Shown in pieces: positions 1-64,000 of a stretch of DNA of 64,000 nucleotides. A model generated the notes under the pieces. The model searched no databases and had not been told where the DNA came from. It was given only the letters and a program-made list of their open reading frames with translations. The DNA is from Clostridia bacterium (GTDB lineage: Bacteria > Bacillota > Clostridia > Oscillospirales > Acutalibacteraceae), in the NCBI GenBank assembly GCA_017440965.1, contig JAFSGH010000018.1:29473-93472 (forward strand), in the 5' to 3' direction. Every line of letters starts with the position of its first letter. Position 1 is the first letter of the stretch. Position numbers and translations under genes: made by a program.

Positions 1-86
1 CAAAAGCCATAGTTGAGGCGCATAAAGGAAAAATTTCCGCCGAAAGTCCCGACGGAAAAAGCTTTATAGTAAAAATACTGCTGTAA
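1..86 (+). CDS. Sensor histidine kinase, C-terminal fragment
   Basis: Reading from base 3 to the stop at 84-86 gives 27 residues. They include AIVEAHKGKISAESPDGKSF, the typical end of a histidine-kinase ATPase domain (last strand of the HATPase_c fold). The rest of the gene lies left of the window. It would phosphorylate a partner response regulator, but neither sensor domain nor partner is visible. The call rests on this short motif only. Confidence 0.7.
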   Translation, partial: KAIVEAHKGKISAESPDGKSFIVKILL

Positions 87-103
87 GCTATTAATTGAAA
101 AAA

Positions 104-130
104 GAGTGACGGATATCCGTCACTTCTTTT
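104..130. terminator. Bidirectional rho-independent terminator
   Basis: A perfect 9-base inverted repeat, GTGACGGAT/ATCCGTCAC, spans 106-123, with A-rich sequence on the left and a T-rich run on the right. It can end both the histidine kinase (plus) and the glycosyltransferase (minus), whose stop codon lies inside it. Confidence 0.8.
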
Positions 131-1076
131 CATCCTCTGTTTTTTCCGCGATGATAAAACGCGGTCTGTTTTTTGTTTCGAGATATATTTTCCCGATATA
201 TTCTCCGATTATACCGAGACTTATCAGCTGCACTCCGCCGAGAAAGCACAATATACTTGTAAGGGATGCCCAACCTGCGACGGAATTGCCCGTGAGCTGA
301 ACGATAACAGACCAGAGAATACCCACAAAGCTGAGAAGTGCTACAACACAGCCGAACAGAGTAATTATTCTTATCGGCTTTACGGAAAGACTTGTGATAC
401 CGTCAAGGGCAAGCGCCAGCATTTTAGCAGGTGAATACTTGCTTTTGCCCCCAAGCCTTTCTCTTCTTTCATAATAAACGGATGTGCTTCGGAAGCCCAC
501 AAGAGGAAACATCCCCCGAAGAAAGATATTGACCTCCTTAAAATCAGAAAAGCTTTTCAGCACCTTTGAGGAAACAAGGCGGTAATCCGCGTGATCATAT
601 ACGGTCTCAACGCCCATAAAGGACATAAGCTTATAAAAAAGCCGTGCAGTTCCTCTTTTGAGGATGCTGTCTGTTTTTCTGCTGCTTCTGACTCCGTATA
701 CTATTTCACTTCCGTTGAGATACTCATCTATCATTCTGTCAACGGCATCTATATCATCCTGACCGTCACAGTCTATGCTTACGGTTATATCGCACTTATC
801 GGCAGCCTCAGTAAGTCCTGCAAGAAGTGCATTCTGATGGCCTTTATTACGGCTGAGAGAAATACCGCTTATAAAGGGACTTTTACGGGACAGCTCCTTT
901 ATTATTTCCCATGTACCGTCACGGCTTCCGTCATCCACAAAAAGTATGCGGCTGTCTGCGGATATCTTTCCTTTTTCCGTAAGAGAGGTAAGCTTTCCGA
1001 GAAACATCGGTGCGGTGATATTAAGCACATCTTCTTCATTAAAGCAAGGAATCACCATATATAGAACAGGTCTCAT
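120..1076 (-). CDS. Glycosyltransferase family 2, DPM1/GtrB-like, membrane-anchored
   Basis: This is a 318-residue GT-A glycosyltransferase. The nucleotide-sugar fold begins with YMVIPCFNEEDV. The metal and sugar motifs follow as VDDGSRDGT and IDCDGQDD. Near the C-terminus two hydrophobic helices flank VSIGEYIGKIY-type sequence, the architecture of polyprenyl-phosphate sugar transferases (GtrB, YkcC, ArnC group). Such enzymes move a hexose or aminoarabinose from a nucleotide to undecaprenyl phosphate on the cytoplasmic face. An upstream in-frame ATG at 1163 exists, but GGAAGG sits at the right distance only for the ATG at 1076, so I use that start. The sugar cannot be told from sequence. Confidence 0.85.
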   Translation of the reverse strand: MRPVLYMVIPCFNEEDVLNITAPMFLGKLTSLTEKGKISADSRILFVDDGSRDGTWEIIKELSRKSPFISGISLSRNKGHQNALLAGLTEAADKCDITVSIDCDGQDDIDAVDRMIDEYLNGSEIVYGVRSSRKTDSILKRGTARLFYKLMSFMGVETVYDHADYRLVSSKVLKSFSDFKEVNIFLRGMFPLVGFRSTSVYYERRERLGGKSKYSPAKMLALALDGITSLSVKPIRIITLFGCVVALLSFVGILWSVIVQLTGNSVAGWASLTSILCFLGGVQLISLGIIGEYIGKIYLETKNRPRFIIAEKTEDEKK

Positions 1077-1271
1077 TTTTTCAGTCCCTTCCGAAGATAC
1101 TGATAATATAATATCAGTATTTTCCGAAAAAGTAAAGTGCGCAGGTATATTCGGTGTTAACAAAAAGCCTGTATCCCGTAAGATTTTCCTTATTTTTTAC
1201 ATTTTATCTATATACAAATGTCTGTTCTTGTGTTAAAATTATATTTACCTAATTTTAAGGAGTGCATAAAA

Positions 1272-2987
1272 ATGAAAAAATTTATAAGCATTATCCTTTC
1301 TGCCGTAATTATTTTATCGGCATTATCAGCATCAGCCGCAGCTCTTGTGACTGAAGAAACAAAGGAGCTTGGCTTTGCCGTGGCTTCCGATCTTCATTAC
1401 AATGTTCCTGAGGCGGAGCTGGAAAAAACAAATAACGATGAAATTTTCTGGTATGCAAACAGAAGAGCCGCTATGGAAAACGAAAGCGGTCTTATTATTG
1501 ACGAATTTCTCCGCCAGTGTGCAGAGGACGATTCAATAGAATTCGTGCTTATCCCCGGTGATCTTGCAGACAACGGAAGAACCGTATGGCAGGAGCACTA
1601 TGATGTGGCAAAAAAGCTTGCCGACTTTGAAGAGGCTACGGGAAAGCAGGTATATGTAATTCCCGGAAATCACGATATGGGTGCTGCTGATATCGACTTC
1701 AAGGAGGAAAACTTCAAGGAGGTTTATGCCGCCTTCGGATTTTCTGAAGCCTTGTCTTCAATGGATGACAACTGCTCATATACAGCTGACCTCGGAGATA
1801 AGTACAGACTTATTGCTCTTGACAGTAATGATCCCTCAAAATCAACAGAGGACGGAATGAGCTTCAAAAAGGTAATGTGGGTACTCGATGAAGCAAAGAA
1901 GGCTCAGGAGGACGGAAGATATCCTATCCTTATGATGCATCACAATCTTCTTGACCATCTTCCCATGCAGAGAATAATCAGCCGTAACTTTATCGTGCGT
2001 TTCCATTACACAACGGCTACCCTCTTTGCAGATGCAGGCATCAAGCTTGTTTTCTCAGGACATGAGCACTGCTCAGACGCTACATCTTACACAACTCCTC
2101 TCGGCAATAAGATATATGATTTTGCTAACACCGCACTTACCATGTATCCCCTTCAGTATAAGGTATTTTACATAAATGATGCAGAAATAACCTACAGAAC
2201 AAGAACCATAGAAAAGATTGCGGCAGAGATGCTGAAAAATACCACAGCAGGCTATACGGATGAGCAGATATCCCTTATGAACGAGGGCCTTAACGACTAT
2301 TCAAAGGGCTTCCTCAAGGCGGGCATTCAGTACAGACTTGAGCTTTCTCTTTCAATGGAAAAGATGGGCATTGCTGAGGATTCGATATTCTATCCTCTTG
2401 TTTCCACTGCAGTAGGTGAGCTTATAAATATTCTCCGTATGCCTCTTTACGGCGAAAATTCCGTTCAGGAGCTGGGCAAGGAATATAATATTGATATCCC
2501 CGATTCCGATTATAAGACCGGCTGGGATCTTGCAACGGAGCTTGTTTCCTGGCATTACGCAGGCGAAGAGCCCTTTGAGGTGCAAAGCACTGAGGTAAAG
2601 ATACTTCTCCGTACAGTTTCTCTTATTCTTAAGGATGATCTTTCCACCGTAAACGATGAGATCTTTTTTGCGGCAGCAAATGAGCTTATCGAAATGATGG
2701 GTATGAACGGCAATATGTCAAAGGAATTTACAAAGCTTACATCAGAAATATTCGGCGGCGTCACCGCAGGTCAGTATTTCCTTGTTGCTCTTGTATCTCC
2801 TCTTCTCTATCAGTTTGCATTTGACGGTGACAATGTTTCCGATAACAACGGCACTCTTCAGGGCTACGGCATTGAGATGAACGGAAGAAATATTCTCAAT
2901 AATCTCTCCGACGCCGCAAACACACTTATGCTTTATATAGAGAATTTCTTTATAATATTTGTAAAGATCTTCGGCATCGGCAGATAA
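1272..2987 (+). CDS. Secreted metallophosphoesterase (calcineurin-like)
   Basis: This is a 571-residue protein starting at MKKFISIIL, with AAGGAG upstream. A hydrophobic signal peptide ends near residue 25 (SASAAA). The calcineurin-like metal ligands appear in order: DLHYN (D-x-H), PGDLADNG (GD), PGNHD (GNHD/E), MMHHN and SGHEH. The two-metal centre is therefore complete. A C-terminal extension of about 250 mostly helical residues ends in a hydrophobic segment that could anchor it to the membrane. The family hydrolyses phosphomonoesters or diesters, and substrate is unknown. Its position next to a glycosyltransferase hints at envelope work, but it is divergently transcribed. Confidence 0.85.
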   Translation: MKKFISIILSAVIILSALSASAAALVTEETKELGFAVASDLHYNVPEAELEKTNNDEIFWYANRRAAMENESGLIIDEFLRQCAEDDSIEFVLIPGDLADNGRTVWQEHYDVAKKLADFEEATGKQVYVIPGNHDMGAADIDFKEENFKEVYAAFGFSEALSSMDDNCSYTADLGDKYRLIALDSNDPSKSTEDGMSFKKVMWVLDEAKKAQEDGRYPILMMHHNLLDHLPMQRIISRNFIVRFHYTTATLFADAGIKLVFSGHEHCSDATSYTTPLGNKIYDFANTALTMYPLQYKVFYINDAEITYRTRTIEKIAAEMLKNTTAGYTDEQISLMNEGLNDYSKGFLKAGIQYRLELSLSMEKMGIAEDSIFYPLVSTAVGELINILRMPLYGENSVQELGKEYNIDIPDSDYKTGWDLATELVSWHYAGEEPFEVQSTEVKILLRTVSLILKDDLSTVNDEIFFAAANELIEMMGMNGNMSKEFTKLTSEIFGGVTAGQYFLVALVSPLLYQFAFDGDNVSDNNGTLQGYGIEMNGRNILNNLSDAANTLMLYIENFFIIFVKIFGIGR

Positions 2988-3012
2988 AGCATAAACTGTA
3001 AGCAAAATAAAT

Positions 3013-3053
3013 AAGGACTTAAGCGTTATTTCCGCTTAAGTCCTTATTCATTT
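3013..3053 (+). terminator. Terminator after the metallophosphoesterase
   Basis: The 13-base inverted repeat AAGGACTTAAGCG/CGCTTAAGTCCTT (3013-3045) is followed by ATTCATTTT, about 25 bases after the stop codon. Confidence 0.85.
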
Positions 3054-3062
3054 TAATATACA

Positions 3063-3091
3063 GGAAATTGCTGTCAATGTGAGCAATTTCC
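3063..3091 (-). terminator. Probable terminator of the RyR gene cluster
   Basis: The hairpin GGAAATTGCT/AGCAATTTCC (3063-3072 and 3082-3091) is followed on the minus strand by TGTATATTAAAA. It lies about 60 bases past the stop of the last gene of the cluster. Confidence 0.55.
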
Positions 3092-3150
3092 CGTATCAAA
3101 AATCACCTTTTCGCCCCGGGATTGAGGGCAGGGGGGAAGCATAATGCTTT

Positions 3151-3432
3151 TTACTTCTTTTTTATCTCATATCCGAGAGCGGTGATAAGCTTCAGAGTTT
3201 CAAGGGCAGTATTTCTGTCATATTCCTTTTCCTCCTCGCTCAGCTCCTCATAGGGAACAAGACAGGGAGTCATTTTCTTTTCATCGTCTCTTTTTTCACC
3301 GTAGACCCAACCGTCCTTTATTCTTCCCTGCGACCATACCTCGTGAACATTCTTTGCAATTTCTTCCTTAAGAGCCATAAGTTCCTCCGAAAGAACTACA
3401 TCTGATGTATCCAAGGGCTTGGGGATATACAT
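3151..3432 (-). CDS. Stand-alone RyR (ryanodine-receptor repeat) domain protein
   Basis: The 93 residues are almost exactly one RyR domain (the Pfam RyR family). It opens YIPKPLDTSDVVL, continues VHEVWSQGRIKDGWVYG and MTPCLVPYEELSEEEKEYD, and ends LKLITALGY. This is the hallmark order W..GR...GW.YG...K..PCLVPY. It has no signal peptide or membrane helix. The start follows AGGAGTGATA, 15 bases after the stop of the larger RyR protein, so the two are co-translated. RyR domains occur in bacteria, but I know of no settled function. A nucleotide- or ligand-sensing role is inference. A second, more divergent RyR domain sits in the preceding gene. Confidence 0.85.
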   Translation of the reverse strand: MYIPKPLDTSDVVLSEELMALKEEIAKNVHEVWSQGRIKDGWVYGEKRDDEKKMTPCLVPYEELSEEEKEYDRNTALETLKLITALGYEIKKK

Positions 3433-3447
3433 ATTATCACTCCTGTA

Positions 3448-5235
3448 TTAACCTATTGTACCAACCTTGCTGTCCTTTGCTTTATCCTCATCGCTTAAGA
3501 CCTCATAGGGCACAAGGTTATGATGCATTTTTCCGAGATTGTTACGGCTCTTTTTATCGGGTGAGCCGCTGTAAATATAACCCTCGCTCCGCATATAGGC
3601 ATTCCATCTGCGGTGCTCTAAATTCTCTATTGAAATTTTTTCCTCAGGGGTAAGCTCCTCATCCTTTTTTGACGCTCCCTGAATACCGCAGGCAATTCTT
3701 GCTCTTATATGAAGAGCCGCCGCAACAGATGAGCGGTAATTATATTCATAATTCCAGAATTCCTCCTCACTGCCCCACTTAAGGTGACGGCTGAGAGCCT
3801 CTTTTTCCAGCTTATTATGAAGAATACTGTCTGCAGAAAATGAGGTTTCGAGATCACCCGTAAAGCATATATCATAGGACTGACCGCTGTAGTTTTTAAG
3901 GCCGTCAAGCACCCTTTTCTGCTCACTTCCGTAAACGACAGCGTGAATAAAGGGCTTTATTCCCATTCTTTCAAACAAGGTTCTCAGCTCTACCGCAGTT
4001 TTGATATTAAGCTCATCATCGCCGAGACAGACCATTACATAAGTTATATTTCCTATTTCTCTGACCTTTTCATAAAAGCTTAAAGTACCGACATCAACAC
4101 CCGGATGGAGCTTTATGGTATAGCGTGCTTCACCGGGAATGCTTCTGCCGTTAAAGCTTTCGCTCATAAGCTCAGGAGCGGCAGCCTTGAATCTGTCCTC
4201 TGAAAGCTTATCCTTATCAAACGCATTTATTGTGACATTATAACCGTCCATCTGGCAAAACCAGGAAAGAGCCTTTACGGTCTCAGTACCGAGAGAGCCC
4301 ATACCGACAACAAGAGCAGAAACAAACCTTTCACCGTTTTCGCAGTCGATAGCTCTTTTGAACAGCTCCATTTCATTGTCATAAAGAATTCTGTTTACAA
4401 GGGATACGGTTTCGTTTATTCTTCTTACCTTGACCTTACCCTTTTCCGAGGCAGAAAGCAGTAATTCACTTTCTATTTTGGTGGACATCACATAGACATC
4501 CGTATTATCCCTGTCAGAAAATTCCTTTATAAGCTTCAGTCCCTGAACGGTATTGAGGTTTTCATCATCACTCATAAGTAAAAATGAGAGCCTTTTTTTA
4601 CGGGAATGTCTCTTGAAATTAACTGCAAGGATATCGTTTACAAAAAGAAGTGCACCTGCCTGCTTTGCTTCTTTTGCGAGCTCACCCTTCTTCATTTCCT
4701 CGTCAAAAACATCCGTAAAGATAATTACGGACTTTTTATCCTTTTCTCTTATGCTGCTTGCAAGGGCAAATGTCTTTTCATTCAATTGAGAGAAAACATA
4801 TGCGTCCTTGAAAAATCTTGCAAAATAGCCTGCATATGCATAGAGATTTTTCAAAAAGGATAACGCGAAGCTAACGGTACAAACGGGAGCTAAAAACTGC
4901 ACCAGAAGAAGTCCGCCGAGATACCAGTTAAAGATCTCTCCGGGAATTCTTCCCGAATAAGTCATAACATCGTCGAATATGGCATCTCCGCCGAAGACCT
5001 TGATTGCCTTTGCAAATGCCATTAGAACGGCAGATAAAGGATTTACCTTCTGCTCCTCATATAAGCATATGAAGGCGGGAGCACATAAAATGATAGTTGA
5101 AAAAAAGCAGTATGCCATAAAAACATGGGTAATTTTTATGGAATGCTCCCTGTTTTTGCTAAAAAAGAGATACAGAGAAACAGCGACAGCAACGAAGGAC
5201 ACTATCGCAAACAGTGAAAAACTTATATTCCACAT
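3448..5235 (-). CDS. Membrane protein with two RCK/TrkA-like Rossmann domains and C-terminal RyR domain
   Basis: This is a 595-residue protein. Three hydrophobic segments are visible near 3-25, 36-58 and 105-128. Residues about 145-290 begin AYVFSQLNEKTFALASSI, which resembles the first strand and helix of RCK/TrkA-N domains. A second Rossmann fold starts at FVSALVVGMGSLGTETVKAL, with GxGxxG at 311-316, and runs to about 440. Residues 535-590 carry a RyR-type domain: NLEHRRWNAYMRSEGY, then K569-MHHNLVPYEVL. This order suggests a membrane sensor that reads nucleotides such as NAD or ADP-ribose derivatives. No selectivity filter or pore helix is recognisable, so calling it a channel would be a guess. 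It starts 21 bases after the CARF nuclease stop. Confidence 0.8.
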   Translation of the reverse strand: MWNISFSLFAIVSFVAVAVSLYLFFSKNREHSIKITHVFMAYCFFSTIILCAPAFICLYEEQKVNPLSAVLMAFAKAIKVFGGDAIFDDVMTYSGRIPGEIFNWYLGGLLLVQFLAPVCTVSFALSFLKNLYAYAGYFARFFKDAYVFSQLNEKTFALASSIREKDKKSVIIFTDVFDEEMKKGELAKEAKQAGALLFVNDILAVNFKRHSRKKRLSFLLMSDDENLNTVQGLKLIKEFSDRDNTDVYVMSTKIESELLLSASEKGKVKVRRINETVSLVNRILYDNEMELFKRAIDCENGERFVSALVVGMGSLGTETVKALSWFCQMDGYNVTINAFDKDKLSEDRFKAAAPELMSESFNGRSIPGEARYTIKLHPGVDVGTLSFYEKVREIGNITYVMVCLGDDELNIKTAVELRTLFERMGIKPFIHAVVYGSEQKRVLDGLKNYSGQSYDICFTGDLETSFSADSILHNKLEKEALSRHLKWGSEEEFWNYEYNYRSSVAAALHIRARIACGIQGASKKDEELTPEEKISIENLEHRRWNAYMRSEGYIYSGSPDKKSRNNLGKMHHNLVPYEVLSDEDKAKDSKVGTIG

Positions 5236-5256
5236 AATTATTATTCTCCTTTTATT

Positions 5257-6465
5257 CTATTTCCATAAGTTATCAATTTTTTTTCTGAGAGAATCAATGC
5301 TCAGCTTGTCAACATCATCTATGACCTTTATACCCATATCGTTACATCTTACAAGCGCACCGCTTGAAAGATTGGATGCAGAGCTTGCTATAAGCACCTT
5401 CTTTGCATAGCCCTTACCGAATTTTTCGGCAACCGTATTCAGCTTATATACCTCCTCGGGGATAACCGCCCCGTTTTTGCAGGAAATAAAAATGGGCATA
5501 ACTCCGCGCATAAGCATTACATCTATCTCGTTTTCCGTATTAGGTCTGTCTGATGTAACAACGCCGTCCCAATCGATAAAAGCACCCGAAACAACATCGC
5601 AGTAAGCCGCATCTCCCTTGTCATCAACACTTTCAGAGGCAAGCATATATATAAGCAGCTCAAGAATCTTTCCCGATTTATCAAGACAGCTCCTGACCAA
5701 TTCATTCTTAAAGGTCACCTTAAAAGAAAACGAATCGTACTCATAACGGATAAGTCCTCTTTCAGCAAGAGCTCTCAGCAGCTTTCTGTCAGGCTGATGC
5801 TTTCTTGCACGGCTGAGGACCGAGGGAGATGAACGGATAACAAGACTGTTCTCATCCTCGTAGCTGTTTGCCGTAAGGTAGGCAAACACGCCGCTCTGCT
5901 CATTCCAGTTTTTCGGATCCTCTGAGCATATACGCCACATTTCCCTGATATCTTCCTTATCCTCTGCTCCAAGGGCGGCGCAGGACAGATCTGCCTCTGT
6001 ATGTCTTAAAACTCCTCCGTAAAGCTCAATATTTTCCTTTACGGATAAAAAGGGAAGTCCCTCTGCAATTATTTTTTCTCCGTCTCCGTCACAGTCTATT
6101 ATTCTGCTGTCCTTTATACTGTAACGGTGAAGCTGTATATTCTTTTCAGGAAATCTGCTGTAAACGATGCCTGCGGCAACAAGATACAATTCCTCGCCGC
6201 CCGTAAGATCAAAATACAGCTCATCATTCCCGTTTACTATTTCCGTAAGCCTTTCTATGATAGCATTGATATTATTTCTGAAGGCAACACATATCTCAAT
6301 AACTACATTCTGCCCTCTGTCGGAAAACATAGAGATATATTTTTTTCTGTGCTCCTCAAGGATATTTTTATCAGGTCCTACAAGATATATCTTTGAGGGA
6401 AGCTTTATAAGAGAAACGCAGATATTTTCTACGCTTGTTTTATCAAAAAATTCAACAAAAACCAT
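5257..6465 (-). CDS. CARF-domain nuclease, Card1/Can2-like (DUF1887 type)
   Basis: This is a 402-residue protein. Residues 1-150 look like a CARF Rossmann sensor, with the family signature DLTGG at 86-90 followed by a long helix. Residues about 190-260 resemble a winged helix. Residues 265-360 form a PD-(D/E)xK nuclease core: NEIDVMLMRGVMPIFISCKN gives E313, D315 and K330. In characterised Card1/Can2 enzymes, from memory, the residue two before the Lys is Glu; here it is Ser328, which may weaken or alter cleavage. The known relatives are type III CRISPR ancillary nucleases switched on by cyclic tetra-adenylate. No cas gene or CRISPR array is in this window. It starts after GGAGTGTATT, behind a terminator, so it may have its own promoter. 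Confidence 0.8.
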   Translation of the reverse strand: MVFVEFFDKTSVENICVSLIKLPSKIYLVGPDKNILEEHRKKYISMFSDRGQNVVIEICVAFRNNINAIIERLTEIVNGNDELYFDLTGGEELYLVAAGIVYSRFPEKNIQLHRYSIKDSRIIDCDGDGEKIIAEGLPFLSVKENIELYGGVLRHTEADLSCAALGAEDKEDIREMWRICSEDPKNWNEQSGVFAYLTANSYEDENSLVIRSSPSVLSRARKHQPDRKLLRALAERGLIRYEYDSFSFKVTFKNELVRSCLDKSGKILELLIYMLASESVDDKGDAAYCDVVSGAFIDWDGVVTSDRPNTENEIDVMLMRGVMPIFISCKNGAVIPEEVYKLNTVAEKFGKGYAKKVLIASSASNLSSGALVRCNDMGIKVIDDVDKLSIDSLRKKIDNLWK

Positions 6466-6546
6466 AATACACTCCGAGAAACTGCAGAGAAAAAAAGCAT
6501 CATACCCTCAGATCATACCCGGGAAAGCAAAATTCTCTGTTAATGA

Positions 6547-6587
6547 CAAAAACGGTCGGACGGAAAAATATATCCCTGTGCCGACCG
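6547..6587 (-). terminator. Terminator between the AAA ATPase and CARF nuclease genes
   Basis: On the minus strand CGGTCGG pairs with CCGACCG (6553-6559 and 6581-6587) and is followed by TTTTTG. It lies between two genes of the same cluster. It therefore probably separates the sigma/AAA transcript from the CARF/RyR transcript, or leaks to set their ratio. Confidence 0.75.
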
Positions 6588-6612
6588 CCTGTTCTTACTG
6601 TTTTTTTTATTA

Positions 6613-8691
6613 TCAGAAGCCGAGCTTAACCTTTTTTACTCCAACAAGCTTTGAGAAGAACTTGTCTGAGCTTGCGGCAATAAAGTCCTCTTTTGTAAGG
6701 AAGAATTCGGGACTCTTTTCATAGATCATTCTTCTGCTTGCCTTCGCACAGGTTCTCTCATACAGATTTCTTACAAATCTTGCATTGCTGAATTTCTTGT
6801 CGTTAAGAACCTCATCGGAAAGGCTGTCAAAGAATTTCTTTGCTTCTTCAAGTAAGCCTTCCTTGCAGGCAACGGATCTTGATACCATACCTGCAAATAT
6901 CTCATAAAGCTGTTCTCTCGTGTAATTGGGGAAATATATCTCATAAGGCATACGGCTTTCAAGACCTGAATTTCCCTTAAGAAGAGTCTTCATCTCATCG
7001 GGATAGCCTGCCATGATTACAACAAGATCGTTTCTGTGGTTTTCCATTTCCGTGATAAGAGTATCGAGAGCCTCCTTGCCGTAGTCCGCACTGCCGATAT
7101 GCTCGTCCCTGTAAAGAGAATAAGCCTCATCTATAAACAAAACAGAACCGTAGGCATCTCTGCACATTGCAGAGGTCTTGGGGGCTGTCTCGCCGACATA
7201 TTTTCCGCAGAAGGCTCTGCCGGGATACTCAAAGAAATAGCCGTTTCTGAGAATTCCGCGTTCTCTGAGAATATTTCCGAGAATTCTTGCAACCGTGGTC
7301 TTACCTGTACCGGGAGCACCGACAAATCTCATATGGAAGCACGGTGCTGCGATATCAAGCTTCTTATTGACCTCGATCTGAGCAATTATCTCCTCAACCG
7401 TATCTGCGATCTTTTCCATACCGACCATTTCTCTGAGAGCATCAAGTCCCTTGTCATCCTCATCGGTATTGTTTTCAATAAGACCTGCAAGATCCGCTTT
7501 TGTTATAAGTGTATTCATCTGACCGCTTTCTGCATCGCTGAGTTGCTTACGGTAGATCATATCAAACACTGTCTTCTCTACGGTCTTCATACCGTAGAAT
7601 CTGCCGTCACTCTTTTCCTCGATGATACGGCGTTCAAACTGCTCCCAGGCACCCTCATCGGCAGTATAAGAATATCTGCCGAGCTGCTGCTTTCCGCAAG
7701 CTATAATATCCTCCATATCAAGAGGCGGGAATCTGAGAGTTCTGATATAAAATCTGTCACAGAGATACTCCTTGACAGCTTCAAGGGAATCGTCCTCAAG
7801 GAAGGGAACTCTGAAAACAAAGATACATTTTTCTGCACCTTCCTCTGCAAGCTCAAGAGTTTTCTTGAAATATGTATTATTGAAATCTGAAGTCTCATTG
7901 CTGATATCCAAGCATATAAGCGTTGTGCCGGAAATATTCGCAGCATCCCTGAGCATCTTTTCGAAGGCCATAAAGAGATGAGGCTCGTGGGGAATAGTAT
8001 CCTCTATCACACGCACGGGGAATTTAGATTGAACGATACCGCATTCCTTTACTGCCTTTGCAAACAGTTCAAGATAAGTAGTGAGACCGTAGCCGTCATT
8101 TATGGAAAACAGGAAATTTCTTTCCATAAAGGGTCTGAAGGTCTTATTCTGCTTTACTGCGGGAGCTATCATCTTAAGCTCGTGGATAACTGCCTTGAAT
8201 TCATCAGCGGCGATAAGCTCATCCACTTCTTCAAAAACAGATCTTTCACAGCTGCTGTCTTCTGCTTCATTTTCTGTGTCTGCCTTGCCGTCACCCTTAC
8301 CGAGCATTCCGCCGAGGACCTCTTTGATGCCTGAGCTTTTTTTCGCGTCCTCAGAAGGCTTTTCTTCCTTTTCAGGAGCCTTTTTCTCTTCTGCGGGTGC
8401 TTCGGAAACGGGCTCCTTCTTTTCCTCGGTAAGTAAGTATTTTACCACCTCGGCATTCTTATCAATGGCCATTTTAGAAAAAAGAATGTCATCGACCTTT
8501 TTTCCGAACTCATCATAGGACATATCTGACTCAACAAGAATGATACATTCGCTGTGGGAGGATTTTACTATTTCGATCTTTGATCCGAATATTTCTTTTA
8601 TATAACCGATAAAAGCCTGAACAGGTAAAACTCTGTCGCTTCTCTTTGAAAGCACCCATTTACCTGAAAATGATAACTGTATCTTTTTCAT
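6613..8691 (-). CDS. AAA+ ATPase, CbbX/SpoVK type, with degenerate N-terminal ATPase module
   Basis: This is a 692-residue protein. The C-terminal AAA module (about 415-680) is intact: Walker A GAPGTGKT (458-465), pore region YVGETAPKT, Walker B VLFIDEA (517-523), sensor 1 VVIMAGYPDEM, arginine finger in GLESRMPY, and sensor 2 NARFVRN. This is the CbbX/SpoVK group, hexameric remodelling motors. Residues 195-400 look like a second, dead ATPase module with INDGYGLTT in place of Walker A. A charged, low-complexity Glu/Lys/Pro linker fills about 88-150. Its target is unknown. It begins 21 bases after the anti-sigma-like gene with AAGGAG. Confidence 0.85.
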   Translation of the reverse strand: MKKIQLSFSGKWVLSKRSDRVLPVQAFIGYIKEIFGSKIEIVKSSHSECIILVESDMSYDEFGKKVDDILFSKMAIDKNAEVVKYLLTEEKKEPVSEAPAEEKKAPEKEEKPSEDAKKSSGIKEVLGGMLGKGDGKADTENEAEDSSCERSVFEEVDELIAADEFKAVIHELKMIAPAVKQNKTFRPFMERNFLFSINDGYGLTTYLELFAKAVKECGIVQSKFPVRVIEDTIPHEPHLFMAFEKMLRDAANISGTTLICLDISNETSDFNNTYFKKTLELAEEGAEKCIFVFRVPFLEDDSLEAVKEYLCDRFYIRTLRFPPLDMEDIIACGKQQLGRYSYTADEGAWEQFERRIIEEKSDGRFYGMKTVEKTVFDMIYRKQLSDAESGQMNTLITKADLAGLIENNTDEDDKGLDALREMVGMEKIADTVEEIIAQIEVNKKLDIAAPCFHMRFVGAPGTGKTTVARILGNILRERGILRNGYFFEYPGRAFCGKYVGETAPKTSAMCRDAYGSVLFIDEAYSLYRDEHIGSADYGKEALDTLITEMENHRNDLVVIMAGYPDEMKTLLKGNSGLESRMPYEIYFPNYTREQLYEIFAGMVSRSVACKEGLLEEAKKFFDSLSDEVLNDKKFSNARFVRNLYERTCAKASRRMIYEKSPEFFLTKEDFIAASSDKFFSKLVGVKKVKLGF

Positions 8692-8712
8692 AATCTCTCT
8701 CCTTAAAAACTA

Positions 8713-8973
8713 TCAGAATAACGGATCTTGCAGTTCAGAGGAAGATACTCTTCCGTTGCTGTACCGTTCACTGACAAAGCTTCTGAAATCCGATGAAGTC
8801 TGCAATCTTTCAAACTCCTCCTGAATCAGCTGTATTGCATTTACAAGTTCAAAGCATTCCTTGCAAACAAGGATATGTGAATTGACACGGGCAATCAGAC
8901 TCAGAGTATTCTCATCTATATTATCCATAGTGACAAAATCAAGGATCTCATCTATTGTCAAATGTTCCGCCAT
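8713..8973 (-). CDS. Small zinc-finger anti-sigma-like protein (ZAS type)
   Basis: This is an 86-residue soluble protein containing SHILVCKECFELV, i.e. H-x3-C-x2-C, the ligand pattern of zinc-binding anti-sigma domains. Its start overlaps the end of the sigma-factor gene by 16 bases and has AGGAGG in front, so translation is coupled. This is the usual arrangement for a sigma/anti-sigma pair. There is no membrane helix, so any signal must come from the cytoplasm, for instance from the AAA or ClpP partners encoded around it. The anti-sigma role is inferred from motif and position. Confidence 0.65.
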   Translation of the reverse strand: MAEHLTIDEILDFVTMDNIDENTLSLIARVNSHILVCKECFELVNAIQLIQEEFERLQTSSDFRSFVSERYSNGRVSSSELQDPLF

Positions 8974-9776
8974 TTCAGTAACCTCCTGATCTTATTGTCA
9001 AGTCTGTTTACCCAATCGCTGACCGACTTATCTGCACCCTTTGCCATAAAAAATTCAGAATATACAACATCACCGTATACTCTTTTGCTGTCATAGGGCT
9101 CGTTAAGTGCTCTGAGCAGTATCTCTTTTTCAAGCTTACCGAAAGAAAGCCACGGTATTTTTTCGGAATATAAAACACAAACGGAATACATATCATAAAG
9201 CGTTAGTTCATCAGGGCTTGCAAGAAGCTTATTCTTTGCTTCTATTCTTGTCATATCATCCTCAATAACATATAAGGACTGAACTAACCAGGTAAGAATC
9301 TTATATATATTTATATTTTTCGAAAAAATTACTATTCTGAAAGCATTTTGCAAGGTATTGATCACTTCATCAGGGGCAGCTATTTCCTCATATACATCGG
9401 GAAGCTCAGGGGCATAATTTCCGTTAATATCTTCCTTGCCGTATAAACGCTTGATCTGTTCTATTCTTGAAAGTATCACATTACGGGCAACCGTATAAAG
9501 CCATCTTACAAAATGCTCTGCATCACGGTTTATCTTACCCTCAGGTCCGTCTTTCAGCAAAAAACGGGTGACAACATACTGATAGACTCTTATGCGGATA
9601 TTCTGCATGATCTCGTCATCAGAGGAATATTTACTTAACCAGTGGCTGCCGCTGACCTTACCGTGAACATATCGTTTAAGCTCCTTTTCTACAATAGAAA
9701 AGAGCCTGTTATAATCAGGCGAATCCGAAATAAGATCATCAACCATCCTATTGAATTCCTGCTCGGTAAACTTCAT
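8958..9776 (-). CDS. Divergent sigma-70-like (ECF-type) sigma factor
   Basis: This is a 272-residue protein. Residues about 45-115 fit sigma region 2: SSDDEIMQNIRIRVYQYVV, then FVRWLYTVARNVILSRIEQI, matching the DExxQxxxxxxxxY and WLxxxARNxxxxxxR pattern. The C-terminal 60 residues (VSDWVNRLDNKIRRLLK) could be a worn region 4 helix-turn-helix. The middle, about 120 residues, is longer than in common ECF factors. The ATG at 9776 has AAGGGGAG six bases upstream, whereas the earlier in-frame starts have no free ribosome site. It has its own sigma-A promoter (9816-9844). It may control this cluster, but no second promoter class is obvious. Confidence 0.7.
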   Translation of the reverse strand: MKFTEQEFNRMVDDLISDSPDYNRLFSIVEKELKRYVHGKVSGSHWLSKYSSDDEIMQNIRIRVYQYVVTRFLLKDGPEGKINRDAEHFVRWLYTVARNVILSRIEQIKRLYGKEDINGNYAPELPDVYEEIAAPDEVINTLQNAFRIVIFSKNINIYKILTWLVQSLYVIEDDMTRIEAKNKLLASPDELTLYDMYSVCVLYSEKIPWLSFGKLEKEILLRALNEPYDSKRVYGDVVYSEFFMAKGADKSVSDWVNRLDNKIRRLLKWRNI

Positions 9777-9815
9777 CTGCATCTCCCCTTGTCTGCGGAT
9801 AGTCATATCTTTTTT

Positions 9816-9844
9816 ATTCTATCATCTTTGTCGATTTCCGTCAA
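9816..9844 (-). promoter_or_regulatory. Sigma-A promoter of the sigma factor gene
   Basis: On the minus strand TTGACG (9844-9839), a 17-base spacer and TAGAAT (9821-9816) lie about 40 bases before the start codon. Confidence 0.75.
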
Positions 9845-10147
9845 CAAAAGAACACAAAAAAACAGGAAAAACGCAGTGTATATCATACAGACTGACTTAT
9901 ATTTATATAAAGGTCTGCTTTGCCGGAAAAATCCGGAAAAAGCTTGGTTTAATGAGAGAGAAATATTTAAACCTGCGTACCTTATCGTAAAAACTGTTTT
10001 CTCCGTACGCCTTCGGCTGCCATTTTCACAAAGCCCCGAAACGGGAAGCTTTCTTCCCGTTCCGGGAAAATGCACAGGCTAACGCAGCCGAAGGCAAAAG
10101 AAAGCTTTATTCAGGCATTCAATATACGCTTGCCTGAAAAACTGTTC
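9845..10147. repeat. Intergenic region with nested palindromic repeat
   Basis: This gap separates the two halves of the cluster. It has a long nested inverted repeat: GCCTTCGGCTGC (10009-10020) pairs with GCAGCCGAAGGC (10084-10095), and CATTTTC pairs with GAAAATG. The core GGGAAGCTTTCTTCCCGTTC (10043-10062) is itself a hairpin. The core recurs at 48944-48963 with 18 of 20 bases identical, so it belongs to a dispersed family. A minus-strand ORF here (9803-10075) crosses the hairpins and looks spurious. The repeat may act as a terminator or attenuator for the ClpP half. Confidence 0.65.
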
Positions 10148-11794
10148 TTATTGCGGTATTTCATATCTGTACTTCGGATCGGAGAAAACCACCTTATTAC
10201 TTGACAGCTCCGATTTTTTGCCGCAGGGGGCAAATTCAGGACAGTTATAGCTTCTTTCGATACGCGACCACAAAACATTTTCACGCATCTGAGTTATTAT
10301 ACATTCACCGGGAGCAATATGGTTCAGAGCACTTACGGGAACAAGAGCAACCGTGTCCTTATCATAGGACACTATGCTTTCACCCTTACCGTTGAGCGCC
10401 GATATGGGAGAAATAACCGTCTTATGCCCGCATTCTTCGGAAAAATCCCTTTTGGTCTGCGGATTGTTTGTTCCGAAGAATATATGAACATTCAGATTAT
10501 CCTTGATTATATCAGCCGTCTCTCTGCCGTAGACATTATTAAGCTGAGCATAGGACTGCAGGATCAGCAAAAACCAGATATTTCTGCCGCCGCAGGCTGA
10601 AATGACCTTATCAAAATCCTCAAAACGGGGAAGATTGCCGAATTCATCAAGAAGGAAATAAAAGGGTGTGTCGAGCTTTGAATTTTTCTTTCTTGCAACG
10701 CCTATAAGTGCAGTATAAAGGTCACTGAGAAAAAGGCTTATTATCTCATAATGCAGGCTTTCTTCATCCTTATAAGACAAAAATATTACCGTAGGTCTGT
10801 CACCCTCATCCAGAGTCTCAAAGTCGATGGTGTTCGTGCAGGTAACTCTTCTGATGCTTATATCTCTGAATTTGCTGATTGCCGCCGCGAAGGATGAGCT
10901 GATGCAAAGCCTTGTGTTTTTTGCCTGCTCAAGAATACATTTGCCGGCAAGCTGATATGCCTTTGACTGATGACTTCTGTTTGTGAAAAAGCCCTTATCG
11001 TAGACATCGCTTACAGAATCGCTGAAGGAGTCAAAGATCCTCAGGACCGTATCAAAGGAAAAGTTATCCTCTGTTATATCTCCGTCGTAACCACTGTCCT
11101 CAAGCATACCGAGAAGTATTGCGTGAAGTAAGTCTCTTGCAGAGCAGTCCCAGAAGGGATCCTTTGTGGCAGGAGATACGGGAACGACCATATTGCATAA
11201 GGAAGTAAGATCCTTTTCTGCTTCATCAAGGCAGGCTGTCTTATATTCCCTTATTGCTGCCTCAGCATCATCATAGCTGTCATATTCTGTGCCGTTGAAT
11301 TCAAAAAACTTTTTAAGTCCCCTTTTTCTTGTAATAAGCTCAGGAACATCAAATTGCTTCTGATATTCCCTGAAGATCTTTGTCAGCGGATTCCAGCAGT
11401 CACTTACGGAATAATTCGTAAAGTCAAGAAGCTTTATGTCATAGCCCTCTTGTCTGAATTGCTCTGCATAATTACTGTAAAGCTCCTGCTTCGGATCGCT
11501 TATGACAAGATTCGGCTTATTTTTCTTCTTCATCAGAATATTAAGCGTCGGAATTACATATCCCGTGGTCTTACCGCTTCTTGTAGCACCGATAGCAAGC
11601 ACATGGCTGTCGGGAATGAAGGTCACATCCAACTTTCCCGACTTATCCTTTGTTACACAGATGGGAATTCCGTCTATTTCCTTTTTGCAGATATCCTCAA
11701 ATCTGTAGGTGGCATCCTTATGCCTGAGTCTGTATTCCTCTACAGTGTCAAGTTTTGCATTTTCATAATCTTTGAACAATTCTATCTTATGCAT
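10148..11794 (-). CDS. VirD4/TraG-like coupling-protein ATPase lacking membrane helices
   Basis: This 548-residue protein has the TraG/VirD4 motor signature. Walker A GATRSGKT is at 69-76, ISDPKQELY at 99-106, CWNPLTKIF, then Walker B FYFLLDEFGNLPRFEDF (378-394) and LQSYAQLNNVYG. These are the conserved coupling-protein motifs in order. The usual N-terminal transmembrane pair is absent; the sequence starts directly before the ATPase fold. No relaxase, VirB4 or pilus gene is nearby, so it is probably not a conjugation coupling protein today. It overlaps the preceding gene by 8 bases and has AGGAGG, so it is co-translated with the ClpP half of the cluster. Confidence 0.85.
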   Translation of the reverse strand: MHKIELFKDYENAKLDTVEEYRLRHKDATYRFEDICKKEIDGIPICVTKDKSGKLDVTFIPDSHVLAIGATRSGKTTGYVIPTLNILMKKKNKPNLVISDPKQELYSNYAEQFRQEGYDIKLLDFTNYSVSDCWNPLTKIFREYQKQFDVPELITRKRGLKKFFEFNGTEYDSYDDAEAAIREYKTACLDEAEKDLTSLCNMVVPVSPATKDPFWDCSARDLLHAILLGMLEDSGYDGDITEDNFSFDTVLRIFDSFSDSVSDVYDKGFFTNRSHQSKAYQLAGKCILEQAKNTRLCISSSFAAAISKFRDISIRRVTCTNTIDFETLDEGDRPTVIFLSYKDEESLHYEIISLFLSDLYTALIGVARKKNSKLDTPFYFLLDEFGNLPRFEDFDKVISACGGRNIWFLLILQSYAQLNNVYGRETADIIKDNLNVHIFFGTNNPQTKRDFSEECGHKTVISPISALNGKGESIVSYDKDTVALVPVSALNHIAPGECIITQMRENVLWSRIERSYNCPEFAPCGKKSELSSNKVVFSDPKYRYEIPQ

Positions 11795-13442
11795 AAATAT
11801 CGCCTCCTACATATCCGAATCCGTTTTTGGAATTTACAATATTCTGTTCTTTACATACTGTCTTTATGTCATCCTTATCGATTTCCGATGACTTACCGAA
11901 AAGAGCATTTTTAAGCACTCCGTCAATAATTCTCTGAAGCTTTACTGTATCAAAGCAGAGTAGATAATCTGCTCCCTCTTCCGTCATTTCAACTCCGATA
12001 TTGCCGAATGCCTCTTTTCTTCTGGCAAAAAGTGCCTTTATAACAGTCTTTTTTTCCTGAAGCGAAAGCCTTTCGGAATATACGGTATCGCATTCGGGAG
12101 CTATATCCGTTATATCGGCATCTCTGCCCTGAGCAATAAGAACAAAAACGACCTCTGAAAGATCGAGGGAAACACAAGGTGATGCAAGAGGGAATTTTTT
12201 GCGGTAGCTGTAATCTAAAAGATTGTGAAGGTCATCAAGCATCGCACCCTCAAGCTCCTCACAATTTTTAATAATGAAGACCGTGCGTACTGTTTTTGTT
12301 TCGCTGAGCTTTCTGAGAATTATATTATCTCTGTCGGGAGCCAGGTCATTATGATTAAGTGTTCCCGCATCTATCAGCACATTCGGTGTCTCCCCGAGAG
12401 CCCTTGTCAGCATATCACAGAACATATCTGTAAGAAAGCTGTCCGATGTAACCACAAGAAGAGGAGAGCATATCTCTGCAGGACCGCGTTTTGAGAGCAT
12501 AAGATTCTGCAGTATTTTTTTGACCTGACTGTCTCTTTTCAAGGGCAGATCTTCAGCAACGGACACATCTATTTCAAATTTTCCGTGGAGCTCACTGTCA
12601 AAGGGAATACCGTAGCAGGCATCGAGCCGGCTTTTTGAATTACTGTTCAGAAGCAGTTTCTTCTTATCATCGTTTGAGATTATCTGAGAAAATGCCACCT
12701 TTGCAAAATTACGGTCGTAAACATTTCTCTTGATTATACCCTGACCGAAGGCTTTTTCAAGAATACCCGCTACCGAATCCTTTTCAGGCACGGCTTCATA
12801 AGCGCCGGTCTTACATATGTGTGTGAAGAGTCCTTTTCTGTTTTCGTTATTGAGGATAGTAAAAAGTCTGTCATAGTAGCATTTTTTATTCTCACTGTCA
12901 TAGGCAATACCCATAAGAAGTCCAAAGATACAGTTCCATTTTGCACAAAGGCGAAGTCTTTTTATTGCGGACTCATTGTCGCAAAACATACATATTCCGT
13001 TATATTCCATAAAGGCAAGTATGCCTATAGCATCTATATTCCCGTTCATGGCGGCATTAAGAAGATCTGTATACACATCCTCTTCCGTAAGTGCCATATC
13101 ATCACCGAGAATCTCCTGCTTTACACTGAGAGCAGCTCTTTTCTGAGAGAGTATCATTCTTTCCTCTGCATTAAGCGTTGTATCCTGACCGCTCTTTTCA
13201 CCGAATTCCAATAACCGGCAGAAGCGTTCATAGGATGAAATATCTGCAATGCTTCTGAAATGTTCCTCTTCCGTTTCCGTAAAGAGCTTTTTCAATTTCT
13301 GATTTTCGGGAATGCAATAAATTCTTGCAAGCTCGGAAAATGCTTTTTTACGCTCCTTCTCGTCAAGAAATCTGCCTGCCGTTGAATCAAGCAAGAAATA
13401 TTCAGCAAGAAACATCTGTGTAAGATAATCAAAAACTTCCAT
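11787..13442 (-). CDS. Protein with degenerate Clp/Lon-like ATPase module, ClpP neighbour
   Basis: I do not recognise this 551-residue protein as a named family. The N-terminal half is helical, with Sel1/TPR-like stretches around 110-190 (LNAAMNGNIDAIGILAFME). From about 320, LVVTSDSFLTDMFCDMLTRA and TVFIIKNCEELEGAMLDDLH resemble an AAA fold with the P-loop lost and a weak Walker B. RLSLQEKKTVIKALF and YLLCFDTVKLQRIIDGVL resemble the Clp/Lon lid. It overlaps clpP by 14 bases and has AGGAGG, which makes a ClpP adaptor or unfoldase-like partner the leading idea. With no Walker A it may not hydrolyse ATP by itself. Confidence 0.55.
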   Translation of the reverse strand: MEVFDYLTQMFLAEYFLLDSTAGRFLDEKERKKAFSELARIYCIPENQKLKKLFTETEEEHFRSIADISSYERFCRLLEFGEKSGQDTTLNAEERMILSQKRAALSVKQEILGDDMALTEEDVYTDLLNAAMNGNIDAIGILAFMEYNGICMFCDNESAIKRLRLCAKWNCIFGLLMGIAYDSENKKCYYDRLFTILNNENRKGLFTHICKTGAYEAVPEKDSVAGILEKAFGQGIIKRNVYDRNFAKVAFSQIISNDDKKKLLLNSNSKSRLDACYGIPFDSELHGKFEIDVSVAEDLPLKRDSQVKKILQNLMLSKRGPAEICSPLLVVTSDSFLTDMFCDMLTRALGETPNVLIDAGTLNHNDLAPDRDNIILRKLSETKTVRTVFIIKNCEELEGAMLDDLHNLLDYSYRKKFPLASPCVSLDLSEVVFVLIAQGRDADITDIAPECDTVYSERLSLQEKKTVIKALFARRKEAFGNIGVEMTEEGADYLLCFDTVKLQRIIDGVLKNALFGKSSEIDKDDIKTVCKEQNIVNSKNGFGYVGGDIYA

Positions 13443-14043
13443 AAGCTGTGCCTCCTATAGCTTTGATTTTTTTAGGCATCAGAATGCTGTCTATAAGTCC
13501 GTATTTCAACGCCTCCGATGCTGTCATTGTGTTGTCTCTGTCAGTATCCTTTGCGATACATTCCACTGTTTTTCCCGTATTCATGGCAAGGATGGAATTA
13601 AGCTTACTTCTTGTCTCCTCAATATGCCTTGCCGCAAGAATGATATCGGATGCCTGTCCCTGCGCACCGCCCAGGGGCTGATGGATAAGGATCTCGCTGT
13701 TGGGAAGTGCAAGCCGCATTCCCTTGGAGCCCGAGGAAAGGAGAAATGCTCCCATTGACGCCGCAAGACCTACGCAAATAGTTCTGACCTCACATTCAAG
13801 TGAATTAATAGTATCATAAATAGCAAGTCCGTCCGTGACACTTCCGCCGGGACTGTTGATAAGTATTGTGAGAACTCTTTCTGCCTCAGGGATATTGTCT
13901 TCAATCATTTTCTGTTCTGCAAAATGCATCTGAGGAATTATTCTTGCCGCCATGCCTGTTTCTATAGGCCCGAATATGTAGATCTGGTTTTTGCTTAACA
14001 AATACTGCTCCGACAAGACCTCTTTCATAATATCTTTTGACAT
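13429..14043 (-). CDS. clpP-like: ClpP-family serine peptidase
   Basis: This is a 204-residue protein of normal ClpP length. The catalytic Ser lies in GLAASMGAFLL, the His in EILIHQPLGGAQGQA and the Asp in KDTDRDNTMTASEAL, so the triad is complete. The oligomerisation helix region is also present. The ATG at 14043 has AAAGGAAG at a good distance; a GTG nine bases upstream does not. It heads the minus-strand cluster and overlaps the next gene, and no clpX or tig neighbour is present. It is therefore probably a specialised paralogue serving this cluster rather than the housekeeping ClpP. Confidence 0.9.
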   Translation of the reverse strand: MSKDIMKEVLSEQYLLSKNQIYIFGPIETGMAARIIPQMHFAEQKMIEDNIPEAERVLTILINSPGGSVTDGLAIYDTINSLECEVRTICVGLAASMGAFLLSSGSKGMRLALPNSEILIHQPLGGAQGQASDIILAARHIEETRSKLNSILAMNTGKTVECIAKDTDRDNTMTASEALKYGLIDSILMPKKIKAIGGTAYGSF

Positions 14044-14157
14044 ATATGTCACTTCCTTTCTCTTTTTTCATCCAATAAAACAGTCCTACTGTGTTTTTTT
14101 CGCAGAAAAAAATTTATTTTCAGAAAACTTACCAAAAAAACATTTAGCCGCTTTATA

Positions 14158-14186
14158 TTGAAAAGCACAGATCAATCTGTTACAAT
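14158..14186 (+). promoter_or_regulatory. Sigma-A promoter of the DUF2804 gene
   Basis: TTGAAA (14158-14163), a 17-base spacer and TACAAT (14181-14186) lie about 30 bases before the start codon. Confidence 0.7.
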
Positions 14187-14217
14187 GAATTTATAAATAA
14201 AAAAAGGATGTGACCGT

Positions 14218-15318
14218 ATGAGTAAAAATACCGAAAGAACATATATCCCCTTCAATAAATGGGGATACAGCTCAAAGCAGACGGAATATACCGAAAAGAC
14301 AAGACTTCTTGACTATGACGGAACTCTTCTTGCGAAGGGCTGGGCAAGGCATAATGTATTCGATTATGACAGGACTCTTTCAAATCCGAGGATGAGAAAA
14401 AAGGAATGGGACTTTTATCAGCTGGGAAACAAGAACTATATGGTTCAGATATCCTTTGCCAATATTTCGGTGGGCGGTTATGTTTCCGCCGTGCTTATCG
14501 ACCTTAAAAACGGCAAAAAAATTGCCGATGCCACCTCACTTTTCTTAGGCGGAGAAAGCAAATATGTCCTTCCTCCCAAGGGTGATGTACCCAACTACTT
14601 TGAAGCTAAGGTAGGCTCGGCTCATGTTATCTTTGATACAAGAGAAAATAAGAGAATACTTTATTTCAAAAAGCCGCATAAGGGCTCCTTCATCGAATGT
14701 AATTTTGTAATGGATATTCCCGAGGGACTGGAAAACATCACTACGGTACTGCCCTTTGATAATTATCCTACAAGATACTTTATGACCACAAAGCAGAACT
14801 GTATGCCCTGCGAAGGCACATATAAGGTAGGAAATACAGTATACGCCTTCAAGAAAACAGATACCTTCTGTGCTCTTGACTGGGGAAGAGTAAACACTCC
14901 CCACGAAATGGTATGGTACTGGGGCAACGGCTCAACCTATATTAAGGACAGCGAGGGCAAGAAGCATATCTTCGGCTTTGAGATCACATGGGCAATCGGA
15001 AACGAAGAAAATGCAACAGAGACCTGCCTTTTCTATGACGGCAAGGCGCATAAGATCGGGGCTGTGGATGTCGAGACCTTCCCAAAGCCCGACAAATTTA
15101 TGAATGAGTGGAAATTTATCTCAGAGGACGGCAGATTCAACCTGACTATGACTCCCTATTATGACCACCATTCCGACACAAATATATTGAACCTTGCAAG
15201 AATGCACACTCATCAGGTACACGGCTTATGGAACGGTGATGTAACTCTTGATGACGGCACAAAGCTTGAAATAAAGGATATGTACGCCTTCTGTGAGTAT
15301 GTAGAAAACAAGTGGTAA
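14218..15318 (+). CDS. DUF2804 family protein
   Basis: This is a 366-residue soluble protein. It matches the DUF2804 pattern: LLDYDGTLLAKGWAR near the start, FCALDWGRVNTPHEMVWYWG in the middle, FGFEITWAIGNEENATE, LFYDGKAHKIG, and a C-terminal GLWNGDVTLDDGTKLEI. The fold is predicted beta-sandwich and resembles lipocalin-like or carbohydrate-interacting proteins. No catalytic residues are known to me. AAAGGATG precedes the start. Only 15 bases separate it from a secreted beta-helix protein, so they are one operon, which puts it in a glycan context. Confidence 0.75.
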   Translation: MSKNTERTYIPFNKWGYSSKQTEYTEKTRLLDYDGTLLAKGWARHNVFDYDRTLSNPRMRKKEWDFYQLGNKNYMVQISFANISVGGYVSAVLIDLKNGKKIADATSLFLGGESKYVLPPKGDVPNYFEAKVGSAHVIFDTRENKRILYFKKPHKGSFIECNFVMDIPEGLENITTVLPFDNYPTRYFMTTKQNCMPCEGTYKVGNTVYAFKKTDTFCALDWGRVNTPHEMVWYWGNGSTYIKDSEGKKHIFGFEITWAIGNEENATETCLFYDGKAHKIGAVDVETFPKPDKFMNEWKFISEDGRFNLTMTPYYDHHSDTNILNLARMHTHQVHGLWNGDVTLDDGTKLEIKDMYAFCEYVENKW

Positions 15319-15333
15319 CAAGGAGACAAAAGA

Positions 15334-17580
15334 ATGATTCTTAAAGCTTTTATTACATTATTTAAGCCTTTTTTAATTCTTATCACATCTTTTGCAACCC
15401 TGATTTTCGGCTATGCATCATTCCTTGATGCCGATATTCTTGATACATTTTTTAACTGCTACCCTGTTTCGGCTCCTGCCGTTGAAAGTAACTGGAAAAA
15501 CACAGATAAAACTGTCCCCGAGGGTGATTTTTATGTAAGCACCAAGGGCTCGGATGAAAATAACGGCACAAAAGAAAGCCCCTTTGCCACAATAGAAAAG
15601 GCAATGGAGGCTGTAAGAAGCTATGACAAAAACCAAAAAACAGGTATCACTGTCTGCATTGAGGCCGGAGAATACAGAGTAAGCTCTCTCTCCTTCACTT
15701 CTTCAGACGGCGGAACTGCCGCCTGTCCCGTAACATACATAGGCTTTGGTGAGGGTGAAGTCATAATCAACGGCGGACTGAATATTTCTGCCGAGGATTT
15801 CAGCACATCCGATAAATATCCGTATATTTCTTCAAGACTCTCCGTTTCTGCAGACAAGGTGCTCGTAGCTGACCTAACAAAAGAGCCCTACAGTCTTTCT
15901 CAGCAGGATTGGGGCAAGCTTTATCCCATAGGAACATATAATACCGCTTCATCCTATAAGGGTGATACAACAGGCCCTATGTACTGTGAGCTCTTTGTAA
16001 ATGATGAAAGACAGACGCTTGCAAGATATCCCGATGAAGGCTTTATCTATACGGAAAAGGTATTGGCTACCGGTATAGATGATCCCATTCCCGATGAAAA
16101 CGGAGATCCCGCAACAGATACTTACCATATATCCCGTGAGCTTGCTTCAAAAATAGCAGGCTGGGAAAATCCTGAAGAGGTATGGATGTACGGCTACTGG
16201 AAATATGACTGGGCAGATGGCTCGTCCCCCATCGGCGAGTTCAATGAAGCAGAATGTACCCTCTCGCCCGAATACAGAAGCTATTACGGTACTAAAGAGG
16301 ATGCACCCTATTATTTCTACAACTGCCTTGAGGAGCTGACCGCACCGGGTGAATGGTATCTTGACAGAGAAAACGGTCTTCTTTGTGTCTATGCACCCGA
16401 AAATGAAGCCGCTGCAAAATATAGCTTATCTCTCAGCCTTTCCCCCGTGATCACCGTTAATGCAGATAATCTGGCTCTTAAAAATCTCACCGTGAAGGGT
16501 TCAAGAAGCAACGGCATCGAAATAAACGGAAGCAATAATACCGTAGAAAGCTGCAGAGTAATAAATGTAGCTTATACTGCAATTACCGTTAACGGCTCAG
16601 GCAATAAAATAATTCATAATGAAGCAGCCTATCTCGGCGGCGGCGGTATCTCACTCAGCGGCGGCGACACTGCAACACTTACACCGTCAGGCAATATAGC
16701 AGATAACAATCTTATCCATAACTGGGGCGAGGTATACCGTACATATCAGTTTGGTGTGGCACTCAACGGTACCGGCAATATCTGCTCTCACAATGAAATG
16801 TACAATGCTCCTCACGGTGCCGTGACCTACAGCGGAAATAACAATATGATCGAATATAATCTCATATATAATGTATGCCTTCTTTCAGACGATGCAGGTG
16901 CTGTGTATGCAGGAAGAAGCTGGACCTCATACGGAAACACAGTAAGATATAACTGTATACATTCCTTAGGCTCAGACGGGCACACTCCTGACGGAATATA
17001 CCTTGATGACGCTCTTTCGGGACAGAATGTTTACGGAAACCTTCTTGTGAACATTCCGAAATATGCAATTCATGCAGGCGGCGGCAGAGACAACAATATT
17101 CAGAACAATATCATTGTCAATGCAGGGGATCAGGCTATAAAGTATGATGACAGAGCCCGTGACGGTGCTCTCAATAACGGTTGGTTCAACGAGCATGTCA
17201 ATAAAGACAGCGGAGATATGTGGAAGGACCTTTATGCATCTCCCTATAAGAGTGAGATATGGCAGGAGGCATTCCCTCAGTATAAGGATTTCTCCGATGA
17301 TTTCTCAGACGGCGATAACCCCGGCTTTGTTCCTAATCCCGCAAACAGCATTGTCACAGGCAATGTTATCGTTGACCGTTCTGCGGCAGTCGGTGATTTT
17401 GCCGATGCTGTAAAAAAATTCAGCACGGTGGAAAACAACGACAACTACTCCCTTTTCCACACAGACCTCATATTCACCTGTGCAGATAAGGGTGATTACT
17501 CTCTCAGAAAATGCTCACCCGTATACAAAAATCTTCCCGACTTTAAGGACATCCCTCTTGATGAAATAGGAAGAAGATAA
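15334..17580 (+). CDS. Secreted right-handed beta-helix glycosidase/lyase-like protein (GH141-like)
   Basis: This is a 748-residue protein with a hydrophobic N-terminal signal/anchor (about 5-30). FYVSTKGSDENNGTKESPFA, followed by TIEKAMEAVR, is the usual opening of extracellular parallel beta-helix enzymes. Rungs rich in Asn then run from about 380 to 640 (NGIEINGSNNTVESCRVIN and repeats). An inserted beta-domain carries PGEWYLDRENGLLCVYAP, seen in GH141-type fucosidases/xylanases and relatives. I judge plant polysaccharide hydrolysis likely, but subfamily and substrate are uncertain. AAGGAG precedes the start. Confidence 0.65.
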   Translation: MILKAFITLFKPFLILITSFATLIFGYASFLDADILDTFFNCYPVSAPAVESNWKNTDKTVPEGDFYVSTKGSDENNGTKESPFATIEKAMEAVRSYDKNQKTGITVCIEAGEYRVSSLSFTSSDGGTAACPVTYIGFGEGEVIINGGLNISAEDFSTSDKYPYISSRLSVSADKVLVADLTKEPYSLSQQDWGKLYPIGTYNTASSYKGDTTGPMYCELFVNDERQTLARYPDEGFIYTEKVLATGIDDPIPDENGDPATDTYHISRELASKIAGWENPEEVWMYGYWKYDWADGSSPIGEFNEAECTLSPEYRSYYGTKEDAPYYFYNCLEELTAPGEWYLDRENGLLCVYAPENEAAAKYSLSLSLSPVITVNADNLALKNLTVKGSRSNGIEINGSNNTVESCRVINVAYTAITVNGSGNKIIHNEAAYLGGGGISLSGGDTATLTPSGNIADNNLIHNWGEVYRTYQFGVALNGTGNICSHNEMYNAPHGAVTYSGNNNMIEYNLIYNVCLLSDDAGAVYAGRSWTSYGNTVRYNCIHSLGSDGHTPDGIYLDDALSGQNVYGNLLVNIPKYAIHAGGGRDNNIQNNIIVNAGDQAIKYDDRARDGALNNGWFNEHVNKDSGDMWKDLYASPYKSEIWQEAFPQYKDFSDDFSDGDNPGFVPNPANSIVTGNVIVDRSAAVGDFADAVKKFSTVENNDNYSLFHTDLIFTCADKGDYSLRKCSPVYKNLPDFKDIPLDEIGRR

Positions 17581-17589
17581 AAATTTCCG

Positions 17590-17621
17590 CAGACTGCAGA
17601 GACTCCTGCAGTCTGTTTTTT
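17590..17621 (+). terminator. Terminator after the beta-helix gene
   Basis: CAGACTGCAG/CTGCAGTCTG form a 10-base stem (17590-17615) followed by TTTTTTC, ten bases after the stop codon. Confidence 0.9.
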
Positions 17622-17675
17622 CTTACGGCAGCCTTACATTATAAAAGATTGAACGAAAAATCTCTCTCAGACAAT

Positions 17676-17704
17676 TTGACATATCCGGGCTTATTTCTTA
17701 TAAT
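17676..17704 (+). promoter_or_regulatory. Perfect consensus sigma-A promoter
   Basis: TTGACA (17676-17681), exactly 17 bases, then TATAAT (17699-17704), about 35 bases before the histidine phosphatase start. Such a perfect match implies strong constitutive transcription. Confidence 0.9.
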
Positions 17705-17738
17705 AGTTATATTAATACTTTTAAAAGGAAGCAGCATT

Positions 17739-18440
17739 ATGGGAAAAAGCACACTCGTTCTTGAGCTTGAAATATATCTTATCCGCCACGGTCAGAGCAA
17801 TGCAAATGCAGGAATAAAGGTAAGAGAAGTACCGACTGTTAAGGATCTTGCTGATCCCGTGCTTTCGGAGCACGGAATATATCAGGCAGGTCTTCTCGGA
17901 GATCATCTTTCCGACATTCAGTTTGATGCAGTATATTCAAGTGCACTTTTAAGAGCAGAGAGAACTGCAACAGAAATCATCAACCGACAGAAGATAAGAC
18001 AGCCTCTGAGACTTCTTCCGCTTCTCACGGAAAACGGTATGGGCGAGGAATACAAGGGAGCACCTATGGAGGAAATACTCAGCATCAATCCCGATGCCGT
18101 ATTGGCACCCGATCTTCCCGAAAATACCCCTCTTATGTGCTATTCAGATAAAAATGATAATGAGGCACATTTTGAGAGAGCAAAAAAAACCGTAGAATAC
18201 CTGAGAGAGCATCATAAGCCGGGCGAAAAACTCTGTGTTGTTTCTCATGCGGCTTTTATCACTCATATAATATTCTACCTTATGAACTTAAGAGAGCTTC
18301 CTCTCTTTGATATCAATTTTACAAACACAGGTGTTACAAGGATACTTTTCTATAAGCCCGGCACAAACCCCTACGGAGATATAATTTTTGACTACATAAA
18401 CGATACCTCCCACCTGCCGAAAAACGCAGATACAAAATAA
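17739..18440 (+). CDS. Histidine phosphatase (phosphoglycerate mutase superfamily)
   Basis: This is a 233-residue protein. The catalytic LIRHGQSNANAG motif lies about 15 residues in; VYSSALLRAERTA, the acid ENGMGEEYKG and the second His in VVSHAAFITHII complete the fold. The family removes phosphate from small molecules or proteins through a phosphohistidine. The start at 17739 has AAAGGAAG and lies just downstream of the consensus promoter; the longer reading frame from 17649 would overlap that promoter. The gene stands alone and its substrate is unknown. Confidence 0.85.
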   Translation: MGKSTLVLELEIYLIRHGQSNANAGIKVREVPTVKDLADPVLSEHGIYQAGLLGDHLSDIQFDAVYSSALLRAERTATEIINRQKIRQPLRLLPLLTENGMGEEYKGAPMEEILSINPDAVLAPDLPENTPLMCYSDKNDNEAHFERAKKTVEYLREHHKPGEKLCVVSHAAFITHIIFYLMNLRELPLFDINFTNTGVTRILFYKPGTNPYGDIIFDYINDTSHLPKNADTK

Positions 18441-18510
18441 TATGCATCATCTGCTTTCCCCGGAGACGGGCATATGCTATTTCTTTACAGCAAAGATTAT
18501 TCTTCAAAAA

Positions 18511-18549
18511 AAACAGGCGTCTCACCGAAAAAAAGTGAGACGCCTGTTT
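18511..18549. terminator. Bidirectional terminator between convergent genes
   Basis: AAACAGGCGTCTCAC/GTGAGACGCCTGTTT form a 15-base stem with an A-rich loop, between the convergent phosphatase and AIM24 genes. Confidence 0.9.
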
Positions 18550-18581
18550 ATATATATCATATTAACAATACAAAAAACCTA

Positions 18582-19361
18582 TCAGAATGTTCTTGAGGCT
18601 CTGTCTACGGGAGCAAGAAGCACCTTTCCCGTTCCTCTGTATACATTTACAAGACCTTCGCCTGAGGCTGCCGAGCCGATAAGTGTCTTTCCTGAACGCT
18701 CAACAGTAAAGTTGAGAGAATTGCTCCAGGCAACAGCAAGACTGCCGTCAACCTTAAGCACATCATTCTGAAGTTCAATTTCAATAAGCTCCTCCTTGGG
18801 GCAGGCAGATTCTATTGCCAATATGCCCTTACCGTTGATGCTGAGATTGAAAAGACCTTCGTTTCCCGCAACGGCAGAGGAGAAATTGGAGCGCATTACT
18901 GCCTTATGCTGAAGAGAAGCATCACAGGCAAGGAACAGACCGTCGTCAAGAACAACTGAGCCGTTCCAGTTATCCGCATCAAGAAGAAGAATATATTTAT
19001 AGGTAGGCTCAAGCACAAGAATACCGTCACCCTTGTATTCAGGCTTGATTGCACTTTCACCGGTCACCTTTCCTCTCATAGCCTTTCCGAGAAGATCGCC
19101 TACACCCTTGACACCGGTTGTGGCATTCACATTTCCTACGCTCCACTGCATTGCACCTGCCTGACAAACGACACCGTTTGACTTGCTGAGATCGCACACC
19201 AGCTGTCTTTTACGGACATTCATCTCATTACAGAAATATGCCGTTGCCGCAGTTGAGGGAGAAACACTGAGATCTCTTACATACTCAATAACAGAAAACG
19301 GACCCTTTGTATCAAGTATTCTGATATCATCGTTGTTGAAAAAATTATTGATTTTGTACAT
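18582..19361 (-). CDS. AIM24 family protein
   Basis: This is a 259-residue beta-rich protein with the AIM24/TIGR00266 pattern: NVRKRQLVCDLSKSNGVVCQ, AGAMQWSVGNV, then GEGLFNLSI-type Gly-rich strands and a final GSAASGEGLVNVYRGTGKVL. The fold is related to tryptophan RNA-binding attenuators. Bacterial members are of unknown role. No signal peptide is present. It is probably expressed with the membrane protein encoded just upstream. Confidence 0.85.
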   Translation of the reverse strand: MYKINNFFNNDDIRILDTKGPFSVIEYVRDLSVSPSTAATAYFCNEMNVRKRQLVCDLSKSNGVVCQAGAMQWSVGNVNATTGVKGVGDLLGKAMRGKVTGESAIKPEYKGDGILVLEPTYKYILLLDADNWNGSVVLDDGLFLACDASLQHKAVMRSNFSSAVAGNEGLFNLSINGKGILAIESACPKEELIEIELQNDVLKVDGSLAVAWSNSLNFTVERSGKTLIGSAASGEGLVNVYRGTGKVLLAPVDRASRTF

Positions 19362-19385
19362 AGCATATCCTCTTTTCTGAATTTT

Positions 19386-19892
19386 TTATTTCTTATTTCT
19401 GTATCTTATAAGGGCAATGACGGAAGAAATTATACCTGCCAGCTGTGCGAAAATGGCGGTTGAGCCGAGAACGGCGTGATACACAGTCCACGAAAGCATA
19501 TTTCCCATTAGGAAAATGCGTATTCTCTGCTCCTTCTTCTGAAACATTGCCAGCATATAAAATATTGCTGCAACTATAGATAAAACATCTATGGGAGCAC
19601 TTATACCGATAGCTCCGCCCGCTACATATAAAGCGAGAAAGAGTATCTTTTCCCATGTTCTGACCTCTGTTTCCTTTTTATCGTGATACAGAGAAAATAT
19701 TATCTGAATAACGGCAACAAGATTTATTATTACACCTGAGCTGAAGGAATCAAGAAGAAGAATATTAAGTGCCGCAAGAATATTTACCGCGGCGGATACA
19801 AGAAGCATATGCTTTTTGTTCTTAAGCTGTAAGGTCAGTATTGCACCGATTGTTACTATTATGCCCAGTGCCTGACCGATATAATATGCCAT
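19386..19892 (-). CDS. YgjV-like inner membrane protein
   Basis: This is a 168-residue protein with about five to six hydrophobic segments (QALGIIVTIGAILTLQL, LLVSAAVNILAALNILLL, GVIINLVAVIQIIFSLY, and a C-terminal pair). Order and length match the YgjV family (Imp-YgjV). The function is not known. Its stop is about 25 bases before the AIM24 start, so the two form an operon. Confidence 0.7.
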   Translation of the reverse strand: MAYYIGQALGIIVTIGAILTLQLKNKKHMLLVSAAVNILAALNILLLDSFSSGVIINLVAVIQIIFSLYHDKKETEVRTWEKILFLALYVAGGAIGISAPIDVLSIVAAIFYMLAMFQKKEQRIRIFLMGNMLSWTVYHAVLGSTAIFAQLAGIISSVIALIRYRNKK

Positions 19893-20041
19893 AAAACGCT
19901 TTGTCTCCTGAGATAAGTAAATTTCCGCTTCAGAAAAATCTGTTTTTACAATAAAGGCCTACTCTTCATCATAAAAACGGGAAGCTTTCTTATCTCCTAT
20001 TCTATTTTATACTTAATATGTTGTCAACAAAAAAATGCACA

Positions 20042-20070
20042 TTGACAGAATGTCTGCTTATTGCTATACT
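20042..20070 (+). promoter_or_regulatory. Sigma-A promoter of the first GH16 gene
   Basis: TTGACA (20042-20047), 17 bases, TATACT (20065-20070), followed by AAGGAGG and the ATG at 20098. Confidence 0.85.
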
Positions 20071-20097
20071 AAAATCAAAATAAAAGGAGGAATTATT

Positions 20098-21000
20098 ATG
20101 TTCAGAGCACTTTTAAGAGCGATCGTTGCATTATTGATGATGATATCCCCCGCACTTCCCAATCAGATAGGACTTCCCGCTGAGCCCAACGGTCAGGCAC
20201 TTGAGCTTGACAGCAGATTTGAGCTCGTATGGGAGGACGAATTTGAAGGCGACAGCCTTGACAGAACAAAATGGCAGACCGAATGGTGGGTAACCGAAAG
20301 AAAAGGCGGCTACTGGCACGAGGATATGGTAAGCGTTGCAGACGGCAATCTTACAATTACAACTGCATATTTTGATGAACCCCTCGAGAACAAATATCTT
20401 GAAAAATGGGGCGACATAATAAACTTCAAGCCCTACAAGGAAGGCTGGTACACTGCCTGTATCTCAACTCAGGATCTTCACGAATTCAAATACGGATATT
20501 TTGAGATCAGCTGTATTCTTCCCAAGTCCACAGGTATGTGGTCCGCATTCTGGATGATGAACGGCGGCGTTGTGAATGAGGACGGCTCAGGTAAGGACGG
20601 AACAGAGGTCGATATTTTCGAATCCATGTTCTATAAGGACGAGATCTGGGGCTACGGAGACTGCGTTCAGACAGGTGTCATCTACGACGGCTATGGTGAA
20701 GCAAATGTAGGTGTCGGTCTCGGAAAATACTATGCCGAAAATCCCTATGAGGAATATAACACCTACGGTGTTGAATGGAACGAAAACGAATATATCTTCT
20801 ACATAAACGGCATTGAGACCTGCAGAACAAGTGCAGGCGGAGTAAGTCAGAATCCCGAATGGCTCCTTGTCTCCTGCGAGGTTGCAGGCGATAACGGTGT
20901 AGCCTGGGCAGACAGACACGGCACGGGCAAAATGAGCATGGAGCCCGGTGATACCGCAGAATTCATAGTTGATTACGTAAGAGTATATCAGTACAAATAA
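20098..21000 (+). CDS. GH16 endo-beta-glucanase-type glycosidase
   Basis: This is a 300-residue protein. The catalytic motif DGTEVDIFES supplies nucleophile E170, helper D172 and acid/base E175. The jelly-roll continues through YGVEWNENEYIFYINGIE and ends IVDYVRVYQYK, the standard GH16 close. A short hydrophobic N-terminus (LLRAIVALLMMISPALP) suggests export. GH16 enzymes cut beta-1,3-, beta-1,3/1,4-glucans, laminarin or related polymers; the exact linkage is open. It is a single-gene unit with its own promoter and terminator. A paralogue at 49114-49962 shares the same C-terminal sequence style but lacks the signal peptide. Confidence 0.9.
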   Translation: MFRALLRAIVALLMMISPALPNQIGLPAEPNGQALELDSRFELVWEDEFEGDSLDRTKWQTEWWVTERKGGYWHEDMVSVADGNLTITTAYFDEPLENKYLEKWGDIINFKPYKEGWYTACISTQDLHEFKYGYFEISCILPKSTGMWSAFWMMNGGVVNEDGSGKDGTEVDIFESMFYKDEIWGYGDCVQTGVIYDGYGEANVGVGLGKYYAENPYEEYNTYGVEWNENEYIFYINGIETCRTSAGGVSQNPEWLLVSCEVAGDNGVAWADRHGTGKMSMEPGDTAEFIVDYVRVYQYK

Positions 21001-21006
21001 TTGCTT

Positions 21007-21040
21007 CAGCCGATGCAGTACACACTGCATCGGCTGATTT
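21007..21040 (+). terminator. Terminator after the first GH16 gene
   Basis: CAGCCGATGCAG/CTGCATCGGCTG form a 12-base stem (21007-21036) followed by ATTTTCTTTT. Confidence 0.9.
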
Positions 21041-21119
21041 TCTTTTATCTGAAGCTTTTGCCGAAGCTATAAACTTCTGCTCCCCCCTGCATTGAAGAGG
21101 TATAGCTTTAATAATAGGT

Positions 21120-22229
21120 TCAGTTTCCCTTTCCGAGAGCCTCCGAAATATCCTTAAGCCTTCTGAAGGGCTGAAAAAGCTGCATACGGTTATCGCGGAA
21201 GGCAAGAAGCACCATTTCAATATCATTATTGCTGACTACTCCCATAGAGTCGCACATAACAAGGTTGTAGAATTTATCAGTTATCTTATAGGCATTTATC
21301 TCCTCATAGGCTTCGCTGTCAACACCTGTAAGACCGTCGGCTTTATCTTCATAAAGATCTCCCAAGCCCAATGCGTGTCCGAATTCGTGCTTTACCACAT
21401 GAGAAACCGTATATTCATCATTAAGTCTTTCATCGTCACCCTGAATATAAATTATCTTTCTTGAGTGCACAGACCACTTGCCGATACCTATATTTGCAAA
21501 TGAACGCCTTGCCTTAAAAATATTTCCCGCATGCTTTTTTGCTTCATCTGTGCCTATACGGTCTATCATCTTTTGTACTCCGTCAGCCATCTCACCGTCA
21601 AGACGGCAAATATATATGCTGTCATAAAGCCTTTTATCTTCAGTGATATTGATCGTTACCGTGACCTTCTGACCGCCGAAGACCTCATATTCGCCCTCCC
21701 ACATTCTGATTCCTCTTCTGACGGCACTGCAGAAGCATTCATATTCCTCATCCTCGCAGGCTGCAATAATGCTGAGGTTTACGCTGAGATAAAGAATATT
21801 TCTTCCGTTTTCATATTTAAGCACCGCATCCACGGGTGTAAGCACACCCTTACGGTCAATTTTTACAGACTTTCCGTCAAAGCCTATGAGAGGTCCCGTT
21901 ATGTCTTTTTCCGAATAGCGGTTGCGGAATTTTTCATAATAAAGCTTCTCGCAGTAATAATTCAGAAATGCCCTTGCCTGAACATATCCTCTGTGATGTG
22001 CGGTATACATAAGCCTCAAGGCATATTTTTCATTATCATATTTCAGAGAGCGAATAACTCCGTCAAGAAGAAGCTTTGCAACAAGATATGTAGCCTCCGC
22101 ATCTCCCAGCATCTGTGCTCTGATTATATGTGAAAGTCCTTCCAGACGCATAGGCTCTGTATTGTCTTTTCCGAAATAAAGCGTTTTTCCTTTTTCTCTG
22201 TAATATTCGGCAACAGAAAAATTTTCCAT
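21120..22229 (-). CDS. Sel1-type repeat protein with metzincin-like zinc protease domain
   Basis: This is a 369-residue protein without signal peptide or membrane helix. The N-terminal 100 residues are helical, with Sel1-like spacing (GDAEATYLVAKLLLDGV, then YALRLMYTAHHRGYVQA). The C-terminal part has HEFGHALGLGD at 281-291, the three-His zinc site of metzincins (HExxHxxGxxD), and VMCDSMG as a possible Met-turn. Most metzincins are secreted, so a cytosolic one is unusual. Substrate is unknown. It follows an MFS transporter gene by 25 bases and is probably co-transcribed. Confidence 0.65.
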   Translation of the reverse strand: MENFSVAEYYREKGKTLYFGKDNTEPMRLEGLSHIIRAQMLGDAEATYLVAKLLLDGVIRSLKYDNEKYALRLMYTAHHRGYVQARAFLNYYCEKLYYEKFRNRYSEKDITGPLIGFDGKSVKIDRKGVLTPVDAVLKYENGRNILYLSVNLSIIAACEDEEYECFCSAVRRGIRMWEGEYEVFGGQKVTVTINITEDKRLYDSIYICRLDGEMADGVQKMIDRIGTDEAKKHAGNIFKARRSFANIGIGKWSVHSRKIIYIQGDDERLNDEYTVSHVVKHEFGHALGLGDLYEDKADGLTGVDSEAYEEINAYKITDKFYNLVMCDSMGVVSNNDIEMVLLAFRDNRMQLFQPFRRLKDISEALGKGN

Positions 22230-22254
22230 AAAAGCTATTACCTTTCTTCTTTAA

Positions 22255-23694
22255 TTATTCCCATTCGTTACCTGTAACGGTGTTAAGATCTACACCTGTT
22301 GTATCGTGAGTCTTTTTCATCATAACTATAAGCGCCGCAATAAAGCCGGGAACTGCAAAGAAGAAGCAGATAGTACCTATGGCGGCATTGCCTAAGACGG
22401 TAACAAGCGGAATTCCAATAACATAGGAAAATGCTATTCCCGCACCCATTCCTATATATAAAGCTGAAAGGATCGAGGAACGAAGATTTGTAGGTGCAGA
22501 TTCGCTTACCATAAGGGCATTAAGATCCCCCGCTCCCCAATAAGAGCCGATACAGGCACCTGCAAAAAGACCTACGATAAATGTGGGAAGACCAAAGGAT
22601 GAGCCGAGTGTAAAGCCTAAAAATGTGAGAACACAGCAGACGGACATTATTATTGCCGCTTTCTTTCTTCCCAGCCAGTCACCGAATATACCTACAAAAA
22701 ACTGCATCACGGCACTGCCTATGGGGAAGAAAAACAAGGCTGATGTAACCTCATTAAGGCTTACCGTATTAAGTATCTCATCCGTTATCTCTCCGTAGCG
22801 TCCCGCATATCCGTAAGAGATTATGACCTGATAATACATAGTTATGATGTATCCGAGATTTGTAAGTCCGGAAACCACATAAAGCCAGCGAAGCTGCTTA
22901 TGCTTCCATACGAATTTCAGAGCATTGATGATACCGCCCTGAGCATTTTCCTGAGAATTCTTTTCCTTCTCCTCCTGCCTTTCCTCGTTTGTCATCTTAA
23001 GAAAACGAAGCCTTGAATCTATAAATGCATCTGTCTCTCTTGCAAAGATAAGTGCAATAAGAGAGGTAACAAGACCGATAACGGCAGGAACAAGGAAAAC
23101 TATTCTCCACTGAGACATATCCGTCATAAGTGCTCTTCTTAAAACGGGCACAAGCATGATTCCCATAGTAGCAAAGCTCTTTATGGCAAAATATATCCTT
23201 GCTCTGTGCTTTGAAGGAACGGACTCCATTATATATACGACCTGCATATCGTGAGGCACAAAAAACTGAATCATACAGGTGCCTATGACATATAACGGAA
23301 TATTATCAGAAACAAATACTATGAACATTGCCGTGCCGAGTCCTAAAGTGTTGATAAAAAGGAATTTTTTTCTTCCGAATCTATCCGAGAGCGGCTTATA
23401 GAATATGGCAAGTATCTGAAAGGGTATTGCTATCATACTGAGAGTGTCAAGAATACCGACACTGCTTTCACCGTATGAAGCCAGAAGACCGTTTGCGATC
23501 TCCGTCTTCATAAGAGGTCCTATCTGAGAGGCAACCTCATCGGTAAGATAAATAAGACTTATGATAAAAATAAGATACGGGATATAAAATCTTCCCTTGG
23601 GACGGCTTTTCTCCTTTTCCCACTTTTTTATCTCTTTTTCAACCTTAATTCTCTGCTTTTGTGCCTTTTCAGGCGGAAGTGCCTTTTCCTTCAT
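22255..23694 (-). CDS. MFS transporter
   Basis: This is a 479-residue protein with about twelve membrane segments in two halves. The cytoplasmic loop motif appears twice, as SDRFGRKKFLF and GDWLGRKKAA, typical of sugar/metabolite MFS carriers. The N-terminus is a charged, soluble stretch of about 35 residues, and a long charged loop (ERQEEKEKNSQE) links the halves. Conserved acidic residues in the first helix (YLTDEVASQIGP) may bind protons. Substrate is unknown, though the genome context favours a sugar or related metabolite. Confidence 0.8.
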   Translation of the reverse strand: MKEKALPPEKAQKQRIKVEKEIKKWEKEKSRPKGRFYIPYLIFIISLIYLTDEVASQIGPLMKTEIANGLLASYGESSVGILDTLSMIAIPFQILAIFYKPLSDRFGRKKFLFINTLGLGTAMFIVFVSDNIPLYVIGTCMIQFFVPHDMQVVYIMESVPSKHRARIYFAIKSFATMGIMLVPVLRRALMTDMSQWRIVFLVPAVIGLVTSLIALIFARETDAFIDSRLRFLKMTNEERQEEKEKNSQENAQGGIINALKFVWKHKQLRWLYVVSGLTNLGYIITMYYQVIISYGYAGRYGEITDEILNTVSLNEVTSALFFFPIGSAVMQFFVGIFGDWLGRKKAAIIMSVCCVLTFLGFTLGSSFGLPTFIVGLFAGACIGSYWGAGDLNALMVSESAPTNLRSSILSALYIGMGAGIAFSYVIGIPLVTVLGNAAIGTICFFFAVPGFIAALIVMMKKTHDTTGVDLNTVTGNEWE

Positions 23695-24027
23695 ATTTTT
23701 CTCCTCTTTACTCAGATTATCTGAATTTTATCACACTTTCTTTTATCTTTCAACCTGAAGAATACTTTTGCCTTTTTCCTTTTATAGGCAAATAAGCTGT
23801 TACATATTGCTACATTCGGGACTCGGCAAGATAAAGAAAAGAATACCCGCTCCGCCTCCGGAAATGAAAAAGATTCCGGTTCAAGACTCTGTTTGTTTTC
23901 AAGCAGCTCATTATGTTTGGCTCAAGCGGTATATTCATCTTAGCCTTCCTCTTTCTCGGAGACTCCCCTATGCTCTGCGGATCGTGCTTTTTTCATCCTT
24001 CATTTTTCTGTAAGCGGACTTGATTTA
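23695..24027. other. Intergenic region with no recognisable gene
   Basis: This stretch of about 330 bases has no credible ORF. A plus-strand frame at 23768-24013 lacks a ribosome site and homology features. The sequence is unusually GC-mixed and Ser/Leu-codon rich in several frames, as in a decayed gene. The MFS promoter should lie at its left edge. Confidence 0.4.
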
Positions 24028-24753
24028 TTACAGCATCCTTTCAAAAAACTCGGAAAGAGATGCTCTTATTACAAATTCAGCCTTGTCGTCATATGGAGTT
24101 GGAGAAAGATTAACTATTATCAGGTGCTTTCCCGAAAAATCTTCAACAAAGCCTGCCGCGGGAAATACCTTCAGCGATGTACCGCCCACTATCATAAGAT
24201 CGGACATATCGACGTGTTTTTTTGCAGAATAGAGAGAAAAGCCGTCAAGACTTTCTTCATAAAGCGTCACATCCGGTCTCAAAACTGAGCCGCAGGACGG
24301 ACAGCGTGGAATGCCGACACCTTTATTGATCAACTCTTCAGGATATGCTTTTTTGCAGCCCATACAGTAACACGAGGAGGTGGTTCCGTGAAGCTCAATA
24401 ACATTTCTGCTTCCTGCCGCCTGATGAAGTCCGTCGATATTCTGAGTAATTACAGCCTTGATGACACCCATAGCCTCAAGCTCTGCCAACGCCAGGTGTG
24501 TTTTATTGGGTTTTGCATCCGGGAAAACCATATTTTTTCTGTAGAAATCAAAGAATTTTTCAGGCTCCTTCATAAGGCAGGTGCGGCTGAGATAATACTC
24601 ATTCGAGGCATCCTTATAAAGACCGTCCGAGCTTCTGAAATCGGGAATTCCGCTTTCGGTGGATACTCCCGCACCGCCGAAGAACACAGCGTGCTCTGCC
24701 GAATAAAGAAGCTCCTTTATTCTTTCTGAATGCTTTAATTCAATTTCTGTCAT
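24028..24753 (-). CDS. cobB: Sir2-family NAD-dependent protein deacylase
   Basis: This is a 241-residue protein with the complete sirtuin set: GAGVSTESGIPDFRS (NAD site), TQNIDGLHQAAG, catalytic His in VIELHGTTSS, zinc ligands CxxC twice (CMGC and CPSC), GTSLKVFPAAGF and a final IVNLSPTPYD. It removes acetyl or other acyl groups from lysines using NAD. The start at 24753 has GGCGGTG in front; the alternative GTG at 24762 does not. It is a single gene with no clear operon partner. Confidence 0.92.
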   Translation of the reverse strand: MTEIELKHSERIKELLYSAEHAVFFGGAGVSTESGIPDFRSSDGLYKDASNEYYLSRTCLMKEPEKFFDFYRKNMVFPDAKPNKTHLALAELEAMGVIKAVITQNIDGLHQAAGSRNVIELHGTTSSCYCMGCKKAYPEELINKGVGIPRCPSCGSVLRPDVTLYEESLDGFSLYSAKKHVDMSDLMIVGGTSLKVFPAAGFVEDFSGKHLIIVNLSPTPYDDKAEFVIRASLSEFFERML

Positions 24754-24971
24754 ATTTTTCACCGCCGTAAAAAAATTAATAATATTATATCTGTAAAATC
24801 AGAATAAATCAACTCCTGCAAGGCAGTCAGCAAAAGACCTTGGCGCTAAATACAAATCCCGCCTCTGCAAAAAGAAGCGGGATATCTGCTTACAGCGTAT
24901 TTACATGTTCCTGCATAAAGGGAAGATTCATTATTTCATTCACGAGAGCCATCAGAAACAAACAGATACAA

Positions 24972-25889
24972 TTATTTTGTTGTGTAATTGATCAATTCCT
25001 CTGCCGTCGGCATCGAGGCATCGGCTCCGACACGGCTTACTGCGATAGCACCTGCCTTATTACCCATAACTGCGGCGGCACGAATGTCGCCACTTTTTAC
25101 ATATTCGAGGGCAAGCGCAGCGGTAAAACTGTCACCTGCGGCTGTGGTATCAAGCACCCTTGCGGGATAAGAGGGGAAAATCTCCAGCCTTTCTCCGTCA
25201 TAAACAGAGGAGCCTCTTTCACCGAGCTTCAATACAACATACCTTGCCTTACTTCTCTCAAAAAGCATCCGGGATGCAGTCAATATACTTTTTTCATCAG
25301 CGGGAAATATTCCCGTAAGAGACTCGGTCTCATTTTCATTGGGGGTGATTATTGTGACTCCCTGCATTTTTTCAAGGCAGAAATTTTTTGCAGGTCCGCA
25401 GTCAACGACAGTAACGATACCCTTTCTTATAGCCTCATTCACACAGCTGACTACCGCTTCTTCATTGGTCTCAAACTGAACAAGAAGCACATCAAGCTCG
25501 TCGGATATATACTTTTTGGCGTCATCGGGCACTATTTCCGTATTTGCGCCTTCATAAACGATAATACGGTTTCTGCCGTCCTTGTCGATCAATATTGCCG
25601 CAAGCCCCGTCGAGGTCCCGTCTGTTGCAACACCCGAAATATCAATATTGTTATTTTTGAGATTTTCCGTAAGTCTTATTCCGTTTGCGTCGTTTCCGAC
25701 CTTGCCTATCATTTTTGTCCTTGCTCCGAGACGCACAAGTCCCGTTGCCTGATTTGCACCCTTTCCGCCGAATGCATATGAATAATCAGAGCCTAAGACA
25801 TTCTCTCCCACCTCGGGGAGCCTGTCTGCCTTCAATATAATATCCATATTTATACTGCCCATAACGGCAGCGCTTATATCACGGTACAT
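24972..25889 (-). CDS. rbsK: Ribokinase (PfkB family)
   Basis: This is a 305-residue PfkB-family sugar kinase. GSINMDIILKADRLPEVGE, the GGKGANQATGLVRLG sugar site and DTTAAGDSFTAALAL (anion hole and catalytic Asp) are all present, as is NENETESLTG. The pattern is closest to ribokinases. The ATG at 25889 has AGAGGTG in front and lies 11 bases after the epimerase stop, so the pair makes ribose/pentose 5-phosphates for the pentose phosphate pathway. The longer frame to 25934 would overlap the upstream gene. Confidence 0.88.
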   Translation of the reverse strand: MYRDISAAVMGSINMDIILKADRLPEVGENVLGSDYSYAFGGKGANQATGLVRLGARTKMIGKVGNDANGIRLTENLKNNNIDISGVATDGTSTGLAAILIDKDGRNRIIVYEGANTEIVPDDAKKYISDELDVLLVQFETNEEAVVSCVNEAIRKGIVTVVDCGPAKNFCLEKMQGVTIITPNENETESLTGIFPADEKSILTASRMLFERSKARYVVLKLGERGSSVYDGERLEIFPSYPARVLDTTAAGDSFTAALALEYVKSGDIRAAAVMGNKAGAIAVSRVGADASMPTAEELINYTTK

Positions 25890-25899
25890 AAAACACCTC

Positions 25900-26562
25900 T
25901 TAAAGCACGGCTCTGAGAGAAGAAGCCGCTTCACTCATTTCTTTGTCCTTCAGGAAAAGCGCACTTGTGCCGAGGACAAAAATATCGGCACCTGCACGGC
26001 TCATTTTTATTCCGTTTTCGGGACTTATGTTGCCGTCGACCTCAATAGGAATATCTTTTTTGCCGAGGCTGTCAAGAAGCCCTCTTGTATCCCTTACCTT
26101 TCTTTCGGCACAGGGAATTATCCTCTGCCCTGCAAAGCCGGGATTTACGGTCATAACAAGGGCCATATCAATAAGCTCTGTCAGATAGCGAAATGTATCA
26201 ACAGATGTGCCGGGATTTATTGCAAGACCTGCTTTTATCCCTTTTTTCTTTATTGCTTCAAGTGTCCTCGCAATATGAAGCTCACTTTCATAATGGACAC
26301 AGAGAATATCATTTTCGGAAAGCTTCATAAGCTCAAGAAATCTTGAGGGCTCATTCACCATCATATGCACATCAAGAGGCATATCCGTTATTTGTTTTAC
26401 TGCATTTATAAGATCAAAGCCCAGGGTAATATTGGGAACAAAACTGCCGTCCATAATATCTATATGAAGATAGTCAATTCCCGCCCTTTCAATTTCCCGC
26501 ACAGACCTTTCCATATTAAGAAGATCGGCACACATTATTGATGCAGATAGCAGTTTTTTCAT
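25900..26562 (-). CDS. rpe: Ribulose-phosphate 3-epimerase family
   Basis: This is a 220-residue TIM barrel. LSASIMCADLLNMERSVR, YLHIDIMDGSFVPNIT, DVHMMVNEP, VMTVNPGFAGQ and EVDGNISPEN match the family, with metal ligands His, Asp, His and Asp in place. Family members epimerise ribulose-5-P or allulose-6-P at C3. Given the ribokinase partner, either is plausible. AAAGGA at good spacing supports the ATG at 26562 rather than 26571. Confidence 0.88.
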   Translation of the reverse strand: MKKLLSASIMCADLLNMERSVREIERAGIDYLHIDIMDGSFVPNITLGFDLINAVKQITDMPLDVHMMVNEPSRFLELMKLSENDILCVHYESELHIARTLEAIKKKGIKAGLAINPGTSVDTFRYLTELIDMALVMTVNPGFAGQRIIPCAERKVRDTRGLLDSLGKKDIPIEVDGNISPENGIKMSRAGADIFVLGTSALFLKDKEMSEAASSLRAVL

Positions 26563-26688
26563 AAGCTTCATCCTTTCAGGACTTAAATATTTGTTGACGG
26601 TATCCCGTCAGGACACCGTCATAGCTGAGACTGACAAAAATGAGTCTTTTAGCTTGTAACAAGGCTTGATTCAATCGAAAAAAGCCGA

Positions 26689-27813
26689 TCACAGAAAAAC
26701 ATCCTTTATAGCTTCAAGATAGCCGTAACCGTAAAGATCATCAGGCTGAAGATAGCTCGTCTCTGTCCATTCATTCCAGCTGTTGACCGTAATAAGAGGA
26801 GAGGTCATAATTCCTTTTCCGAGAGCTTCATCGGCAAATGCCTTCACCGCTTCACAGGCACGGCGGAAATTCTCAGGAGTATTATTCTCCACAACACCCG
26901 GTATAAATTTATTGAATCTTACATTATTATCCCAGCCTACGGAAATATTCGGATAGTAGGGAATATTAAGTTTTTCGGAGCTTCCTGAAATGCTCTTCAT
27001 ATAATTATCCGTAAGCTCCTTATAGTCACCGTCAAAATGCACCGAGCCGCCCCAGTTATAATTGGTAACGGAATCGATACCGAGATAATCATAAAGTCTG
27101 TATACATCTATACCCTTATTGATATCATCCTCTGAAAGATCGTTGAACACTCTGTCACCCCAATGAACTACCTGAAAATGAAGTCCCTTGAAGCCTGCCT
27201 TCACTGTCTTTTCTCTGAACAGCTCTATTCCTTTTTTACACTCTGCTGTTGTACTAAAGGAACGGATAAAATTATTAAGATCAAATATCATATAAACGGG
27301 ACAGCCGTCTATCTGATAATAATTTTCACGGGAAAAATATTTTTCTATGGTTCTGTCACAGATATCTGAAAATATCTCAGGTGTGACAGCTCCCTGCCAT
27401 ATTACTGTTGAAAGATCATTATCTGAATTTCTTTTGTCCCAGAGATATGTGGCATCGTGATTTGCCCACATCAGATAAAACTTCATTTTATTATTGTTCT
27501 TTGCCTTAAGAAAGCCGTCATTGAGACAGTTTTCAAGAAAAGGTCGGTTATCAAACCAATACCAGTCATAAATAAACACATTCACACCGTAGGAAACGGC
27601 ACAGTCTATCTGCATCTCCATAATACGGCTGTCTGCCTCATTGACATATCCCCATAAGGGCTTTCGCGGCCAACGGCAGCCCTTATAGCCTCTGTCTGTC
27701 ATAGCCTTTACCGTCTGCCATTCTCCGTAGCCCTCAGGCCAGAAAATTCTTGTACGAGGCTCATCCCCTGTGTATGACGGCCATATAAAAGCTGCAATAT
27801 CGTAGTTTTTCAC
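26689..27813 (-). CDS. GH99-like / WbsX-type domain protein
   Basis: This is a 374-residue protein starting with GTG at 27813, where AGGAGG lies 8 bases upstream. The upstream ATG-containing frame has no ribosome site. AAFIWPSYTGDEPRTRIFWP, VNVFIYDWYWFDNRPFLE, FYLMWANHDATYLWD and SWNEWTETSYLQPDD are typical of the GH99-like (WbsX) TIM-barrel group. Members cleave or handle mannose- or rhamnose-containing glycans, and many are annotated next to glycan loci. There is no signal peptide, so it acts on imported oligosaccharides or intracellular glycans. Confidence 0.8.
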   Translation of the reverse strand: MKNYDIAAFIWPSYTGDEPRTRIFWPEGYGEWQTVKAMTDRGYKGCRWPRKPLWGYVNEADSRIMEMQIDCAVSYGVNVFIYDWYWFDNRPFLENCLNDGFLKAKNNNKMKFYLMWANHDATYLWDKRNSDNDLSTVIWQGAVTPEIFSDICDRTIEKYFSRENYYQIDGCPVYMIFDLNNFIRSFSTTAECKKGIELFREKTVKAGFKGLHFQVVHWGDRVFNDLSEDDINKGIDVYRLYDYLGIDSVTNYNWGGSVHFDGDYKELTDNYMKSISGSSEKLNIPYYPNISVGWDNNVRFNKFIPGVVENNTPENFRRACEAVKAFADEALGKGIMTSPLITVNSWNEWTETSYLQPDDLYGYGYLEAIKDVFL

Positions 27814-27853
27814 ATTGATTACCTCCTTTTTTCCGTGAAGAGTCCTTTTTTTC

Positions 27854-27882
27854 AGTATATCATAATGAATATCAAATGACAA
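27854..27882 (-). promoter_or_regulatory. Sigma-A promoter of the GH99-like gene
   Basis: On the minus strand TTGTCA (27882-27877), 17 bases, TATACT (27859-27854), about 40 bases before the GTG start. Confidence 0.7.
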
Positions 27883-28019
27883 GAAGCTTCCTGTCGTCTT
27901 ACTGCAGAGCATCTCTCAAAAATGCTTCGGATGAGTCCCCTTCGCAAAAAGCCTGCTTTTCATCGGGCAAACATATGATCTTTTGCCGTTTTGGAAGGGA
28001 TTTCCTGTAATGCACAAAA

Positions 28020-28052
28020 CAAAAAGCGGCACTCCGTAAAAAGAGTACCGCA
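28020..28052 (-). terminator. Terminator of the phosphoribosyltransferase gene
   Basis: On the minus strand GCGGTACTC pairs with GAGTGCCGC and is followed by TTTTTGTTTTG, a few bases past the stop. Confidence 0.8.
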
Positions 28053-28059
28053 TATTTTA

Positions 28060-28701
28060 TTAAAGCTTTGAGAAGCCGTGGCTGTTTATAAGTGCGTCTA
28101 TCTTCATGCCTGCCTTACACATAGGACATTCATGGGGACGGTAAACAGCATAGCCGTCAAGATCATTGGGATCAAATATCGAATGAACGGGATAACCGAT
28201 GACATCCTTTTCAGTGGAGAATATCGAAGCAATACCCGTTACCTTACCGCCGTAATATCTGATAGCATCGATAGCGGCAAGTGCGGTCTTTCCTGAAGAA
28301 ACAGAAACTGCAAGAATAAGAATATTCTTATCCTTGATCATAGGAATTATATTATCACGGAAAAGGATCTGATTGCCGCTTGTCATTTCGGGAGTTATTA
28401 CATAAAGTGACTTATGGGCATTCATATTGAGAATATCAGCTTTTGAAAGGCTGTCTGCAAGACAGGTTCCGATAACCTCTGTTCCGTCAAGGCAAAGAAT
28501 GGTATCAACCACTGTATCTGCATAATAGTAGGAGCAAAGCTCCGCTGCAACTGCTCTTGCTTCGGAAAGACGTGCCTTCTGAGACACAACATCAAGATAG
28601 TAATTTGTGTGTCTGTGGCTTGTTGCGAAATGACCTGTGGCAACACGAAGGAAAAGATCCTTACGCTTCGTTTCGAATTTAACAGTCTGTAAAGTTGACA
28701 T
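28060..28701 (-). CDS. Orotate phosphoribosyltransferase-like protein
   Basis: This is a 213-residue type I phosphoribosyltransferase-like protein. The region ILILAVSVSSGKTALAAID resembles the PRPP loop, though the acidic pair usual there (DD/ED) is replaced by AVSVSSG, so catalysis may be altered. A long N-terminal hood and a C-terminal zinc-like HECPMCKAG follow. AGGAGG precedes the ATG at 28701, with an in-frame upstream ATG lacking support. The gene is monocistronic with its own promoter and terminator. Role in pyrimidine or purine salvage is inferred only from the fold. Confidence 0.65.
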   Translation of the reverse strand: MSTLQTVKFETKRKDLFLRVATGHFATSHRHTNYYLDVVSQKARLSEARAVAAELCSYYYADTVVDTILCLDGTEVIGTCLADSLSKADILNMNAHKSLYVITPEMTSGNQILFRDNIIPMIKDKNILILAVSVSSGKTALAAIDAIRYYGGKVTGIASIFSTEKDVIGYPVHSIFDPNDLDGYAVYRPHECPMCKAGMKIDALINSHGFSKL

Positions 28702-28731
28702 AAAATAACCTCCTAATAGGGTATATATAGG

Positions 28732-28760
28732 ATTATACACTAATAGTTACGGTTGTTCAA
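28732..28760 (-). promoter_or_regulatory. Sigma-A promoter of the phosphoribosyltransferase-like gene
   Basis: TTGAAC (28760-28755), 17 bases, TATAAT (28737-28732) on the minus strand. Confidence 0.75.
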
Positions 28761-28793
28761 TAGTTTTTTATTCAAACTGAACTCCTTATTTAA

Positions 28794-28829
28794 GAGAAAA
28801 ATGCACCCTGCCGTTACGGCAAGGTGCAT
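28794..28829 (-). terminator. Terminator of the LCAT-like gene
   Basis: On the minus strand ATGCACCTTGCCG pairs with CGGCAGGGTGCAT and is followed by TTTTTCTC. Confidence 0.85.
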
Positions 28830-28836
28830 TTTATTA

Positions 28837-30510
28837 TTAAAACATATTCTTTACAAAATCGGCAAATGCATTCCACATGGCCTTCATAAAGGCAATAAAG
28901 GAAGCAAATACAGATTTGAAGGTGGGCTTTTGTACTACATCTGTTATCCAGAAGCCGTCTGCCATATTCTCCTCGGTCATATTCAGGAACTGTCCCGGAG
29001 CATTCTCATCAAAAACAAGGAACTGAGATATGTTTCTGTTATTTGAGGATACGGTTACATTTGAATACTGAGTGAAATACTCTGCAAGATATACATATGC
29101 CTCGCCGTAATCGTGATGCTTATTCTTGATAAACCAGGTGGTCTCAGGGAAAAGACAGGTGGATGCATCTATCTTCTTGTCGGGGGAAATATACTTTTCG
29201 AAGCCGAGAGCAACTCTTTCATCTGTATACTCCTTAGTAAATGTACCGAAAAGACCTGATGCTGTTGCACCGAAGGATGCATCGGTAACACCTACAACGC
29301 AGTCACTTGACTCATCATAATGCTTCATTATGGGAGCATTTGCAAGGCCGTAGCCTGCCATAACGCCGATCTCAACACCGTATTCCTTAGAAAACATCTT
29401 GTAAAGCTCAGGCTTTGCATCAACGATATGCTCTCTTATATATTCGATCTTTTCAACAAGACCTGCATTATCCTTTCTGGACTGAGTGCCTTCCTTGCCG
29501 AAAACAAGGTCAAGTGCCTTGTCAAAATCCTCGGGATAAACACTGCACCAGTAATTAGCCCATGTGCCGATACCGGTAGCACGGAGCATTGCGGGCATAA
29601 ATGCCTCATAAAGACGCTCATAAAGACGCTCTATTGAGCCCGTTACGGCATCCAGTATTCCTGCCTGAGTCATATAGTCAACAGCGGTTTCAGCAAGCTC
29701 AAGAACGAGATCGCTTACGCCCTCAAGGTCAATACCCTCACCCTTCTTGCCGAAATACTCGCTCTGAAGAAGATAGGACTGGATATGCTTATCGCTGAAG
29801 GTGATCTGTCCGCTGAAGCAGTCATTTACTATAGCACTGCCGTTGGACATTACCTCATCGTAAAATACCTTCTTTACAAGTCCCTCATCGCCGTAAGCTT
29901 CAAGATATGCAGTAATGACGCTGCCGCCGAGACATCTTCCCACAAGACATACCTGTGAGCATTTTGTTGTCTTAATAATATCTTTTATATACTGATGAAG
30001 TCTGTCAACATGATCATAGGGAGAAAGTCTCCAGTCATAACGGAACTTATAGTCGTTGATCTTAAAAGTACCGTCAGAGCCGGTATTGACAGTCTTTGCC
30101 TTTTTATCCCATTCTTCTATTTCAGCCTTTGAAACGCCGGTGCCGTACTTTGCATTTCCGTCGCCGCCCAGCTGTGTTTCATCCCATATGGGAGCTAATT
30201 CCTCATAAAGAGCCTGACCGTAATTATCCCACTTATTGAAGGGCAGACCTTCAAGCAGGAAGGGCTTGAGGATATTCATAGCCGTCTCGATGATCTTATC
30301 GGTGGTCATATCCCCTTCATCGTCATCAGTCAGAACATCAAAGCCGGTGGATATCTCATTTCCCTCGGCATCGCAGATATCAATAGAGCTTCCTGCGATA
30401 AAAATAATAGGACATTTTTCTTTTCTCTCAGTCCCTGAAGCAAAAGCGGGCATTGCAAAAGCAGTTCCTATAAGAACTATGCATAAAAGAAGTGATATTG
30501 CCTTTTTCAT
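28837..30510 (-). CDS. Secreted LCAT-like alpha/beta hydrolase with Cys in the nucleophile elbow
   Basis: This is a 557-residue protein with a clear signal peptide (cleavage near AFASG, about residue 25). FRYDWRLSPYDHVDRL (156-171) and VCLVGRCLGGSVITAYLE (187-204) are the motifs of the LCAT/lipase group, but the elbow is G-x-C-x-G: Cys193 replaces the usual Ser. A final His in WFIKNKHHDYGEA may complete the triad. The family acylates or de-acylates lipids and sterols. A Cys nucleophile also occurs in dienelactone-hydrolase relatives. Substrate is unknown. A strong sigma-A promoter precedes it. Confidence 0.7.
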   Translation of the reverse strand: MKKAISLLLCIVLIGTAFAMPAFASGTERKEKCPIIFIAGSSIDICDAEGNEISTGFDVLTDDDEGDMTTDKIIETAMNILKPFLLEGLPFNKWDNYGQALYEELAPIWDETQLGGDGNAKYGTGVSKAEIEEWDKKAKTVNTGSDGTFKINDYKFRYDWRLSPYDHVDRLHQYIKDIIKTTKCSQVCLVGRCLGGSVITAYLEAYGDEGLVKKVFYDEVMSNGSAIVNDCFSGQITFSDKHIQSYLLQSEYFGKKGEGIDLEGVSDLVLELAETAVDYMTQAGILDAVTGSIERLYERLYEAFMPAMLRATGIGTWANYWCSVYPEDFDKALDLVFGKEGTQSRKDNAGLVEKIEYIREHIVDAKPELYKMFSKEYGVEIGVMAGYGLANAPIMKHYDESSDCVVGVTDASFGATASGLFGTFTKEYTDERVALGFEKYISPDKKIDASTCLFPETTWFIKNKHHDYGEAYVYLAEYFTQYSNVTVSSNNRNISQFLVFDENAPGQFLNMTEENMADGFWITDVVQKPTFKSVFASFIAFMKAMWNAFADFVKNMF

Positions 30511-30543
30511 AAGCTTTTTTTCCTTTCAGAAATATTTAATAAA

Positions 30544-30572
30544 ATTCTAACATAACAAAATGCATGTGTCAA
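30544..30572 (-). promoter_or_regulatory. Sigma-A promoter of the LCAT-like gene
   Basis: TTGACA (30572-30567), 17 bases, TAGAAT (30549-30544) on the minus strand. Confidence 0.85.
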
Positions 30573-30659
30573 TCAAAAAACATATACCTTCAGCCTCAAT
30601 AAAAGAAATTTGTACAGAAATAAGGTTTTTTCACTTAATATAAAGCATTCGGATGCTTA

Positions 30660-31301
30660 TCATACCTCAAGTTCGCTGAAATTTACTATATAAACATCGG
30701 ACAAAGCCTTTAGCTCCTCGGTACAGGGCTCGCTTTTATCGTAAATACCGACTAATTTATAGCCGTTATTTTTTACCGTTTTTGCCGCATAAAGAGCATC
30801 CTCAAATACCCAAGTGGTCTCCTTATCCGTACCAAGCTCCTCAAGAACTGCATCGTATACACGGGAAGAATGTGTTTTCGGAGCGTCTACGGTATATATG
30901 GAAATTATTGAAGAAAAATATTCCCGCATACCGTATTTTTTAAGGACGGCAATCAGGGCACTCTCACCCGTTGCGGTGGCAATTCCCATTTTTACTCCCT
31001 TTTTCTTCAGTCTTTCAAGAAATTCGATTATATCGTTTTTCGGTTTAGCTTCAGAGAGATATCTCTTCTCTATATATTCAAAGAATTTGCTGAAAAGCTC
31101 ATCGTAGGATTCCTTCAGTGAAAAATGCTCCTTTGCAAGAATAAGGGATTCTCTGAGGTATACCCCTCTGAAAAGTTCCTCATCCTCTTTAGTAAGCTTA
31201 AGACCGATATATTCAAAATACCTGTCCCTGATGCCCTTCCAAACGTGCATAGAATCAAAAAGGGTACCGTCAAAGTCAAAAATTGCTCCGGTAATATTCA
31301 T
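30660..31301 (-). CDS. HAD-superfamily hydrolase, beta-phosphoglucomutase-like
   Basis: This is a 213-residue protein. Motif I IFDFDGTLFDSMHVW, motif II GIATATGES, motif III lysine near DAPKTHSSRVY and motif IV WVFEDALYAAKTV are all present, with a helical cap between I and II. This is the subclass I group of sugar phosphatases and beta-phosphoglucomutases. The gene follows an oxidoreductase gene by 27 bases, so it is likely a sugar-phosphate phosphatase in the same pathway. Confidence 0.85.
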   Translation of the reverse strand: MNITGAIFDFDGTLFDSMHVWKGIRDRYFEYIGLKLTKEDEELFRGVYLRESLILAKEHFSLKESYDELFSKFFEYIEKRYLSEAKPKNDIIEFLERLKKKGVKMGIATATGESALIAVLKKYGMREYFSSIISIYTVDAPKTHSSRVYDAVLEELGTDKETTWVFEDALYAAKTVKNNGYKLVGIYDKSEPCTEELKALSDVYIVNFSELEV

Positions 31302-31328
31302 TATTTCTCTCCGTTATTCCCGTATTTT

Positions 31329-32342
31329 TCAGAAATTATAATCAGGCTTTACTATTTTTCCCGTCTTTGAGGACTCGACGATGGAAAGGCAGACCTCAAC
31401 TGTCTTTGCACCCTCTACTGCATCTGTCAGAACATCCTTGCCATTGAGAACGGCATTTGCAAAGACTTCAAATTCCTTGACTGCATTATGGTTATTTACT
31501 TCAACCTCAATGATCTCGGGCTTTTCGTTTACAACGCCCTCACTGTCAGTGGTGAAAAGAGTCATCGTAGGTGAGGTATTGTCGCAGATAAGAGTACCCT
31601 TAGTACCGTAAATGCAGGTTCTCATTGTATAATCACGCTTACAGCCTGTTGAAACAAATACCTTGCCTGCAACATTTTCACCGAACTTCATAATTGCAAT
31701 TGTAGCATCATCATAGGGAACCTGAGGCAGAAGCTTATGCATACCGTAAGCAAAAACCTCCTCGGGATCGCCTACGAGCCAGCGGATAAGATCTACAGCG
31801 TGACAGCCTCCGCCGATAACACCGTGGCGAAGAGGATCTGCACGCCAGTTATCAACAAGCTTCATATAATCGTGGGCATATTCGGATTCTATAAAATAAA
31901 CCTCACCGAGAGTGCCTGCTTCAATAATTTCCTTTGCCTTTTCGAAGGCGGGAGTATAACGGCAGATCTGACCGACCATAAATTTACAGCCTGATTCCCT
32001 GCTTACCTCTATTATCTCCTTTACATCCTCTCTCGTAAGAGCAAGAGGCTTTTCGCAGAGCACATGCTTTCCCGCACGAAGCATATCACAGCTGATCTTC
32101 TTATGAAGCTGATCGGGAACCGCTACGGTAACAATATCTATATCCTTATTGTTCACGATATCATTATAATCGGTAAAGCGTTTTTCTTCGGGAATATTAT
32201 ATCTTTCGCCGGCAAAACGAAGATTCTCTTCATCGCAGTCACATATTGCGGCAATTTCCGCTCCTTCATAGCTTAATGCACCCTCAACATGGCACATTCC
32301 GAATTTCATACCGATGTTTGCAACCTTTAATTTCTTTTCCAT
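31329..32342 (-). CDS. Gfo/Idh/MocA family oxidoreductase
   Basis: This is a 337-residue protein. The NAD(P) fold VANIGMKFGMCHVEGAL is slightly off the usual GxGxxG, which may affect cofactor preference. The active site EKPLALTREDVKE contains the family EKP lysine, and the C-terminal sheet includes GGGCHAVDLIRWLVG with the catalytic His. Such enzymes oxidise or reduce sugars, inositols or sugar acids. AAGGAG precedes the ATG at 32342. It sits with a HAD phosphatase and a propeller glycosidase. Confidence 0.88.
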   Translation of the reverse strand: MEKKLKVANIGMKFGMCHVEGALSYEGAEIAAICDCDEENLRFAGERYNIPEEKRFTDYNDIVNNKDIDIVTVAVPDQLHKKISCDMLRAGKHVLCEKPLALTREDVKEIIEVSRESGCKFMVGQICRYTPAFEKAKEIIEAGTLGEVYFIESEYAHDYMKLVDNWRADPLRHGVIGGGCHAVDLIRWLVGDPEEVFAYGMHKLLPQVPYDDATIAIMKFGENVAGKVFVSTGCKRDYTMRTCIYGTKGTLICDNTSPTMTLFTTDSEGVVNEKPEIIEVEVNNHNAVKEFEVFANAVLNGKDVLTDAVEGAKTVEVCLSIVESSKTGKIVKPDYNF

Positions 32343-32432
32343 TTTAATTCTCCTTATAAATCTGCAGAAAAACAAGACCTTATCTTTTTTCCGTTTCTTT
32401 TGTTTTATTATTTGCTCTTTCCGAGGTCGGCA

Positions 32433-33404
32433 TCAGCTTTCTTCTCCGAGCTCAGCCTCTGCAAAGCCGATGCATTCACGGCCGCGCAGGGGATGCGAAA
32501 TATCTCTCGCATTAAAATAAAGACGAAGAGAATTCCCCGTTCTTACAAGATGGCTTGCATAGACGAACTGCTGCATCCAGTTTTTTCCGTTTATGACAGC
32601 AGGCTCTACAAGCATTTTACAGAACTTAAAGTCATGTCCGTCTTCGGATGTCATAAGAATTATTGCCGAATGGCTTTTTTTGTCCTTTTCATAAATACCG
32701 TTCTGAATGCCGATGTATCCGTCCTTCAGCTTATACACCTTAAGACAGCCGCTGCAGAGATTCAGCCACATATTGTTTTTGTCAGGCGAAAAAATAGGCT
32801 TCTCTGCGGAAACATAACCCTTTGTAAGCGCATCACTTTCGGCATAGCTTATATAAGTCGGCTCACAGAAGCCGCAATCCCTGATATAAGTCATCCCGCA
32901 GGAATAATAAAGACGGTATTTTCCGTCCATAGGCAAAAGAAACGGATTTGAGATCTCCGTGCCTCTTTCGCTTACCTCATAATCTCTTGTGTTTCCGATA
33001 ACTCTTGAAGGACGCGACCAGTGAATAAGATCATCACTTTCAATAACACTTATATCCGACTTCCATTTTACAAGATTTACAACATTCAGAGCATTTCTGA
33101 GGAGTGTCCCTGTTCTTTCATAAAAAAGATAATACTTACCGTCTATACGGTTTATGTTGGGACGCATTCCTCTGCTTGCAACCTTACGGATATTTATAAA
33201 GCTTCTACCGTCTGAGCTTTCACACTGATAAACGCCGAAGGTAGTATGAAAAAACATATGCCATTTTCCGTCGTGGCTGTTTTCAGGCGTAAGCAAGGAC
33301 GGATCTGCCACGACAAAGGCTCCGCCGAAGGGCTCCAGCACGGGACTTTCGGGGCTTACCGTAAAATTTGCATTGATGATCTGATCTATTGTAAGATTTT
33401 CCAT
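32433..33404 (-). CDS. Five-bladed beta-propeller glycosidase-like protein (GH43/GH130-type)
   Basis: This is a 323-residue protein without signal peptide. FVVADPSLL near the start holds the early catalytic Asp. WHMFFHTTFGVYQCESSDG, KYYLFYERTG, and ISNPFLLPMDGKYRLYYSCG are recurring propeller blades, with Glu in the last segment. It resembles the GH32/43/62/68/117/130 superfamily; I cannot place it in one family. AGAGGTG precedes the ATG at 33404. It probably acts on intracellular oligosaccharides together with the neighbouring oxidoreductase. Confidence 0.7.
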   Translation of the reverse strand: MENLTIDQIINANFTVSPESPVLEPFGGAFVVADPSLLTPENSHDGKWHMFFHTTFGVYQCESSDGRSFINIRKVASRGMRPNINRIDGKYYLFYERTGTLLRNALNVVNLVKWKSDISVIESDDLIHWSRPSRVIGNTRDYEVSERGTEISNPFLLPMDGKYRLYYSCGMTYIRDCGFCEPTYISYAESDALTKGYVSAEKPIFSPDKNNMWLNLCSGCLKVYKLKDGYIGIQNGIYEKDKKSHSAIILMTSEDGHDFKFCKMLVEPAVINGKNWMQQFVYASHLVRTGNSLRLYFNARDISHPLRGRECIGFAEAELGEES

Positions 33405-33460
33405 TAATACACCTCTTATCCGCTGTCGGCGGCTTCGCAATAAATATTAAATACAGGAGT

Positions 33461-33892
33461 TTACAGTTTCAGAAGCATCTGCACATGAGGGATCCCGTCC
33501 TCGAGAAACTCCTCTGAGCATATTCTGAAGCCTTCTCTTTCATAAAAGCCCGTGGCATAGCACTGTGCTTCAATATAAATATATTCAGCGGGCATTTTAA
33601 GTCTTATCTGTCTTATGCCCTCCTTAAGAAGTCTGCCTCCGAGTCCCGTCCCGTGACGGGCAGTCAGGACTCTTCCCATCTGAACGACTCCCTTTTCCTT
33701 GAAAAAAGCTCTGAGATACGCAGTTACCTTACCGTCTTCACGATAAAACACATGAAGACTGTCATAGTCCCTGCCGTCCATATCCTGATAGATACAGCTC
33801 TGCTCAACAACAAATATTTCAGATCTGACTCTTAATATCTCATATAATTCTTCAGCAGTCAATTCATCAAAAAATTTTGATACAGGCTCCAT
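33461..33892 (-). CDS. elaA: GNAT acetyltransferase, ElaA-like
   Basis: This is a 143-residue protein. RSEIFVVEQSCIYQDMDGRD is the ElaA signature, and MGRVLTARHGTGLGGRLLKE is the acetyl-CoA binding loop (Q/RxxGxG/A). Family members acetylate small molecules; the physiological substrate is not known. AGAGGG precedes the start. Confidence 0.85.
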   Translation of the reverse strand: MEPVSKFFDELTAEELYEILRVRSEIFVVEQSCIYQDMDGRDYDSLHVFYREDGKVTAYLRAFFKEKGVVQMGRVLTARHGTGLGGRLLKEGIRQIRLKMPAEYIYIEAQCYATGFYEREGFRICSEEFLEDGIPHVQMLLKL

Positions 33893-34031
33893 ATTTACCC
33901 TCTCATTTTTTACTGATGCGACATATTATAGCACAACAGATAAAAGCAAAACAAGAGAAACACCGTCATAAACCGAAAAAAATACCTGCTTTTCAGAGCA
34001 TTCTCTGTTCCGTAAAGCAGGTATCATACAG

Positions 34032-36482
34032 TTATTTAGCGCTGTACATTAAAATTATTGCCTTTTCACCCTCGGGAAGAGGAATCGTGAAGCCCTTTGT
34101 CATAAGCTCCTCGCCCGTAAGTGAGGTGATATTTTCGGGAGCATCCTTATCATATATCTCATAGACCGCCTGCGGAGCAAGACCGTTCAGTACAACAGTA
34201 TATTCCTTATCCTTCACATCAGCGCGCTTATAGACCAATGCCGTGCCCTTAAGACCGTCATCGGAGCCAAACTGCATAGAGAGAATCTTATTCTTATCAT
34301 AGCTTCCGAAATCAATAGGATAATAATTATCCGTCATCAAAGCTCTTTGCTCCTCACAAAGATCATAGTGGTCAAGAGTATGTGAATAGAAATCCATAAG
34401 CACCAGAGGCATTATAGCCGATCTTGCGGAATACTCATTTGTCATATTAAGTGCAGTGCCCGAAATGGGAAGCCAGAAGGAAATGCCGTAGGTGTGGGAC
34501 TGAGTTGCATCAAAGAGATCCGAATGAATTGAGCAGTTATAGTCGCTCCTCCAGAAGGGAATGCTGCGGTGTGCCATTTCAAGATCAAGACGCTTACCGC
34601 CCGAAGCACAGTTATCAATAATAAGACCTTCGATATTTTCTGTAATAAAATCAAGGAAGCGGTAGAGATTTGTCACATAGTGATTTTCACAGATACCTGT
34701 TCTTCCGCCGTAATACTCACTGTCTGCCTTGTGCCAGTATTCAAGAGGATCGAAATTGAAATCCTGACGGTAAACGGTAACTCCGTTCTCCTTCATAGAG
34801 GCAAGAAGAAACTCGCAGTAATAAGCAAATGCATCCTCATCGGCAAGATTCCACATACAGTTGTCATCACCGACGGATATGAGCCACTGATCATTTTCAG
34901 AGCCCTTCTGATGAAACAGCGTTCCGGGATATACTCTTTCAGGCTCATACCAGAGAACATGTCCGAGACCTTTTTCTGCCGCATAGCCTGAAAGCTCCGA
35001 TATGCCGTTATCATATCTCGTCGTATCAGGCGTCCAGTTGCCGACACCGTCATACCAGCCTTCATTGTAGGTATACCAGCCTGCATCCATCCAGAATGCA
35101 TCCGCATCCTCATAGACGCTTCCGTCAAAGCCTTCAAGTATTTCTATTATCTCATCCGAGGTCCTTTCGGACATAGGTCCTGCAACCTCCATAACGGTAT
35201 AATAATTCTTTGTGACATTTTCGGGATATACGCAATCCATTATCCAGCCTCTGAAAAGATTAAAGCCCTTGAGAGGATTATCATTCTTATAAAAGCTCAG
35301 AGATACCATGGGAGAACGCACCTCTTCGCCGGGAAGAAGATATGCATTGAAATGCTCCTGTCTTACGGTGATAGCCGCATTGTCATTTTCTGCAGCTAAA
35401 GAAGCCGCCCACTGACCTGTCCAGCCGATGCCGAGGATAATGCCCATATTCTCACCGCAGATATTAAAATAGGGAAGATTAGCCTGCGTGGGCTTTCCGT
35501 CAACGCCTGAAAATACTCTGCCTGAGGAATTGAGCTTCTTTTTTATAAGTGAAAAGTCGCTTGCGGAGGTATCGCTGCCGAGAGAATAATAAATATCTGC
35601 CTCTCCCGTGGGAAGTGAAGACGATAAAGCATAAAAATCGCTGATAACTCCGGAGTTTTCAGAAGCTGTATTTTTGATATAAACCGTCCACTGACAGGTG
35701 GAGCTTTCTTCATACAAAGCGGCTTCAACGGTAATTTCAAGCCCCGTCTCGCTGTTTTTAAGCTTAACTGCCTTTGTCATAGCGCCATTATATGTTTTTT
35801 CGGAGTCCTCAACCGTCTTTTCCCAATCGGAAGGATCAAAGGTCTTGCCGTCTACCTTGAAGGTAAAGGGATATTCTCCCTCGGAAGAAAGAAAGCTCTT
35901 ATCAAACCATTGGGCGCTGAGACTCTTTTCCTCGTCCGTAACAGCAAGAGCATCTGCCGTGATAGTATCAAACTGAAGATTCTTTTTATATTCCAGTGCC
36001 TTTATGTTATCCTGATTGAACATATAAATACCGACACAGGAAGCAACAAAATAGAATACTGCAAGAATGGCATTGAGTATTTTATACTTATTTTTTGCTC
36101 TTAAAATAAATACTGTAAGAAGCGAAACAGCGGAAACAGCAAAAGTAACGGTATATGTGCCTATAATTACAGGCTCGTTATCCGTGCATGTCTCGTTGAG
36201 CTTAGCATTTAACCCCCAGATGACACCCTGAAACAGAGCATTACCCGCAAGAAAAGAAACAAGCTTTGCTGTCAGAGGACATTTCTTAAAGACTGCCTGA
36301 ACGGCAAGAAGAAGAAACCATCCCAGAGCAATACCCGAAAGTCCTGTATAAAGATGCACATCCGCGCCGCTGTCCGTGCCGTAGAATATATACCACAGAG
36401 AATAAGCCGCATATATAAGAAGACCGAAAAGCACTGTGGTAACGGTAATTTCAATTATTTCCTTATTTTTGATCTTTTTCAT
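34032..36482 (-). CDS. GH36-type alpha-galactosidase fused to an N-terminal five-helix membrane domain
   Basis: This is an 816-residue protein. Residues 1-160 hold five hydrophobic helices (about 12-34, 46-66, 70-92, 105-128, 136-155). A beta-sandwich leads into the GH36 barrel: FWMDAGWYTYN, VLWYEPERV, nucleophile D574 in YRQDFNFD, CASGGKRLDLE, and acid/base D647 in WRSDYNC. Catalytic residues are complete. GH36 enzymes release alpha-galactose from raffinose-type or galactomannan oligosaccharides. The polytopic membrane domain is unusual for the family and would hold the enzyme at the cell surface. The ribosome site is weak (GGCGGTG). Confidence 0.85.
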   Translation of the reverse strand: MKKIKNKEIIEITVTTVLFGLLIYAAYSLWYIFYGTDSGADVHLYTGLSGIALGWFLLLAVQAVFKKCPLTAKLVSFLAGNALFQGVIWGLNAKLNETCTDNEPVIIGTYTVTFAVSAVSLLTVFILRAKNKYKILNAILAVFYFVASCVGIYMFNQDNIKALEYKKNLQFDTITADALAVTDEEKSLSAQWFDKSFLSSEGEYPFTFKVDGKTFDPSDWEKTVEDSEKTYNGAMTKAVKLKNSETGLEITVEAALYEESSTCQWTVYIKNTASENSGVISDFYALSSSLPTGEADIYYSLGSDTSASDFSLIKKKLNSSGRVFSGVDGKPTQANLPYFNICGENMGIILGIGWTGQWAASLAAENDNAAITVRQEHFNAYLLPGEEVRSPMVSLSFYKNDNPLKGFNLFRGWIMDCVYPENVTKNYYTVMEVAGPMSERTSDEIIEILEGFDGSVYEDADAFWMDAGWYTYNEGWYDGVGNWTPDTTRYDNGISELSGYAAEKGLGHVLWYEPERVYPGTLFHQKGSENDQWLISVGDDNCMWNLADEDAFAYYCEFLLASMKENGVTVYRQDFNFDPLEYWHKADSEYYGGRTGICENHYVTNLYRFLDFITENIEGLIIDNCASGGKRLDLEMAHRSIPFWRSDYNCSIHSDLFDATQSHTYGISFWLPISGTALNMTNEYSARSAIMPLVLMDFYSHTLDHYDLCEEQRALMTDNYYPIDFGSYDKNKILSMQFGSDDGLKGTALVYKRADVKDKEYTVVLNGLAPQAVYEIYDKDAPENITSLTGEELMTKGFTIPLPEGEKAIILMYSAK

Positions 36483-36607
36483 TTTTTACACCGCCTGAAA
36501 ATATTTACATTAAGCTCCGGAAATTCCGAAGAAAAAAACTATCAACACAAAAGCCGACTTATCATAACACATTGCCTTTGTCCGAAGTGCTGTGATAATA
36601 TATAAGC

Positions 36608-38425
36608 TTATTTTTTCCCGAAAAGAAGAGGCATTTCTGTCATTCGAAGCCTTGCACAGCCGTAGGGACAAAGCTCGATCTCCTGCACCTGCGATACAGC
36701 AGCTCTTGATTTCGGAGTCTTTCTGCATACAGATCTGTAAGGGAATTTAAGTCCCCAGTCTATCTGCTGCATTTTTACCTTTATTGTCACGGGAGGCTCA
36801 CTCTGAGAAAACGGTATTTCTCCCGGAGCGCGGCAGCTTATCTTCGTTTTTGAATCAGCATAGGCATAATTCCACGGGGATTTAGGTATAAACCGGTAAT
36901 CGCAATAAGGGAATTTACGCTCCACACCCTTTTTTGTATATTCACATATTTTCTTTTCGTATGCCACCGGCACACTGAAAATAAGAGAGCCCATCTGCAG
37001 AGCATAAAGCTCATTTGGTCTTTTCTTAAAATACGGCTGAGCCTCAAATTCAAGCACGATATCCGTTTCACCGACAGATATTTTGAATTCAGCATCCATA
37101 AGCTCTGCCTCTTTCCCGTTTATCTTAAGATTCTTTGCAAAGGAGGGGATGCGGATAATAAAGCTGAAATCCTTTTCGGATTCTATATGATAATGCATTT
37201 TATTATTAAAGGGATAGTTCGTCTCAAGCTTGATGCTGAAGCTATCTGTTTTAAGAATACAAGGGAGCATAACGGAGGATATAACGGTATTTTCATTATG
37301 CATAAATGCCGACAGAGCAAGCTTCGGCCAGCCCTGACTGAAATTTGCCGTACAGCAGCCGAAATTCGGCTCAAGTCCGAAGTTATGAGCCTCAGGACCG
37401 TTTGTACTGAAGGGAGCCATTATCATAGTTTTCTGACAGGCGGTCTGATTGACCATCTGCACATACTGATGAGTCCACATATCCTCGCTGAGAGTGGCAG
37501 GAAGAGCATTGAAGCCGAGCACCTCAAGACGCTCTGCCCATTTTCTGTCGCCCGTTGCGGCAAAAAGCTCCTCATAGGAATACATCTGCTCTACAACAGC
37601 GCAAAGCTCTGTGCCTCTGGTGGGATCAAGCCCCGAAAGCACCTCGTCCCCGGTAAAGCCCTCAAAAACCGTCCCGTTATACTTATCAAGTATCTCACGG
37701 AGCATCTCAGCCTCATCCTTATATTCCTCACCCAATAATTCGTGGGAGACTGCTTCGCTCTTGAGCATCATTGCAATATTTACTATATGAGTTTTTCTCA
37801 GCCACATATGGCTCGGCTTTTCCCAGGCCTTCACGGCTCTTTTGTAATCAAAGCCCTGAGCCTTTAATATTGCCGCCATATCTTTTATCCATTCCTCCTT
37901 ATATCTTTCATAGAGGAAATTCAGAGAAATAAAGGTTTCAAACCATCTGTAATGCGCCCACTTGAACAGCTTAGTCTCTTCGCTTCTGAGCATCTCATAA
38001 TAATTTCTGAGTACCTTGTATATGACATCAGGGATCCTTTCATCTCCCGAGCAGTCATAATATACCTTAAGAGACTTACAGATAAGCTGTATTGCCCAGG
38101 TATCGTATTTTGCTCTTTTTTCCTTTTTACAGGGACATATCCAGCCGTCCTCATCCTGAGCAGAAAGTATCGCATCGATATATTTTTTGGCGGTTGCCTT
38201 CATTCCCTCATCATCAAGAAGATATGCAAGAGGAATAAAGCCGTCAAGCCAATAGGGTACTCTCTCCCAGCCCTCTCTGTTTCCGCCTATCCACGCACTG
38301 TCGCGTATGTCGGGCCATATCTTATGAAGATTTCCGCTTAAGCCCTCTGACTGAATTTCAAGCTGTCTGCGAAGCCATCCCTGAGGGATTATTTCCTTAG
38401 ATGTATAAAAATTCCATTTTTTCAT
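36608..38425 (-). CDS. GH127/GH146-type beta-L-arabinofuranosidase-like protein
   Basis: This is a 605-residue protein. It matches the (alpha/alpha)6-barrel glycosidase family formerly called DUF1680. The opening is IIPQGWLRRQLE. GTELCAVVE supplies E273 and C275, and PNFGCCTANFSQGWPKLA supplies C357 and C358, equivalent to the zinc-binding Glu-Cys-Cys-Cys set in which one Cys is the nucleophile. It releases beta-linked L-arabinofuranose, found in plant cell-wall proteins and pectins. No signal peptide is present. GGGAGAAG precedes the start. It lies between GH36 and the methyl-transfer genes on the same strand. Confidence 0.88.
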   Translation of the reverse strand: MKKWNFYTSKEIIPQGWLRRQLEIQSEGLSGNLHKIWPDIRDSAWIGGNREGWERVPYWLDGFIPLAYLLDDEGMKATAKKYIDAILSAQDEDGWICPCKKEKRAKYDTWAIQLICKSLKVYYDCSGDERIPDVIYKVLRNYYEMLRSEETKLFKWAHYRWFETFISLNFLYERYKEEWIKDMAAILKAQGFDYKRAVKAWEKPSHMWLRKTHIVNIAMMLKSEAVSHELLGEEYKDEAEMLREILDKYNGTVFEGFTGDEVLSGLDPTRGTELCAVVEQMYSYEELFAATGDRKWAERLEVLGFNALPATLSEDMWTHQYVQMVNQTACQKTMIMAPFSTNGPEAHNFGLEPNFGCCTANFSQGWPKLALSAFMHNENTVISSVMLPCILKTDSFSIKLETNYPFNNKMHYHIESEKDFSFIIRIPSFAKNLKINGKEAELMDAEFKISVGETDIVLEFEAQPYFKKRPNELYALQMGSLIFSVPVAYEKKICEYTKKGVERKFPYCDYRFIPKSPWNYAYADSKTKISCRAPGEIPFSQSEPPVTIKVKMQQIDWGLKFPYRSVCRKTPKSRAAVSQVQEIELCPYGCARLRMTEMPLLFGKK

Positions 38426-38693
38426 ATTACTTCTCCCGATACTTCGGTGTCTGAATTATTAAGTCTAAAGTCCCATAGCAAATGCAGTCAGCACCGCGGC
38501 GATTGCAGAAAGTGCAACCATTCGGGCAACGGCAGCTGTTACCTCCGTTGAGCTGAGAATTAACACCCATAAAACAGAATACGGTAATTATAAATCAATT
38601 CTTTTTACGGAGTCTTTCCTTTGTCATCGTTATTCCTCCAGGTTTACTTATTCTATATGCAGCAGCTAAGCTGCTCCTTTTTCCGGAAGAACA
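38426..38693 (-). other. Gap with a possible decayed or very short gene
   Basis: On the minus strand a 10-codon ORF (MTKERLRKKN, start at 38627) has a strong GGAGG. Downstream, another frame encodes a hydrophobic run ending VALSAIAAVLTAFAMGL with stop at 38465-38467. The two frames cannot be joined because a stop lies between them. I read this as a leader peptide or the remains of a small membrane protein. Confidence 0.3.
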
Positions 38694-40085
38694 CTATGTA
38701 TCAAACATCATATTATTAATAAACAGCTCTGAGAAAAATGCATCAGAGGACAGATCGGCATATACCGCATTATTGCAATATGCTCCGAGATCATTTTTTT
38801 CGAGGACATATTTCACCGTGCCCAGCAGACTGCTGTTATTTATTGCAATACATTTATCGGAAAGCTCCCCGGGCAGAAGTCCCGTCCTTACGGCATTCGG
38901 GATATTCATCCTTGCTGAAAAGCCGCCTGAGATATACATTTTATCAATACTCTCAAAGCTTATATTCTTTATCTTAAGCAAGGTCAGTATTGCCGAATAC
39001 ACGGCGGATTTTGCCAGCTGATACTGTCTTATATCCCCCTGCTCCAGACTTACCCCCTCTGCGATGTCAAAAGTCTCACACTCCATATATCCCGTTTCGT
39101 CAATTATATCCCTTCTTAAAAGCTCGGATATAACATCCACAAGTCCCGTCGAGCATATACCCCTTGCAGGAGCATCTCCCACTGTCTTTATTTTATTATC
39201 GCAGAAGCTATATATTGCACCGCTCGTTGCACTCATTCCCGAAGAGATATTAGCTCCCTCAAAACAAGGGCCTGCGGCGGCAGAGGTACATAAGACAAAG
39301 TCTTTATTGAAGAGGACTATCTCTGCATTTGTACCGAGATCTGCAAGAAGATTAAAGCCGTCATTTTCGGGCATTCCGATGAAATTAAGACCTGCAACGA
39401 TGTCAGCACCCACAAATGAGGCGATACACGGAAGAGAGATCACCTTATTTATCCCTTTCAGACCAAGCTCTTGTGCACTTTCGGTCTTTGCTTCAAGAAA
39501 TGAGGGAGTGTAAGGACTTACCCCCATTGCAGAGCAGTCAACTCCGAAAAACATATGAAGCATTGCAGTATTTCCCGCAACATAAAGCGTGTCTGTATCC
39601 GACACCCCTATTTCTGCCGTCATCTGATTTATCTGAGAAATAAGAGACTTATTAAGCTCACTTATTCCGTTTTTCCTGCAGTATTCTATTCTTGACATAA
39701 CATCCGCACCGAATTTTCTTTGAAGATTTGTGCGTGTTATGACCTTGATGATCTTCCTTTCATCAAGAGAAACCGCTGCCAATGCAAGAGTCGTTGTGCC
39801 GATATCAAGCACAAGACAAAGCCTGTCGGTAAAGCTTCCCGACTCCTCGGCGCCTGTTTCACTTACTATATCATCTAAGACAGAAAGCTCAACGGTTATA
39901 TCGGAAAGTATCTTATATTGGCAGGACAGCACCTCTTTGCCGTTGACGGTGACGGTACATTTTCTGCAGATGCCCTTTCCGCCGCAGGGATGCTCTGCTG
40001 CCGTATCTGCCGTCTTAAGAATTTCCGACAAAAGCGTGCCTTCTCTTGCATATACCGTTTTTCCGTTTACTGTTACTTTATACAT
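38694..40085 (-). CDS. RACo-type corrinoid reductive activator (2Fe-2S + ASKHA ATPase)
   Basis: This is a 463-residue protein. The first 60 residues are a ferredoxin fold with C34, C40, C43 and C55 for a 2Fe-2S cluster (HPCGGKGICRKC). The rest is an ASKHA ATPase: LVLDIGTTTLALAA, AGNTAMLHMFFG, and GGFSARMNIP. This layout is that of RACo/RamA proteins, which use ATP to re-reduce cob(II)alamin on corrinoid methyl carriers. It overlaps the upstream methyltransferase gene by 8 bases. It gives the methyl-transfer cluster its repair activity. Confidence 0.88.
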   Translation of the reverse strand: MYKVTVNGKTVYAREGTLLSEILKTADTAAEHPCGGKGICRKCTVTVNGKEVLSCQYKILSDITVELSVLDDIVSETGAEESGSFTDRLCLVLDIGTTTLALAAVSLDERKIIKVITRTNLQRKFGADVMSRIEYCRKNGISELNKSLISQINQMTAEIGVSDTDTLYVAGNTAMLHMFFGVDCSAMGVSPYTPSFLEAKTESAQELGLKGINKVISLPCIASFVGADIVAGLNFIGMPENDGFNLLADLGTNAEIVLFNKDFVLCTSAAAGPCFEGANISSGMSATSGAIYSFCDNKIKTVGDAPARGICSTGLVDVISELLRRDIIDETGYMECETFDIAEGVSLEQGDIRQYQLAKSAVYSAILTLLKIKNISFESIDKMYISGGFSARMNIPNAVRTGLLPGELSDKCIAINNSSLLGTVKYVLEKNDLGAYCNNAVYADLSSDAFFSELFINNMMFDT

Positions 40086-41067
40086 AAAGCTCTTTTACCT
40101 TTTTGAAGTATGCATTTATATTTTCCCAGCTTGCGGCGGCGGGAACATCACAGCCCGTGGATATCATAAAATTATCATAGCAGCAGCACTCCGAAAAGAC
40201 TCTTTCAACCTCTTTTTCTATATCGGCGGGAGCTGCCGTTCTGAATAAAACGGGATCCGCATTTCCCATAACGAGCTTTTCGGCGGGCATTGCTTCAAGC
40301 GCCCGCTTAAGATCAATTGCGTTGCCCAGATGTATTATATCCGCGTTAAGCTCTGCTATCATATCGAGCATAGCCCCTGCAGATTTTCCGCAGTTATGAT
40401 AGCAGACGACAAAATCATCACTGCTTACCGCATCAAATATTTCATTTACATAGGGCATGGAAAATTCCTCTGCAAGCGAAGGAGAAAGCAGACCTGCGGC
40501 AGGCTCTGCCATGATCACTCCGTCAGCACCTGCAGCCTTGAACGCCTTGATATATTCGGTTATAAATTCGCTCGCCTTGGAAAGTAAGACACCTACCTCC
40601 TCGGGACTGTCGAAGCATTCCATCATAAGCTCCGTCATATCAAAGAGCCTTCCTGCAAGAGAATAGGGACCTATAACTCCGCAGAAAACGGGAATGTCGG
40701 TTATCTCCTTCTTTGCCTTTTTTATTCCGTCAATATATATGCCCGTTCTGCCTGCACCGACTAAAGGAACGGTTATTTTTTGAGCATCGGAGATTTCATC
40801 AATTATTCCCTTTTCAACCACCGGCACATCGTCATCATAAAAACGCACCCTTGCACCGAAGGCCTCTGCCTCAACGGACAGATCCATCATATTAAGGGAA
40901 GCTCCCACATTACAGCTTTCTGCAATTGCCTTCATCCCCCTTACCTGCATTTCACTTGAGGAAATAAGCTCTCTTACGCTTATTCCTAAAAGCGAGGTCG
41001 ACGGAAAGGACAGAATTGGAACGGTTTTTGATCTGTCACTTAATAATTTAAGCACTTTTTTCTTCAT
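40078..41067 (-). CDS. UroD-family methylcobamide methyltransferase (MtaA/CmuA-like), first copy
   Basis: This is a 329-residue TIM barrel of the uroporphyrinogen decarboxylase superfamily. The zinc-binding YHNCGKSAGAMLD supplies His-x-Cys, the hallmark of the MtaA/MtbA methyltransferase branch and absent from true UroD. GVIMAEPAAGLLSP and HLGNAIDLKRAL are other family segments. It probably passes the methyl group from the corrinoid protein to an acceptor such as tetrahydrofolate or a thiol. Its start is 4 bases after the DUF2284 stop. Confidence 0.8.
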   Translation of the reverse strand: MKKKVLKLLSDRSKTVPILSFPSTSLLGISVRELISSSEMQVRGMKAIAESCNVGASLNMMDLSVEAEAFGARVRFYDDDVPVVEKGIIDEISDAQKITVPLVGAGRTGIYIDGIKKAKKEITDIPVFCGVIGPYSLAGRLFDMTELMMECFDSPEEVGVLLSKASEFITEYIKAFKAAGADGVIMAEPAAGLLSPSLAEEFSMPYVNEIFDAVSSDDFVVCYHNCGKSAGAMLDMIAELNADIIHLGNAIDLKRALEAMPAEKLVMGNADPVLFRTAAPADIEKEVERVFSECCCYDNFMISTGCDVPAAASWENINAYFKKVKELYV

Positions 41068-41071
41068 ATCA

Positions 41072-41596
41072 TCACCAAAGAATAATACAAAAATATGTAA
41101 CGGTATTTGCTCCGTTGTTGTAGCCTATACCGATCTTTCCCGCAAGCTCAACTACATTGATTCCGCATGCCTCAACCGAGGGGACGGCTTTTTCGGGGAA
41201 TCGGCAGGGCGCATCGGGGTAGGTGCATTTTTCACATAAATCACAGCCCTCACAGCCCAATGCCATAAATTTCACATTGTCTCTTCTCAGAGCATCGGTT
41301 ATCTGCATAAGGACTCTTTTGGCATTTTTCTGACCGTTTATCATTCCCTCAAAATCAAAGCTGTCCTGAAGAGAATATCTGCAGGTAAAAACACAGGCTC
41401 TCTCAAAGCCTTTTATCTTCCTTTCAAGGAAAGAAAGCTCACCCACACCGGGCGGGCAGGTCCATACGGTCCCGTATTTTCCGCATCGGTTGGCCTTACA
41501 CATATCAACGACAGCCTCCGAAAACGGAATAAGCTCGGGAGATATCACTTTATATTGGAAAATTTCCTCATCTGTAAGATATTTTTCTATATTCAT
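41072..41596 (-). CDS. DUF2284 cysteine-rich metal-binding protein
   Basis: This is a 174-residue protein. MCKANRCGKYGTVWTCPPG and ALGCEGCDLCEKCTYPDAPC give nine or more Cys in DUF2284 order, consistent with iron-sulphur clusters. Members recur in corrinoid methyltransferase clusters, and electron transfer is the usual guess. The start codon overlaps the corrinoid protein stop as ATGA (41593-41596), a classic translational coupling. Confidence 0.8.
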   Translation of the reverse strand: MNIEKYLTDEEIFQYKVISPELIPFSEAVVDMCKANRCGKYGTVWTCPPGVGELSFLERKIKGFERACVFTCRYSLQDSFDFEGMINGQKNAKRVLMQITDALRRDNVKFMALGCEGCDLCEKCTYPDAPCRFPEKAVPSVEACGINVVELAGKIGIGYNNGANTVTYFCIILW

Positions 41597-42228
41597 GCTC
41601 TGCAAAGCTCCACGGCGGCATCAGCGGCACTTGCGGCGTCTGATGTATATTTATCTGCACCTATACGCGCACAGAATTCTTCCGTAACGGGAGCTCCGCC
41701 TATCATTATCCTGACCTTATCTCTTATCCCCGCTTTTTCAGCACATTTTACGACCTCTGCCATAACATCCATAGTCGTAGTAAGAAGTGCAGAGCAGCAG
41801 ATGATCTGACAGTTGTGCTGAACTGCCGCTTCGATGAAGCCTTCGGGCGAAACATCGGTTCCGAGATCCACGACCTCAAGTCCCTTGCCCTCCATCATCA
41901 TTTTTACAAGATTTTTGCCGATATCATGGAGATCTCCCTGCACCGTGCCGATACAGACCTTGCCTACAGGCTGAACACCGTCTTTTATAAGAAGAGGCTT
42001 CAGTATCTGCATACCCATATCCATTGCTCTTGCCGCAATAAGCACCTCGGGAACATATACCTCGTCATTTTTGAATTTCTCTCCGATAACATTCATACCT
42101 GCAATGAGACCTTCATTAAGGATATCTGCAACAGGCAGGCCCTCTTCCACAGCCTTAGTGACAAGCTCCTTTACTGTCTTGTTTCTTCCCTTCTGAAGAT
42201 TCTCGGATATTTCTTTATAAATACTCAT
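41593..42228 (-). CDS. Corrinoid (B12-binding) methyl carrier protein
   Basis: This is a 211-residue protein of the MtaC/MtbC/MtmC type: an N-terminal four-helix cap (about 1-85) and a Rossmann B12 domain with GDLHDIGKN at 98-106, where H101 is the lower cobalt ligand. Later, CSALLTTTMD and MIGGAPVTEEF complete the motif. It shuttles methyl groups between the two UroD-type enzymes. AAGGAG precedes the start. Confidence 0.92.
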   Translation of the reverse strand: MSIYKEISENLQKGRNKTVKELVTKAVEEGLPVADILNEGLIAGMNVIGEKFKNDEVYVPEVLIAARAMDMGMQILKPLLIKDGVQPVGKVCIGTVQGDLHDIGKNLVKMMMEGKGLEVVDLGTDVSPEGFIEAAVQHNCQIICCSALLTTTMDVMAEVVKCAEKAGIRDKVRIMIGGAPVTEEFCARIGADKYTSDAASAADAAVELCRA

Positions 42229-42301
42229 AGCGGATTCTCCTTATATATATCTTCTGTCTGTACAGCAGAATAATATGCCGATATTTGCAGATAACGTTTT
42301 A

Positions 42302-43420
42302 TCAGAGTCTGATCCTTTTGATCTCCTCTGCGTAATACTGAACAAGCTCAAATTTCGTACCCGGCATAAGCCTGTGATCGGGACAGGGAATAAATCCGCC
42401 GAGACTGACAAGGCGTTTTATTCTTTCTATCTCAGCATCAACGGCGGCCTTATCTTTTCTTAATGCTGTCTTATCCATACCGCCAACACCGAGCATTCCC
42501 TTGCCGTATTTCTTTCTGGCAGGCTCAAACTGATCTCCCCAGACTCCTATTTCAATGGGGAACATCGTGTTGACACCGTTATTGAACCATGTGGGAAGAA
42601 GCTTCTCCGTCACGCCGTCACAATCAAGGGAGATAATATCTATTCCGTATTCACGGCACAGATCGTTTCTCTTTTTATAGTGCTTTGCACAAAGCTCATC
42701 AAACATCGAAGGAGAAATAAGCGGTCCGTTCTTAAAGCATATATCCTCCCAGTAATGGGCAAAATCAAATTTTGCACCCGTCTCAAGAATTGCCTTTACA
42801 CACTGATACTGCATTTCGGCATATGTATCAACGATATCGCTGAAAAGCTCCTCATCCTCGTCGTATAAAAGATAGCTCATTCCTACAACAGATGTGATAT
42901 CGCGGATGCTTCCGAGAACGCTTCCGAGATTCAGGCCTATAGGTCTTTCCTTATCGCGTGTATCGTTAAAGGCTTTGAAATATTCAAGATCTACTCTTTC
43001 GGGAGAATACTGCATCTTAGGTCTGTAAAGAGTCTCAAAGGCTTCTCTGTCCTTAAGAAGATAATCATCCTCAGAGGGAATCGAGGTTATTCCCGGCTTT
43101 ATGCGTTCAATAAGGCCGACACTGTTCTGATGTCTTACAGAGCCGTCAGGGAGAGTCTCAAGAGTCTTTTCCTCAAAGCGGGGCAAAAGACCGTTATCAG
43201 CTCCCCTTGTACAGGACCAGTTGAAATCCCAGCCTATAAGCCTGTCAAGCTCCTTATCGTTGGCATTGCCGTCACCGACATTTTCCGCTAATTCCTTGGG
43301 GATCTTCCCCTGCTGAGCCCATTCCTGCAAAAGCTCACCCCAATAGCCGAAATGAACCGCAGGCAGTCTGTCCGCGTCCCTAAAATGAAGAATATTCATT
43401 GCACGAACTCTGTTGGTCAT
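42302..43420 (-). CDS. UroD-family methyltransferase, second copy
   Basis: This is a 372-residue UroD-superfamily barrel. It is longer than the first copy and diverged from it. WDFNWSCTRGADNGLLPRF, HYWEDICFKNGPLISP and LGVGGMDKTALRKDK are visible. Zn ligands are less obvious (CPDHRLMPG near the end). In such clusters this enzyme usually takes the methyl from the primary methylated substrate. The start at 43420 is preceded by AAGGAG; the upstream GTG at 43429 would overlap it. Only 83 bases separate it from the GH31 gene upstream. Confidence 0.75.
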   Translation of the reverse strand: MTNRVRAMNILHFRDADRLPAVHFGYWGELLQEWAQQGKIPKELAENVGDGNANDKELDRLIGWDFNWSCTRGADNGLLPRFEEKTLETLPDGSVRHQNSVGLIERIKPGITSIPSEDDYLLKDREAFETLYRPKMQYSPERVDLEYFKAFNDTRDKERPIGLNLGSVLGSIRDITSVVGMSYLLYDEDEELFSDIVDTYAEMQYQCVKAILETGAKFDFAHYWEDICFKNGPLISPSMFDELCAKHYKKRNDLCREYGIDIISLDCDGVTEKLLPTWFNNGVNTMFPIEIGVWGDQFEPARKKYGKGMLGVGGMDKTALRKDKAAVDAEIERIKRLVSLGGFIPCPDHRLMPGTKFELVQYYAEEIKRIRL

Positions 43421-43503
43421 AGCAAACACTCCTTTTTATCTGCCGGCAAAGGCAACTGAGATACATTCATGTAACGGTTAAACAGGCAAAGCCTTTTGGT
43501 GCT

Positions 43504-45456
43504 TTATCCGAAGCACTCCGCAACATCTGCCCCTGCCCTTACAAAGGCGATAAATTCATCGATTTCGGCACTTATCTCGTACCAACCCTTGGTATAGAGC
43601 TTATTATCCTTTGTAAGCACCCATTCGCCGTCGGGAATATACACTGATTTTTTTGTCTGCCCCTGCTCAACGATGGGAGCAAAAATAATATCGTCTCCGA
43701 ACATATACTGACTGTCAAGCGTATAGCATATCTCATCCTCGGGATATTCAAAAAACATAGGTCTCATTACAGGATATCCCTTTTCACTTGCGGTATCTGT
43801 CTGTCTGAGAATATAAGGTCTCAGTCTCTCACGGATAAGCACAAGCTTTTTTAGAATTTCAAAATTTCTCTCTCCGAAGCTCCACAACTCATTGGGATCA
43901 CCGCTTGGCTCCTTGATTCCCGGTGCAGGCTCATAATGACGGTTTCTTGAGCCGTGAAGGCGCATAACAGGACTGAACAGACCAAACTGAAACCAACGCA
44001 CTATCAATTCACGGAAATAATCACCGGTGATGTCCGCTCCGTAAAATCCGCCTATATCCGTATTCCACCAGGGAATTCCGCACATTGCCATATTAAGCCC
44101 CGCCTTTACCTGATGGGCAAGGCTTTCAAAGCTTGAACGGATATCTCCCGACCAGACAAGAGAGGCAAACTTCTGACTGCCGAGATATGCACAGCGTGTC
44201 AGCGTTATTATATCATCCCTGCCCATTGACTTAAAGCCGTCATAGGCAAGCTTGGAATAATAATAGGGATACAGCAGAGCCACCATATCCGCTCTGCCCT
44301 TATACCATATAAGATTATCAAAATGCTCGGGATGGATCTCAGGCTCTGCCTCATCAAACCACAGAGCATCCACTCCGTTATCTATGTAATTGCTTTTAAG
44401 CTTGTTCCATACATATTCCCTCGTTGCGGGATTTGTCACATCGATCTCATTCTGCCATCCGTAGAAATCAAAAACTCTGTCGGCACCCCTTGCGGTCCGC
44501 ATAAGCATATTATTGCTTCTCATATAGTGATAATTCTCACTGCCGCCGTTTATAGTCGGCCACATTGAGACGACAAGCCTTATATTCATACTGTGAAGCT
44601 CATCCGTCATTGCCTTTACATCAGGCCAGCATTCAGGATCAAATCTGTAATCGCCCTGCTCTGTCCAGTGAAAATAATCAGCAACTATGGCAGATACCGG
44701 GATTCCCAGCTCCTTATATTTTCTTGCAACTCCGAGAAGCTCCTCCTGAGTCTCATAACGAAGCCTGCTCTGCCAGAAGCCTGTTGCCCATTCAGGCATT
44801 TTCGGTGCATATCCCGTAAGCTCTGAAAGCTCGGTGCAAGCCTCCTTAGGGGTACCTGCAATAACAACAAAATCCATAAACCGACAGCAGTCACAGCTCC
44901 AACGGGTACGGTTATTTGAAAGCTCACAAAGTCCCGTTGAGGGATTATTCCAGATAAAGCCGTATCCGAGAGAGGAATAAACATATGGAATAGTGCATTT
45001 GGCGTTTACATTGCGTATATCTATCGATGAGCCCTTAAGATCAAATTCATTGTCCCAGCTGTGTCCGAGGCCGAAAAAATGCTCATTCCTCTGCGGCTCA
45101 AAGGTCACTCTTGCAGACCACAGTCCGCTTCCCTTATTATCGAAGTGACGGTAATTGCTCTCAAAGGTAAGCTCAGGCTTTTCCTCAATTATTTTTTTGC
45201 CGTCCGAATAAAAGGTCAGCTTTCCGTCCGCATCCAGCTTTACACACAGCCTTCCGCAGGTAAGAGCAACCGAGCCTTCGTTTTCCGTAATACTGACATC
45301 CGTGCTTTTCGGCATAAGAGTATAGTCTTCGTCAATAACACGGCAGTCGGGAAATGCCTGAAAACGGATAGCGTTATCTCCGCAGCCGCTTATCCTGATA
45401 AGCTCAGTATAACGCATATACAACAATTCATTGTCTTTAACTGCAAGATTCTTCAT
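43504..45456 (-). CDS. GH31 alpha-glucosidase/alpha-xylosidase-type enzyme
   Basis: This is a 650-residue protein. The N-terminal beta-sandwich (about 1-220) is followed by the barrel. Nucleophile D368 lies in ALWFDEAEPE and acid/base D438 in VWSGDIRSSFESL. DYFHWTEQGDYRFD and RLHGSRN are also typical. WFDEAEPE is frequent in alpha-xylosidase-like members. No signal peptide is present. It heads the run of same-strand genes that continues into the methyl-transfer module, GH127 and GH36. Confidence 0.9.
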   Translation of the reverse strand: MKNLAVKDNELLYMRYTELIRISGCGDNAIRFQAFPDCRVIDEDYTLMPKSTDVSITENEGSVALTCGRLCVKLDADGKLTFYSDGKKIIEEKPELTFESNYRHFDNKGSGLWSARVTFEPQRNEHFFGLGHSWDNEFDLKGSSIDIRNVNAKCTIPYVYSSLGYGFIWNNPSTGLCELSNNRTRWSCDCCRFMDFVVIAGTPKEACTELSELTGYAPKMPEWATGFWQSRLRYETQEELLGVARKYKELGIPVSAIVADYFHWTEQGDYRFDPECWPDVKAMTDELHSMNIRLVVSMWPTINGGSENYHYMRSNNMLMRTARGADRVFDFYGWQNEIDVTNPATREYVWNKLKSNYIDNGVDALWFDEAEPEIHPEHFDNLIWYKGRADMVALLYPYYYSKLAYDGFKSMGRDDIITLTRCAYLGSQKFASLVWSGDIRSSFESLAHQVKAGLNMAMCGIPWWNTDIGGFYGADITGDYFRELIVRWFQFGLFSPVMRLHGSRNRHYEPAPGIKEPSGDPNELWSFGERNFEILKKLVLIRERLRPYILRQTDTASEKGYPVMRPMFFEYPEDEICYTLDSQYMFGDDIIFAPIVEQGQTKKSVYIPDGEWVLTKDNKLYTKGWYEISAEIDEFIAFVRAGADVAECFG

Positions 45457-45551
45457 AGCATTTCTCTCCGTAAAGCATTGTAATCTGTTTTATGATACGA
45501 TAATATCACAGTGCAAATACAAATACAATATCCGCTGCTTTCAAAAAAAAG

Positions 45552-45589
45552 AAAAAAGCACACCTCATCTGCAAAAAACCGAAGTGTGC
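45552..45589 (-). terminator. Terminator of the GH110-like gene
   Basis: On the minus strand GCACACTTC pairs with GAGGTGTGC and is followed by TTTTTTC. Confidence 0.75.
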
Positions 45590-45645
45590 CCGTCTTATTA
45601 TTTTGTAAGCTCAGATGAAATAAGTATAATCCGAAAAAAACCGGC

Positions 45646-47505
45646 TTACAGCTGAGAATTTATCTGCGCCCATACGGAAATATCCTTTGATTTCACTATC
45701 TCCTTAAAGCGTAAGAAGCCGCTGTCCGCAAAGGTATTCTCCGCATAACAGAGATTTTCACAGTATGAACCCAGCTGAATCCTTCCCTGTAAGGCGCTAT
45801 TATCAAAAAAGCTTCCCGTATCCACGGTATTTTCGCTGAAGGTAAAGCCGTTTACATTATCAACATTAAGGAGAAGAGACGGAATGTCCTTAAATGTATT
45901 TGAAGAGATTTCAACGTTTGAAAAAACAAATGTCTCGGCACCCTTTCCTGCAATGTTTGTGCCGACCTCGATCACTGAGCCCCAGTCGCTGAAATTACAT
46001 TTTTCGAAAGTATTATTTCGGATGATAAGATTATCAACACCCGTACCCTCCTGCCAGAGAGTGGGTTCAATATCCATAACCACCTTTATTGCCTGAGCCA
46101 TAGTCCTGTAAAAGCGGTTATTCTCACAAAGTCCGTTTGAGGACTGAAGAAGCAGACCTCTCGCTCTGTTGTCGTGGAAATAATTATTTCTGATAACATA
46201 ATTACTGCTGTCACATTCCGTGCTGTATGCAACAAAGCCTTGTGTAATTCCTTGGGGCATATTCTTAACAACCACTTCCTTGGTTATGCCCTCAAGCGCT
46301 TTGACAGAAGCTATTTCGGCAGTAAGATCGGTATTCTCAAATTTATCGTTCTTAAAGGAAAGGATATCACCTTTATTAAGTCTCATAGCCGAGGCAATCA
46401 GCTTAAGCGTATTTCCGTTTACTTCGGACACATAACCGAGACCGTCGTGTACATTTACGGCATCATCACCCATTCCGCTTATATCACAGCCCGAAATATT
46501 AAAGCAGCCGTCTGTATTTACAATATGGATGGCATCAGCCGTCATGGAGACACATCTTCTGTCCTTTTCCTCTTCGGGGATTCCGATAAAGCAGTTTATT
46601 ATCTGAAAATGCGAACAATTATCCTCACAGATATAAGCCATTCCCGCACTGCCGTAGATGTTTACATTATCAAAGGTAACATTTTTGCTCTGATTTCTTA
46701 TATTGAATGCCGTTCCGTCATAAACAAAGTGCCTGAGAATATAAGTCTCATTGTCCTTAAAGTCTGACATGCAGCCGTTATGCTCTACCTTAAGAGTATC
46801 CTCGGAGAGCTTTTCAACGGATCTTATATAGGAAGCATCCTGATAAAGATATATCTCCTTTGCTGAATATTCTGTTCCGAAGGTAAAGCTCTCGGTATCG
46901 CACTGAGTGATTGCCTGCATAGGAGCATTCTCATCACAGTATTCCTTATTTCTGAAAACAAGCTCAAGTGTATTTGCTTCCTTATTACTGTTTTTTACGG
47001 TAACCGCAGATGCAAGGGGTTTTTCCTCCCAGTTCCAGTCAATATTAAGATCTCTTACCTCAACACAGTCACTGTTTCTGATAAATATCCTGTAGCCTGT
47101 TGAAGAAAAAATGAATTCCGCACCGTTTCCGTCTATAAGAAGCTTCGTACAGTTATTGATATCAAGACCGTCAGGGCTTCTGAAATAATATTCACCCTTA
47201 TCAATAACAAGCTTAGTTCCGGGATTAGCGGAGCAATAATTGAGTGCACTCTGAAAAGCGGTAAAATTATCTGCATTTTCCTCCGAAAGTCCGAAATCCG
47301 AAGCATTCACCTCATTAAGGAATGCTTCTTCGGGACGCTCGATAAAAAATTTTGTACCCGCTGCACCGTTTATTTCATCCGCTGTTCTTCCTTCCGATAA
47401 CTTCGGCGTCTCAATGAGCACATCGGTAATTTCCGGTAATACCGACGAAGATGAAGTGATCATCAACAGCATCGAAGCAATAAATGAAACTACGCGTAAA
47501 AGCAT
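45646..47505 (-). CDS. Secreted right-handed beta-helix protein, GH110-like
   Basis: This is a 619-residue protein with a signal peptide (LLMITSSSSVLP). A beta-helix of Asn-rich rungs runs from about 100 to 590. TADAIHIVNTDGCFNISGC and GMGDDAVNVHDGLGYV resemble the GH110 active-site stretch (DATHF..C and DDAxNVHG). GH110 enzymes remove alpha-1,3-linked galactose, as on blood group B or mucin-type glycans. The match is by eye and moderate. AAAGGAAG precedes the start and there is a good sigma-A promoter. Confidence 0.6.
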   Translation of the reverse strand: MLLRVVSFIASMLLMITSSSSVLPEITDVLIETPKLSEGRTADEINGAAGTKFFIERPEEAFLNEVNASDFGLSEENADNFTAFQSALNYCSANPGTKLVIDKGEYYFRSPDGLDINNCTKLLIDGNGAEFIFSSTGYRIFIRNSDCVEVRDLNIDWNWEEKPLASAVTVKNSNKEANTLELVFRNKEYCDENAPMQAITQCDTESFTFGTEYSAKEIYLYQDASYIRSVEKLSEDTLKVEHNGCMSDFKDNETYILRHFVYDGTAFNIRNQSKNVTFDNVNIYGSAGMAYICEDNCSHFQIINCFIGIPEEEKDRRCVSMTADAIHIVNTDGCFNISGCDISGMGDDAVNVHDGLGYVSEVNGNTLKLIASAMRLNKGDILSFKNDKFENTDLTAEIASVKALEGITKEVVVKNMPQGITQGFVAYSTECDSSNYVIRNNYFHDNRARGLLLQSSNGLCENNRFYRTMAQAIKVVMDIEPTLWQEGTGVDNLIIRNNTFEKCNFSDWGSVIEVGTNIAGKGAETFVFSNVEISSNTFKDIPSLLLNVDNVNGFTFSENTVDTGSFFDNSALQGRIQLGSYCENLCYAENTFADSGFLRFKEIVKSKDISVWAQINSQL

Positions 47506-47558
47506 ACAAAACTTCCTTTCCGTTACAATAAATGATTAATTCAAAATCTTTTTATTGT

Positions 47559-47587
47559 ATTATAATTTTTTTCTCAATAAAAATCAA
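47559..47587 (-). promoter_or_regulatory. Sigma-A promoter of the GH110-like gene
   Basis: TTGATT (47587-47582), 17 bases, TATAAT (47564-47559) on the minus strand. Confidence 0.7.
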
Positions 47588-47699
47588 TATATCATAAGAC
47601 GACCTGCAAATTCTTTGATCCTTTGTACCTGAAGCTTAAATCAGACAGGCAAAACCTGCTTTTTCGTCTCATCAGAAGCCTTTTTGTCAACATTATTTA

Positions 47700-47728
47700 T
47701 TGACACATACATACTGATACTATAGAAT
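47700..47728 (+). promoter_or_regulatory. Sigma-A promoter of the sialidase-like gene
   Basis: TTGACA (47700-47705), 17 bases, TAGAAT (47723-47728), about 32 bases before the TTG start. Confidence 0.8.
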
Positions 47729-47759
47729 TATTATATACTTTTTGTAAAGGAGAATTCTT

Positions 47760-48824
47760 TTGAATATTAAGCTTCTGGGCTCACCGAAAATCATTATGAC
47801 CAATAATAAAAGCCATCACGCCTATTTTGCGTGGCCAACCATTGTAAGACTTCAGAATAAAACTATCTGTGTAGGTGCTTCCGGCTACAGAATTGAGCAT
47901 ATCTGTCCCTTCGGAAAGGGCGTTTTAGCCTTCAGCGAGGACAACGGAGAGACCTATTCAGAGCCTGTTCCCGTTTTTGATACGGTGCTTGATGACAGAG
48001 ATGTGGGACTTACCGTTTTCGGTGAAAGCGGTCTTATTGCCACATCTTTCAATAATACTCTTGAATTTCAGAGAGAAAATATGCCTCAGACGCAGGAATG
48101 CTTTGATTATATTAATTCCGTCTCCGCCGAGGATGAAAAAGAAGCACTGGGAATAAGCTTCAGAATAAGCAAGGATTTCGGAAAGTCCTTCAGCAGAATA
48201 TATAAATCCCCCGTTTCCTCTCCTCACGGACCGACGGTGCTTAATGACGGTACTGTTTTATGGGTAGGAAGAAGACTAGGTCTGCATAATCATATTGAGG
48301 CACATACAGTAAATACCGAAACGGGCGAAATGTGTCTCAGAGGAGATATGATGCTGTATACCTATGAGGAATTCAAGGATGTTTATTTTTATGAGCCTCA
48401 CGCAATTCAGCTTGAAGACGGCAGAATAATATGCCACCTCAGAGCAGAAAACAAGGATGAGAGCCTGTTCACTCTTTATCAGACCGTATCCGATGACAAC
48501 GGCGTCACCTGGTCTAAGCCACAACAGATAATACGGGATGACAGCGGTGCTCCGGGACATTTATTTATGCATTCCTCGGGAGTGCTGATCTCAACATTTT
48601 CCCACCGTGCAAAGCCTTACGGAATATGGGCAATATTCAGTAAAGACGGCGGCAATACCTGGAGCGATGAAAAAATCATCTTTACGGGCAAGGATTCCGA
48701 CGATTTAGGCTATCCCTCCACAATCGAGCTTGTTGGCAAAGAGCTTATAACCGCCTTCTATGCAAGAGAAAATGACTATGTCCCCGCCGTGATAATGCAA
48801 CAGAAATGGGTATTGGAGGAATAA
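47760..48824 (+). CDS. Sialidase-like six-bladed propeller protein (BNR/Asp-box repeats)
   Basis: This is a 354-residue protein starting with TTG at 47760, supported by AAAGGAG upstream and the promoter position. Four Asp-box repeats are visible: SEDNGETYSEP, SKDFGKSFSR, SDDNGVTWSKP and SKDGGNTWSDE. This is the sialidase/neuraminidase propeller mark (GH33 and relatives). No secretion signal is present, and I could not fix the Arg triad. Function as an exo-sialidase is plausible but not shown; other Asp-box glycosidases are possible. Confidence 0.7.
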   Translation: MNIKLLGSPKIIMTNNKSHHAYFAWPTIVRLQNKTICVGASGYRIEHICPFGKGVLAFSEDNGETYSEPVPVFDTVLDDRDVGLTVFGESGLIATSFNNTLEFQRENMPQTQECFDYINSVSAEDEKEALGISFRISKDFGKSFSRIYKSPVSSPHGPTVLNDGTVLWVGRRLGLHNHIEAHTVNTETGEMCLRGDMMLYTYEEFKDVYFYEPHAIQLEDGRIICHLRAENKDESLFTLYQTVSDDNGVTWSKPQQIIRDDSGAPGHLFMHSSGVLISTFSHRAKPYGIWAIFSKDGGNTWSDEKIIFTGKDSDDLGYPSTIELVGKELITAFYARENDYVPAVIMQQKWVLEE

Positions 48825-49113
48825 ACAGGCATTCCATTCTATAGAACATATTTTCTTGTTGCATCAGGCTAAAGCTTGCTGCAACAAGAAAACGGCTTCG
48901 CCGTTCGCCTGCGGCGAAACGCTTTCGTATAGTCCATCGCCGAGGGAAGTTTACTTCCCGTTCGGCGGGACATATAATCTTTTTACTTTATAGGAAGGAA
49001 TTTCCTATAAAGTAAATAATGCTGTCAGCGTCCATTCTTATCTGAATTGACTCTGACAGCAGCTTAAGGGATACTCATTACAGTATCCCTTATTCTTTTA
49101 TGTGGCTGACATA
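48825..49113. repeat. Hairpin-rich intergenic repeat and terminator
   Basis: Stems in order: TTTTCTTGTTGC/GCAACAAGAAAA (48851-48892), CGGCTTCGCCG (48893-48903), CGCCTGCGGCG (48906-48916), the dispersed core GGGAAGTTTACTTCCCGTTC (48944-48963) inside CGCCGA/TTCGGCG, and ACTTTATAGGAA/TTCCTATAAAGT (48985-49013). A terminator (49066-49099, AAGGGATACT/AGTATCCCTT then ATTCTTTT) follows for the plus-strand gene. The core matches 10043-10062. Confidence 0.75.
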
Positions 49114-49962
49114 TTATTTTTTATACTTATATACCCTGACATAATCTATTACAAAATCGACGGGGAGTGTTCCCACGGGATTTTTTTCAATATTCCCCGA
49201 CCAGCCAAAAACAGGCTTCCCCGCAACCCCGTCCACCTCAACAGACAGAATCATAAACTCCTCATTCTGAGAAACGCCTCCGAAGGAAGAACGGCAGGTC
49301 TCCACACCGTTTATATAGAAAATATATTCCTTCTCATTCCATTCAAGTCCGTATGTGTTAAAGGTATTATAGGGATCGTTTACCGCAAATGCGCCGAGTC
49401 TTTTTGATTTTCCGTCGATTCCGTAGCCATTATAATGAAGATTGGATACAACGGCATTTCTTATTTGCTTACGCTTATATAAGGGAGATTCAAATATATC
49501 GATCTCAGTTCCGTCCTGACCTGAAAAGCCCTTACCGACCTTCATGGAATGAAGCCAGAAGGCAGCCCACAAGCCCTCAGCGGCAGGAAGCTTACAACGG
49601 CATTCAAAATAACCGAATTTCTGCTCAAAAAGACCTGATGTATCGATAGCCTCCGTATAATAGCCTGCTCCGTATTCTCCGTCCTCCTTATATTCGGTGC
49701 GGATGTGAAGCTGATTATCTATAATTACTGCCTGAGAAGCAGACCATAATCCGCCCTTACGCGCACCTGTTTCCTTATTGAAAAATTGATGCTCGTGCCA
49801 TTTTGAGCTGTCTAATTCCTCTTTGTCAAAATTATCCTCGAATACCAGCTCAAATTCAGACAGATCGATCCGTTTCGGATTTTCAGGCCCTTTTTTTATT
49901 CTGCTTGTTACCAGAGGATCAAAGATCCCCGAAAAAATATTACCGATATGATTGATATCCAT
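49114..49962 (-). CDS. GH16 endo-beta-glucanase-type glycosidase, no signal peptide
   Basis: This is a 282-residue protein. The motif DGTEIDIFES supplies E153, D155 and E158. GLEWNEKEYIFYINGVETCR and FVIDYVRVYKYK close the fold; these are nearly the same words as in the first GH16 enzyme, so they are paralogues. An apparent signal peptide is missing, so the enzyme is cytosolic or leaves the cell by another route. AAGGTG precedes the start. Confidence 0.88.
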   Translation of the reverse strand: MDINHIGNIFSGIFDPLVTSRIKKGPENPKRIDLSEFELVFEDNFDKEELDSSKWHEHQFFNKETGARKGGLWSASQAVIIDNQLHIRTEYKEDGEYGAGYYTEAIDTSGLFEQKFGYFECRCKLPAAEGLWAAFWLHSMKVGKGFSGQDGTEIDIFESPLYKRKQIRNAVVSNLHYNGYGIDGKSKRLGAFAVNDPYNTFNTYGLEWNEKEYIFYINGVETCRSSFGGVSQNEEFMILSVEVDGVAGKPVFGWSGNIEKNPVGTLPVDFVIDYVRVYKYKK

Positions 49963-50113
49963 TTGATCACCTTACCGTATTTTATCTGTATCCCTCTGAA
50001 AAAAGCGAGCAATATATGTCTTTAAGCTCATTTTCATCAGGAAATTATCCGTTATCATTGCATTTATATAAGCCCTTTCGGTTAAGAACAAAAAAATGCG
50101 GGATCTATTCTTC

Positions 50114-51274
50114 TCAGAGCGACCAGAAGCTGTCAACAAAATGAGTTGCACGGTAAGGAAAAGCTCTGAAGAAATCATCTGCATTGCTTTTCAGCTCAAC
50201 TCCGTCTATAAAACGAACCGTCTCAGCGTTATGTCCTTCGCCGTTGAGAAGAAGCCTTGCCGCGGCAGGAGCAGTGAGTGAAATATCGTAATCACCCTCT
50301 TTTCTTATAGTAACCTTTCCTTTGCCGTTACAGTATTCAACATCAAATATACCGTGATTTTGTTCAAGCTTATCAAGGCTTAAGATACTGAATTTTCCCG
50401 GCTTATCGGGATATACATTACTCTCAAGAAGCTTTTTCAGATTATAGATCCTTCCTGCATAGCCGCCCTCTTTTTTATAGCACACTCCGTCGATTCTGTC
50501 GGTAAGACAGGAAAAGGGTGAGCCCTGATACTGCTTTTTTACAACAAGAGTTTTTACTATGCCGTCATAATTACGAAGAAAACCGATTATCTCTTTAAGG
50601 GCTTCGGGAGTAAGAACAAACAGCTCCTCTGCAATAAGCTCATCGGGACGCCTGACCTTAAAGCGCACATATCCGTCTGCTTCCCCAAGACTGTTTCTGT
50701 GAATATATGTATAATCCGCCTCTTGGAGTGGCTTTGAGCAGAAGTGCTTTTCATCCTCTCTTAAGGTCATAAGATTTTCCCGAAAAGCACATTTATTATG
50801 AAGCTCACACAGTTGAGCAAGCTGATCACCGGTATAAAGCTCCACATTATTACTGTGAGGGATGTGAGTAAGCTTCTGAAATGGAACGCTTATTGTAAAT
50901 GTAAGGTTAAGATTTGCAAAACCGAATTTTTCATAATATTCGATTGAAAAAGGTGAAAGAAAGCCTGCTGTCACATCATTTTCCGAAGCAGCTCTTCCCA
51001 CCTCATCAAAAATTGCCCTTACTGCTCCCATTCCCCGATATTCGGGCTGACTGCATACACCGCTTAAGACAAGTGTGTTGATAATATTGCCGCAATAATT
51101 ACACTTAAAATCAAACAGCTCAACACCTGCTATAAGTTTTCCCTTATAAAAAGCCCCGAGGACAGGCATCTCAACCTCATTGTCAACATCCTTATCAAAT
51201 TTCCAAATAAAGGATGCCGCCGATATTCTGTGATAATCCGCAGCCTCCTCAGGCCTTATCAATCTTACTTCCAT
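50114..51274 (-). CDS. Eis-like GNAT acetyltransferase
   Basis: This is a 386-residue protein. The GNAT core (about 1-140) has LSGVCSQPEYRGMGAVRAIF, the acetyl-CoA loop. A second GNAT-like region follows, and the C-terminal 100 residues form an SCP2-type domain ending FRAFPYRATHFVDSFWSL. This three-part build is that of Eis-type enzymes, which acetylate aminoglycosides or peptides at lysine-like amines. GGAG precedes the ATG at 51274. It could provide drug tolerance, but the substrate is unknown. Confidence 0.8.
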   Translation of the reverse strand: MEVRLIRPEEAADYHRISAASFIWKFDKDVDNEVEMPVLGAFYKGKLIAGVELFDFKCNYCGNIINTLVLSGVCSQPEYRGMGAVRAIFDEVGRAASENDVTAGFLSPFSIEYYEKFGFANLNLTFTISVPFQKLTHIPHSNNVELYTGDQLAQLCELHNKCAFRENLMTLREDEKHFCSKPLQEADYTYIHRNSLGEADGYVRFKVRRPDELIAEELFVLTPEALKEIIGFLRNYDGIVKTLVVKKQYQGSPFSCLTDRIDGVCYKKEGGYAGRIYNLKKLLESNVYPDKPGKFSILSLDKLEQNHGIFDVEYCNGKGKVTIRKEGDYDISLTAPAAARLLLNGEGHNAETVRFIDGVELKSNADDFFRAFPYRATHFVDSFWSL

Positions 51275-51350
51275 AACACTTCTCCGCAAAATTTCTTATT
51301 GCTTATATTATAGCATTCCTTAAAAATAAATCAATCTTTGCTTTAAGTTT

Positions 51351-52856
51351 TTACCCTATTGTCATAAGCTTTTTCGGGTACATATCATCATCTGTATATT
51401 CCCTTGTATATAATGCTCCTTTTTCCAGGGCACCGTCAACAAATGACAGCTCCAGATACCACGGGCTGTATTTTTTGTAATCGACCTTACTTTCAGGATC
51501 TGTCACACCGTAAAAATACACTCTGTAATATGTTTTAAGCATTCCGTTCTCAAGGTGCTTTCTCATTGAATAAAACATACCCATATCCTCACCCAAAAGT
51601 CCGGAATCATCACCGAATTCTGAGAGGATCTCCTCCTCCCCGTCGCCCGGCTTCAGAGAGACGAGATATACGGATATTGCCATCATACCGTCCAATGATT
51701 TGCACTTGCGTGTGCTCGAATAGCCGAAGGTGCGGCTTTTTTCATTATACATATGTCCGTCAATATTGCCGACTGCTACGCCTGTAACTATACCGTTTTC
51801 CTCCCTGATACCTACTAAGCCTTGACCCTTTATATAAGAATAAGGCGGAAAATATATCCGGTAGCTGTTATCAAAATCCATTTCTCTGAGCTGTTTGTCT
51901 AACTGCTTCTGCCCTACTTTGTCAAGAAAACTCCTGTATTTCTCCATGGGAAGAATAGCATATTCATCCATAATTTTTTCTGCCTGCTCAACAGTATCGC
52001 CAAGGCTTATGCGATTATAAACATCCTCAGTCTCATCAGAAATATAAACATCATAGGGAGAAAAATAAATAGGATATTCATCATAATATCTGAAACCGGT
52101 TTTCTGCAGCATACATGTAACAAACATCACGGAAAAGCAAACACACGCAACAGCAATGCTCTTTTTCCGCTGATTTTTCACATCGCCGATTTTTCCGAGC
52201 TTCAACAATATTGATGCGGCAATAGGATAAATTGAAAGCATTAAAGGTACACCTATAAGAAGAGCTCCCAAAAGCACCGGCTCTGCAGGTGTATTATAGA
52301 TTATAAACGGAGTAAAATTATCAATAAGATAGATCAGGTTATACCAGACGGAAAACAATGCCATCTGAGGATAGAAGCACCAAAAGAAAAAGCCTGATAG
52401 GACAAGATTGAAAAGACCTACAGATAAAAGCATTTTTCTGTATTTTTTTATGCGGGCAAAAACCGTAAATCCCACAACAACAAAAATCATAAGAAAGCTC
52501 ATAAAGGCTCCGAGAGGATCAGGATCACGGTTAGAATCAAAGGATGCAACCCACAGATCCAAGGGGAAGCACAGAATATTAAGTCCTATAATAAGAGCTC
52601 CTGCAAGTATACCCCAGACAGTTCTTTCCCTATAAAGCTCCTCAAATTCATTGCGGATATATTCCTTTATATTTTTGTCTGTACCGAATTCCTCAATTGC
52701 CTTGTCAATACTCACGCTTTCATCATAACCGATATCCTTATAGTAATCGGCTTTATCAAGTAAATGGCAGATGATCTCCTCCCTGAGAGCCTGTGCTTTT
52801 TTCTTCGGTAAATTCTCGGGAATAAAGCCTGCAGCAAATTCAGTTATTCTGTCCAT
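51351..52856 (-). CDS. HAAS/permease-prefix domain membrane protein
   Basis: This is a 501-residue protein. The N-terminal 75 residues (ALREEIICHLLDKADYY, AIEEFGTDKNIKEYI) are a HAAS-type domain found next to PadR regulators. Six or more hydrophobic helices follow (about 85-270). A large extracytoplasmic domain fills the C-terminal 230 residues. Its start is 12 bases after the PadR stop with AGGAGG in front. PadR-HAAS pairs commonly respond to membrane or envelope stress. Confidence 0.75.
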   Translation of the reverse strand: MDRITEFAAGFIPENLPKKKAQALREEIICHLLDKADYYKDIGYDESVSIDKAIEEFGTDKNIKEYIRNEFEELYRERTVWGILAGALIIGLNILCFPLDLWVASFDSNRDPDPLGAFMSFLMIFVVVGFTVFARIKKYRKMLLSVGLFNLVLSGFFFWCFYPQMALFSVWYNLIYLIDNFTPFIIYNTPAEPVLLGALLIGVPLMLSIYPIAASILLKLGKIGDVKNQRKKSIAVACVCFSVMFVTCMLQKTGFRYYDEYPIYFSPYDVYISDETEDVYNRISLGDTVEQAEKIMDEYAILPMEKYRSFLDKVGQKQLDKQLREMDFDNSYRIYFPPYSYIKGQGLVGIREENGIVTGVAVGNIDGHMYNEKSRTFGYSSTRKCKSLDGMMAISVYLVSLKPGDGEEEILSEFGDDSGLLGEDMGMFYSMRKHLENGMLKTYYRVYFYGVTDPESKVDYKKYSPWYLELSFVDGALEKGALYTREYTDDDMYPKKLMTIG

Positions 52857-52868
52857 AACGAAGCCTCC

Positions 52869-53213
52869 TCAGACATTCAGGGAAGCAGTCTTCGCAGAAA
52901 GCACCTTTTTGACAGCATTGGTATATGCCGCCCACTCTTCCTTGGCTTCATTCAAAGTCTTAAGTCCCTTTTCAGTGATCTTATAATACTTTCGTGTTCT
53001 TCCCTCCGTTTGTACGGTATAGGATTTGACATAGCCGTTTGCTTCAAAATTATGAAGAATGGGATATAATGTGCCTTCTTTGAAATTGAAAGCATTTTCA
53101 CTTCTTTCTGAAATTCGCTTGATTATCATATATCCGTACAATTCTTCCTTTTCAAGCACAGACAGCACAAGCATTGCACTGCTGCCTTTCGTAAGCTCTT
53201 TTTTGATATTCAT
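52869..53213 (-). CDS. PadR family transcriptional regulator
   Basis: This is a 114-residue protein. The winged helix is intact: LVLSVLEKEELYGYMIIKR, FKEGTLYPILHNFEANGYV, then RKYYKITEKGLKTL. This matches PadR-s1. The ATG at 53213 has GGAG in front; the longer frame to 53291 would run through the promoter and operator. It most likely represses its own operon with the HAAS protein. Confidence 0.9.
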   Translation of the reverse strand: MNIKKELTKGSSAMLVLSVLEKEELYGYMIIKRISERSENAFNFKEGTLYPILHNFEANGYVKSYTVQTEGRTRKYYKITEKGLKTLNEAKEEWAAYTNAVKKVLSAKTASLNV

Positions 53214-53225
53214 TTTCACCACTCC

Positions 53226-53291
53226 AATACATAGTTTTTCGATACATAGAGACTCTATGTATAATATAACAACTCTTCTTCGTATTGTCAA
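53226..53291 (-). promoter_or_regulatory. PadR operon promoter with PadR operator
   Basis: On the minus strand TTGACA (53291-53286), 17 bases and TATATT (53268-53263) form the promoter. Just after the -10, ATACATAGAG (53242-53251) and CTCTATGTAT (53253-53262) form a perfect inverted repeat around one base, the PadR-type site. A further half-site, ATACATAG, lies at about 53227-53234. Binding there would block transcription. Confidence 0.75.
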
Positions 53292-53346
53292 GAAAAATTT
53301 TTTCTGTCATTCATGCCGCAAGCATAATCTTTAGACATAAAAAACA

Positions 53347-53376
53347 ACAGAAACCCTTGATGTCTCAAGAGTTTCT
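53347..53376 (-). terminator. Terminator of the XRE gene
   Basis: On the minus strand CAGAAACTCTTGA pairs with TCAAGGGTTTCTG (one mismatch) and is followed by TTGTTTTTTA. Confidence 0.65.
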
Positions 53377-53457
53377 GTATTGATGTCATTTTATCTCCTA
53401 TATATGGAATTCATACTATTTTTAACCTTGCCGTGGTAGCTTTGTTTCACACAAAAC

Positions 53458-54555
53458 CTATTCTTCAAGAATTGAAATGAGCTCTTTAAATTCATGAGAT
53501 CCCCTGAATTCTTCTGACAACGGATATTTTTCGGTTAAGAGCTCTTTTATCTGCATTTTAGCGATATAATTAGTACCTAATGTCTGTTTATCAAATTTAT
53601 TGCCTTCAAACATTACTGAGTGCATGGTTGTTATTCTATCCATATTGTCAAATTCAATTGCAAGCTCACACATTTTTCTGAAGCTTTCCAATGCATTAAA
53701 CATATCGCCGAGCTTAAAATACCTTACCCCCAAATGTCCGTAATTATAAATTACTGTTCGCCACATTTTGCCGTAATGACCGTCATCGTACACAAAATTC
53801 AAAAAGTCAAGCTCTGCTTTGAAAGCTGAAAGCACCCATTCGTCAGAAAAATTTCTGTCATAGAAAAATCCGTTGTAATGAAAATAATGAGAATAAACAG
53901 TATTGAGTAACAAGAACTGTTCTTCAAGAGTGTTCATTATTATCTCATCGCCATTCGGATAGTTTTCAGGATAATAAAAACAAAACATTTCCTGTCCGTC
54001 TCTCATCCTCGGCATTTCTTTAATGATTTTTTCACAATCCTCAAATATTATGCCGCTTCCTTCCTTTTCTGAAAGCCCCTTGTAAAGCTCTATAATATGT
54101 CTTTTGGCAGAAATACGTATTTTGTCATTGTTGCAGTTCTGTTTGATATTTTCATATATTGCAATTATTTTTGCAACGTTTTCGGGTGTGTTTTCTTTGA
54201 AATGAACAAGGCAAGACATATATCTCAAAAGAATACGGAAATCATTAGGATACTTTTCTTTGAGTCTGTTTATTATTTTCTGCTTCAATTCTTTATCTGT
54301 TATATTATCATAAGCTTCAAGCTCTTTGGTGATTTCTGCTTCCTCCTCAGCTCTGTTAACACCGAGTAACTCATCAATACTTACCTTAAAAAAGCCTGCA
54401 ATTTGGGGAAGCATTGTTATATCGGGATAACTTTCCCCTCGCTCCCAATTGCTGACACTTTGAGAAGTGACACCTAAAAACTCTGAAAGAGTTTCTTGCG
54501 TAAGTCCTTTTTTGAGTCTTAAGCTTTTGATGTTTTCACTTAAATAAATAGTCAT
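53458..54555 (-). CDS. XRE-family regulator with C-terminal helical repeat domain
   Basis: This is a 365-residue protein. Residues about 3-65 are a Cro/CI helix-turn-helix: NIKSLRLKKGLTQETLSEFL, TSQSVSNWERGESYPD. The remaining 300 residues are helical with TPR-like aromatic spacing (YSHYFHYNGFFYDRNF). This resembles one-component sensors of the Rgg/RNPP kind, but no cognate peptide gene is visible. AGGAG precedes the ATG at 54555. The target is unknown, and neither neighbour is clearly co-transcribed. Confidence 0.8.
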   Translation of the reverse strand: MTIYLSENIKSLRLKKGLTQETLSEFLGVTSQSVSNWERGESYPDITMLPQIAGFFKVSIDELLGVNRAEEEAEITKELEAYDNITDKELKQKIINRLKEKYPNDFRILLRYMSCLVHFKENTPENVAKIIAIYENIKQNCNNDKIRISAKRHIIELYKGLSEKEGSGIIFEDCEKIIKEMPRMRDGQEMFCFYYPENYPNGDEIIMNTLEEQFLLLNTVYSHYFHYNGFFYDRNFSDEWVLSAFKAELDFLNFVYDDGHYGKMWRTVIYNYGHLGVRYFKLGDMFNALESFRKMCELAIEFDNMDRITTMHSVMFEGNKFDKQTLGTNYIAKMQIKELLTEKYPLSEEFRGSHEFKELISILEE

Positions 54556-54744
54556 TATTCTTATCACTCCTGATTAGATTTATTGACCGGTCCGTATACA
54601 TAATAATGCACCGGACTAAAAAAAACAATAAATCATCCTTTGGATGCTTATCAAGAGTTGCTTGAAAAATACAATGCAAATAATAAAAATTTTTTTCTTT
54701 ATGTTCAAAGTTCACTATCCTCAAACAATTCTTATTCATCAAAC

Positions 54745-55386
54745 TCAATTAAGCTCTGAGATTTTCTCTTCAAGCTTCTGAACAAACTGACCGACAAAAT
54801 ATCCGTCTATGAATCGGTGGTTGACATCAAGAGTCATATTGATAATGTACTTGCCGTTTTGCTCAGTGTATTTGCCCCAAACAAGGATAGGCGCAGTGTC
54901 GTCTTTGAGCTTCGGGTCGGTGTAATCACGCTCGTTTGAACACATTGTTATATCCGCCCACGGAATACATGAAAAGACAATCTGCGATTCTCTTAAGCCG
55001 CCGAGAGAATATACCGATAAGGGATTGTTTTCACTTTCCTTGCGTGCATTTGTTGCAAATTCAATAATATCTCCGTCGCAGGGAAGTGATACCATATGAA
55101 AGCTTGTTGCACCTTTTTTCAGATCGGTAAAGCAAGGCACACGGCGGTCAATCTTATAGACCTTGTTATCCTCTGTTTCAAGCAGAAATTCATCAATTTC
55201 GTTGATCGATTGTGCACATAAATATATGAGCGAATAATAAAAAGAGATTTTATTCTTTCTTGTGAATGCCAGAAGCTTTGTTATGTCAATATTAAAGGCT
55301 ACACAATAATGCGGAGTTGCAATGTTTGAATAAAACTCAAAATGCTCTTTTCTTTCCCAAGCATTAATATCAATTTCTTTTCTCAT
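54745..55386 (-). CDS. Chloramphenicol acetyltransferase family (CatA-like)
   Basis: This is a 213-residue protein of usual CAT length. NIATPHYCVAFNIDITKLL is the N-terminal segment, SCIPWADITMC the middle and VNHRFIDGYFVGQFV the C-terminal H-x3-D-G motif with catalytic His. The family also includes E2-like acyltransferases. The residue before the catalytic His is Asn rather than the His of classical CAT, so activity on chloramphenicol needs proof. AGAGGTG precedes the start and a sigma-A promoter lies just upstream. Confidence 0.8.
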   Translation of the reverse strand: MRKEIDINAWERKEHFEFYSNIATPHYCVAFNIDITKLLAFTRKNKISFYYSLIYLCAQSINEIDEFLLETEDNKVYKIDRRVPCFTDLKKGATSFHMVSLPCDGDIIEFATNARKESENNPLSVYSLGGLRESQIVFSCIPWADITMCSNERDYTDPKLKDDTAPILVWGKYTEQNGKYIINMTLDVNHRFIDGYFVGQFVQKLEEKISELN

Positions 55387-55420
55387 AAAACACCTCTGCA
55401 AATACTTATATGTCAGGGAA

Positions 55421-55449
55421 ATTATATCATACATTTAAAACTAAAACAA
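55421..55449 (-). promoter_or_regulatory. Sigma-A promoter of the CAT-like gene
   Basis: TTGTTT (55449-55444), 17 bases, TATAAT (55426-55421) on the minus strand. Confidence 0.7.
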
Positions 55450-55517
55450 TATAAATAGTTTTCTGACCTTCTATAACACTAAAAGACCTCACTCTTTGCT
55501 CTGCTACAGAGCACCTA
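55441..55517 (+). mobile_element. IS3-family transposase remnant A
   Basis: The plus-strand codons from 55469 read FYNTKRPHSLLCYRAP. This matches the conserved end of IS3-family integrase cores (YNxxRPHSxLxYxxP). Nothing upstream of it codes. It is homologous to the segment at 62124-62200 over about 75 bases. Confidence 0.7.
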
Positions 55518-55552
55518 ATGCATACTCTCATAAAAGAGTGTAGCTTAAAATA

Positions 55553-56284
55553 TTAATTATTGATTTTCGTTATTTTCACATATTCAGTTGGTGTCATTTT
55601 ATAAAATCTTTTAAACGCCGTTATGAAATATGTCTGCGACGAGAAACCGGCTTCAGTACATATATCTTTTTCATTGACACCTTTGAGTAATAAGATCTTA
55701 GCTTTTTCAAGCTTTTGTCGCAGAATATATATACTCAGGTTTTCGCCTATTTCTTTCTTGAATATCTGTGACAGATAATCCGCTGATATTCCGCAATAAT
55801 TTGCAACAGAAGATACACTGATCTTTTGAGAGAGATTTTCGTTTATATATTTTATGCAATTTCTTATGTGCGGTGAAAACTCAGGCTGTTTTTTATTCTT
55901 TTTAACATCTTCCGTTAACTTAACAATTTCAATTCCCAAGCACACAAAGATTTCATTTTTATCGGTCAGCTTATCGATCGTATTGATCACTCTGTCTGAA
56001 AATTCATAGGCTTTGGTCTCATTCAGTCCGCCCTGAATAGCATATCGGGTAGCAAGTGTAATTGTGCTGACTGCCATATACTTGTGTTGCATAAGCTCAT
56101 CATCAGACATCCGTCCCATAACGATGAGAGAATCAAGATCATTAAGCTGTGCTATCAGCGATTCTATATCCCCCTGCTGAACGCAAGAAAACAACCGTAT
56201 TTCGGCACTGTACGGAGTATGCTTTTCATCGAAGGCATTTTTATTCTCGATGGTCTTAACAGTTACAAGCTCACCAATGTTCAT
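55553..56284 (-). CDS. AraC-family transcriptional regulator
   Basis: This is a 243-residue protein. The C-terminal 100 residues hold both helix-turn-helix motifs: SVSSVANYCGISADYLSQIF and KDICTEAGFSSQTYFITAFK, then FYKMTPTEY. The N-terminal part (about 1-130) is a helical sensor without a cupin pattern. It starts 4 bases after the kinase-like gene stop, so it is the last gene of a three-gene operon with a kinase and a hydrolase. Confidence 0.88.
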   Translation of the reverse strand: MNIGELVTVKTIENKNAFDEKHTPYSAEIRLFSCVQQGDIESLIAQLNDLDSLIVMGRMSDDELMQHKYMAVSTITLATRYAIQGGLNETKAYEFSDRVINTIDKLTDKNEIFVCLGIEIVKLTEDVKKNKKQPEFSPHIRNCIKYINENLSQKISVSSVANYCGISADYLSQIFKKEIGENLSIYILRQKLEKAKILLLKGVNEKDICTEAGFSSQTYFITAFKRFYKMTPTEYVKITKINN

Positions 56285-56288
56285 TAAA

Positions 56289-57230
56289 TCACATCTTTTC
56301 TTTCAGCTTTTTCATCTCTTTTTTTAGTCTTGCATTATTCAAGTCTTCCCAGAGCGGCATTATAAGACCGCCTTTAAGTCTCATTGCCGCCTCGTGCATA
56401 GAAGCATAATAGGCAACTCTGAAATCGGCAAATTCTGACATTTCACTGTTACGCTTGTATTCTTCATAAAGGCCGTAGGCATCGCCCCACATATTGCGAA
56501 GCTGGAACAAATCATACTCCTTATCCGCCCAGATGCTGCCGCAGGGATCTATAAATGCTGTAAGCTCCAGAGTTTTGGTATCAGCCATTATGTTCATTAT
56601 ATTAAGATCTCCGTGAATAAGCACAGGCTTTGTGTTTTCTTCGGGCAAGCTGTTAAAAAGCTCAGTGGCTTGAGTAAGAAGCTGCAGCTTTTTCTTGCTG
56701 AACCTTCCGTTTTCTGATAATTCCTTCAATGCCGTAAGCCAAGGCTCCTGCTTTTCTTTTTTGTAGTATTCGTACCAGCTGTCATAAATCGGGTTGGATA
56801 AAGAACCAAATTTATCATTTGTTACACTGTGCCATTGGAGCATACCTGAAATAACATCATTTGCAAATTTCTGTTTCTGACTCTTGTTTTTAAACAAGAA
56901 CATCGGATTTAATACATTTTGTCCGTTTACAAAGCTCATAGCTAAAATTGCTGTGGTCTCATCCTCATAAGTAAAAAGGACCTCGGGCATCCTTACGCTT
57001 GTATTCCCTGACAGAGATTGCAGCTGCTGAGCTTCTTCGTATTGCGAGCCCTGTACCCGGTAAGCTTTTACAGCAATAGCTTCTGAGTCGGAAAGCTCTG
57101 CCTTATAAACTCTGCCGAAGCTGCCGCCGCCGATAAACTTGAGCTTATCGGCATTCTTCCCCAATTCTTTTGAAATGATCTCCGGTAAAATGGGTAATAA
57201 ATGCTTATCGCTATTATCAAGAATTTTCAT
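56289..57230 (-). CDS. Aminoglycoside-phosphotransferase/fructosamine-kinase-like protein
   Basis: This is a 313-residue kinase-fold protein. Gly-rich loop FIGGGSFGRVYKAEL, Lys in AIAVKAYRV, the catalytic LIHGDLNIMNIM (HGDxxxxN) and the metal Asp in AFIDPCGSIWAD are in order. APH-superfamily enzymes phosphorylate aminoglycosides, choline, or sugars. AAC/CAT neighbours hint at drug resistance, but this is context only. It overlaps the upstream hydrolase gene by 14 bases and has GGGAGG, so it is co-translated. Confidence 0.82.
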   Translation of the reverse strand: MKILDNSDKHLLPILPEIISKELGKNADKLKFIGGGSFGRVYKAELSDSEAIAVKAYRVQGSQYEEAQQLQSLSGNTSVRMPEVLFTYEDETTAILAMSFVNGQNVLNPMFLFKNKSQKQKFANDVISGMLQWHSVTNDKFGSLSNPIYDSWYEYYKKEKQEPWLTALKELSENGRFSKKKLQLLTQATELFNSLPEENTKPVLIHGDLNIMNIMADTKTLELTAFIDPCGSIWADKEYDLFQLRNMWGDAYGLYEEYKRNSEMSEFADFRVAYYASMHEAAMRLKGGLIMPLWEDLNNARLKKEMKKLKEKM

Positions 57231-58155
57231 TTGTATCCTCCCATATTCTCCGCTTCACTTTGTCATAAGCTTTTTTACTTTCAGGCAGAAAAGAAAACAA
57301 TTGAAAGCAATGGCACATACCTTCAAATTTGTAAAGCCGGGCATCAATATTTGCATTTTTCATTTTATCATACACTCTGTCGCTGTCGCTCTCATCCAGC
57401 TCCGCAGTCCCGCATATCAATGTAACCTTGGGGAATTTTTCAAAACTGCCGAACAAGGGTGAAATATAGGGATCTGTTCTGTCAACATTCAGAGCATACT
57501 TTGATATTCTTCTTAATAAATGAAGATTATCTTCTACTTTTTTGTGCTTTGCAATTCCGTAAAACGGATCAGTATATGCATTTTTAATTTTAGAATCTCC
57601 GCTTGAGGTTGCGTCTGCCCATAAAGAAAAGCAAACAATGTGTCCGGGCAAAGGATAATTGTTGTCTCTGAGCCAAAGGCAAGATGTCAAAGCCAATGTG
57701 GCACCTGCACTGTCACCGATAACAATAATATCTGAATTGTTAATTCCTTCATCCAATAAATGCAGATATATTTTCACAACATCGTGCATCTGTGACGGGA
57801 GCTGATATTCAGGAAATCTTCCGTAGTCTGCATTTATTACAGTTGCACCACAGAACATATTGCTATATTTTTCGGCAAGCTTGCGGTAAAAATCATTCAG
57901 TTCAATTTTAAATCCGCCGCCGTGAATCATCAAAATAACTTTTTCTGTATTGCAATTCTTATTAATAATCTTTTCGTATTTAACATCTTCAATAGAATGC
58001 TTTGTATATGTAAAGTTCTTTGAGGGTTTATATCTTGACTTTTTATCTTTTGTTAGTTTTGCAGCATTGTCAGATAATTTTGAACTGTCAGATAATGGAG
58101 AATGAAATATCATACGCAAAGCTGCCATAAAGATTTTTGAACTTATAGACTGCAT
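57217..58155 (-). CDS. Alpha/beta hydrolase, hormone-sensitive-lipase type
   Basis: This is a 312-residue protein. Oxyanion motif MIHGGGFKIEL, nucleophile Ser in IVIGDSAGATLAL, Asp in LICGTAELDESD and His near FEGMCHCFQLF complete the HSL/carboxylesterase fold. The family hydrolyses short acyl esters. It heads a likely operon with the APH-like kinase and AraC regulator. Its start has only GAGAAGG in contact with the ATG, so an internal start is possible. Confidence 0.82.
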   Translation of the reverse strand: MQSISSKIFMAALRMIFHSPLSDSSKLSDNAAKLTKDKKSRYKPSKNFTYTKHSIEDVKYEKIINKNCNTEKVILMIHGGGFKIELNDFYRKLAEKYSNMFCGATVINADYGRFPEYQLPSQMHDVVKIYLHLLDEGINNSDIIVIGDSAGATLALTSCLWLRDNNYPLPGHIVCFSLWADATSSGDSKIKNAYTDPFYGIAKHKKVEDNLHLLRRISKYALNVDRTDPYISPLFGSFEKFPKVTLICGTAELDESDSDRVYDKMKNANIDARLYKFEGMCHCFQLFSFLPESKKAYDKVKRRIWEDTNENS

Positions 58156-58692
58156 ACCTTCTCACCCATCCTTCTATTTGAATCTTATCATAAGATTCTC
58201 GGGAATTCAATAATTCCGGGTTTTTCATATCTGTAAATCAAAATGATCAAGGAAAAATAAAACGACCGCCAATCCAAACAAACAGATCCTCGGTCGTAAA
58301 TATGTTCCTAAATTATAATACCACGGACAAAAGCAACTAAAGTCATTGAATAACCGAAAATTTACAAGAGTGGCATCGTCTCGTGTACTTGATATATCCC
58401 TTCGATTTTAAATCTCTGAAAATCATACAAAAAAACTGCGTGAATAATCATTACATAGTGTTTGATAATTTTACTGACGAAACTAAAAATATTCGTCGGT
58501 CTGTTTGGGTTATCTGAAATCTCAGAAAAATTAGTTTTCAACAAGTTAACAACACAAAAAATCATCCGAGACTCACTTCAACCGTGAATCTCGGATTTTT
58601 TCAGGCTGTTTTTTCACAGCCCCTAAAAGGATGGTTTCATACTATTCTGAGAAGCAACACAAATACAGCATTTACAGTTCTCAGATCAGAAT
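58156..58692. other. Non-coding stretch with terminator hairpins
   Basis: No credible gene is here; a 67-codon minus frame at 58362-58565 lacks support. CCGAGACTCAC/GTGAATCTCGG (58566-58594) has T-runs on both sides and can end the XRE membrane gene. A longer ACGACCG/CGGTCGT hairpin near 58260-58297 has a T-rich tail on the minus strand. Confidence 0.55.
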
Positions 58693-59301
58693 TTATTTCT
58701 TTATTACTTTTTTGCACCAAGTGCGCTTATTACACTTGGGACATTTTAAGTAACGGGTAGTTCCCAGATGCATCGCATTAAGTGCTTCCATATAGGTAGG
58801 TACTATCTCTTGTCCGCACTTTTCACACTTATAAGCACCGACACTGACTTCAAGCTTTAACGCATAGAAGCACGGTACTAAAAACACAATACAAAGACCG
58901 AGAATTGCGACAAGCTGCCACATACCTTCGGGTATCAGATATACGACGATGAAAAGTCCTGCAATCAATGAGGTAATGCTTACAGCTATAATTACCCACA
59001 TAGAAGTCCAGATCGTTTTGTTTTTCTTCTCCATTTCCTTTGCCATATCTAAGAGAAGCTGCTCATTTTTCTGATTATCATTTTCCATATCAAGTTTCTC
59101 CCCGCTTAATAATTCATTTACACTGATGCAAAGGATATCACAAAGCTCAAGCATTATCGAAGTATCAGGCATTGCCAAGCCGCGTTCCCACTTGGATATT
59201 GCTTTATCGGTGATATCCAGTTTTTCTGCCAACTGCAATTGTGTCAGGTTCACATTTTTTCTGCATTCGGCAATAAATCTTCCGATTTCAATTTGATTCA
59301 T
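58693..59301 (-). CDS. XRE regulator fused to a two-helix membrane segment and zinc ribbon
   Basis: This is a 202-residue protein. Residues about 5-65 are a helix-turn-helix (ECRKNVNLTQLQLAEKL, TDKAISKWERG). A coiled linker (KEMEKKNKTIW) leads to two hydrophobic helices (MWVIIAVSITSLIAGLFIVV and a second). A C-terminal CEKCGQEI and CPKCNKRTWC supply four Cys for a zinc ribbon. A DNA-binding domain tethered to the membrane is a common sensor arrangement in Firmicutes. AGGAGG precedes the ATG at 59301. Confidence 0.82.
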   Translation of the reverse strand: MNQIEIGRFIAECRKNVNLTQLQLAEKLDITDKAISKWERGLAMPDTSIMLELCDILCISVNELLSGEKLDMENDNQKNEQLLLDMAKEMEKKNKTIWTSMWVIIAVSITSLIAGLFIVVYLIPEGMWQLVAILGLCIVFLVPCFYALKLEVSVGAYKCEKCGQEIVPTYMEALNAMHLGTTRYLKCPKCNKRTWCKKVIKK

Positions 59302-59536
59302 GGACTGCCTCCTTTCGCATTCAGTATAGATAATTAAGAGGAGAAAACACACCCACCATTGGTTTAGTGAGGAGAATTAAACCTATGGTAGAGTCAAAAT
59401 TGACCGTAAAGATCTTATTTGTTAAGCTGATTATATCATAACTCTGTCATAAAACAATAGTACATAAAACAAAAAAACCATCCCAAGGGAGACACTTCAT
59501 AAAGAAGTAGTCTCCTTTTTTCTATACAAAGAGAAA
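59302..59536. promoter_or_regulatory. Promoter region of the XRE membrane gene and a terminator
   Basis: A minus-strand -10 TATAAT with a weak -35 (TTGTTT, 16-base spacer) lies near 59428-59455. A hairpin with T-run (GGGAGAC...GTCTCCTTTTTT, 59486-59521) follows. An imperfect inverted repeat GGTTTA/TAAACC lies near 59359-59382 in the leader and could bind a regulator. Confidence 0.5.
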
Positions 59537-59850
59537 ATGACACTTTCGGTTTTTGAAAGTGTCATAGTAGGTTACATACTTTGAGGAAGGTAAATACTTG
59601 CCGAAAATAAAGAATATCTTTCTCGGCGGGTAAAGTGATATTGCAAACTATCGTTTGCAGTGATATTTGACCTGCGGTCAAGTTATATGAAAGCCTTGCG
59701 GCTTTCGTTATATTATATTCGCTCATAAACTGTCCGAAGGACAATATAACTTGGCGAAAGCCAAATATAACTGCGAAGCAATATAACTCGCCGTTAGGCG
59801 AATATAACTGAGGCACCTTCCTTGCGGAGGGTGCCTCAACGGACGGTTTC
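59537..59850. repeat. Hairpin array 1 with repeated ATATAAC-type linkers
   Basis: At least eight short hairpins are strung together: GACCTGCGGTC, GAAAGCC/GGCTTTC, GTCCGAAGGAC, GGCGAAAGCC, TGCGAAGCA, CGCCGTTAGGCG, and outer stems at 59537-59565 and 59811-59836. They are joined by the linker GTTATAT in the left half and its complement ATATAAC in the right half. AAAATAAAGAATATC (59604-59618) is shared exactly with array 2. The minus ORF at 59562-59882 crosses the hairpins and is not a gene. Confidence 0.8.
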
Positions 59851-59998
59851 TTTGTTCGGGACATCTGCCCCATTTTGAACATATGTTAAATAATAATTCT
59901 CTTAGGTTCAGGATAAAAGTATTTATGTAACTATTTATAGTTCGATAAATTGGATTTTGTTATTATAAATCAATATTGATTACACATTATTTAAGAAC

Positions 59999-62026
59999 TT
60001 ATTGCAACAAGGCATTTGCAACAAACGGTTTCCATTCTTTTTTTGCATAATCGAAAGCACCAAAGCCTGCGTTGTATTCCCAATAGGCCCAGGAAAGGTT
60101 ATGTTTTTTCATCAGCTTAACTGCTCCGCTGAGAAATTGTGAAACATCTTCTTCAGAAACTTGTTTCTCATATACACCGAATTCACCAACTATAACCTTT
60201 ATGCCTGTTTTTTTCTGATATTCTTCTGCAACTGTCAACGCCTGTTCAAATATGTCCAGCATATCTTTTGAAAACGGGATTTTTTCCTTGTAAGCACCAT
60301 CCAACCATTCAGCACCCTGATGCGTAAAATTCATAGGCTCATAATTATGTACATCTATGACAATATTCTTATCCGAACGATTGACGAGCATTGAAGAAAG
60401 CTTATGTGCACTGTTCCAGTTCATTGGTGAAAGAACAACCGTTCTGTCATCATCAATTTTTCTTATAGCGGCAACAGTGGAAAGCTGAATGTAATTCCAC
60501 TTTATATCACTCAGTTTATCGCTGTCGTTATTCGGCTCATTAAGTATTTCAAAACAAAGCTTTTTACTGTAATCGGCATATCTCTCTGCAACGTGCTCCC
60601 AGATGGAAATCAATCTTTCGATGTTCTGAGCATCAGGATTTTCAGTGAAGTCTGACCAGCCGTGCAAATCAAGCAATACAGTCAGATCAGACTCAAGTGC
60701 GAGTTTGAGAACAGTATCAAGATTTCTCATTGCACTTTCATTTAATCTGCCGTCGAAATCGAGCATCCAACCGAAATTCACGGGAAGGCGTATAAAATCA
60801 AAGCCTTTGTTCCGCACATTTTCAAAGGTTTCTTTTTCCATTATGTAATCACGGGCAAAACCCGATTCCATACAGGGCATATTGATTCCACGATTGATAT
60901 TTAAAGCTATATCCGCATTTTCATCGCAGGCAGGTGTAATGAAATAATCTGTAATATTGAATATGTTTTTGAAAAAATTCCTGATTAAGGAAAAAACCGA
61001 AAGCTCAGCCCATTCCGGTATCTCAGGACGGGCAGCTGTGTTTTGCGTAAATGTTACGCTGTCCGCATTCAGATTCTTTATTTTAATTGCAGGGCGTATA
61101 CCCGTGCCCGTGAAATATGTAAAAAAGGGATAGCGGTTACAGTAAAAGTCGTGACCGTATAAGCTTCCGTCTGCTGAAACGCAGACTGCTGTGTAGCAGT
61201 TGTCTCCCGGCGTGCGAAGATACCAATATGAATTACCGCCGTCAACAAACAGCCCCTGACATTTTGCATAATCTGTGCCGGTTGCAATTCTTTCTTGGTT
61301 CTGACTGTTTTTTACCTCGTTCACTGATGGAAGAAAAACCCTGTCTTCAAAAGCAGCCCATAAATCGTCAATATAGTTATATTCAAGATTTTCTTTTTCC
61401 TCTGCCGTAAACGCGCAGTTAAGAAATTCGTTATTCAGCATATTTCTTATACTGCTGACAACATAATAATTTGACCAATCATAATACTGATAATCAGCGA
61501 AATATTCCCAACCGTTATAAAAGATCATATTCTGAAACGGCTGTGAATCAATAATGGAGTCGCATATTGCATATCCCGACTTTTCGTCAACAATGCGCCA
61601 TTTAAGCGGTTCGTAGCTGAACCAGTATATTTTGCCGCATTCGTAGCCGTTGTTGTCCTGATATGTGTCACCGTCAGTTGTAGATTCAAAGCCTGAAAAA
61701 TACGGTCTGTACGAGTCAAACCTTACCGCCCTGTACTTGTTGCCGTCAAGGTTTACATCAGCATACTGCATATAGTCAGCAATGTGCATTTTTCCGTCAT
61801 TCCACTTGCCTGTGCCGCAATAATAATCATAACTTTTCCATTGAAGCTCGATGCTGTTAAGTGATGACAGCAATTGATCATTTTTAACCTCGCTTTGCGG
61901 ATAAGAGCCGAAAAGAAAAATGTCGTCTGCCCCGATATCTTCCGCTGCCGAAGAAACCAAAGGCAGAGTAGTTATCATAATAGCTATGGCAACCAAAAAT
62001 GATAACAGTCTATATCGATTATTCAT
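59999..62026 (-). CDS. Secreted GH5 endoglucanase-type enzyme with N-terminal DUF6273 domain
   Basis: This is a 675-residue protein. A signal peptide ends near residue 28. Residues about 30-320 resemble DUF6273: FLFGSYPQSEV, YEPLKWRIVDEKSGYAI, SSIRNMLNNEFL, TGIRPAIKI. The GH5 barrel covers about 365-672: LNINRGINMP, acid/base E497 in EILNEPN, VHNYEPMNF, and nucleophile E615 in VGEFGVYE. GH5 cuts beta-glucans or mannans. DUF6273 domains are typical of gut Firmicutes surface proteins and may bind ligands. It has a clear sigma-A promoter (62080-62108). Confidence 0.9.
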   Translation of the reverse strand: MNNRYRLLSFLVAIAIMITTLPLVSSAAEDIGADDIFLFGSYPQSEVKNDQLLSSLNSIELQWKSYDYYCGTGKWNDGKMHIADYMQYADVNLDGNKYRAVRFDSYRPYFSGFESTTDGDTYQDNNGYECGKIYWFSYEPLKWRIVDEKSGYAICDSIIDSQPFQNMIFYNGWEYFADYQYYDWSNYYVVSSIRNMLNNEFLNCAFTAEEKENLEYNYIDDLWAAFEDRVFLPSVNEVKNSQNQERIATGTDYAKCQGLFVDGGNSYWYLRTPGDNCYTAVCVSADGSLYGHDFYCNRYPFFTYFTGTGIRPAIKIKNLNADSVTFTQNTAARPEIPEWAELSVFSLIRNFFKNIFNITDYFITPACDENADIALNINRGINMPCMESGFARDYIMEKETFENVRNKGFDFIRLPVNFGWMLDFDGRLNESAMRNLDTVLKLALESDLTVLLDLHGWSDFTENPDAQNIERLISIWEHVAERYADYSKKLCFEILNEPNNDSDKLSDIKWNYIQLSTVAAIRKIDDDRTVVLSPMNWNSAHKLSSMLVNRSDKNIVIDVHNYEPMNFTHQGAEWLDGAYKEKIPFSKDMLDIFEQALTVAEEYQKKTGIKVIVGEFGVYEKQVSEEDVSQFLSGAVKLMKKHNLSWAYWEYNAGFGAFDYAKKEWKPFVANALLQ

Positions 62027-62079
62027 AAAGACCTCCTGTATGGCATATATTGACCGCCAAATTCTTATTTATTAAAAAT

Positions 62080-62108
62080 ATTATATCATACCTTAAAAAC
62101 AAATACAA
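62080..62108 (-). promoter_or_regulatory. Sigma-A promoter of the GH5 gene
   Basis: TTGTAT (62108-62103), 17 bases, TATAAT (62085-62080) on the minus strand. Confidence 0.75.
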
Positions 62109-62123
62109 TAGCGCCCAAATAAA

Positions 62124-62283
62124 GCAAAAACATATAAACAATTTTCAGAACTTCTATAACAATAAAAGACCTCACTCTTTGCTTAGATACAGAACACCTG
62201 ATATCTCTGAAGACGAATTAAAGAAAATACTCGATATATCAAGGGTTCAAAAAACGAAATACCTGCAAACGGAACACAAATGA
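62124..62283 (+). mobile_element. IS3-family transposase remnant B
   Basis: Plus-strand codons from 62152 read FYNNKRPHSLLRYRTPDISE and continue to a stop at 62281-62283. This is the last stretch of an IS3-type transposase; the rest is missing. It is homologous to remnant A, which lies in the same position relative to the CAT-like gene. It overlaps nothing else coding. Confidence 0.75.
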
Positions 62284-62311
62284 TTCGAATTGCAGGTATA
62301 ATTCATTGTTC

Positions 62312-62637
62312 GTGCGAAGCACCACCGCCAAAAGCTTGGCTTTTGCTTGTTTTGGAACAAAACTTATGGTTCTTCACGGAAAGTTGGGGAATGATGTCGG
62401 CACGGGAGTGCCGGGGAAAAGTTTTGCGTGAGCTTTTTCAAAAGCTCACGGCGTCAAGAGGCAGAGCCTCTTGACGCGCTTAGCAGAGTGCGAAATCTCT
62501 CAAGCTTGCAATTGCGAGAAGGGGAGAAAAACAGTCCGGTGGACTGTTTTTCGTTGGGTACCCTCGCCGGGCGGCCCCAGGTGCGAAGCACAAAATGATT
62601 AAAGTGAGTAATATGATTCCCCAAATTTCCGTGAAGA
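62312..62637. mobile_element. MITE-like hairpin element with inverted ends
   Basis: Two 22-base ends (62371-62392 and 62616-62637) are inverted copies with one mismatch. They enclose a series of strong stems: GTGAGCTTT/AAAGCTCAC (62428-62449), GCGTCAAGAGGC/GCCTCTTGACGC (62451-62477) and AAAACAGTCC/GGACTGTTTT (62527-62550). GTGCGAAGCAC occurs at 62312-62322 and again at 62581-62591. No ORF is present. It looks like a non-autonomous transposable element. Confidence 0.6.
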
Positions 62638-62689
62638 GGGAAACTTATTATTTTTATATTATTAGTTTCATCCGTGATTTTTGTAGAGG

Positions 62690-62910
62690 CAAGTGTGTAC
62701 GCATAACGCGAACCTGTGACCGATCAGAAACATTGTCGCACTGAACGCCTTGGAGCGGCGTCCATTGCTCTGTGTTTCTTCCTACTCACCGTCCCCCTTC
62801 ATCGACCGCAGGACGCGGGGGACGGTGAGAAGATATCCGCCGGGCGCGGTTGTAACTCCCGGTGGCACGGGTGAGAGGGGTGTGGAAGAGCCGATAAAAA
62901 CAAAAAAACC
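62690..62910 (-). ncRNA. Candidate structured RNA, possibly HEARO/omega-RNA-like
   Basis: This segment is far more GC-rich than its surroundings. A 13-base stem, CTCACCGTCCCCC/GGGGGACGGTGAG, dominates. On the minus strand it opens GGCTCTTCCACACC, a beginning that from memory is similar to omega-RNAs of IscB/IsrB systems. No IscB-type ORF is near. A terminator-like hairpin (AAACCATC/GATGGTTT) lies at its right edge near 62908-62932. I cannot confirm the family. Confidence 0.35.
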
Positions 62911-62959
62911 ATCAGACAAAGATGGTTTCCGGTTTATATATATAACAAAAATAATACTA

Positions 62960-63316
62960 TTATTTTCTAATTTTACTTTCGATAGTAATACAAGAAGAAG
63001 TTAACATTCTCTGTATTCTGCCGCAAAGATTTCTGTATTTTTTGAAAGCTTCTTCGTCTATAGCATCAGTGGAATGTAAAAGCTTTAACCAGCTTTCAGT
63101 TTCAATACATTCTTTACGGGCAATTTTAAATTTAGAGAGCATATCAGGCAAGCTATGTGAATACTGCGCTTCTGAAATATTCGCAAAAACACTTGATGAA
63201 GATTTACGGATTTGAAATATAGCATTAGAATTGCCTGTTTTTTCTAATGATTTACATAGTTTCTCAATATCAATTGCTAATTCTTCAGCATATTTCATCA
63301 TAGGATTATTCTTCAT
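62960..63316 (-). CDS. Four-helix-bundle protein (23S rRNA intervening-sequence / bAvd type)
   Basis: This is a 118-residue, all-helical protein. KYAEELAIDIEKLCKSLEKT and SSSSVFANISEAQYS, followed by FKIARKECIETESWLKLL, match the four-helix-bundle (TIGR02436) family. It includes proteins encoded in 23S rRNA intervening sequences and Avd relatives of retroelements. AGAGGTG precedes the ATG at 63316. A sigma-A-like promoter lies upstream (TTGATT 63364-63359, TATATT 63341-63336) inside the adjoining hairpin array. Confidence 0.82.
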   Translation of the reverse strand: MKNNPMMKYAEELAIDIEKLCKSLEKTGNSNAIFQIRKSSSSVFANISEAQYSHSLPDMLSKFKIARKECIETESWLKLLHSTDAIDEEAFKKYRNLCGRIQRMLTSSCITIESKIRK

Positions 63317-63611
63317 AAACTCACCTCTTGCGAGTAATATATCATAAAAGGTTAGCAAAATCAAGTTACGCAAATCAATGCGAAGCATTGTATGTAATCC
63401 GAAACATGTTTCGGAATGAAATCACAACGAAGTTGTGTATGTAATCATTTCTTTGAAATCCGCAAAATAAAGAATATCGAAATATATTTTTTCAAAGAAA
63501 TGCATGTAATCAATCCGAAGATACATACACCAAGGTGATGACATACACGCTTTGCGTGATTACATACGCCTAACGGCGATTACATACCAATCCTTCGGAT
63601 TGGATAAAAAT
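63317..63611. repeat. Hairpin array 2 with TATGTAAT/ATTACATA linkers
   Basis: Short hairpins follow one another: CAATGCGAAGCATTG (63376-63390), CCGAAACATGTTTCGG, CACAACGAAGTTGTG, a long central stem CATTTCTTTGAAA/TTTCAAAGAAATG, CACGCTTTGCGTG, CGCCTAACGGCG and CCAATCCTTCGGATTGG. The linker is TATGTAAT in the left half and ATTACATA in the right half. The centre contains AAAATAAAGAATATC (63464-63478), as in array 1. Confidence 0.82.
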
Positions 63612-63640
63612 AAAGGACATCTGACGATGTCCTTTATTTT
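63612..63640. terminator. Terminator at the end of the rRNA/tRNA operon
   Basis: AAAGGACATC/GATGTCCTTT form a 10-base stem (63612-63635), T-rich on both sides. It lies directly after tRNA-Asn on the minus strand. Confidence 0.85.
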
Positions 63641-63641
63641 T

Positions 63642-63717
63642 TGGCGCCTCAAACAGGACTCGAACCTGTGACACCGCGGTTAACAGCCGCGTGCTCTACC
63701 GACTGAGCTATTAAGGC
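63642..63717 (-). tRNA. tRNA-Asn (anticodon GTT)
   Basis: This is 76 bases with CCA encoded. Acceptor GCCTTAA pairs with TTGAGGC (one G-T pair), D-arm TAGCTCAGTCGGTAGAGCA, anticodon loop CTGTTAA with GTT, and T-arm ACAGGTTCGAGTCCTGT are all present. Confidence 0.95.
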
Positions 63718-63749
63718 ATATCACCGGGGTATTCCCCAATGAAAAAAAT

Positions 63750-63865
63750 GTCGGCGACGACCTATCTTCCCGGGCGGCTGCCCGCCAAGTATTTTCGGCA
63801 CAATTGAGCTTAACTACCGTGTTCGGGATGGGAACGGGTGGGACCTCAATGTTATAGACACCGAC
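63750..63865 (-). rRNA. rrf: 5S ribosomal RNA
   Basis: This is 116 bases. End stem GTCGGTG/CGCCGAC, and the conserved stretches CCCACCCGTTCCCATCCCGA and ACACGGTAGTTAAGC of bacterial 5S are present. It lies between tRNA-Glu and tRNA-Asn, so this is the tail of an rRNA operon whose 23S would be to the right. Confidence 0.95.
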
Positions 63866-63921
63866 TATATGTGCTATTAACACATACAATATATATCTTA
63901 AGCGTTTCCGCGAAAGAACTT

Positions 63922-63997
63922 TGGTGACCCGTACGGGATTCGAACCCATGTTGCCGGCGTGAGAGGCCGGAGTCTTAGGCCACTTGACCAACGGGCC
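63922..63997 (-). tRNA. tRNA-Glu (anticodon CTC)
   Basis: This is 76 bases with CCA encoded. Acceptor GGCCCGT pairs with ACGGGTC, the anticodon loop CTCTCAC gives CTC, and the T-arm is ATGGGTTCGAATCCCGT. The CTC anticodon reads GAG. It lies between the presumed 23S and the 5S gene. Confidence 0.93.
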
Positions 63998-64000
63998 ATA

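Follow-up and report, generated by a model that had tools for sequence, protein, structure and literature searches.

Among the closest described systems is CalpL-CalpT-CalpS of type III CRISPR, in which, according to the accessible parts of two reports (PMC11229360, PMC12751052), a signal-dependent protease cleaves an anti-sigma factor and thereby frees the sigma factor. Degradation of an anti-sigma factor by ClpP also has a precedent, that of RseA by ClpC1P2, in the available portion of PMC11173970. On the side of nucleotide signals, phage RyR evasion proteins (RyDEP) were reported in 2026 to bind or cut TIR-made 2'/3'cADPR through the residues H, W, H and D, although cutting was found for one RyR protein only and binding was absent in two of the eight homologues (PMC13232231).

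The locus described here combines elements of these systems. The window, by which we mean the whole 64,000-nucleotide stretch of DNA analysed, contains nine genes spanning positions 14043 to 3151, all on the minus strand, in the order ClpP, a pseudo-AAA+ protein (ATPx), a VirD4/TraG-family ATPase (VirD4), a sigma-2-domain protein (Sig), its putative anti-sigma factor (anti-Sig), a CbbX/SpoVK-type AAA ATPase, a CARF nuclease, and the RyR proteins RyRm and RyRs. This bears out the gene families listed in the sequence-only reading, with the start of Sig corrected to 9776. The same reading regarded the nine genes as a single cassette, which did not hold: they probably form three transcription units, and modules of the set are also found apart. 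One operon of nine genes was rejected because of the intergenic gaps and the promoter-like site of Sig. The earlier statement that no described system has this set agrees with the openly licensed literature that we searched, where none was found.

Like Calp, the island brings together genes for a sigma factor, an anti-sigma-like protein, a protease and likely sensors of nucleotides. Unlike Calp, it has no SAVED-Lon protein (comparison with Pfam, NCBIfam and PADLOC gave no Lon or SAVED match for any of the nine proteins); ClpP, or AAA/M41, would be the protease, and the sensors would be separate CARF and RyR proteins. Furthermore, Calp belongs to type III CRISPR, whereas the window's genome (86% complete) gave no match to TIGR02578, the Csm1-type Cas10 model. 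Across 13 carriers this model, which covers the Csm1 type only, produced weak partial matches in four and none above the cut-off. With regard to CBASS and its CD-NTase cyclase, the SMODS cyclase PF18144 was found in 0 of the 13 carriers, the 86% complete genome of the window included. Our best reading is that the island may work like Calp but is not Calp. With regard to a ThsA effector of the Thoeris type, none of the nine proteins matched SIR2 or SLOG in the same three collections; a SIR2 gene lies at 24028-24762, 10 kb from the cassette and with no evident link to it.

SigW and RsiW exemplify the pairing of an ECF sigma factor with a zinc anti-sigma factor. Sig (8958..9776, 272 aa; start set by the ribosome-binding site and homologues) resembles this type in region 2, where its family profile matches ECF SigW (E 6e-4) and SigL (E 9e-4), but its C-terminal part has no detectable region 4. 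No profile matched there, the structure model was uninformative (pLDDT 50), and a fold search with that model returned nothing usable. The adjoining 86-residue protein (8713..8973), recognised as zinc anti-sigma-like by its motif and its position next to Sig, carries an HxxxCxxC motif that is invariant in all five aligned sequences, and its gene adjoins Sig in 10/10 loci. In contrast to the SigW/RsiW type, hydropathy shows no TM segment in the window's anti-Sig. The unit is preceded by a putative sigma-A-type promoter, TTGACG-17-TAGAAT, with TG ahead of the -10 element (9816..9844, minus strand). A similar site, TTGACT-17-TAGAAT, lies upstream of Sig in locus L097, and TTGAC...TGATA is present upstream of Sig in L066 and L068.

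ClpP (13429..14043, 204 aa; Pfam CLP_protease, E 9e-62) starts at ATG 14043 in an ORF that opens at GTG 14052. It is canonical, as in ClpXP and ClpCP: the three stretches that carry the catalytic Ser, His and Asp are intact, and the alignment with S. aureus ClpP covers all of them. It is 70-84% identical to the ClpP of three other loci with the same gene triple and 53% identical to that of L082. However, its neighbours are not ClpX or ClpC. ATPx (11787..13442, 551 aa) has a helical N-terminus, no Walker A motif and an AAA+-type lid near the C-terminus; its structure model is poor, and its profile matched neither the AAA/M41 proteases nor RyRm. The FGYxGGxY end of ATPx was considered as a ClpP-docking tail and rejected. 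In the window its codons contain the VirD4 ribosome site (TAGGAGGCG), so its conservation need not reflect protein function. VirD4 (10148..11794, 548 aa) has intact Walker A (GATRSGKTT) and Walker B (LLDEFGNLP) motifs and is 52-63% conserved across the triple, the arrangement of which is fixed. Unlike a T4SS coupling protein, it has no N-terminal membrane anchor, as no 19-residue stretch reaches a hydropathy of 1.6 in the window protein or its three homologues (4/4).

A possible ECF-type promoter, TGCGAAAA-N14-TGTT, is situated 61 nt upstream of ClpP (14079..14104, minus strand), and we treat it as a lead only. The TGCGAAAA motif is common to the regions upstream of ClpP in the window, L097 and L098 and of Sig in L066 and L070. 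In the 1.18 Mb of collected loci, TGCGAAAA-N13-15-YGTT has nine matches, where shuffling gives 1.5 on average. Seven of the nine precede a ClpP triple or a Sig-like gene; of these seven, three had served to define the motif, and another two (L133, L134) are distant Sig matches from one genus. It is absent before ClpP of L099 and before Sig of the window, L067, L068, L071, L097, L131 and L132. Genome-wide there was no enrichment: matches numbered 10 versus 4 for the reversed control in the window's genome, 59 versus 48 in eight carriers and 45 versus 39 in 12 other genomes. A Sig regulon defined by this motif was therefore set aside.

The CbbX/SpoVK-type ATPase (6613..8691, 692 aa) has an N-terminal extension and Walker A and B residues that are invariant in 9/9 sequences. 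Between it and the CARF gene, RNA folding predicts a terminator-like hairpin followed by U5 (6548..6589, minus strand), which a scan missed and which we graded as weak because z was -1.16 for the whole gap. The CARF protein (5257..6465, 402 aa; PADLOC CARF4, E 2e-25) shares the CARF-PD(D/E)xK architecture of Can2 and Card1; its family profile matches Can2, and the L097 relative matches Card1_endonuc. It differs from them in the active site, where SxK replaces ExK (SCK is invariant in 13/13 members, whereas Can2 and VC1899 have ECK), and in its setting, with no CRISPR seen and with Sig, RyR and protease genes as neighbours.

RyRm (3448..5235, 595 aa) comprises about three TM segments, identified by hydropathy, a TrkA_N-like part and a C-terminal RyR domain; its Pfam matches (TrkA_N, E 0.013; RyR, E 0.055) are both below the cut-off. 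RyRs (3151..3432, 93 aa) is a single RyR domain (PF02026, E 7e-37; profile match to 3NRT, E 1e-44). When the ligand residues (the adenine W, the phosphate H, and the H and D of catalysis) are placed by their spacing to those named in PMC13232231, RyRm has all four (H541, W544, H571 and D588), whereas RyRs has H30, W33 and D72 but T55 where the phosphate histidine sits. This histidine is present in 79 of the 80 viral RyR copies examined, while cellular RyRs proteins have threonine in 8/9. Judging from these residues, RyRs is probably a partner or regulator rather than a signal hydrolase. The island shares the RyR family and, as placed by spacing, ligand residues with the phage proteins, but its RyR proteins are cellular, RyRm fuses the domain to TM and TrkA_N-like parts, and the lone RyRs deviates at the phosphate site.

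The TIR genes of RyR loci are a point of resemblance to Thoeris. A TIR gene occurs in 9/23 RyR loci versus 1/37 other loci (P 4e-4), and in 5/19 RyR loci (P 0.014) once the four loci from which the TIR model was started are removed. The count covers 63 loci, each 4000 bases or longer, among which L070 overlaps L069; 73 shorter ones among L001-L169 were left out, twelve of which had been chosen for TIR itself. The sole TIR locus without RyR is L068, whose PCTIR gene was missed by the model and added by hand. In one case, L145, TIR and RyR are fused. Unlike in Thoeris, no TIR gene lies in or adjoins the window cassette. TIR_2 gave 50 matches in 11 of the 13 carriers, two of the 50 in a RyR cluster examined (G056:C62), and custom HMMs for RyR, CARF, anti-Sig and M41 matched nothing in the neighbourhoods of the four TIR_2 genes of the window's genome. 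Together with the phage RyR study (PMC13232231), the TIR genes in RyR loci strengthen the earlier suggestion that the island senses nucleotides.

The complete nine-gene set or order was not found in any other genome searched. In another species, however, L097 retains ClpP, ATPx, VirD4, Sig, anti-Sig and CARF (6/9) on one strand and in the same order, and the partners of Sig/anti-Sig in further loci come from the same families; both findings support the earlier view that the linkage is not coincidental. Ten Sig loci have as partners CARF (four loci), the CbbX-type AAA (four), RyRm (three) and an ATP-dependent protease (four), the last being the ClpP triple in the window and L097 and AAA/M41 in L071 and L132 (genomes G037 and G575). 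A PCTIR-type gene is present in one of the ten (L068); in L130 the contig ends within this same gene. Two of the ten (G126 and G753) have none of the partner genes. Left out of these ten were the middling matches of G227 and G206, from a search with matches in 32 genomes, nine of them strong, and 21 weak matches (E 1e-3 to 2e-6), mostly unannotated frames of 168-241 aa.

Such a record could also arise if three independent modules (ClpP/ATPx/VirD4, Sig/anti-Sig/AAA and CARF/RyR) share a place since such genes gather, an explanation that we consider rather unlikely. The gaps and promoter-like site between the units speak for it, as does the occurrence of RyRm, CARF and AAA each without the others. 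Full-length RyRm is present in 5/59 genomes, the window's own included, and the RyRm stretches examined in the other four (G056, G028, G007, G024) contain no Sig, CARF, CbbX-AAA or ClpP triple; G056 has a lone RyR gene. The ClpP triple is on another contig than the Sig unit in G179 and G037, but Sig there lies at most 0.5 kb from a contig end, so the triple may still be close by. Against separate modules stand the six-gene order of L097, the presence of Sig in each of the four genomes known to carry the ClpP triple, and the recurring neighbour pairs CARF-M41, Sig-CARF, Sig-RyRm and CARF-RyRs. Co-occurrence among 196 genomes of the order, the window's own left out, gives P values that ignore kinship: Sig in 2/2 ATPx genomes (P 5e-4), CARF in 4/5 Sig genomes (P 5e-4) and in 5/7 genomes with a full-length lone RyR (P 2e-4), and such a RyR in 2/5 Sig genomes (P 0.01). 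On whether members stay linked and in order, which the sequence-only reading took as decisive, the outcome is mixed: the order stands for six genes in L097, whereas elsewhere the modules lie apart. Since parts of the set recur jointly in other gut bacteria, a real response is likelier than a chance cluster, and the island looks like an as yet undescribed response to stress or viruses.

It is doubtful that this response is an endogenous one to protein-quality or envelope stress, in which a ClpP-freed ECF-like sigma factor would tune housekeeping genes while CARF and RyR sense metabolites from NAD or RNA turnover. The ClpC1P2 precedent in the accessible part of PMC11173970 fits such a role, and so do the flanks: of the ten flanking window genes scanned, one has no match and the other nine belong to ordinary families of enzymes, transporters or uncharacterised proteins, with no phage or plasmid context seen around the island. 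The Sig locus of G126 sits with a lysozyme/Ig/dockerin protein and a Cadherin-like protein (Pfam). However, the distribution is patchy (ATPx in 3 and Sig in 6 of 197 genomes of the order), the CARF-PDDEXK and TIR neighbours are of the defence type, and 220 relatives of RyRs are on viral contigs. Among 348 genomes of the phylum, the sole full-length ATPx match was the window's own; six others, short and weak (E 1e-4 to 5e-4), were not counted. At the sensitivity of our scans, ATPx and Sig were not found in viral contigs, nor ATPx in plasmids, Sig in phages or RyRm in plasmids and viral contigs; one unannotated record with RyRm is labelled phage.

That VirD4 is the coupling protein of a conjugative-element remnant and swept the other genes along is very improbable: its CD1115-like signature (237 bits against NF045973, cut-off 250) and a PcfJ-like gene two genes past VirD4 in the G037 triple suggest it, but VirD4 is anchorless in 4/4, no relaxase or T4SS family occurs among the ten window and nine L097 flanking genes scanned, the triple is fixed with both VirD4 and ClpP conserved, and plasmids yielded no ATPx.

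We tentatively favour a CRISPR-independent nucleotide-signalling response in which ATP-dependent proteolysis would release Sig from anti-Sig, with CARF and RyRm as sensors or effectors. At rest, Sig would be expressed from its housekeeping promoter and restrained by the zinc anti-sigma partner. Upon stress or infection a nucleotide signal would rise, possibly one of the ADP-ribose type for the RyR proteins, which TIR would probably make, and one of the oligonucleotide type for CARF, to be bound by membrane RyRm and the CARF nuclease. An ATP-dependent protease would then destroy anti-Sig; here it may consist of ClpP with ATPx and the soluble VirD4-type motor and/or the CbbX-type AAA, and in sister loci an AAA/AAA/M41 protease may take this role. 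Freed Sig would redirect transcription, while the CARF nuclease would cut nucleic acid and RyRm would act at the membrane. The sequence-only reading had likewise proposed removal of the anti-sigma factor by ClpP, amplified expression through the sigma factor and a possible role against phages, all of which are putative here too.

This favoured reading is supported by the four residues of RyRm, the same by which phage RyR binds or cuts cADPR, by the six ordered genes of L097, the adjoining anti-Sig in 10/10 loci and the partners counted in those loci, by the co-occurrence figures, by the TIR genes in RyR loci and the TIR-RyR fusion of L145, and by the window's genome, in which neither Csm1-type Cas10 nor the SMODS cyclase was found. 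Counting against it are the deviating SxK site of CARF, the region 4 not found in Sig, the nine-gene order not found again, the separate contigs of ClpP triple and Sig unit in G179 and G037, the cassette without an adjacent TIR gene, the commonness of TIR_2 with few matches in a RyR cluster, the lack of an established Sig promoter (the TGCGAAAA motif not being enriched genome-wide), the two Sig loci without partners, the flanks without phage or plasmid context, and the single cutting and two non-binding proteins among phage RyRs (PMC13232231). A more elaborate version appears unlikely: a two-signal, CRISPR-free immune relay in which RyR would be the receptor of TIR-made cADPR and CARF would read a second signal, a new protease of ClpP, a VirD4 hexamer and a dead-AAA+ adaptor would destroy anti-Sig and switch on an immune regulon, and the RyR fold would serve both parties, phage RyR keeping the phosphate histidine to sequester or cut the signal and the lone cellular RyRs having replaced it by threonine.

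If the favoured reading is true, the CalpL principle of a nucleotide signal leading to proteolysis and sigma release would reach beyond CRISPR. The triple of ClpP, pseudo-AAA+ protein and soluble VirD4, kept in all four genomes that have it, would represent a protease complex of a new kind. Bacterial RyR domains would be assigned a function in the cell, that of receiving or regulating signals made by TIR, and would so form the counterpart to the RyR evasion proteins of phages, with a possible bearing on how the ryanodine-receptor repeat of animals arose.

Counting the window's own genome, the pseudo-AAA+ protein without Walker A (ATPx) occurs in 3 of 197 genomes of the order, the sigma-2-domain protein (Sig) in 6 and the CARF-PD(D/E)xK nuclease (CARF) in 22. 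A profile search of the genome contigs returned three ATPx relatives, in loci L097 (MAG SIG658), L098 (MAG SIG630, the same match as G179:C52) and L099 (RGIG7332, the same match as G037:C26), and the ClpP-ATPx-VirD4 triple is whole in all three. In L097, the triple is followed by a 177-residue gene and then by Sig, the zinc anti-sigma-like gene and CARF, so that six of the nine cassette genes share a strand and retain their order. Genomes G179 and G037 have the triple on one contig and the Sig unit on another, and in each of them Sig comes to within 0.5 kb of where a contig stops. The sequence-only reading had suggested looking for the nine families in the same order; L097 has six of them so arranged, and no second copy of the full set was found among the genomes and loci searched. 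A PcfJ-like gene, matching at the cut-off, is located two genes after VirD4 of the G037 triple (L065:239-1828).

Co-occurrence was analyzed in 196 genomes of the order, the window's own excluded, and the ATPx, Sig, CARF and RyR samples were taken as one because their handles agree. Uncorrected for relatedness and assembly breaks, 2 of 2 ATPx genomes carry Sig and 4 of 5 Sig genomes carry CARF (P = 5e-4 in either case), CARF is present in 5 of the 7 genomes whose lone RyR domain is full-length (P = 2e-4), and such a domain is present in 2 of 5 Sig genomes (P = 0.01).

The Sig profile matched in 32 of 394 genomes of the order, and its nine strong, full-length matches together with L097 make up ten Sig loci. 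The anti-sigma gene adjoins Sig in every one of them. Their further partners are CARF and the CbbX-type AAA gene (four loci each), the RyR membrane protein RyRm (three), the ClpP triple (two), an AAA/AAA/M41 protease (two) and a PCTIR gene (one, a second being cut by a contig end); two loci have none of these. We consider it rather unlikely that the modules are only loosely associated.

Several neighborhoods deserve description. A PCTIR-type TIR protein (contig-end-cut in L130) and a nucleoside hydrolase lie directly upstream of Sig-antiSig-AAA in L068:11017-13210 and L130:3-1147. A YbjN-like gene (weak match) also comes after AAA in L068, and an AAA relative, a YbjN-like gene and ClpP stand in one row in L082:7956-11135 (genome G155). 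In L067:6085-11162 and L131:9103-14377 the Sig/anti-Sig pair adjoins homologous large proteins, with no sensors; those of L067 are a lysozyme/Ig/dockerin protein and a Cadherin-like one. This is perhaps another use of the same switch. Giant proteins of 1823-1930 residues are found near RyRm or Sig (L021:5735-11434, L070:1857-7328, L150:2042-7834), and both that were scanned (L021, L070) contain a transglutaminase-like domain.

From the sequence, we read the cassette as three putative units, ClpP-ATPx-VirD4, Sig-antiSig-AAA and CARF-RyRm-RyRs (RyRs, at 3151-3432, being the lone RyR domain), because of the Sig start and promoter, the folded gap after VirD4 and the hairpin with a U run after AAA. 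The corrected Sig start should be M11, at 9776, which is preceded by a AAGGGGAG site and coincides with the start of the homologues. A sigma-A-type promoter, TTGACG-17-TAGAAT, has its 3' end 40 bases before this start, and TTGACT-17-TAGAAT also precedes Sig of L097. One part of the gap 3' of VirD4 folds well (z = -3.2); the hairpin and U run 3' of AAA lie in a gap whose fold is not significant (z = -1.2). A candidate promoter before ClpP (14079-14104, TGCGAAAA-N14-TGTT) is common to L097 and L098 and is not enriched genome-wide. A Pfam scan of ten flanking genes, reaching as far as 25 kb, gave a glycosyltransferase, phosphoesterase, DUF2804, beta-helix, histidine phosphatase, AIM24, GH16, MFS and SIR2, and one gene had no match. 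The SIR2-family gene (24028-24762), 10 kb off the cassette, is probably unrelated.

PMC13232231 describes one phage RyR protein that cut 2'/3'cADPR and six of eight further homologues that bound it and did not cut. RyRm retains all four ligand residues (H541, W544, H571 and D588, assigned by spacing), and RyRs retains H30, W33 and D72, with T55 where PMC13232231 gives H100. Eight of nine lone cellular RyR proteins carry T (the window's included, each at least 60% identical to it), and the ninth, L143 (48% identical), carries H. Out of 220 RyR copies found on viral contigs, 80 were kept for the residue check (L204-L283), and 79 have H at the phosphate-contact position, including seven near-full-length copies 57-72% identical to RyRs. 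An RyRm relative covering 92% of the query is present on an unannotated gut contig labelled phage (L135, MT835673.1:16368-18458).

The TIR scan covered 63 loci, each 4000 bases long or longer; three are repeats of the window. The TIR model matched nine loci, every one with RyR, and missed the PCTIR-type TIR of L068, which has no RyR. Hence TIR is found in 9 of 23 RyR loci versus 1 among the 37 remaining loci (P = 4e-4). The model seeds came from four of these nine, and with the seed loci excluded the count is 5 of 19 RyR loci (P = 0.014). Some 2 kb separate TIR from RyR in L021 and L148; in the other loci the two are neighbors, fused or part of one run: L145:9796-11805 (a single TIR-RyR fusion protein), L144:4351-11945 (two TIR genes, then a double RyR protein), L142:9560-15193, L147, L149, L030 and L151. 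TIR_2 is widespread (11 of 13 carriers together have 50 matches), the window cassette has no TIR gene, and the four TIR genes of the window's genome have no RyR, CARF, anti-Sig or M41 neighbor. RyR is thus often accompanied by TIR, and TIR mostly occurs without RyR.

All 13 members examined of the CARF nuclease family carry S-x-K, whereas Can2 and VC1899 carry E-x-K. Some SxK restriction enzymes work with an acidic residue at a shifted position, so S-x-K does not by itself imply an inactive nuclease. Neither the Csm1-type Cas10 model nor the SMODS cyclase had a match in the window's genome, which is incomplete. We regard a stress response of a non-immune kind as rather improbable.

The AAA/AAA/M41 protein of the sister loci (Pfam of L020 and a family alignment of four) is 997-1172 residues long where complete (L132:11680-15096, L020:2744-6118, L025:8925-12443, L071:3272-6265, L069:3-1694). 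It occurs near Sig/anti-Sig (L132, L071), CARF (L071, L069) and RyR (L132, L025, L151). Anti-sigma factors are known ClpP protease substrates (PMC11173970), and CalpL is the known signal-to-sigma protease (PMC11229360, PMC12751052).

In the mainly open-access literature searched, we found no described system for any of three combinations: VirD4 plus ClpP; CARF plus sigma and ClpP; and RyR plus any of CARF, TIR and Thoeris. Earlier comparative-genomics studies deal with nucleotide-centred conflict systems, so published accounts may already cover some of the RyR or CARF contexts. A categorically new protease would be the boldest reading of the set. Mainly because an ATP-dependent protease is repeatedly paired with sigma/anti-sigma and likely nucleotide sensors, we tentatively propose that the set is a candidate nucleotide-signal response, in which proteolysis of the anti-sigma would free Sig, and CARF and RyRm would each serve as a sensor or an effector.
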